Shown here: one piece after another, positions 1-21,005 of the stretch
How positions within the stretch are numbered: the stretch's first letter is position 1
Layout of the letters: every line of letters starts with the position of its first letter
Virus record (IMG/VR): IMGVR_UViG_3300028610_001204
Location: 1 to 21,005 of that record
Source of the DNA: a virus
Strand: one strand, 5' to 3'
Length of the DNA: 21,005 bases
The notes under the pieces: model-generated
Database searches by the model: none
Told to the model about the DNA's origin: nothing
The model's input: the letters and a program-made list of their open reading frames with translations, nothing else
Position numbers and translations under genes: made by a program

Positions 1-11
1 GGGAACAGAAC
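1..11. repeat. Terminal direct repeat, left copy
   Basis: GGGAACAGAAC at 1-11 is repeated exactly at 20995-21005, the very end of the window. This is seen directly. It may be the residual overlap of a circular assembly, or a short physical terminal repeat such as a filled-in cohesive end; phages with lambda-like packaging have cohesive ends of about 10-12 nt. Removing one copy gives a 20,994-bp circle. Its place just upstream of the terminase genes fits a cos region, but the sequence alone does not prove cos packaging. Confidence 0.7.
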
Positions 12-25
12 CGCGCTTTTTTTTT
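1..25 (+). terminator. Intrinsic terminator completed across the circular junction (right part)
   Basis: When the ends are joined through the 11-bp overlap, GTGCGG (20990-20995) faces CCGCGC (11-16). They form a 6-bp stem with one G.U pair, a 9-nt loop (GGAACAGAA) and a following run of nine T's (17-25). This is the classic form of a rho-independent terminator. It would end the rightward transcript that leaves the last tail gene at 20954, just before the terminase operon. Neither half is a terminator alone, so the structure also argues that the two ends are adjacent in the phage. Confidence 0.6.
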
Positions 26-55
26 AGTGGCTGGCCGGCCTATAGACGCAGCACA

Positions 56-514
56 ATGGCGATGCAGGCGAAACTCTGGACGGCCAGCGGGATCGCGGTG
101 GAGACCGGATTCACGCACCGGGCCGTTATGCGCGCGCTCGCCAAGTGTCCAGTCGCCGACAAGAAGGGCCGCGCGAATTGTTATTGGCTCCGCGACGCGC
201 TGCCGCTCCTGTACGGCAACGAGTCGCGCGGGATCGATCTCGGCACCCAGCGCGCGCGCCAGCACCGCGAGATGGCGGATAAGCTCGAGATGGAAAACGA
301 CGTCACGCGCGGGGAGCTCGTGCGCGCGTCCGAGATCGCGATGGTATGGGAAACTCTGACAACCGAGCTCCGCCAGCGGCTTATGATGATCCCGGCGCGC
401 GTCGGCGATCTCATTGCGCGCTCGAAACGAAAGACCGATGCCAAAAAAATCATCGAAAAAGAGATCCGCGAAGCTCTCACCGGGCTCTCTCAAAGCCGCG
501 CGGGCGTTCCGTGA
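56..514 (+). CDS. Terminase small subunit, Nu1-like
   Basis: This 152-residue protein is the likely DNA-recognition subunit of the packaging motor. It would bind the packaging site and hand DNA to the large terminase encoded directly downstream. The N-terminal 60 residues look like a winged-helix/Nu1-type domain (LWTASGIAVETGFTHRAVMR, then a conserved tryptophan near YWLRDALPL). The next part is the stretch typical of this family, RARQHREMADKLEMENDVTR (from about residue 64), followed by a helical region. The length is usual for the family. The start is the ATG at 56; a second in-frame ATG lies at 62, and neither has a strong Shine-Dalgarno sequence. The 3' end overlaps the large terminase gene by 77 nt. 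Family assignment is by motif recognition; partner and role follow from family and position. Confidence 0.8.
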   Translation: MAMQAKLWTASGIAVETGFTHRAVMRALAKCPVADKKGRANCYWLRDALPLLYGNESRGIDLGTQRARQHREMADKLEMENDVTRGELVRASEIAMVWETLTTELRQRLMMIPARVGDLIARSKRKTDAKKIIEKEIREALTGLSQSRAGVP

Positions 515-2303
515 CGGCCTGGCGCTCCCGGCGAAGCTGACGATCTCCGCCTGGGCGGATGCGAATCGCGTGCTTTCGCGGATCTCGAGCTCGGAACCGG
601 GTCCGTGGCGCACCGATCGCGTGCCGTATGCGCGCGGGATCATGGACGCGATCGGGGATGAAGATGATCCGAGGCCGGTGATCTGGATGAAATCGAGCCA
701 GGTCGGTGCGACCGAGATTATGTGTAACGTCGCGGGCTATCACATGGACAACGATCCCGCTCCCATGCTCGTGGTACAGGCGACGCTGGACAACGCCGAC
801 GCCTGGAGCAAGGAACGTCTCGCGCCGATGATCGCGGAGTCGCCGTCGCTTCGGGCCGTGGTCTCGGATCTGAAAAGTCGGGATTCGAGCAACACCATCC
901 GTCAGAAGATGTTTCCCGGCGGCGTGATCTCTCTGGTTGCCAGCAACTCGCCGGCGGGCCTTCGGATGCGGCCTATACGGATCCTCCTGGCCGATGATGT
1001 GGACGCCTACCCAGCGAGCGCCGGAAGCGAGGGCGATCCCGTGAAGCTCGCCAGCGCGCGTACAAAGGCGTTTCCGAATCGCGTGATCTTCATGGCGTCG
1101 AAACCGACGATCGCCGGGCTCTCGCGGATCGGCTGGCACTGGGATCGGTCAACGAAAAACCGTTACCGGGTGCCGTGTCCGAAGTGCGGCGAATTCCAGG
1201 CGCTCGCGTGGGGCCAGGTCCGCTACCAGGACGGCGATCCAGAGTCGGCGGCCTATGAGTGCCGCGCGTGCCGCTATCACTGGACGGAAAACGAGCGGAA
1301 AGCCGCGCTCGCCTGGGGCAAGTGGCACGCCGAAAAGCCGAAAGCACGGTATCGGGGATACCATATTTCGGCGCTCTATTCGGTGTGGGAGCCGCTCGCC
1401 GGCGTGGTGGAGCGTTTCATGGAAGCGAAAGATTCGCCGGAGCTCCTGAAAACATGGACAAACGAGGATCTCGGGGAATGTTACGAGCTCGAGACCGAGA
1501 AGATCGAGCCAAACCTTTTGCACGCCACGCACCGCGAGAAATACACGGACGCGCTGCCGGCGGATGTGCTCGTAATCACCGCCGGCGTGGATATCCAGAA
1601 AGATCGGATCGAGCTCGAGATCGTGGCGTGGACCGAGGCGTTCGAGTCCTGGTCTCTCGCCTACCACGTCTTGTGGGGCGACGTGCGTTACCGCCAGGTA
1701 TGGGGGGAGCTCGATGAGGTCTTGCGCGCCGAGTGGTTGACGCCAGGCGGCCAGGCGATGCGGATCACCGCGGCCGGCGTGGACACCGGCGCCTTCACCG
1801 ATGAGGCGTACAAGTTCTGCAAAGGAAAATTCGGCCGGCGCGTCTACGCGCTCAAGGGCGTGTGGGGACAGGGGCCGGTAGTCGCCAACATTTCGCGGCG
1901 GAACCGCTATAAGGTGCTCCTACATTCCATCCACGTTGACCCTTTGAAGGAACGCCTACACGACAGGCTCTCGATCGTGGCGCCTGGTCCGGGGTATTGT
2001 CACTTTCCGAGCGAGTACGCGATCGAGTATTTCGAGCAACTCACCGCGGAGCATCCGGTGATCCGGGTCCATGCCGGCCAGCCGATCATCCGATGGGAAC
2101 GATCGCAACGCCGGAACGAAGCGTTAGACTGTCGGATCTACGCGATGGCGGCTTTGGCGATCTATGATCCCGATCGGCGATGGGGCACACTCCGAAAACG
2201 GTATGCGGAGACCGATACCGAGGATCTCGGCGAGAAGGTAGCCCACGCTCGCCAAAGGCACCGGCATAACCGGCGCAAGGGGTGGGTTCAACGATGGCGC
2301 TGA
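438..2303 (+). CDS. Terminase large subunit, lambda gpA family
   Basis: This is the ATPase/nuclease that cuts concatemers and drives DNA into proheads. Numbered from the ATG at 438 (621 aa), a degenerate Walker A (SSQVGATE, residues 86-93) is followed by a Walker B-like strand (ILLADDVD, 182-189). A CxxC...CxxC pair (C247, C250, C275, C278) resembles the zinc-binding insertion seen in GpA proteins. The C-terminal RNase-H-like nuclease has acidic residues in AGVDIQ (D385) and AGVDTGAF (D449). I chose the ATG at 438 over an upstream in-frame TTG at 414 because the TTG has no ribosome site. The gene overlaps the small terminase at its 5' end and the connector gene at its 3' end, as expected for translational coupling in a packaging operon. 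Confidence 0.93.
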   Translation: MPKKSSKKRSAKLSPGSLKAARAFRDGLALPAKLTISAWADANRVLSRISSSEPGPWRTDRVPYARGIMDAIGDEDDPRPVIWMKSSQVGATEIMCNVAGYHMDNDPAPMLVVQATLDNADAWSKERLAPMIAESPSLRAVVSDLKSRDSSNTIRQKMFPGGVISLVASNSPAGLRMRPIRILLADDVDAYPASAGSEGDPVKLASARTKAFPNRVIFMASKPTIAGLSRIGWHWDRSTKNRYRVPCPKCGEFQALAWGQVRYQDGDPESAAYECRACRYHWTENERKAALAWGKWHAEKPKARYRGYHISALYSVWEPLAGVVERFMEAKDSPELLKTWTNEDLGECYELETEKIEPNLLHATHREKYTDALPADVLVITAGVDIQKDRIELEIVAWTEAFESWSLAYHVLWGDVRYRQVWGELDEVLRAEWLTPGGQAMRITAAGVDTGAFTDEAYKFCKGKFGRRVYALKGVWGQGPVVANISRRNRYKVLLHSIHVDPLKERLHDRLSIVAPGPGYCHFPSEYAIEYFEQLTAEHPVIRVHAGQPIIRWERSQRRNEALDCRIYAMAALAIYDPDRRWGTLRKRYAETDTEDLGEKVAHARQRHRHNRRKGWVQRWR

Positions 2304-2854
2304 CGATACCGACACGCGAACCGCGGACGTTCCGCCAGGGCGAGCTCGTCCAGTGGACGCGCGATCTCACCGATTTTCCAGCATCCGCGTGGACGCTGAT
2401 CTATACGTTCCGATCAACCTCCCACGCTTTCACCGTGACGGCCACCGCGGACGGCGACACCCACGCCGCCGCGATCGCCGCGGCCGTGTCGGCGGATATC
2501 CCGGCCGCCGATTATTCCTGGCAAGCGATCGCCGACGACGGCGTGCTCGATTTCAAACAACTGGGCGCGGGATTTCTGACGGTCGAAAAGGATCTGGCGC
2601 TCGCCGACGATGGATTCGAGACGCGCACCTTCGCGCGCCGGATGCTCGATGCGATCGAAGCGCGCCTCGAGGGCACCGCGGATCGCGACGATATAAGCTA
2701 TTCCACCGAGGGCCTGAGCGTCTCGCGCTACTCGCCTGAGCAACTCGAGGAACGCCGCCGCCATTATCGCGCGCTCGTGGTGCAGGAAGAACGCACCGCC
2801 GCCGCCGCGCGCGGGGACTTCCACGACGGCCGTATATTCACGAGGCTTCCATGA
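2294..2854 (+). CDS. Head-tail connector, gpW-like with N-terminal beta domain
   Basis: This 186-residue protein sits between terminase and portal, where lambda-like phages encode gpW. Lambda gpW is only 68 residues; here an extra N-terminal half (to about residue 105) looks beta-rich (SAWTLIYTFRSTSHAFTVTA). The C-terminal half carries the gpW-like pattern: RRMLDAIEARLEG, then ISYSTEGLSVSRYSPEQLEE and a last helix with RRRHYRALV. It probably plugs the portal and prepares the head for tail attachment. I chose the ATG at 2294 because AAGGGG (2277-2282) lies 11 nt upstream; an in-frame GTG at 2282 falls on that ribosome site. It overlaps terminase by 10 nt and the portal by 4 nt. The connector role rests on position and pattern. 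Confidence 0.68.
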   Translation: MALTIPTREPRTFRQGELVQWTRDLTDFPASAWTLIYTFRSTSHAFTVTATADGDTHAAAIAAAVSADIPAADYSWQAIADDGVLDFKQLGAGFLTVEKDLALADDGFETRTFARRMLDAIEARLEGTADRDDISYSTEGLSVSRYSPEQLEERRRHYRALVVQEERTAAAARGDFHDGRIFTRLP

Positions 2855-4359
2855 AAAATCCGTTTCGGCGAAAAAAGAAAACGGCGCCGGCGCCGTTCTC
2901 CCGTTTGCCATTGCGCCGCCGCGTCCAGCGCGCGTTCGCCGCCGCCTTGCCGAGCCTGTTTCGGGCCTCCTGGGCGACGCACGGCACCGATATCAACTCC
3001 GAGATATTCTGGCACCTGGATCCGCTCCGCGCGCGCTCGCGGGACTTGGCGAAAAACGATCCGTATTTCAAGCGATACCTGCAACTCGTGAAGCAGAATC
3101 TCGTCGGGCCGCGCGGCGTCGGCTTTCAATCGCGCGCAAAGGATCCCGATGGGACACTCGACAAGAACGCCAACGAATTGATCGAGCGCGCCTGGGCGGA
3201 GTGGTCGAAGGCGGGCGAGTTCGATGTGACCGGCCGCCTTTCCCGCGCGGTCGCCGAGCAGTCCGCCGGCGTGGGCCTCGCCCGTGACGGGGAATTTCTC
3301 TGGCGGATCATTCGCGGCTTTCCGCACAACCGTTTCAATTATGCCGTCCAGGTGCTCGAGCCCGAGCGGCTCGATATCAAGAAAAACGAAGCCAACGATC
3401 CGATCTCGGGGAACCGCGTCGTGATGGGCGTCGAGCTCGACGAGCTCGCCAGGCCGATCGCGTACCATCTACTCGGCACGCCAACGAACACCACCTTGCC
3501 GGGGAGCCTGGACACCTTGCGATCGGGGGATCACCTGGTCGTGCCGGCCGGCGATATCATCCACGGGTATGCAACCGAGTGGCCGGAACAGTTGAGGGGG
3601 ATCCCGTGGGGGCACGCCGCGATGGCGCCGCTCAACGATCTCGGCGGCTATCGCGAGGCCGCCCTGGTCAACGCGCGCGTAGGCGCCGGCAAGCTGGGAT
3701 TCTGGAAAACACCGAGCGGCGAAGGCGGGCCGGCGGATGAAGTCACCGCGGACGGCGCCGTGCTCCAGGACGCCGAGCCCGGCGAACAGCGCGTGGTGCC
3801 GGCGGACTGGGAATTCGAGAAGTGGGATCCCACCTATCCACTCGGCGAATTTTCCGAATTCAACAAACACCTACTCCGCGGCGCCGCCGCCGGGCTCAAT
3901 GTGTTTTATCCGATGCTGGGGCAGGATATCGAAAACGTGAACCTCTCGAGCATCCGCGGCGGGCTCCAGGACGATCGCGAGGGGTGGATGATCCAGCAGC
4001 AGGCTTTCATCGACGCCATTTACCGGCGCCTTTTCCCGGATTGGTTGATCTGGTCGCTCACGATGGGCAAGATCGGGACGCTGCCGATCGCCGGGTTCGA
4101 GAAGTTCAACGCACCGGCCTTCCAGGCGCGGCGGTGGAAGTCGCCCGATCCGGTGAAGGACAGCCAGGCGAATTCGATCGACTGGGGACTGCGGACGCGA
4201 TCACTCCGCGAGATTATCCAGGAGTCGGGCCGCGACCCAGACGAGGTATTCGAGGAAATCGCGCGCGACAAGGCAAAGCTCGATGAGCTCGGGATCGCGC
4301 CGACGCTACCGGGCGGGATACAATTCGACACAACAGAGACGGATACCGAGGTCGCTTGA
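2851..4359 (+). CDS. Portal protein, lambda gpB family
   Basis: This 502-residue protein should form the dodecameric ring at the prohead vertex through which DNA enters. Family features are visible: a basic N-terminus (MKNPFRRKKK), the RARSRDLAKNDPYFKRYLQL helix region, NLVGPRGVGFQ, the wing/stem segment with DGEFLWRIIRGF, QVLEPERLD, a GVELDELARPIAYHL strand, then VPAGDIIHGY and a GQDIENVNLSSIRGGL region near the crown. Length fits the lambda-type portal class. The ATG at 2851 overlaps the upstream stop (ATGA), and CGAGG ends 5 nt before it. The next gene, a protease/capsid fusion, starts 4 nt after its stop. Portal and capsid are adjacent with no separate protease gene between them. Confidence 0.93.
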   Translation: MKNPFRRKKKTAPAPFSRLPLRRRVQRAFAAALPSLFRASWATHGTDINSEIFWHLDPLRARSRDLAKNDPYFKRYLQLVKQNLVGPRGVGFQSRAKDPDGTLDKNANELIERAWAEWSKAGEFDVTGRLSRAVAEQSAGVGLARDGEFLWRIIRGFPHNRFNYAVQVLEPERLDIKKNEANDPISGNRVVMGVELDELARPIAYHLLGTPTNTTLPGSLDTLRSGDHLVVPAGDIIHGYATEWPEQLRGIPWGHAAMAPLNDLGGYREAALVNARVGAGKLGFWKTPSGEGGPADEVTADGAVLQDAEPGEQRVVPADWEFEKWDPTYPLGEFSEFNKHLLRGAAAGLNVFYPMLGQDIENVNLSSIRGGLQDDREGWMIQQQAFIDAIYRRLFPDWLIWSLTMGKIGTLPIAGFEKFNAPAFQARRWKSPDPVKDSQANSIDWGLRTRSLREIIQESGRDPDEVFEEIARDKAKLDELGIAPTLPGGIQFDTTETDTEVA

Positions 4360-4363
4360 ACCG

Positions 4364-6313
4364 ATGAAAACAGAAACCCGTGAAAATCTCGGCTACCTCC
4401 AGCGCAACGCGGAACTGATCGCGGCAAGCGTTAACGTGGACGCGCGCACGGTGGAAGTGTCTTTTTCCAGCGAGCTCCCGGTATTGCGCCGGGGGTTTTT
4501 TACTGACGATTTCAACGAAGTTTTAGACCACGCTCCTGAGTCGATCCGCCTTGGCAGGCTTAACGACGGCGCGAGCGTGCTCGAGAATCACGATCGGGCG
4601 TTGCGCCTGGGCGTGGTGGAGGTCGCTTCGATAGACTCCGATCGGCGTGGGCGCGCCGTGGTCCGGCTCGGAAAGGGCCGGCGAGCGAAAGAAGCGTTGA
4701 TCGATATCGCGGACGGCATCCTCACCAAAACATCGGTGGGCTATGTAATCCACGAGGCCGATCTGACCAAGGCCGAAACGAAAGGCGAACCGGACACGCT
4801 TCGGGCGACCGATTGGGAACCACACGAGATCTCTTTTGTGAGTGTGGCCGCCGATCCGTCCGTGGGCGTCGGCCGCGGCGCCGTCGATATTCCTACCGTG
4901 ATCCACTATCGAGGATTCGATCCGATGAAAGACAAACCAAGCGACGCTCCCGCACCCGCGGACGTGATCGACATTACCGCCGCCGCCGCGGACAAGCTCC
5001 GCCAGGGCGAGCGCGCGCGTATTGCCGATATTCAGGCGACGGCGAAGCCGTGGCAACATATCCCCGATCTCGTGCTCGAGGCCGAGCGGGCGATCAACGA
5101 AGGGCATACCGTGGATCAGTTCCGCGCGAATATCATGCCGCTCCTGCAAAGCCTGAAGCCGGACGCGCTCGCGCCGCGGCTCCCGGACGACAACCCGCGC
5201 ACGTTGCTCGGAATGTCGGACGGACAGGCGCAAAGTTACTCCGTGATCAAAGCGATCCGCGCGTTGATGTGCATTCGCGGTCTCGACACGCAAGGCGATC
5301 CACGCAAGATCGCGCCGTTCGAGATCGAGTGTTCCAACGCCGTCGCCGATGAGCTCGGGATCGAGGCGAAAGGGATCCTGATCCCGTATGACGTGCAACA
5401 GCGTACAAGCTGGGGCGTGGATCCGGGGATCCTCCAGCGCGCCCACGAGCTCGGGATGCTCTCCCGGACGCCGCCGATGGGCGTCGCCACAACCGGCACC
5501 GTGGCCGGCGCGCTCAAGGGAACCGAGCTCCTGGCGTCGGCGTTCATCGAGGCGTTGCGGGCGCAGTCCGTGGCGCTCCGCGTGGGCGCCGTGCCGCTGC
5601 CGGGCCTGGTGGGGGATGTGGATATCCCGAAGCAGACCGGGCTCGCCACGTTCTTGTGGGTCGATGAAGATGTGGACGGCACCGACACCGAGGTCGATAT
5701 CGGGACCATCAATCTGGCGCCGAAAACGATTGCCGGGCCTGTCCCGATCACCCGCAAGCTCTTGAAGCAATCCACGCCGGCGGTTGAGCAGATCGTGAGA
5801 AACGATCTCGTGCTCGGCGCTGCCGAGATCATCGACGTGGGGATCTTGAATGGCTCGGGCGCGGCCGGCCAGCCGCAAGGGATCATCGGAACGACGGGCG
5901 TTAACACCGTCGCGATCGCCGATGTGGTGACGCCGTTCGTTCCGACGTTTGCGGAATGGGTCGCGTTCGAGACGGCGGTCGGTGACGACAACGCGCTCCG
6001 CGATGGCGCCGTGTATCTGTCCACCTGGGGCGTCATGGGCGGGTCGAAAATCCTGGCGAAAGATGCCGGATCGGGCCAGTTCGTTTTCCAGAACGGCGAG
6101 ATCAACGGCTACAACGCTTTCGCGACCAGCCAGATGCCGACCGATCGGCAACTGTTCGGCGCGTTCTCGCAAGTGCTCCTGGGAATGTGGGGCGTGCTCG
6201 ATATCAACGTGGACGTGGCGACCAAGGCCGCGAGCGGTGGTATCGTGCTCCGCGCGTTTCAGGACGTGGACGTGGGCGTCCGGCACGCGGAAGCCTTTTG
6301 CGTTGACGTGTAA
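4364..6313 (+). CDS. Prohead protease / major capsid protein fusion (HK97 fold)
   Basis: This 649-residue protein joins two functions that many phages encode separately. Residues 1 to about 185 look like an HK97-type S78/U35 prohead protease: the His motif LENHD gives H76, and the Ser motif KTSVGY gives S124, followed by WEPHEISFVSVAADPSVGV. A linker/scaffold-like region (about 188-300, rich in Ala, Asp and Lys) follows. The C-terminal half is an HK97-fold capsid, with KQTGLATFLWVDED, PKTIAGPVPITRKLLKQST, QPQGIIG and a C-terminal VGVRHAEAFCVDV. Protease/capsid fusions are a known arrangement. I chose the ATG at 4364, 4 nt after the portal stop; an upstream in-frame ATG at 4283 would add 27 unlikely residues inside the portal gene. 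An internal ATG at 4925 with its own ribosome site lies at the domain boundary. Confidence 0.93.
   Translation: MKTETRENLGYLQRNAELIAASVNVDARTVEVSFSSELPVLRRGFFTDDFNEVLDHAPESIRLGRLNDGASVLENHDRALRLGVVEVASIDSDRRGRAVVRLGKGRRAKEALIDIADGILTKTSVGYVIHEADLTKAETKGEPDTLRATDWEPHEISFVSVAADPSVGVGRGAVDIPTVIHYRGFDPMKDKPSDAPAPADVIDITAAAADKLRQGERARIADIQATAKPWQHIPDLVLEAERAINEGHTVDQFRANIMPLLQSLKPDALAPRLPDDNPRTLLGMSDGQAQSYSVIKAIRALMCIRGLDTQGDPRKIAPFEIECSNAVADELGIEAKGILIPYDVQQRTSWGVDPGILQRAHELGMLSRTPPMGVATTGTVAGALKGTELLASAFIEALRAQSVALRVGAVPLPGLVGDVDIPKQTGLATFLWVDEDVDGTDTEVDIGTINLAPKTIAGPVPITRKLLKQSTPAVEQIVRNDLVLGAAEIIDVGILNGSGAAGQPQGIIGTTGVNTVAIADVVTPFVPTFAEWVAFETAVGDDNALRDGAVYLSTWGVMGGSKILAKDAGSGQFVFQNGEINGYNAFATSQMPTDRQLFGAFSQVLLGMWGVLDINVDVATKAASGGIVLRAFQDVDVGVRHAEAFCVDV
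4911..4927 (+). promoter_or_regulatory. Possible internal ribosome site and start inside the protease/capsid gene
   Basis: GAGGA (4911-4915) precedes an in-frame ATG at 4925, with about 9-10 nt between them. The ATG falls after the protease consensus ends and before the scaffold-like region. Initiation here would give a 462-residue scaffold-plus-capsid protein without the protease. That would let capsid be made in large excess over the full fusion. The signal is visible; its use is inferred. Confidence 0.4.
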
Positions 6314-6337
6314 ACGGTGGTGATGTCCACCAAAACC

Positions 6338-6367
6338 GCCGGCGGCCTGGTCGCAGGGGCCGCCGGC
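6338..6367 (+). terminator. Strong stem-loop just downstream of the capsid gene
   Basis: GCCGGCGGCC (6338-6347) and GGCCGCCGGC (6358-6367) are perfect 10-bp complements, all G-C, around a 10-nt loop. The element begins 25 nt after the capsid stop and is followed by AAAGGGGA, the ribosome site of the next gene. There is no T tract, so a complete intrinsic terminator is unlikely. A partial terminator, a pausing site, or a 3' stabiliser or processing site for the capsid message would fit its place after the most heavily expressed gene. Confidence 0.55.
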
Positions 6368-6385
6368 AACTCAAAGGGGAAAGCG

Positions 6386-6538
6386 ATGAGAATTACACTT
6401 TTACGGGGGAAGGTCGTGAACGGGGAAACCCACAAGGCCGGCAAAACCCTCGAGACCGAGGATCGCGCCGCGCGACACCTGATCGCCACCAACGCCGCGA
6501 AGCCGGCCGGGGCAAAGAAGGAAACCGCCGAGAAATGA
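6386..6538 (+). CDS. Small head-region protein, unknown function
   Basis: This is a 50-residue protein directly after the capsid gene. I chose the ATG at 6386 because AAAGGGGA ends 5 nt before it; in-frame GTG/ATG codons at 6317-6323 have no ribosome site, and starting there would translate through the stem-loop at 6338-6367. The protein has an N-terminal beta-like strand (MRITLLRGKVVNGE), then HKAGKTLETEDRAARHLIA and a Lys/Ala-rich tail. The pattern 'xNGxxxxAGxxxExxxxxxxxLI' recurs in the next gene, so the two may be old tandem duplicates. Small proteins of this type are common between capsid and head-completion genes in phages, but I cannot name a function. The stop overlaps the next start (ATGA). 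Confidence 0.68.
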   Translation: MRITLLRGKVVNGETHKAGKTLETEDRAARHLIATNAAKPAGAKKETAEK

Positions 6539-6741
6539 GCAGCGACACGCGCACCTGTCGAGTGCTCACCCATTGCACGATCAACGGCCGGCCGTATATC
6601 GCCGGCGAGCGCGTGGAGCTCACCGAGCCGCAACTAAGTTTTCTGCTCGAGCACCGGCACGTTGCGCTCCTGGCCGAAGCGCCGCGCGCCAAGCCGGGGA
6701 AGAAAAAGCGGGGGGAGGGGGAGAGTGGGGCGCCCGTTTGA
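6535..6741 (+). CDS. Small head-region protein, possible paralogue of its upstream neighbour
   Basis: This is a 68-residue protein whose ATG overlaps the previous stop (ATGA); GAAGGA lies about 11 nt upstream. After a short N-terminus it has CTINGRPYIAGERVELTEPQ, then LSFLLEHRHVALLAEA. The 'NGxxYxAGxxVEL...L' spacing matches the upstream 50-residue protein and suggests a small beta fold. The C-terminus is basic (RAKPGKKKRG). Its last bases (GGGGGAGGGG) double as the ribosome site of the next gene, which begins 17 nt before this one stops. A head decoration or completion role is possible from position only. Confidence 0.68.
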   Translation: MSSDTRTCRVLTHCTINGRPYIAGERVELTEPQLSFLLEHRHVALLAEAPRAKPGKKKRGEGESGAPV

Positions 6742-7015
6742 CGCCGGGCAGGACTTGGCCGCCATTGCGCGCGATCACGATCAGGCGCGCATAGGCGGCC
6801 GCGCTTTTTTCGGGATCTTCCAGGATGAATCCGACGATGGCGGCGCGCTCGGCGGGCCGACATTCGTCACCGCCGCGATCAATATCTTCGATGAGGATAT
6901 CGATCGCGAGGTCACGCAGGCGACCACGATCACGATCCGCGGCGTGGACTACCTGATCGACGGGCGCAAGCCGGACGGCCGCGGCTCGATCAAGCTGATA
7001 CTGACGCCGCCATGA
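6725..7015 (+). CDS. Head-tail joining protein, FII-like
   Basis: This protein of about 96 residues probably forms the ring that links the connector to the tail. The start is a GTG at 6725 preceded by GGAGG (6714-6718) at 6-nt spacing; the longer frame from 6662 would add a basic segment that is a frame shadow of the upstream gene. The pattern is typical of FII-like/head-tail joining proteins of 80-110 residues: a central strand FFGIFQDESDDG, then ATTITIRGVDYLIDGRKPDG and a last strand SIKLILTPP. The core 'G..Y.I....PDG.G...L.L' matches this family from memory. It lies between the head genes and the gpZ-like gene, as expected, and its stop overlaps the next start (ATGA). Confidence 0.7.
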   Translation: MGRPFDAGQDLAAIARDHDQARIGGRAFFGIFQDESDDGGALGGPTFVTAAINIFDEDIDREVTQATTITIRGVDYLIDGRKPDGRGSIKLILTPP

Positions 7016-7605
7016 CGATCGGCGTCACCGTCTCGCCTTCGGAGCTCGCCGGCGTCGGCCGGTGGTTCGGCGAGCTCGACAAGGCGCAAGCGCGCGCGAA
7101 CCGCCGCGCGCTCACCAAGGCCGGCAAGAAGGCCGCGAGCCTTTCCATCAAGGAAATATCGGCGCGCGTCGGCGTGAAGCAAAAGACGCTCCGGCGCCGG
7201 CTTAAGAATTTCTCACCGCCGCGGGTCAATCTCGGCTCCGGCGATTTCACGCGGATATGGTTGGGGCTCAAGGCCGGGATTACGCCAACGGCGGATCCGT
7301 CGATCCTTCGCAAGTGGGCGCCGACGTTTCGCGCTAAGATGAAAAGCGGCAAGGTGCTCGACGTGAAGCGCCGGCCAAACCCGAAACACCGCACCGGGCG
7401 CTCGAGTCATTCGGATCCGTCGCCGGCGGGGAAGCGCAATCCCGATCGCCACGAGCTCCCGATCGATGCGGCGACGCAAATACTCGAGCGCCGCCAGATG
7501 GAACCGATTATATTCAAGCACGCTCGACACGCCGCGACAGTAATTTATCCGGCGGAATTTCGCCGTTTGCTCGAGCTCAACGCACGGCGCGCCGCGAGGC
7601 GTTAA
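7012..7605 (+). CDS. Tail completion protein, minor tail protein Z-like
   Basis: This 197-residue protein resembles lambda gpZ and related proteins that finish the top of the tail for head joining. The N-terminal pattern is characteristic: RALTKAGKKAASLSIKEISA, then VGVKQKTLRRRL followed by TRIWLGLKAGI. The protein is very basic, with many Arg and Lys in the middle (about 115-145). It usually follows the FII-like gene, as here. The ATG at 7012 overlaps the previous stop by 4 nt. A 15-nt gap with GAGGA then leads to the tail tube gene. The Z assignment rests on the N-terminal two thirds. Confidence 0.8.
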   Translation: MTIGVTVSPSELAGVGRWFGELDKAQARANRRALTKAGKKAASLSIKEISARVGVKQKTLRRRLKNFSPPRVNLGSGDFTRIWLGLKAGITPTADPSILRKWAPTFRAKMKSGKVLDVKRRPNPKHRTGRSSHSDPSPAGKRNPDRHELPIDAATQILERRQMEPIIFKHARHAATVIYPAEFRRLLELNARRAARR

Positions 7606-7620
7606 ACAGAGGACCGAAAA

Positions 7621-8040
7621 ATGACTGGAGAAATTGGAACGGGGATCACCGTCGCCTTTGCAACGACCACCGGCTTTACGCCGCGGATCCTGGGCGTGAT
7701 CTTTTCGGGCGTGTCCAGGCCGGTGATCCCGGATCACGACATGAGCTCCACCCACATGGACAAGATACCGGGCAAGGTCGAGGACTGGGGATCGGTGGAT
7801 ATTGAATACCTCCAGGATCAACAGGATATCGAGGGCGTGGGCGGCGTGCCGATCAGCGCGGATCCAGAGGCGATCACGTTCGAGTGGCCGCTACTCACCG
7901 GACACTCCACCGCCGCAAAGCTCGCGGGATCCGGGTTCGTGAATAACTTTACCTTCCCGGCGCCGTTCGAGGATCGGCAACTCGGCACGTTTACCGTTAC
8001 CTGGGCGGGCAAACCTGTCCACACACCTGGCGCGATCTAA
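7621..8040 (+). CDS. Major tail tube protein (short form), putative
   Basis: This 139-residue protein is placed where lambda-like phages encode the tail tube subunit: after the completion protein and before the assembly chaperones and tape measure. It looks beta-rich, beginning GTGITVAFATTTGFTPRILG, with a DHDMSSTHMD loop and a last strand QLGTFTVTWAGK. Similar short tail proteins carry the same 'SSTHMxxxP' loop. Tube subunits usually reach 150-250 residues, so this is compact. GAGGA sits 7 nt before the ATG. The stop and next start share one base (TAATG). The assignment is mainly positional. Confidence 0.7.
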   Translation: MTGEIGTGITVAFATTTGFTPRILGVIFSGVSRPVIPDHDMSSTHMDKIPGKVEDWGSVDIEYLQDQQDIEGVGGVPISADPEAITFEWPLLTGHSTAAKLAGSGFVNNFTFPAPFEDRQLGTFTVTWAGKPVHTPGAI

Positions 8041-8372
8041 TGGCGCGGCTAACGGCGCTCCTGGGGAAACCCAGGACGCTCGCGCTCCGTTTGAAAAACG
8101 GCGCGACGGTGACGATCGGCGAGCTCTCTTTGCGGGACACCTGGCCGTATATCAACGGCGAGGCGGTGGATCCCGAATCCTTGATCCGCGCGTCGGTGAT
8201 TGACAAGAACGGCGAGCCCGCGATCGCGCCCGACGAATCGATCCCGATGGCCGTCGCGCTCGAGCTCTTGCCGCTGATCCTCGAGTTTAACAATCTCGAG
8301 GCGACAGGCGAGGCCGGCGGCGAGGTCGCCGAGCTCGATCAGGATTTTCCGCGGGCGGCGCCGGCCGGCTGA
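8040..8372 (+). CDS. Tail assembly chaperone, gpG-like
   Basis: This 110-residue protein lies between tail tube and tape measure, the place of lambda gpG. It has a beta-like N-terminus (PRTLALRLKNGATVTIGELS), a middle with PESLIRASVIDKNGEPAI, and a helical acidic C-terminus (ALELLPLILEFNNLEATGEA). In lambda-like phages this gene makes a G protein and a -1 frameshift product, GT, which loads tube subunits onto the tape measure. The same seems true here: an open -1 frame without a normal start overlaps the 3' end and continues to 8548. The start is the ATG at 8040. Confidence 0.75.
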   Translation: MARLTALLGKPRTLALRLKNGATVTIGELSLRDTWPYINGEAVDPESLIRASVIDKNGEPAIAPDESIPMAVALELLPLILEFNNLEATGEAGGEVAELDQDFPRAAPAG

Positions 8373-8548
8373 TCTATGATCTCGCCTATCAATTCGGCGA
8401 GGTCGATGTGCGCCGCCTGGTCGCCGCGATCACTTACGCCGAGCTCGTGGCGTGGGCGCGCTACTTCCACGCCCGTAACGCGCCGGCGCGGCCGTGGCTC
8501 CGGGACGCCGAGCAGATCGAACAGATAGCGGCATTGATCTATGGCTGA
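8291..8548 (+). CDS. gpT-like extension of the tail chaperone, read by -1 frameshift
   Basis: In the -1 frame the sequence is open from 8291 (after TAA at 8288-8290) to TGA at 8546-8548. After the zero-frame stop it encodes a protein-like segment: LIYDLAYQFGEVDVRRLVAA, ITYAELVAWARYFHARNAPA, then RPWLRDAEQIEQIAALIYG. No ATG, GTG or TTG occurs in the overlap 8291-8369; the first is GTG at 8408, well inside the conserved-looking part. That makes independent translation unlikely and a -1 shift before TGA 8370 likely. The 'Y.EL.AW..YF' pattern is like the C-terminal part of other chaperone fusion products. The coordinates are the open frame, not the translated start. The tape measure ATG (8541) lies inside its end. 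Confidence 0.7.
   Translation, partial: QSRGDRRGRRRGRRARSGFSAGGAGRLIYDLAYQFGEVDVRRLVAAITYAELVAWARYFHARNAPARPWLRDAEQIEQIAALIYG
8345..8351 (+). other. Candidate -1 slippery site (T TTT CCG)
   Basis: The zero frame reads GAT TTT CCG here. Slipping back by one lets the TTT-decoding tRNA re-pair perfectly on TTT (8345-8347), while the A site would move from CCG to TCC, which is imperfect. It is the only run of four identical bases in the 8291-8369 window. The next 20 nt are almost all G and C, with palindromes such as GCCGGCCGGC that could pause the ribosome. It is not the classical X XXY YYZ heptamer, so this is the best candidate only. Confidence 0.4.
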
Positions 8549-9914
8549 TAAGAACCTCACCATAAAGATCAAGGGTGACAACGCCGGCCTGTCGCGATCG
8601 CTCAAGCAGTCCAAGTCCGGGATCACCAAGTTCGGCGGCTTCCTCAAATCCTTCGGATCGAAGTTCGGCCTTCTCGGCGCCGGCCTGGTGGGCACCGCCG
8701 CCGGCGGTCTCGGCGCCGGCTTGACGGTTAAAATTTTCACCGGCGCGATCGAGGAAGTGGACAAGCTCACCAAGCTCGGCAAGCAGTTCGGCCTGACCAC
8801 CGAGCAAGTGCAGAAATTTAAGGCGGTCGCCACGCTCACCGGCACAAACCTTCAGCAGTTGCTCAAAGGGTTCGGGCAACTGTCGAAGTCGATCGTTCAA
8901 TTTGTCCGCGACGGCACCGGGCCAGGGAAAAAGGTCTTTGATGATCTCGGCCTATCGTCCGAAACGCTCTCGGCGGCGTTCAAAAAAGGACCGATCGAAA
9001 CCTTGCGGGTGTTCGGCGCGGCGCTGCAAAAGATCGAAAATCCCCTCGAGCGATCGGCGTTGCTCGAGGAATTGTTAGGTGCGCGCAATAAGGAGCTCGC
9101 CGTCGCGCTCCAGGACGTGAGCAAAAATTTCGGTGAGGTCGATAAGACGTTCAAAGAATTGGATCTCGGCCTGACGAAAGAACAAACCGACGCCGTGGAG
9201 TTATTCCGCGACACCTGGGCGGAGATCGGATTCATCATCGAAAACAAGGTGCTGAAATCCATGTCCGATCTCGCGGCGACGTTGCAACCGATCGCCGATG
9301 CGATGTTGAATCTACTCGAGAATGTGATCAAGGGCGGTCTCGAGGGGATCGGCGAGGCGCTCAAAAAGATCGGCGCGTTGATCAACACCATCGGCGGGCC
9401 GGCCTTCCAGGCGTTACTTTCCGGCAACCCGCTCGGGCGCGCAGTACAGGCCGGCGGCCTGGGCCTCCAAGCCGCCGGCGCCACGCTCGCCGGCGATCTC
9501 GATTTCGATAACGTGCGCGCGACGTTCGCGCGCGGCCTCACGGGCGCCTTCGATATGCTCGAGGTCCCGCCATCGTTCGGGCAGAAGATCGTCGCGGCCG
9601 TCCGCGGATCGAATCTCGAGGAAGTGCTGCCGGGCCTCGCGGCGCCGGCCGCCGGCACCGGCACCGTGAACGGCCGGCGGATCGTGGATATCATGGCCGA
9701 CATTCAGCGCCAACTCGCCGAGACGCCGGCCTTCCCTGGGATGGGCACCGGGCCGGCGGCCGGCACCGGCACGATCAACGGGCGGAGCATCGAGGGGATC
9801 TTGAAAGAGTCGCAGAAACAAACAACGGCGCTCGATAAGCTGAATCAGATCGCCGAAAAATCCTTTTTCCGCAACGAAAGAACCGGCGTACAAACCGCCG
9901 TGGCGGCACCGTAA
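8541..9914 (+). CDS. Tail tape measure protein (short)
   Basis: This 457-residue protein sets tail length and probably takes part in DNA ejection. It begins with a small beta/helix domain (KNLTIKIKGDNAGLSRSLKQ) common at the start of tape measures. A Gly-rich hydrophobic stretch follows (about 50-75, LLGAGLVGTAAGGLGAGLTV), then long helical segments (EQVQKFKAVATLTGTNLQQL and AAFKKGPIETLRVFGAALQK) and a hydrophobic/Gly region at about 250-330. The C-terminal part has a twofold motif, GTGTVNGRRIVDIM and GTGTINGRSIEGIL, about 40 residues apart. At roughly 0.15 nm per residue it predicts a tail of about 70 nm or less, short for a siphovirus. The ATG overlaps the chaperone extension. Confidence 0.85.
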   Translation: MADKNLTIKIKGDNAGLSRSLKQSKSGITKFGGFLKSFGSKFGLLGAGLVGTAAGGLGAGLTVKIFTGAIEEVDKLTKLGKQFGLTTEQVQKFKAVATLTGTNLQQLLKGFGQLSKSIVQFVRDGTGPGKKVFDDLGLSSETLSAAFKKGPIETLRVFGAALQKIENPLERSALLEELLGARNKELAVALQDVSKNFGEVDKTFKELDLGLTKEQTDAVELFRDTWAEIGFIIENKVLKSMSDLAATLQPIADAMLNLLENVIKGGLEGIGEALKKIGALINTIGGPAFQALLSGNPLGRAVQAGGLGLQAAGATLAGDLDFDNVRATFARGLTGAFDMLEVPPSFGQKIVAAVRGSNLEEVLPGLAAPAAGTGTVNGRRIVDIMADIQRQLAETPAFPGMGTGPAAGTGTINGRSIEGILKESQKQTTALDKLNQIAEKSFFRNERTGVQTAVAAP

Positions 9915-10892
9915 GTGGCAACGCACGAAGTCATTATCGGCCTGGGCGCGTCGTTCGATCTCACCGATCCCGGCGTGCCGGTGTCGGCGGAGCTCGGCGC
10001 GTCGTTCGATCACACGTTCGCGCCAATTCAGAATCTCGAGCTCACGCTCGGGCTCGGGTTCTCGAGCCGGCTGATCGCGCAACGGGGCGATCAGAATCTC
10101 AACGTGGTGCCGTTGCTCGGCGGCGCCCTGACCGAGCAGGAAGGCCGCACGACGCACGTTCAACCCTACCGGGTGACTGGCCTATCCGACGCGCTGGATC
10201 CGCTCCAGCGGCTCCTGGAGGCGCGCGAGGCGCCAGGCGTGCCGCTCGATAAGTCCGCGCACCCGTTCAAGCCGGGGATCATCGTGATCGATCGCCGCGC
10301 GGCGTTCGAGGTCGCCGGCGACACCCGCGCGGACAACTCGCGCGTGGTGGTCGATGTCACCTGGGGCAATCCGCTCGCGTCGGATCTCGACAAGTCCGGG
10401 GGCGTGTCCGGGGGCGGCGTGTTCTCGATCACTCCGAGCACCTACACGGAGTCGGTGTTTCGCGACAAAGACGGCGTAGTGATGCGGGTTTTTTACCAGT
10501 TATTCTTCTCCACATTTTCGCGGACCATCCTCGCCGATCTCCAGCGGCAAACCTGGACGGCGACCCTCACGAAAGAATTCAGTTCTCCGCAATGGGTCGA
10601 TATCCGGCGCGCCGGCCAGGTCAACTCGATCCCGTTCGGCGTGTTCGGCACCCGTGAGCTCCTGTTCTTGGGGCCGACGCTAAACGAAACCGACGAGGGG
10701 GTCTTTTCGCACGGTTACCAGTTCACCTACAACCCGGACACTTGGGTCTTGCGTGAGGGCGTGTTCGGCAAGGGCGGGATCCCGGACAACGCGACCGAAA
10801 TCTTTAATCCGCCGAGCTCGCCGGGGGGGCTTGGGATTTTCAATATTTACAAGGAATTCGATTTTGCCGATCTCCCGGTGTTTTTCCCGTGA
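9915..10892 (+). CDS. Tail tip / baseplate-type protein with N-terminal 20-residue repeats
   Basis: This 325-residue protein starts at a GTG directly after the tape measure stop (TAA GTG), with no clear ribosome site, so translation is probably coupled. I do not recognise a named family for the main body, which is beta-rich (PGIIVIDRRAAFEVAGDTRA, VVVDVTWGNPLASD, VFYQLFFSTFSRTILADLQRQ); position suggests a distal tail or hub-associated part. The first 55 residues contain about two and a half copies of a 20-residue unit (IGLGASFDLT..., AELGASFDHT..., LGLGFSS). These match the repeat of the fibre-like protein at 17089-20043, including exact 17- and 18-nt stretches. The rest shows no repeats. The stop overlaps the next start (GTGA). 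Confidence 0.65.
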   Translation: MATHEVIIGLGASFDLTDPGVPVSAELGASFDHTFAPIQNLELTLGLGFSSRLIAQRGDQNLNVVPLLGGALTEQEGRTTHVQPYRVTGLSDALDPLQRLLEAREAPGVPLDKSAHPFKPGIIVIDRRAAFEVAGDTRADNSRVVVDVTWGNPLASDLDKSGGVSGGGVFSITPSTYTESVFRDKDGVVMRVFYQLFFSTFSRTILADLQRQTWTATLTKEFSSPQWVDIRRAGQVNSIPFGVFGTRELLFLGPTLNETDEGVFSHGYQFTYNPDTWVLREGVFGKGGIPDNATEIFNPPSSPGGLGIFNIYKEFDFADLPVFFP

Positions 10893-11302
10893 CGGTCAAA
10901 CCGCCGCTCGCCGGCCAGCCGATCTCGAGCTCGCAATGGTTACAACCCGTGGCCGCGGCGATCAACCGTCTCGAACACAGTGTCTCGACGGCTAAGACGC
11001 CAGACGCCGAGAGTCCGCCAGAGAATGTCGGGATCGAATCCGGCGTATTCGTCGCCGAGCAATCACAGACGATCACAGTCACGCGCGATAGCGACGGGGA
11101 GCTCGTGACGCTCGCGAAGCCGCCCAACTTGCGCGGCAATATCGCCACGCGGATCAACGGCGACGGCGACACGGAGGAAATATTTAGAGCGTATGCGATC
11201 GGCGACGTGATCTTGTTTGCCGATGTGCTGGTGACGGGCGTCGCCGATGTGACGCTTGCCGATCTCAACTGGCACGCGCGGCGATGGACTATCGAAGTCT
11301 GA
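10889..11302 (+). CDS. Unknown tail-region protein
   Basis: This is a 137-residue protein I do not recognise. The start is GTG at 10889, overlapping the upstream stop (GTGA). The N-terminus contains GQPISSSQWLQPVAAAINRL, a pattern often seen at the start of small phage virion proteins, in which a short helix precedes a beta domain. The second half is beta-like: SQTITVTRDSDGELVTLAKP, then RAYAIGDVILFADVL and a final strand WHARRWTIEV. No signal peptide or membrane segment is visible. It overlaps the next gene by 19 nt. Position after the tape measure suggests a tail-tip component. Confidence 0.65.
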   Translation: MTVKPPLAGQPISSSQWLQPVAAAINRLEHSVSTAKTPDAESPPENVGIESGVFVAEQSQTITVTRDSDGELVTLAKPPNLRGNIATRINGDGDTEEIFRAYAIGDVILFADVLVTGVADVTLADLNWHARRWTIEV

Positions 11303-12249
11303 CCTTTCCGCGCTTGGCGCTCATTGATCCCACGAGCGCGATCAATCTTCACGCGAACCGAGAAACGACCGAGCGGCGGCGCGAGGCGGATCTAATCGGC
11401 GCCGGCGGCGAGGCGAACGTACTTATCGAGCTGATCTTTGATGCGGTTGAATTTGGCTCGTCAAAAATTACGCTCGTCACGCACGGCGATGGGACGGCAC
11501 TATTCACGAGCTCGACAAAGCTCGACATTTACGATCACACCGATTCGCTCGACGAAAACGATCGGGCGTTCAGTAGCAGTAGCTTCGACGCTTCTACAAC
11601 GTATGACAAATTCAATGGCGCCGAAACGATCGACACGCCTGACGGCTTCACGGAGTCAGTGTACGCGCTCGGCGTCGGGGGAACGTGGTGGCGGGTCGAG
11701 GTGTTGGCGACGGGCGACGACGCGCTGATCGTGGAATACGATCGGATCGGCCAGGGCTTGAGTACCGATCTCGGAACCAGCGCGGAGAAACGGTATTACG
11801 ATCTCGGGCCGTGGCAATATGGGCTAACGCAAGCGAACGACATATTTACAACGACTGTCGGAACAGCGCCGAAAGACTGCGCCGATGATACCTTTCACGA
11901 CACGGTGCCGGACGATTACCACCGGCTCCGAATGTCAGTCCCGCGCGTGCTCGATGATCTATCGACGCCTGGCGGGGACGTCACATTCCGCCACATGCAC
12001 AAGAACGAAACGATCACCATGAACGGCGCGCCCGTTGATCCCGTGCTCCCGTGTTACTCGAAAATCGGCGGGCAGAAGGGTCTCGGGGGGACAAGTCATT
12101 GGGACGGCAACGATATGGCGGCGATCGCCAAGCTCACGGGATCGCCGTTCACCTATCGGCCGGATGTGTTTGTGCGCGTCGAGAGTCCTTATCTCGGATG
12201 GAGCGGCGACGGCACCGGGACGATCGTCACGGTGGTCAAATTCGGATAG
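11284..12249 (+). CDS. Unknown tail-region protein, last gene of the late operon
   Basis: This 321-residue protein is not assigned to a family. The ATG at 11284 lies 19 nt inside the previous gene and has only weak upstream purines. Visible features are a charged N-terminus (LHANRETTERRREADL), repeated beta-strand-like stretches with many Asp, Thr and Gly (SSKITLVTHGDGTALFTSST, GGTWWRVEVLATGDDALIVE), and VTFRHMHKNETITMNG. There are only two cysteines (residues 200 and 259 by count) and no membrane segment. It could be a tail-tip or receptor-contact protein. It ends the rightward operon and converges with the minus-strand lysis genes 66 nt away. Base use looks slightly less GC-rich around 11540-11620 (Ser/Thr-rich stretch). 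Confidence 0.65.
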   Translation: MDYRSLTFPRLALIDPTSAINLHANRETTERRREADLIGAGGEANVLIELIFDAVEFGSSKITLVTHGDGTALFTSSTKLDIYDHTDSLDENDRAFSSSSFDASTTYDKFNGAETIDTPDGFTESVYALGVGGTWWRVEVLATGDDALIVEYDRIGQGLSTDLGTSAEKRYYDLGPWQYGLTQANDIFTTTVGTAPKDCADDTFHDTVPDDYHRLRMSVPRVLDDLSTPGGDVTFRHMHKNETITMNGAPVDPVLPCYSKIGGQKGLGGTSHWDGNDMAAIAKLTGSPFTYRPDVFVRVESPYLGWSGDGTGTIVTVVKFG

Positions 12250-12278
12250 GCCACCGTAAGGGGGTGCCGGATTCGATC

Positions 12279-12300
12279 GCTCCTGGGGCCGTACAGGAGC
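12279..12300. terminator. Stem-loop between convergent operons
   Basis: GCTCCTG (12279-12285) and CAGGAGC (12294-12300) form a perfect 7-bp stem with an 8-nt loop. The stem lies in the 66-nt gap between the rightward tail operon (stop 12249) and the leftward lysis operon (stop 12316), so it could act on both transcripts. There is no T run on either strand, which weakens the case for an intrinsic terminator. Confidence 0.4.
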
Positions 12301-12315
12301 TCCTGGGCGGCCGGA

Positions 12316-12552
12316 TCAGTCCTGGGCGGCGCGATCCGCCGCGGCCACCGCCTGTAAGCGCGCCGAGAGAGTCGCCGTTTTTGCGTCCAGGGCCTTCCAT
12401 TCGTCCGGTGACGGCGTGCGGTTCTCGCGCACCATAACCGGGATCAGCGCCAGATCGTCGCGCAAGCCGGCCAGGAGCTCGGGGGCGTGTTGGATAGCCA
12501 GCAACGTGAGATCGAGGATCTTGATACCGAATAAAAAGATCGCGGGGTTCAT
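12316..12552 (-). CDS. Small membrane protein at the end of the lysis operon
   Basis: This is a 78-residue protein with an N-terminal hydrophobic segment (MNPAIFLFGIKILDLTLLAI, residues 1-20), followed by a mostly helical soluble part ending in an Ala/Asp-rich tail. One membrane segment with a cytoplasmic or periplasmic tail is likely. GGAGGG lies 7 nt before the ATG at 12552, and the ATG overlaps the stop of the lipoprotein gene by 4 nt. In this operon it could be a holin or antiholin type protein or another lysis accessory; no family is recognised. It is the last gene of the minus-strand operon. Confidence 0.65.
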   Translation of the reverse strand: MNPAIFLFGIKILDLTLLAIQHAPELLAGLRDDLALIPVMVRENRTPSPDEWKALDAKTATLSARLQAVAAADRAAQD

Positions 12553-12938
12553 TGTGTGACCCTCCCGGCCAGGAGCTCGGATTGGAATTGCGCCAGCAGC
12601 TTGCGGACCACGCCGATGGCGTCGGCTTGCGCGTCACCGCCGGCGGCCAGGCGCGCCACGCTCAAGGCCGCGGTGATCTGTTTATCCAGGCCGGCCAGGG
12701 CGGCGACCACCTGGGCGTCGTGGCACGCGATCACCACGAGCTCTGTACAACGCTCCTGCTCGGCGTAGACGAGCGCGCCGGCGAGGGCGGCGTTGTACGT
12801 CACCTGGATCTCATACAGCGTGTGGGCGGGCGTCATGGCCGCCCTGGTGGCCGGGTCGATGTTCGAGGGGCACGCCGACATGGCGGCCACGAGCACGACA
12901 ACCAGAGCGAGGCCAGAGAAAAAGCGGCTTCTATTCAT
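12549..12938 (-). CDS. Small lipoprotein, possible o-spanin
   Basis: This 129-residue protein begins with a clear lipoprotein-type signal: MNRSR, then a hydrophobic core (FFSGLALVVVLVAAMS) and a lipobox-like AMSAC with Cys at residue 23. After processing it would be anchored in the outer membrane. The mature part is helical and Ala-rich (TLYEIQVTYNAALAGALVYA) with two more cysteines in RCTELVVIACHD. GGAG lies 9 nt before the ATG at 12938. Next to an M15 peptidase and a membrane-anchored coiled-coil protein, an outer-membrane spanin role is reasonable, although it is longer than typical o-spanins and lacks their usual Pro-rich stretch. The lipoprotein call is firm; the spanin call is inference. 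Confidence 0.75.
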   Translation of the reverse strand: MNRSRFFSGLALVVVLVAAMSACPSNIDPATRAAMTPAHTLYEIQVTYNAALAGALVYAEQERCTELVVIACHDAQVVAALAGLDKQITAALSVARLAAGGDAQADAIGVVRKLLAQFQSELLAGRVTQ

Positions 12939-13297
12939 GGCAGGGATCTCCGTTCGTGTGGGTCGAATTCAACGTGAAGATGATCGCTCTCGAGGACAAT
13001 ATCGAACTGATCGCGGAGTCGGTGCTGGATCACGCGCGCGGCTTCGGCGGCACGGTCGTTCACGGCGCCGCCGTCGATCTCAAAGCGTAGCGTCCAGCGC
13101 CGATAGTCGATCGCCTTGACGCGCACCGGGTCGATGGTATGGAGCGAGCGCGGGCCGTGCCGGCCGTCGCCGACGCTCGTGATCACGAGCTCGAGGGCGC
13201 CGAGCTCCTGGTACACGGCCGCGACAACAGCATCCGCGATCAGCATTTCGGGCGCCAGGCCGGCCAGCGACACGCCGGCTTTAATCTTGCGGATCAC
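12935..13297 (-). CDS. Endolysin-like M15 family peptidase (variant)
   Basis: This 120-residue protein probably cleaves the peptide part of peptidoglycan at lysis. It matches the short phage M15-type pattern: an N-terminal KAGVSLAGLAPEMLIA, then TSVGDGRHGPRSLH with candidate zinc ligand H53, an Asp in KAIDYR (D64), and a C-terminal SDHLHVEFDP with H106/H108. In the usual SxHxxGxAxD motif the His and Asp are 7 residues apart; here they are 11 apart (H53 to D64) and the Gly is replaced, so the loop is longer. There is no signal peptide, so export would need a holin or similar. The start is GTG at 13297, overlapping the previous stop (GTGA). Confidence 0.75.
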   Translation of the reverse strand: MIRKIKAGVSLAGLAPEMLIADAVVAAVYQELGALELVITSVGDGRHGPRSLHTIDPVRVKAIDYRRWTLRFEIDGGAVNDRAAEAARVIQHRLRDQFDIVLESDHLHVEFDPHERRSLP

Positions 13298-13635
13298 TTC
13301 TCGAGGGCCTCGATGATCAGGGCCATTTGCGTGAGTAGCTGTTCTTTCCGCACCGCGTCCGTGGGGAACGGCCGGCCGGCATTCTCGCGTTCATAAATGG
13401 CATTCAGTTCCATCGTGACATTCTGCAACCGGATCGCCTCGATATCGCGCGTGAGCTCGGCGGCCGTTTGCGCCTGGGCGAGCTCCAGTTCGGCCACGTC
13501 GGCACGGCGCGCGGCGCCGGCGCGGGCCTGGTACTGGGCCGCGGCCTTGATCGTCTGGTAGCGATCTTCGAGAAAATATCCGCCGCCTACGGTCGCAATC
13601 AGGATGGCGAGGGCGAGAGTCACGGGGATCTTCAA
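13294..13635 (-). CDS. Membrane-anchored coiled-coil protein, possible i-spanin (Rz-like)
   Basis: This 113-residue protein has an N-terminal membrane segment (PVTLALAILIATVGGGYFLE, about 4-23), then a long helical, probably coiled-coil region (DVAELELAQAQTAAELTRDI and beyond) ending without a second membrane segment. That is the plan of an inner-membrane spanin such as Rz, and the lipoprotein two genes downstream could be its partner. The start is TTG at 13635, overlapping the upstream stop (TTGA); a GTG four codons in is an alternative. Neither has a strong ribosome site. Small single-span lysis regulators share the same plan, so the spanin call is moderate. Confidence 0.65.
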   Translation of the reverse strand: MKIPVTLALAILIATVGGGYFLEDRYQTIKAAAQYQARAGAARRADVAELELAQAQTAAELTRDIEAIRLQNVTMELNAIYERENAGRPFPTDAVRKEQLLTQMALIIEALEK

Positions 13636-13835
13636 GCGGCGCCAGCCTGGCGGGCGACGGCAAGCCGGCGCTCGAGATCCGCGATGCGGGTATTCAGCAC
13701 AACCCTCTCCCGTTCATGGCTTCGGATCGTACCGATCGCACGGGAAAAGAGAAGGGCCATTTTCGGCCAGTCGCGGGTGGCGTTGAGCTCACGCAGAAGC
13801 TCGTCGGCGTTCAATCGGGGAGTTGCGCGGTGCAT
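13632..13835 (-). CDS. Small helical protein, first gene of the lysis operon, unknown
   Basis: This is a 67-residue protein with the pattern ADELLRELNATRDWPKMALL, then SHERERVVLNTRIADLERRL, a probable heptad coiled coil in the last third. It has no membrane segment or signal peptide. GGAG (in TTTTTGGAGC) lies 9 nt before the ATG at 13835. It is the first gene after the proximal 26-bp box (13856-13881), whose minus-strand TATAGT could serve as a -10. I do not recognise a family. A regulatory or lysis-accessory job is possible from position. Confidence 0.65.
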   Translation of the reverse strand: MHRATPRLNADELLRELNATRDWPKMALLFSRAIGTIRSHERERVVLNTRIADLERRLAVARQAGAA

Positions 13836-13855
13836 GGTCTAATGCTCCAAAAAGT

Positions 13856-13881
13856 GCGCTGTCCCACTATAGGCGGGACAG
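13856..13881 (-). promoter_or_regulatory. 26-bp box, proximal copy: promoter/operator for the lysis operon
   Basis: The box contains a perfect inverted repeat, CTGTCCC (13859-13865) and GGGACAG (13875-13881), around a 9-nt centre. On the minus strand the centre reads CCTATAGT, containing a -10-like TATAGT, and a TTGAAC lies 19 nt upstream of it. The lysis operon starts 21 nt further on. A palindrome covering a -10 is a common design for repressible promoters. A second copy, matching at 23 of 26 positions, lies at 13944-13969. Promoter or operator function is inferred. Confidence 0.55.
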
Positions 13882-13943
13882 TCGAAGCCGGTTCAAAGCG
13901 ATCGCCTTAAGGGGGGTCCGCCGGATCGACGGTGCCGGATCTC

Positions 13944-13969
13944 GCGCTGGCCCACTATGGGCGGGACGG
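13944..13969 (-). promoter_or_regulatory. 26-bp box, distal copy
   Basis: This is a direct copy of the box at 13856-13881, differing at three positions, with the core CCCACTATGGGCGGGAC on the plus strand. It lies 88 bp away in the same 208-bp gene-free stretch (13836-14043). Its inverted repeat is less perfect. The minus-strand -10-like sequence is CATAGT, weaker than in the proximal copy. With the proximal copy it may form a pair of binding sites for one regulator; the winged-helix protein at 14475-15050 is the only obvious candidate in the window. Confidence 0.5.
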
Positions 13970-14043
13970 CGCGATTTCTGGAAAGCGGCTCCGCGGCTAT
14001 TGGTGCAGCGCCGCGGGGCCAATTCCCGGACTGCTTAGATTTT

Positions 14044-14220
14044 CTAAAGGGTGCCGTGTCCCGTCGCATAATTCTCCAGGGCCTCGATCGGCGTCTCGCC
14101 GGCGTGATATTGAGCTCGGAAAACGCTTAAATCAAGGGGCAAACTCAACCCGCCGCGCGTGGCGAGCTCCTCGATTCGTTCGGTCCAGTCGGAAAAATCC
14201 AGGGTCTCGCAAGTGTCCAA
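14044..14220 (-). CDS. Small acidic protein with TTG start, unknown
   Basis: This is a 58-residue ORF. The start is TTG at 14220 with a good ribosome site (AGAGG, 8 nt upstream), and no ATG or GTG is available before an in-frame stop further upstream. The protein begins MDTCETLDFSDWTERIEELA and ends YHAGETPIEALENYATGHG. It is acidic and helical, with no membrane segment. It follows the zinc-ribbon gene by 33 nt and is the last gene before the gap containing the two 26-bp boxes. No family is recognised. The coding call rests on the ribosome site, the protein-like composition and the tight fit in the operon. Confidence 0.6.
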   Translation of the reverse strand: MDTCETLDFSDWTERIEELATRGGLSLPLDLSVFRAQYHAGETPIEALENYATGHGTL

Positions 14221-14253
14221 ACGGATTACCTCTCTTTGTGCGTATAACGGATA

Positions 14254-14478
14254 TTATGACAAACGATCGCGGCATTCGGGGCGGCGCCTGTGCCACGTCG
14301 CGCCGTTCGAGCAATACGCGAAACCGGGCACGCGCGTGGAACAAATCAACAAAGCAGACCGAGAAGTCTTGGATCGCAAGCACCCGCAATTGCCACACTC
14401 CCAACGCTCGATCGCCGGGCCGCCGGGATATTGATCAATGCCGCACCGTTTCCACCAGTGGTTGCGCCGCCCGTTCAT
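14254..14478 (-). CDS. Small zinc-ribbon-like protein
   Basis: This 74-residue protein starts at the ATG at 14478, which overlaps the stop of the winged-helix gene (ATGA). It carries several cysteines: C12, then C28, C31 and C33 in WECGNCGC, and C46, C56 and C69. The last part, FAYCSNGATWHRRRPEC, resembles the end of small phage proteins that pair a CxxC knuckle with a 'DGxxWxxxxPxC' strand. It is basic and could bind nucleic acid or a host protein. Function is unknown; metal binding is inferred from the cysteine pattern. Confidence 0.65.
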   Translation of the reverse strand: MNGRRNHWWKRCGIDQYPGGPAIERWECGNCGCLRSKTSRSALLICSTRVPGFAYCSNGATWHRRRPECRDRLS

Positions 14479-15050
14479 GGTGCGAGCTCCAGGGCGATCT
14501 GCGTCAGATGCAAACGGCCTGGATCCGTGAGCTCCCATAATTGCCGGGCGCCTTTGCCGGCCTCGCGATCCTTATCTGCCACGCCGGCGAGGGCCACGAG
14601 CCCGGCTTCGGCCAACTTGGAATGGTACGGGCTGCAATTTTGCACCGGCAACCCGAGCCGCGCGGCGGTATCAAAGGCCGTGGCCGGGCCGTGCTCGAGC
14701 AAGTCCTGGAGGACGTGGAGAGCGCCGCCAGAGTGCGCGAACGCGCGCAGGGCCTGGTGACTGGTCTCCGGGTCCGTGGCGCGCGCGTGGAGCTCTCCGG
14801 CCGGCGTGGGCGCCTCTGCCGGGGCCTGGTGCTCGTCGGCGATCACGCGGAGCTCGTGTCCGTCGAACCAGAGGCGTTTCCGCTCGGCGGAACCGGGCAC
14901 GCCGCGGTGCTCGAGATAGTGGTGCTCGGAAAGCTGGAGGGCCTGTTTTTCGGTGACGGCGATCGGCTGGGCGCGCGCTCCCATGCGGTCGATATAACGG
15001 CGCAACGTGCGGACGATCACGAGTCGATCTTTTGTTGGTTCAATGTGCAT
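14475..15050 (-). CDS. Winged-helix DNA-binding protein, candidate phage regulator
   Basis: This is a 191-residue protein. The N-terminal half is short and charged (DRLVIVRTLRRYIDRM; SEHHYLEHRGVPGSAERKRL). The C-terminal half, from about residue 90, has the phage pattern ARATDPETSHQALRAFA followed by a winged helix: LHVLQDLLEHGPATAFDTAA, then NCSPYHSKLAEAGLVALA and a wing with GARQLWELTDPGR. The 'TDPETSH' lead-in is common in small phage DNA-binding proteins near early regions. The ATG at 15050 shares one base with the upstream stop (TAATG). It may act on the 26-bp boxes or on the divergent region at 15613-15715, but no binding site can be assigned from the sequence. Confidence 0.72.
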   Translation of the reverse strand: MHIEPTKDRLVIVRTLRRYIDRMGARAQPIAVTEKQALQLSEHHYLEHRGVPGSAERKRLWFDGHELRVIADEHQAPAEAPTPAGELHARATDPETSHQALRAFAHSGGALHVLQDLLEHGPATAFDTAARLGLPVQNCSPYHSKLAEAGLVALAGVADKDREAGKGARQLWELTDPGRLHLTQIALELAP

Positions 15051-15283
15051 TATTTTGATCCTTGTAGGACGACGGGAAAGCCGGCGTAAAAGGGCACCGG
15101 ATCGCCGGCCTCGCGGTGGTGGAGCTCGAGCAGATCGGCGGCATAGAGCGCGTCGATCTCGGGGCGGGTCAATGCGAGCCTGTCCGGCGGCCTCCCGTGG
15201 CGGCCACGGTACAGAATGAAGATATCGAGGCGCTCGGCCAGGGCCACGCCGGAAAGCGCGTGGTGGAGCTCCTGGGAGCTCAC
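15050..15283 (-). CDS. Small unknown protein of the early operon
   Basis: This is a 77-residue protein starting with GTG at 15283, overlapping the upstream stop (GTGA). The sequence is protein-like: VALAERLDIFILYRGRHGRP, then ALTRPEIDALYAADLLELHH and a C-terminal VPFYAGFPVVLQG. The helical segment in the middle could be a small DNA- or protein-binding unit. There is no membrane segment and no family I can name. It sits between the repeat-containing 110-residue protein and the winged-helix gene, all translationally coupled. Confidence 0.62.
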   Translation of the reverse strand: MSSQELHHALSGVALAERLDIFILYRGRHGRPPDRLALTRPEIDALYAADLLELHHREAGDPVPFYAGFPVVLQGSK

Positions 15284-15612
15284 AGACCCAATTCCTCGAG
15301 ACAGGCGTCCGGGGCGGGATCGAAGGCCGGATGCCGGGGATCGGTCACGAGCAGCGGGCGCCAGGTGCCGCGGTAGGTGGTGATCTTCTCAAAGCACCCG
15401 CCACGCGAGCCGGCCGGCCTGGGGCTCACCCGCCGCAAGCGCAACGCACCGTCGCGAGTATGGCCGACACAGATCGCGATGGCGTTCTGTTCGCGCGGGG
15501 CCTCGAGTCTGTGTCGCCCATACTCGCGCCGGATCGCGACGGCGCTCTGTTCGCGCGGGGCCTCGAGAGTGATGAAATCGCCGCGAAGCGGCAAGCGAAT
15601 GCGTGCAGGCAT
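15280..15612 (-). CDS. Unknown protein with an internal 20-residue duplication
   Basis: This is a 110-residue protein and the first gene of the minus-strand block. I chose the ATG at 15612 because GGAGG lies 8 nt upstream; an in-frame ATG at 15654 has none. It contains LEAPREQSAVAI and LEAPREQNAIAI exactly 20 residues apart. In the DNA this is a 36-bp direct repeat (15472-15507 and 15532-15567) with two differences. The right-hand part is a compact, Arg/Pro-rich domain (RPAGSRGGCFEKITTYRGTW, then PLLVTDPRHPAFDP). The protein is basic, with no membrane segment or recognised family. The duplication looks recent because the DNA is nearly identical. Confidence 0.58.
   Translation of the reverse strand: MPARIRLPLRGDFITLEAPREQSAVAIRREYGRHRLEAPREQNAIAICVGHTRDGALRLRRVSPRPAGSRGGCFEKITTYRGTWRPLLVTDPRHPAFDPAPDACLEELGL
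15454..15527. repeat. Near-perfect 19-bp inverted repeat inside the 15280-15612 gene
   Basis: GCGAGTATGGCCGACACAG (15454-15472) and CTGTGTCGCCCATACTCGC (15509-15527) are complementary at 18 of 19 positions and enclose 36 nt, essentially the first copy of the direct repeat. This could form a long hairpin in the early transcript. It may be a trace of the event that made the duplication, or an attenuator-like element. Confidence 0.7.
15472..15567. repeat. 36-bp direct repeat with 60-bp period (two copies)
   Basis: Copies lie at 15472-15507 and 15532-15567 and differ at two positions. Each carries the stretch CTGTTCGCGCGGGGCCTCGA. The 60-bp offset keeps the reading frame of the minus-strand gene and duplicates 20 residues. 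The first copy is flanked by the arms of the 19-bp inverted repeat. Confidence 0.8.
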
Positions 15613-15715
15613 TTTGCTATCCTCCGAATTAGTCAAATGGGCACCTTTCAACATAGTCGGCGATTAGTTCAATGTCCACCGTCCGGCGCCGTGGGTCCTG
15701 GGCAGGACTTCCTCC
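15613..15715. promoter_or_regulatory. Divergent control region with repeated operator-like motif
   Basis: This region separates the leftward early operon from the rightward nuclease gene. It holds two similar motifs, CGAATTAGTCAAATG (15625-15639) and CGATTAGTTCAATG (15661-15674), 36 bp apart in direct orientation. TGTCCACCG (15673-15681) is the exact complement of CGGTGGACA (15731-15739) just inside the nuclease gene. It is less GC-rich than its surroundings. No convincing -35/-10 pair stands out. Operator function is inferred from the repeats and the divergent layout. Confidence 0.4.
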
Positions 15716-16126
15716 GTGGCGGCGTCGGTTCGGTGGACACCTAACGTGGCCGCGGCACCTATCCAGCGCGAGCGCGCCGAAGCGCAAGCCGTGATCAAAC
15801 TCACCGCCGGGCGCTGGTGGGCGCGCGCGTTGCACCATTCCCCCAACGAAGAATTATCCAGCGCCGGCCGGCAACTGGCCGCGTCGCAGGGAACGAAGAA
15901 GGGTTTTCCCGATTGGATCCTGCCGATCCAGGCGGGGGAATACGTCGGCCTGGTGATCGAGCTCAAGGCAATGCGGCCGTATGGCAAACACCCGACGCGC
16001 GAGCAACGCGCGTGGCTCGAGTGGTTCACCGAGCAAGGGTGGCTTGCGAAAGTCTGCTACGGGGCCGAAGATGCCATTGCAACGCTGGACGCTTACGTTG
16101 CACTCGGCGCCGGCGGGCAACATTGA
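15716..16126 (+). CDS. VRR-NUC domain nuclease
   Basis: This 136-residue protein has a PD-(D/E)XK-type VRR-NUC core. Visible key residues are HHSPNE (about 40-45), KKGFPDW with D66, VIELKA with E82 and K84, and a conserved Gln in REQRAWLEWF (Q97), followed by LAKVCYGAEDAIATLDAYV. Phage VRR-NUC proteins are single-domain, about 90-140 residues, and are thought to cut structured or junction DNA in replication or packaging. The start is GTG at 15716 with CAGGA 8-9 nt upstream; a GTG at 15746 is an alternative. It is the only clear DNA-metabolism enzyme in the window apart from terminase, and it directly precedes the DnaA-box gap. Confidence 0.85.
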   Translation: MAASVRWTPNVAAAPIQRERAEAQAVIKLTAGRWWARALHHSPNEELSSAGRQLAASQGTKKGFPDWILPIQAGEYVGLVIELKAMRPYGKHPTREQRAWLEWFTEQGWLAKVCYGAEDAIATLDAYVALGAGGQH

Positions 16127-16256
16127 TCACTTAAGATCCATACTTATTACTGTTAGAGGGCCCGCAAAAAAAAGAGATCGAGCAAGAATTCCCTTGTTTT
16201 ATAGGCGCAACCCGTGTGGATAAACCTGTGGAAAAACTGTTAAAAAGGTGGTGAAA
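16127..16256. other. AT-rich gene-free gap with DnaA-box-like sites, candidate replication origin
   Basis: This 130-bp gap is markedly more AT-rich than the rest of the window. It contains an exact DnaA box, TGTGGATAA (16215-16223; the complement of TTATCCACA), and a near-box, TGTGGAAAA (16227-16235), in the same orientation 12 bp apart. A run of eight A's and further AT-rich segments lie upstream, at 16127-16200. The pair resembles DnaA-box pairs in bacterial oriC regions. Because the phage has no visible replication initiator, host DnaA binding here is a reasonable inference. A weak promoter-like pair (TTGTTT at about 16193 and GATAAA) is also possible. Confidence 0.5.
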
Positions 16257-16418
16257 ATGCGTGAAAAAGTGAAAGGAAAGAAAACGTATGTTTTCGCGGT
16301 GCTGGCGGTGGCGCTCGGCGTATGGGGGATCGCTTCTGGCGACATGACGCAGACGGAGGGTATCACTTACATTCTCAACGGGGGGGCGCTCGGCGCGATC
16401 CGAGGCGCGATTGGTTGA
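16257..16418 (+). CDS. Small membrane protein, possible holin
   Basis: This is a 53-residue ORF starting at the ATG at 16257 with AAGGTGG about 6-8 nt upstream. It begins MREKVKGKKTYVFAVLAVAL, a basic N-terminus followed by one hydrophobic segment, and ends with a Gly/Ala-rich hydrophobic part and IRGAIG. Many phages encode 50-70 residue proteins with the same 'KGKKTY' start and 'LR.GI' end. They are usually left unnamed, and some are suggested to be holins. It is on the plus strand, away from the peptidase, so a lysis role is only a guess. The next ORF starts 8 nt before its stop. Confidence 0.65.
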   Translation: MREKVKGKKTYVFAVLAVALGVWGIASGDMTQTEGITYILNGGALGAIRGAIG

Positions 16419-16693
16419 GCGCGCGATCGTCGAGTGCAGCGGTGCCGAAGCCAAGCGCCGCGGCCTACTCGCGCCCTGTCCAGATTGCGGCGAGATTGTT
16501 GTATGTGCAGAGTGCCGCGGCGATATTCTCGAAATGGTCGCTTCGCGGGGGGGTTGCCAACTTCAATTGTTTTCAAGGGCTCGCGCTATTGCGAAGCGAC
16601 GCCGAGCGCGGCTATTACCTTGATGCGCGCCTCCATACGATCCGCGAGGCATTCGCGCGGGAATTCATCCATCGCACGCCACCGTATAGGTGA
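16411..16693 (+). pseudogene. Zinc-finger-like small protein interrupted by a frame change at a G7 run
   Basis: The frame starting at TTG 16411 encodes LLAPCPDCGEIVVCAECRGD (CxxC-x5-CxxC: C23, C26, C32, C35), a good zinc-binding pattern. It then turns into low-quality sequence after a run of seven G's (16547-16553) and stops at 16621-16623. Moving +1 at the run gives a sensible continuation, FQGLALLRSDAERGYYLDAR, then LHTIREAFAREFIHRTPPYR, ending at TGA 16691-16693, just before the next ribosome site. The intact product would be about 93 residues. It may be a sequencing error in the homopolymer, a real broken gene, or +1 recoding. CGAGG lies 6 nt before the TTG start. Confidence 0.55.
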
Positions 16694-16705
16694 AGTGAGG
16701 GAATA
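16694..16705 (+). promoter_or_regulatory. Shared leader motif AGTGAGGGAATA, copy 1
   Basis: AGTGAGGGAATA precedes the ATG at 16708 and occurs again, exactly, at 20061-20072 before the GTG at 20077. It includes the ribosome site GAGGG at suitable spacing for both genes. A TATAG lies just upstream of, or overlapping, each copy. The 12-nt identity exceeds what a ribosome site alone needs, suggesting a shared leader or promoter element for the second tail module. Confidence 0.5.
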
Positions 16706-16707
16706 AT

Positions 16708-17088
16708 ATGTCGCTGCTGGATAGATTGATTGGAACAGAACCGCCGAGTATCTCGAGTCACCAATTCTATGGTGCGTTAGTTGCTTTGGCGGACGGCGAG
16801 CTTACGCGCGCGCAAATTGAGGCCGGATTCGCGATCGCGACCAGCGGCGCGGATGCCACGGAGCTGGATTTTCTGATCAACACCTACACGGGGATCGTGT
16901 CGGACGATTTCTCGGCGGTCGGCAACGCAACGACGCGCGCGGCGCTCGAGGGGTTGTCCGTTCGAGCGAAGCAAGAACGCTACCTCAATACGTTGCATTC
17001 GATTTTCTTACTCACCGAGCATGGCGCCTTTGACGCGACATTTACGAAGGCCGAAATTCAAACATGGCTCACCAGCGCGGCCGCGTAA
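16708..17088 (+). CDS. Small tail-module protein, unknown
   Basis: This 126-residue protein starts at the ATG at 16708, with GAGGG at 6-nt spacing. It begins MSLLDRLIGTEPPSISSHQF, has YGALVALADGELTRAQIEAG and FAI...DATELDFLINTYTG, and ends with LNTLHSIFLLTEHGAF and a helix. Comparable small, mostly helical proteins with a 'LFDRL.GTE.PKI..HQFY' start are found just before fibre genes in other phages. That pattern memory and the position suggest a tail or fibre-associated job, perhaps as a chaperone or adaptor. The stop is followed without a gap by the fibre ATG (TAA ATG). Confidence 0.68.
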   Translation: MSLLDRLIGTEPPSISSHQFYGALVALADGELTRAQIEAGFAIATSGADATELDFLINTYTGIVSDDFSAVGNATTRAALEGLSVRAKQERYLNTLHSIFLLTEHGAFDATFTKAEIQTWLTSAAA

Positions 17089-20043
17089 ATGGCTGACGTT
17101 ATAGCGCGCGTCGCGATCGGGGCCTCGCCGACAACCACCGGGTCGTTCACGCTCGGCGGTGGCGCGCTGCTGGGTGGCGCTACTCCTGTCGCGGCGTTAA
17201 TTGTTGCGAGCTCCGTCGCTGGCATCAACGCGCACGGCGGATTCTCCATCGGAATGACGGACGGCACCATTGAAGCCGCCCAAGGCTCGATGGATGAAGA
17301 TAACAAGGGGACCAGCGATAACGTCACTATTTGGCAAGAAAATCTCGTGGCTCTTTTGCCGGATCCGAATCAGGGAGGGCAATCGAAAGGAACGCGCTTT
17401 GAGGTCTCGTTTACGTCGTTTACGGCCGACACGATCACGCTCAATTGCGATCTCAATGAGGATTCCGAAGCGATTGAAATGATCGCGATCCTTTTTGCGG
17501 GGGATTCGGTCGGTGCTGATTGCAATGTGCAGGCGAGTAACGGCACCGTCAATTCGTCGGTGACTGTGACGCACAGCCTGGACGCCGCCGATTCTCAAAT
17601 CCATTTCCTGTGCGGCCTCTCAAATGCCAGCACGGGTGAAATCAATAGCCAATTCACCGGATTCGGCGTTGCTACTTGGGATGGATCAACTATCGGGCAG
17701 CACGCTGCCGGACGAATTTCGCCGGATGATTCAGGGACCGGCAATCCGAGCGCGTCGATCAGGGATACAACAGCGCGTTGCATGTTGCGATCGCACACGG
17801 GAGCGCAACAGTTGGAAGCGACAACAGTCACCAAGGACGCGATCACGCTGACAACGCGGAACAGTGGAACAGCAAACCGTTTCGGCATTTTATCGCTCGA
17901 TCTGGGCACCAATGGCGCCCACGTCTCTGTGATCGACGGCCCCGCGAATGCGACGAGCGATTGGGCGGTGACGGGGGTCGGGTTCCAGTCGCAGATATTT
18001 GGCCTGTTAATGACGGGGCTATTGTTTACTGATCTACAACGAACAACGCCAGAGGCGGCGGGATTTGCCTTCGGCGCGCAGGACGCCGACGACAATATCC
18101 GCGCGTGCGCCACAAATTCAGAATCAGCAGCCGCCACGACGAACACCGAATCGGTGACGCAAACCGCGAGCGGCGAGCGTTTTCTGGCATTGCGCGATCA
18201 TGATTCCGGATCGGCGCGCTGGCACGCGCTTTCCGAGGGCGCGGCCGTCGCGACAATTGATTCTGACGGCTTTGATGTGGTGGCCGCCGATATCAACACC
18301 GCGGTCGCCGCGACAAAATACCTCCTATGGGCCATCGAGGAAGATTCGGCCGGGGCCACGCACGAAGTGGCGGCCACGCTCGCGGCGTCGGGGCAAATAA
18401 CCGCCGCCAACATACTCACCGCCGAAGTGGCCGCGACGCTCGCGGCTTCGGGCAATATCACCGCGGCCGTGCAACATATCGCGCATGTCTCGGCGACGCT
18501 CGCGGCCTCGAGCGAGATCGTGGCCGCTGCGGGGAATGTGACCGACCAGGCGTTGACGCTGGCGGCCTCGAGCAACCTCACGGCCGTCGCGGGCCTCGCC
18601 ATTGACGTGGCGGCCGTGCTCGCGGCTTCGGGCAATATCACCGCCGCGCAACTCTTAACGGTGGAAGTGTCGGCCACGCTCGCGGCGTCGGGCAATATCA
18701 CCGCGGCCAATATCTTGACGGCCGAAGTGGCGGCCGTGATCGCGAGCTCCGGGGATTTCACCGCCGCCGGGGCCCTGGTGACGGATCAGGCGATCACGCT
18801 GGCGAGCTCCGGCAATATCACCACGGCCGCCGAACTGGTGGCCGAAGTGGCGGCCGTGCTCGCGGCTTCGGGCAACCTCACAGCGATCGCGGAAATTGTC
18901 GGGGGCACGATCCACGAAGTAGCGGCGACGCTCGCCGCGTCGGGCAATGTGACGGCCGCGGCGTCTTTCGTGGCCGAAGTGTCGGCCGCGCTGGCGGCTT
19001 CGGGCAACCTGGCCGCGGATGCGGGCCTGGTGACGGATCAGGCGTTGACGATCGCGGCCTCGAGCAACTTGACGGTGCTCGAGCAAGCCGATTTTGACGG
19101 CCAGGCGACGCTCGGCGCCTCGTTCGAGATCACCGGGCTCTCGCAAGCCGTTTTTGATGGTGCTTTGACCCTCGCGAGCTCCGGCGATATCACGGCGATC
19201 GCCGGCGCCGTGTCAGACCAGGCGGCCGCGCTCGGCGCGTCGTTCGACGCCGACGCCCTGGCCGACGTAACACTTGAAGTGGCCGCCACGCTCGCGGCCT
19301 CGAGCAACCTCACGACGCTCTCACAAGCCGATCGCTCCGCGGCGTTGACCCTTGCCGCGTCGGGGGATATCACCGCCCTGGGCGCCCTGGTGACGGATCA
19401 GGCGTTGACGATCGCGGCCTCCATGAACCTCACCGCGGCCGCCGGCCTGGTGGCGGATGTGGCGGCCACGCTCGCGGCCTCGAGCAACCTCACGGCCACG
19501 AGCGAGATCACGATCGAAGCCGCGGCCGCCCTGGGCGCGTCGCTCAACCTGGCGACGGCCGCAAGCCTGATCGCCGAGGTAGACGCGACGCTCGCGGCCT
19601 CGAGCAACCTCACAACGGCCGCCGAGCTCCTGGCGGAAGTAGCGGCCACGCTCGTGGCCTCGCTCGATATGGAGAGCCTGGGGGAGCTCGAGGCGATCGA
19701 AGTATCGGCGAGCCTGGGCGCGTCGTTCAATATCACGACGGCGTTTGACTACATCGGCGAGGCGCTCGTGACACTCGGGTTCTCGAGCGAGCTCACGGCC
19801 GCGAATATCGCCACGCTCCTGGCGGATGCGGGGATCGCGTTCCGGGGCGAGATCACGCCGATCGCCGGCCTCGAGCTCACCGTCGCCGCCGATCTCTTGT
19901 GGTCGGCGGATATCGTCGGCGTGGGATCGACCATCATCGGGACGCTCGACACGCCCGATGGCCGGAAAATAATTATCCTCGCGGACAACAGAACGGTTAC
20001 AGTACTCGAGGACACGCGGACGGTGATCCCGCTCGCGGAATGA
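17089..20043 (+). CDS. Large fibre-like protein with 25 tandem 20-residue repeats
   Basis: This 984-residue protein is the largest in the window and the best candidate for a tail fibre or host-contact protein. Residues 1 to about 425 look like three related beta-rich domains of 115-135 residues. Comparable points are GFSIGMTDG, GFGVATWDG and GFAFGAQDA, each followed by an Asp/Thr-rich stretch and a last strand such as EMIAILFAGD, FGILSLDLG and KYLLWAIEED. Residues 429-933 are 25 units of a 20-residue repeat (consensus ATLAASgNiTAa..L..eVa). The end, residues 934-984, has a short domain with IIGTLDTPDGRKIIILADNR and RTVTVLEDTRTVIPLAE, a tail-protein ending I have seen in other phages. The array has no Lys or Cys and very few charges. 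Fibre function is inferred. Confidence 0.8.
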   Translation: MADVIARVAIGASPTTTGSFTLGGGALLGGATPVAALIVASSVAGINAHGGFSIGMTDGTIEAAQGSMDEDNKGTSDNVTIWQENLVALLPDPNQGGQSKGTRFEVSFTSFTADTITLNCDLNEDSEAIEMIAILFAGDSVGADCNVQASNGTVNSSVTVTHSLDAADSQIHFLCGLSNASTGEINSQFTGFGVATWDGSTIGQHAAGRISPDDSGTGNPSASIRDTTARCMLRSHTGAQQLEATTVTKDAITLTTRNSGTANRFGILSLDLGTNGAHVSVIDGPANATSDWAVTGVGFQSQIFGLLMTGLLFTDLQRTTPEAAGFAFGAQDADDNIRACATNSESAAATTNTESVTQTASGERFLALRDHDSGSARWHALSEGAAVATIDSDGFDVVAADINTAVAATKYLLWAIEEDSAGATHEVAATLAASGQITAANILTAEVAATLAASGNITAAVQHIAHVSATLAASSEIVAAAGNVTDQALTLAASSNLTAVAGLAIDVAAVLAASGNITAAQLLTVEVSATLAASGNITAANILTAEVAAVIASSGDFTAAGALVTDQAITLASSGNITTAAELVAEVAAVLAASGNLTAIAEIVGGTIHEVAATLAASGNVTAAASFVAEVSAALAASGNLAADAGLVTDQALTIAASSNLTVLEQADFDGQATLGASFEITGLSQAVFDGALTLASSGDITAIAGAVSDQAAALGASFDADALADVTLEVAATLAASSNLTTLSQADRSAALTLAASGDITALGALVTDQALTIAASMNLTAAAGLVADVAATLAASSNLTATSEITIEAAAALGASLNLATAASLIAEVDATLAASSNLTTAAELLAEVAATLVASLDMESLGELEAIEVSASLGASFNITTAFDYIGEALVTLGFSSELTAANIATLLADAGIAFRGEITPIAGLELTVAADLLWSADIVGVGSTIIGTLDTPDGRKIIILADNRTVTVLEDTRTVIPLAE
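18373..19887 (+). repeat. Tandem array of 25 x ~60-bp coding repeats
   Basis: The 1515-bp array is 25 units: 23 of exactly 60 bp, one of 72 bp (unit 9) and one of 63 bp (unit 22). Each encodes a 20-residue unit starting at [A/L/V]xLxAS. DNA identity between some units is high, with stretches such as CTCGCGGCCTCGAGCAACCT recurring several times, so the array is probably still expanding or shrinking by slippage or recombination. Later units (from about unit 12) diverge more, with the variant LGASF in place of LAASG. Array length may differ between isolates and may be mis-assembled from short reads. Confidence 0.92.
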
Positions 20044-20060
20044 CTGAATTGTGATCATAT

Positions 20061-20072
20061 AGTGAGGGAATA
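20061..20072 (+). promoter_or_regulatory. Shared leader motif AGTGAGGGAATA, copy 2
   Basis: This is the second exact copy of the 12-nt leader motif, in the 33-nt gap between the fibre stop and the GTG at 20077. GAGGG lies 8 nt before that GTG. The upstream sequence CATATAG and the palindrome TGATCA (20052-20057) sit in the same gap. The GTG start of the next gene is supported by this ribosome site. Confidence 0.5.
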
Positions 20073-20076
20073 GATC

Positions 20077-20646
20077 GTGAACCTATTAGGTCGAATCCGC
20101 GCCAAGCTCGGCGCAACCGCGCAGGCGATATTCCGAAGTCACGCGGGCCTCGCGTCTATTTCGTTCCGAAACCATTATCACGTCGAGTGTTTCGGGCCGG
20201 ACGGCGTTCTCAAATGGGAAGATCATTGCGACAATCTCGTGATGGATGTGGGGCTCGATGAGTACCTACAGCGGATCTGGAAGTCGAGTGCCTTCACGGC
20301 CGCCGATTTTATCGGGCTCACGGACGACACGCCGACGATCGTTGCCGGCGACACCGCGTCGAGTCACGCCGGATGGATCGAGGCGCAAGGCTACACAGAG
20401 GGCACGCGCGAGGCGTTCGTGCCGGGCACCGTGTCGGCGCAATCGGTGGACAACAGCGCGAGCAAGGCTTCGTTCTCGATCAATGCGGCCGACACGATCG
20501 GGGGCGCGTTCGCAATAGACGAAAGCACCAAGGGCGGCACGACGGGGATCCTGATCGGCGCTGCCGCGTTCAGTGGCGGGGATAAGGTGGTCGCCAATCT
20601 CGACACGCTTAACGTGACAGTCACGAGCACGGCCGCGAGTCCGTAA
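20077..20646 (+). CDS. Virion-associated protein, tail/fibre module
   Basis: This 189-residue protein starts at a GTG with GAGGG 8 nt upstream. It follows a pattern known from many phage structural genes: FRNHYHVECFGPDGVLKWED, then NLVMDVGLDEYLQRIWKSSA, FIGLTDDTPTIVAGDTASSH with AGW, SQSVDNSASKASFSINAADT-like core, GTTGILIGAAAFSGGD and a last strand LNVTVTSTAA. Such proteins are annotated as structural or hypothetical, and I do not know their exact role. A beta-sandwich that assembles on the tail or head surface is likely. It is encoded between the fibre-like protein and a small adaptor, consistent with a distal tail module. Confidence 0.75.
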   Translation: MNLLGRIRAKLGATAQAIFRSHAGLASISFRNHYHVECFGPDGVLKWEDHCDNLVMDVGLDEYLQRIWKSSAFTAADFIGLTDDTPTIVAGDTASSHAGWIEAQGYTEGTREAFVPGTVSAQSVDNSASKASFSINAADTIGGAFAIDESTKGGTTGILIGAAAFSGGDKVVANLDTLNVTVTSTAASP

Positions 20647-20648
20647 CA

Positions 20649-20954
20649 GTGGCGGGGATAGTCGCCTATCCGAGCGACGGGGCGGGCGCCATTGACGTGG
20701 CGCCCGTCGATCCCGACGCGATCATTGATTACATAATCGATTGGACTAAGTGGCTCGCCGGCGACAACCTCGCCACGAGCGCGTGGTCGATCGCCAACGC
20801 CACGGAAGCGAGCTCGGCGAGCACCACGAAAACCGCGACCGTGTTTATCTCGGCGGCCAAGCCGGGGAAGGTGGTCACGATGCGAAACCGGATCACGACG
20901 GCCGGCGGCCGCACCGAGGATCGCACGCTTCGCGCCCTGGTCCGTGAAAAGTAA
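20649..20954 (+). CDS. Fiber-tail adaptor-like small protein
   Basis: This 101-residue protein starts at a GTG 2 nt after the previous stop, with no clear ribosome site, so coupled translation is likely. The pattern DYIIDWTKWLAGDNLATSAW, then an Ala/Thr-rich middle, TATVFISAAKPGKVVTMRNR and ITTAGGRTEDRTLRALVREK, matches small phage proteins described as fibre-tail adaptors: a beta-sandwich with a conserved 'DW..WL..D.I..S.W' start and 'NRITTA.GRTDDR' end. Length is typical. It is the last gene before the genome junction; the stem-loop with the T run completed at 11-25 lies about 35 bp further on. Confidence 0.78.
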   Translation: MAGIVAYPSDGAGAIDVAPVDPDAIIDYIIDWTKWLAGDNLATSAWSIANATEASSASTTKTATVFISAAKPGKVVTMRNRITTAGGRTEDRTLRALVREK

Positions 20955-20994
20955 GCCACGCCGGCGCGGGTCCTTCCACAGAATACGGAGTGCG

Positions 20995-21005
20995 GGGAAC
21001 AGAAC
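20995..21005. repeat. Terminal direct repeat, right copy
   Basis: This is the right-hand copy of the 11-bp GGGAACAGAAC repeat, identical to bases 1-11. It lies 40 bp after the last gene. The 51 bp from 20955 to the end contain no ORF. Their last bases form the left arm and loop of a stem-loop that is completed by bases 11-25 when the ends are joined. Confidence 0.7.

Follow-up and report, generated by a model that had tools for sequence, protein, structure and literature searches.

The window analysed here, 21,005 nucleotides long, is a complete virus record (IMGVR_UViG_3300028610_001204) and carries a morphogenesis module made up of terminase subunits, a portal, a protease-capsid fusion, a neck-type protein and a tape-measure-like protein. 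On its + strand, an open reading frame at 17089-20043 encodes a protein of 984 residues with a non-repetitive N-terminal region (residues 1-425, 17089-18363, +), a tandem array of 26 units of 20 residues (residues 426-950, 18364-19938, +) and a short tail. This tail ends in an R-box, a set of C-terminal 9-residue repeats of the form R-x-phi-x-phi-x-x-[ED]-x (RKIIILADN RTVTVLEDT RTVIPLAE; residues 959-984, 19963-20040, +). Two genes follow on the same strand: one for a 189-residue phrog_8123 protein (20077-20646, +; PHROG E = 3.7e-23), and beyond it one for a 101-residue fibre-tail adaptor of the Gp77 family (20649-20954, +; PF23148 E = 1.3e-17), whose 64.5 bits lie above the curated cut-off of 27. 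A solved relative in the same family, Gp77 of podophage GP4 (8jou_D), was matched using the family profile (E = 1e-12); it corresponds to the partner of the array protein, not to the array, and sequence searches found no structure of a GP4 array. Further upstream, the ORFs 3' of the tape-measure-like gene (9915-15090) have no PHROG or Pfam match, and a VRR-NUC or Holliday-junction-resolvase-like gene (15716-16126) lies within the late region, shortly before the appendage genes.

The array, delimited by a unit table, spacing and periodicity, is strongly regular. Its self-similarity at lag 20 lies 20 standard deviations above shuffles (z = 20), with harmonics at 40, 60 and 80, and a leucine or isoleucine recurs at residues 431, 451 and so on to 896, 916 and 936. 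The original prediction of 25 tandem 20-residue repeats was right about the array but short by one, the count being 26, with 24 canonical units and two degenerate ones at the C-terminal end. Its description of the spacing holds: 23 of the 25 intervals measure exactly 20 residues (60 bp), and the two exceptions are an interval of 24 residues after unit 9, where four residues are inserted (606-609, 18904-18915, +), and one of 21 residues after unit 22, with a single inserted residue (870, 19696-19698, +). The units had also been called near-identical in DNA, which is incorrect. Pairwise identity between the 24 canonical units averages 57% (range 38-82%, the best pair being units 1 and 6), and Tandem Repeats Finder reports two stretches only, at 64-65% match; we therefore reject a recent expansion and consider the duplications old. 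At the protein level, the canonical units average 45% identity, and identical residues share their codon in 56% of cases against 41% expected, so that the shared origin of the units can still be recognised, though it is old. All 24 canonical units have S9, and L6, A8, T13 and the acidic character of position 1 are strongly conserved. The array is therefore made of units duplicated long ago and maintained under constraint since. The proposed division into early LAASG and late LGASF units survives in part: LAAS dominates along the whole array, while the LGAS units (13, 15, 20 and 23) are confined to the second half, where they are scattered.

None of the Pfam, PHROG and NCBIfam profiles matches the 984-residue protein, which bears out the earlier view of a repeat without a named family. 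The whole protein, the array and the N-terminal region found no homolog in the phage collection (in part up to E = 10), nor did the prokaryote genome collection contain a homolog of the array protein. Scans with the unit alignment found nothing. IMG/VR held no convincing homolog, only two contigs with SGNITAGN repeats, whose weak match to the array we judged to be chance or convergent; these contigs (L002 and L003) carry giant fibre-like proteins built of SGNITAGN-type repeats. Residues 1-425 have neither periodicity nor a family or homolog, and contain strands in a low-confidence structure model.

It was the surroundings of the gene and its C terminus that led to relatives. In other phages, the neighbours of Gp77 or phrog_8123 homologs include proteins with a periodicity of 20-22 residues, and all of these end in an R-box except PVS_14 of a Vibrio phage, the motif being loose in DSL-LC06 and Wilder. 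PVS_14 (Vibrio phage VS-ABTNL-3, L013:10338-11324) has an array with a 21-residue period and a phrog_8123 homolog directly downstream. The proteins beside the phrog_8123 homologs of AP1, ctwe8250 and Rollin have no such array. In the window, the strict R-box pattern occurs once, and it matched in 0 of 20,000 shuffles of the array protein. The third repeat deviates from it with a proline at position 5.

IMG/VR was scanned with a DNA pattern that requires three R-box units in a row and is blind to arrays and adaptors; this returned 82 loci. Among them, 57 ORFs are longer than 150 residues and have the R-box within 60 residues of the stop. An array (called at z >= 4) precedes the R-box in 49 of these 57, compared with 14 of 407 control ORFs, several of the 14 being the very members that had supplied the lead. 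We define the class by a tandem period of 18-24 residues, a range that holds the period of 20 (z = 20) in the array protein, together with a C-terminal R-box and a neighbouring Gp77-family gene on the same strand; the fundamental period of the 49 arrays is 20 in 17, 21 in 14, 22 in 10 and 23 in three. Of the 49 array loci, 42 have a Gp77-like ORF on the same strand, often immediately downstream, as the window does; the evident simple-repeat matches of the scan have none. These counts take in near-duplicate contigs (L063/L082/L084 and L038/L071/L075/L085), so the independent cases are somewhat fewer. The array, the R-box and the gene order recur together in many phage contigs. BLAST of the array and the N terminus against the R-box ORFs gave nothing.

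Isolates that carry members of the class are the Burkholderia phages BcepIL02 (gp56) and BcepMigl (gp57), phage DSL-LC06, Mae-JY22 of Microcystis and, through its gp24, mycobacteriophage Wilder. The two Lessievirus proteins, BcepIL02 gp56 and BcepMigl gp57, belong to phrog_19041, a virion structural protein, and resemble the array protein in their units of about 20 residues (a peak at lag 20), some of which read L-x-x-[ST]-G-N, and in their C-terminal R-box. They differ from it in having only about 10 units, a short N terminus and no phrog_8123 gene seen adjoining. The Gp77-family gene follows gp56 immediately in BcepIL02, whereas in BcepMigl a pectin-lyase-like gene intervenes. Wilder gp24, filed as a minor tail protein (phrog_9784), shares the period of 20 and the C-terminal 9-residue arginine repeats; unlike the array protein, it has a Gly-rich N-terminal domain (PF21722) and no unit similarity, and its Gp77 homolog, gp22, sits two genes upstream rather than downstream. 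The gene order of the window is reproduced most fully in two metagenomic loci, L069 (IMGVR_UViG_3300027861_001531) and L041, which have a 20-residue array, R-box, phrog_8123 and Gp77 in the same succession but differ in their N-terminal domain, have fewer units and show no BLAST-level similarity to the array protein. When the unit profile of the array protein was compared with column-permuted profiles, it fitted better in L069 (8 of 3000 permutations), ctRVW222, DSL-LC06 and, of the two Lessievirus proteins, BcepMigl only; most other arrays of the class fail this test.

Comparison of relatives within the class shows how the arrays change in length. In relatives, a shared anchor and the R-box often lie equally far apart, even at 38-57% identity, and where they do not, one-unit steps are seen: 21 residues between L030 and L075, and 22 residues between L067 and L080 at 88% identity. 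L020 and L057 differ by 9 residues, about one R-box 9-mer, and distant pairs show larger steps. The whole-unit steps suggest that unit number changes by gain or loss of whole units, which agrees with the growth by unit duplication foreseen in the original prediction. Its suggestion that repeat number tunes fibre length gains only partial support, as the number is usually conserved among class relatives, even at about 40% identity, with one-unit changes only on occasion; unit number looks to be held by selection.

Taken together, we consider it fairly probable that the array protein has a structural role in a tail appendage, either a fibre or a spike. Residues 1-425 would form the head, which probably binds the host surface, the 26 units would form the shaft, and the R-box repeats would face the virion, joining the protein to the Gp77-type adaptor either directly or via the phrog_8123 protein. 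The array would have arisen long ago through duplication of whole 60-bp units and would now be kept at a set length. The fibre-like nature already ascribed to the protein gains support from the adaptor gene downstream and from the recurrence of this layout in many phages, and the PHROG assignment of isolate members to virion structural or minor tail proteins favours a role in the virion. Since this exact protein has no known homolog, each functional step is argued by analogy, and this applies to virion location, outward N terminus, host-binding head and oligomeric state alike. For the polarity, the analogy is a single fusion in ctRVW222, where about eight similar 20-residue units come after a domain homologous to the N terminus of L069 and before a C-terminal tail-protein domain. 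This order puts the array between N-terminal domain and tail, and the N terminus of the array protein would thus probably point outward. The fused protein (MW202478.1, L101:3965-5923) is annotated as 'tail tubular protein A', and its N-terminal part consists of a head domain and some eight Thr/Lys-rich 20-residue units. For the head, the analogy is an array protein (L039:4566-6440) whose N-terminal domain matches NCBIfam GTA_spike_fiber (E = 5e-28); by this comparison, the N terminus is probably a head, and the match connects the class to the head spikes of gene transfer agents. Other points count against the appendage reading: the unit similarity to other arrays is weak, with few of them passing the permutation test; AlphaFold2 yields helices, not strands; and the virion proteome list of the related phage JC1 does not include gp54 (PMC9144972), the neighbour of gp55. 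JC1 gp55 itself, which is 90% identical to the Gp77-family protein of BcepIL02, was detected in virions by mass spectrometry (PMC9144972), which speaks for the appendage reading.

What kind of shaft such an array would build is a matter on which model and relatives disagree. AlphaFold2, given four unit-aligned rows, returned helical hairpins throughout (pLDDT 78, pTM 0.67), and helices also appear in the single-sequence model of all 984 residues, which is uninformative as a whole (pLDDT 41). This raises the possibility of an alpha-solenoid with a single helix of about 17 residues per unit and turns at S9-G10-N11; the shaft would then be a superhelix of short helices, unlike the usual phage fibre shafts, though such a fold may be compatible with an appendage-shaft role. 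The composition of the array fits, with 28% alanine, no proline and 71% of 17-residue windows compatible with a helix, and the hydrophobic periodicity and moment favour a helix at unit positions 12-19. The same analysis favours a strand at positions 1-9, however, the Asp-Gln and Asp-Gly pairs of positions 1-2 land midway along the predicted helix, and most other arrays of the class contain too much proline or glycine for 17-residue helices. The prediction varies across the five models (pLDDT 55 to 78), Foldseek found no match to the array model at E <= 0.001, and AlphaFold given few rows leans to helices for Ala-rich repeats. We regard the alpha-solenoid as unlikely overall, an alpha fold being possible for this Ala-rich member as modelled, and lean towards a beta-structured trimer for the shaft of the class. 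The beta-strand shaft originally envisaged is thus favoured by the relatives and contradicted by the sole structure prediction for these units.

A different beta architecture is suggested by the best PDB sequence match, the putative lipoprotein 3jx8, which we take to be a head-GIN (DUF2807) beta-helix. By analogy, the array would be a monomeric, right-handed solenoid with one coil per 20 residues. The alignment is nearly gapless over 115 residues, with a common L-A-x-S-G-[NE]-I about every 20 residues, and profile comparison gave P = 4e-4 at a probability of 36%. The phmmer E-value of 0.013 is marginal, though, Pfam has no head-GIN match to the protein up to E = 1, the structure model is helical and the S-G-N pattern is missing from other class members. 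The match hints at a beta-helix and is too weak to file the array there; we hold this fold to be improbable, more so than the alpha-solenoid. That the array is a disordered, low-complexity linker is highly improbable: it is Ala-rich, parts of it are masked as low complexity and the full-length model is low in confidence, but a linker without a defined fold is hard to reconcile with an invariant S9 and conserved L6, A8, T13 and acidic residue 1 at 57% DNA identity, with the regular hydrophobic pattern, or with the array length kept among relatives of other members. A triple beta-spiral of the adenovirus type was rejected, because it needs a repeat of about 15 residues and a conserved Gly/Pro turn; the period here is 20, no proline is conserved and position 10 is glycine in only about half of the units.

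Beyond the appendage reading of this one protein, we tentatively propose, with rather less confidence, that proteins with an array and an R-box form an undescribed and widespread class of appendages of reversed polarity. Their N-terminal binding head would point outward, the C-terminal R-box would dock on the Gp77 adaptor, and the shaft, with a fold not among the solved structures, would have its length fixed in full steps of 20-24 residues and maintained by selection. Repeat shafts attached via an adaptor are known already. The repeat class with its R-box signature has no name in the profile libraries searched, the literature searched gave no description of it, and the PHROGs that hold a few of its members are labelled tail, virion structural or unknown. 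Sequence search cannot keep up with the fast evolution of repeat shafts, which leaves many phage tail genes unannotated. The R-box offers a short, searchable signature that recovers a whole class of such proteins along with the likely attachment protein, and the members come from proteobacterial, cyanobacterial and actinobacterial phages. With relatives that differ by zero or exactly one unit, the class is suited to testing how fibre length is set and how it serves host contact.

In trimeric phage fibre tips, metal-binding H-x-H motifs are known to sit on the axis. Three members with 22-residue arrays (L061, L093 and Mae-JY22) carry H-x-H in strict register with a spacing of 22; the copies number 18 in L093:6284-8182, seven in L061 and six in L015:744-1421. 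This suggests that metal ions are held along the fibre axis in these arrays.
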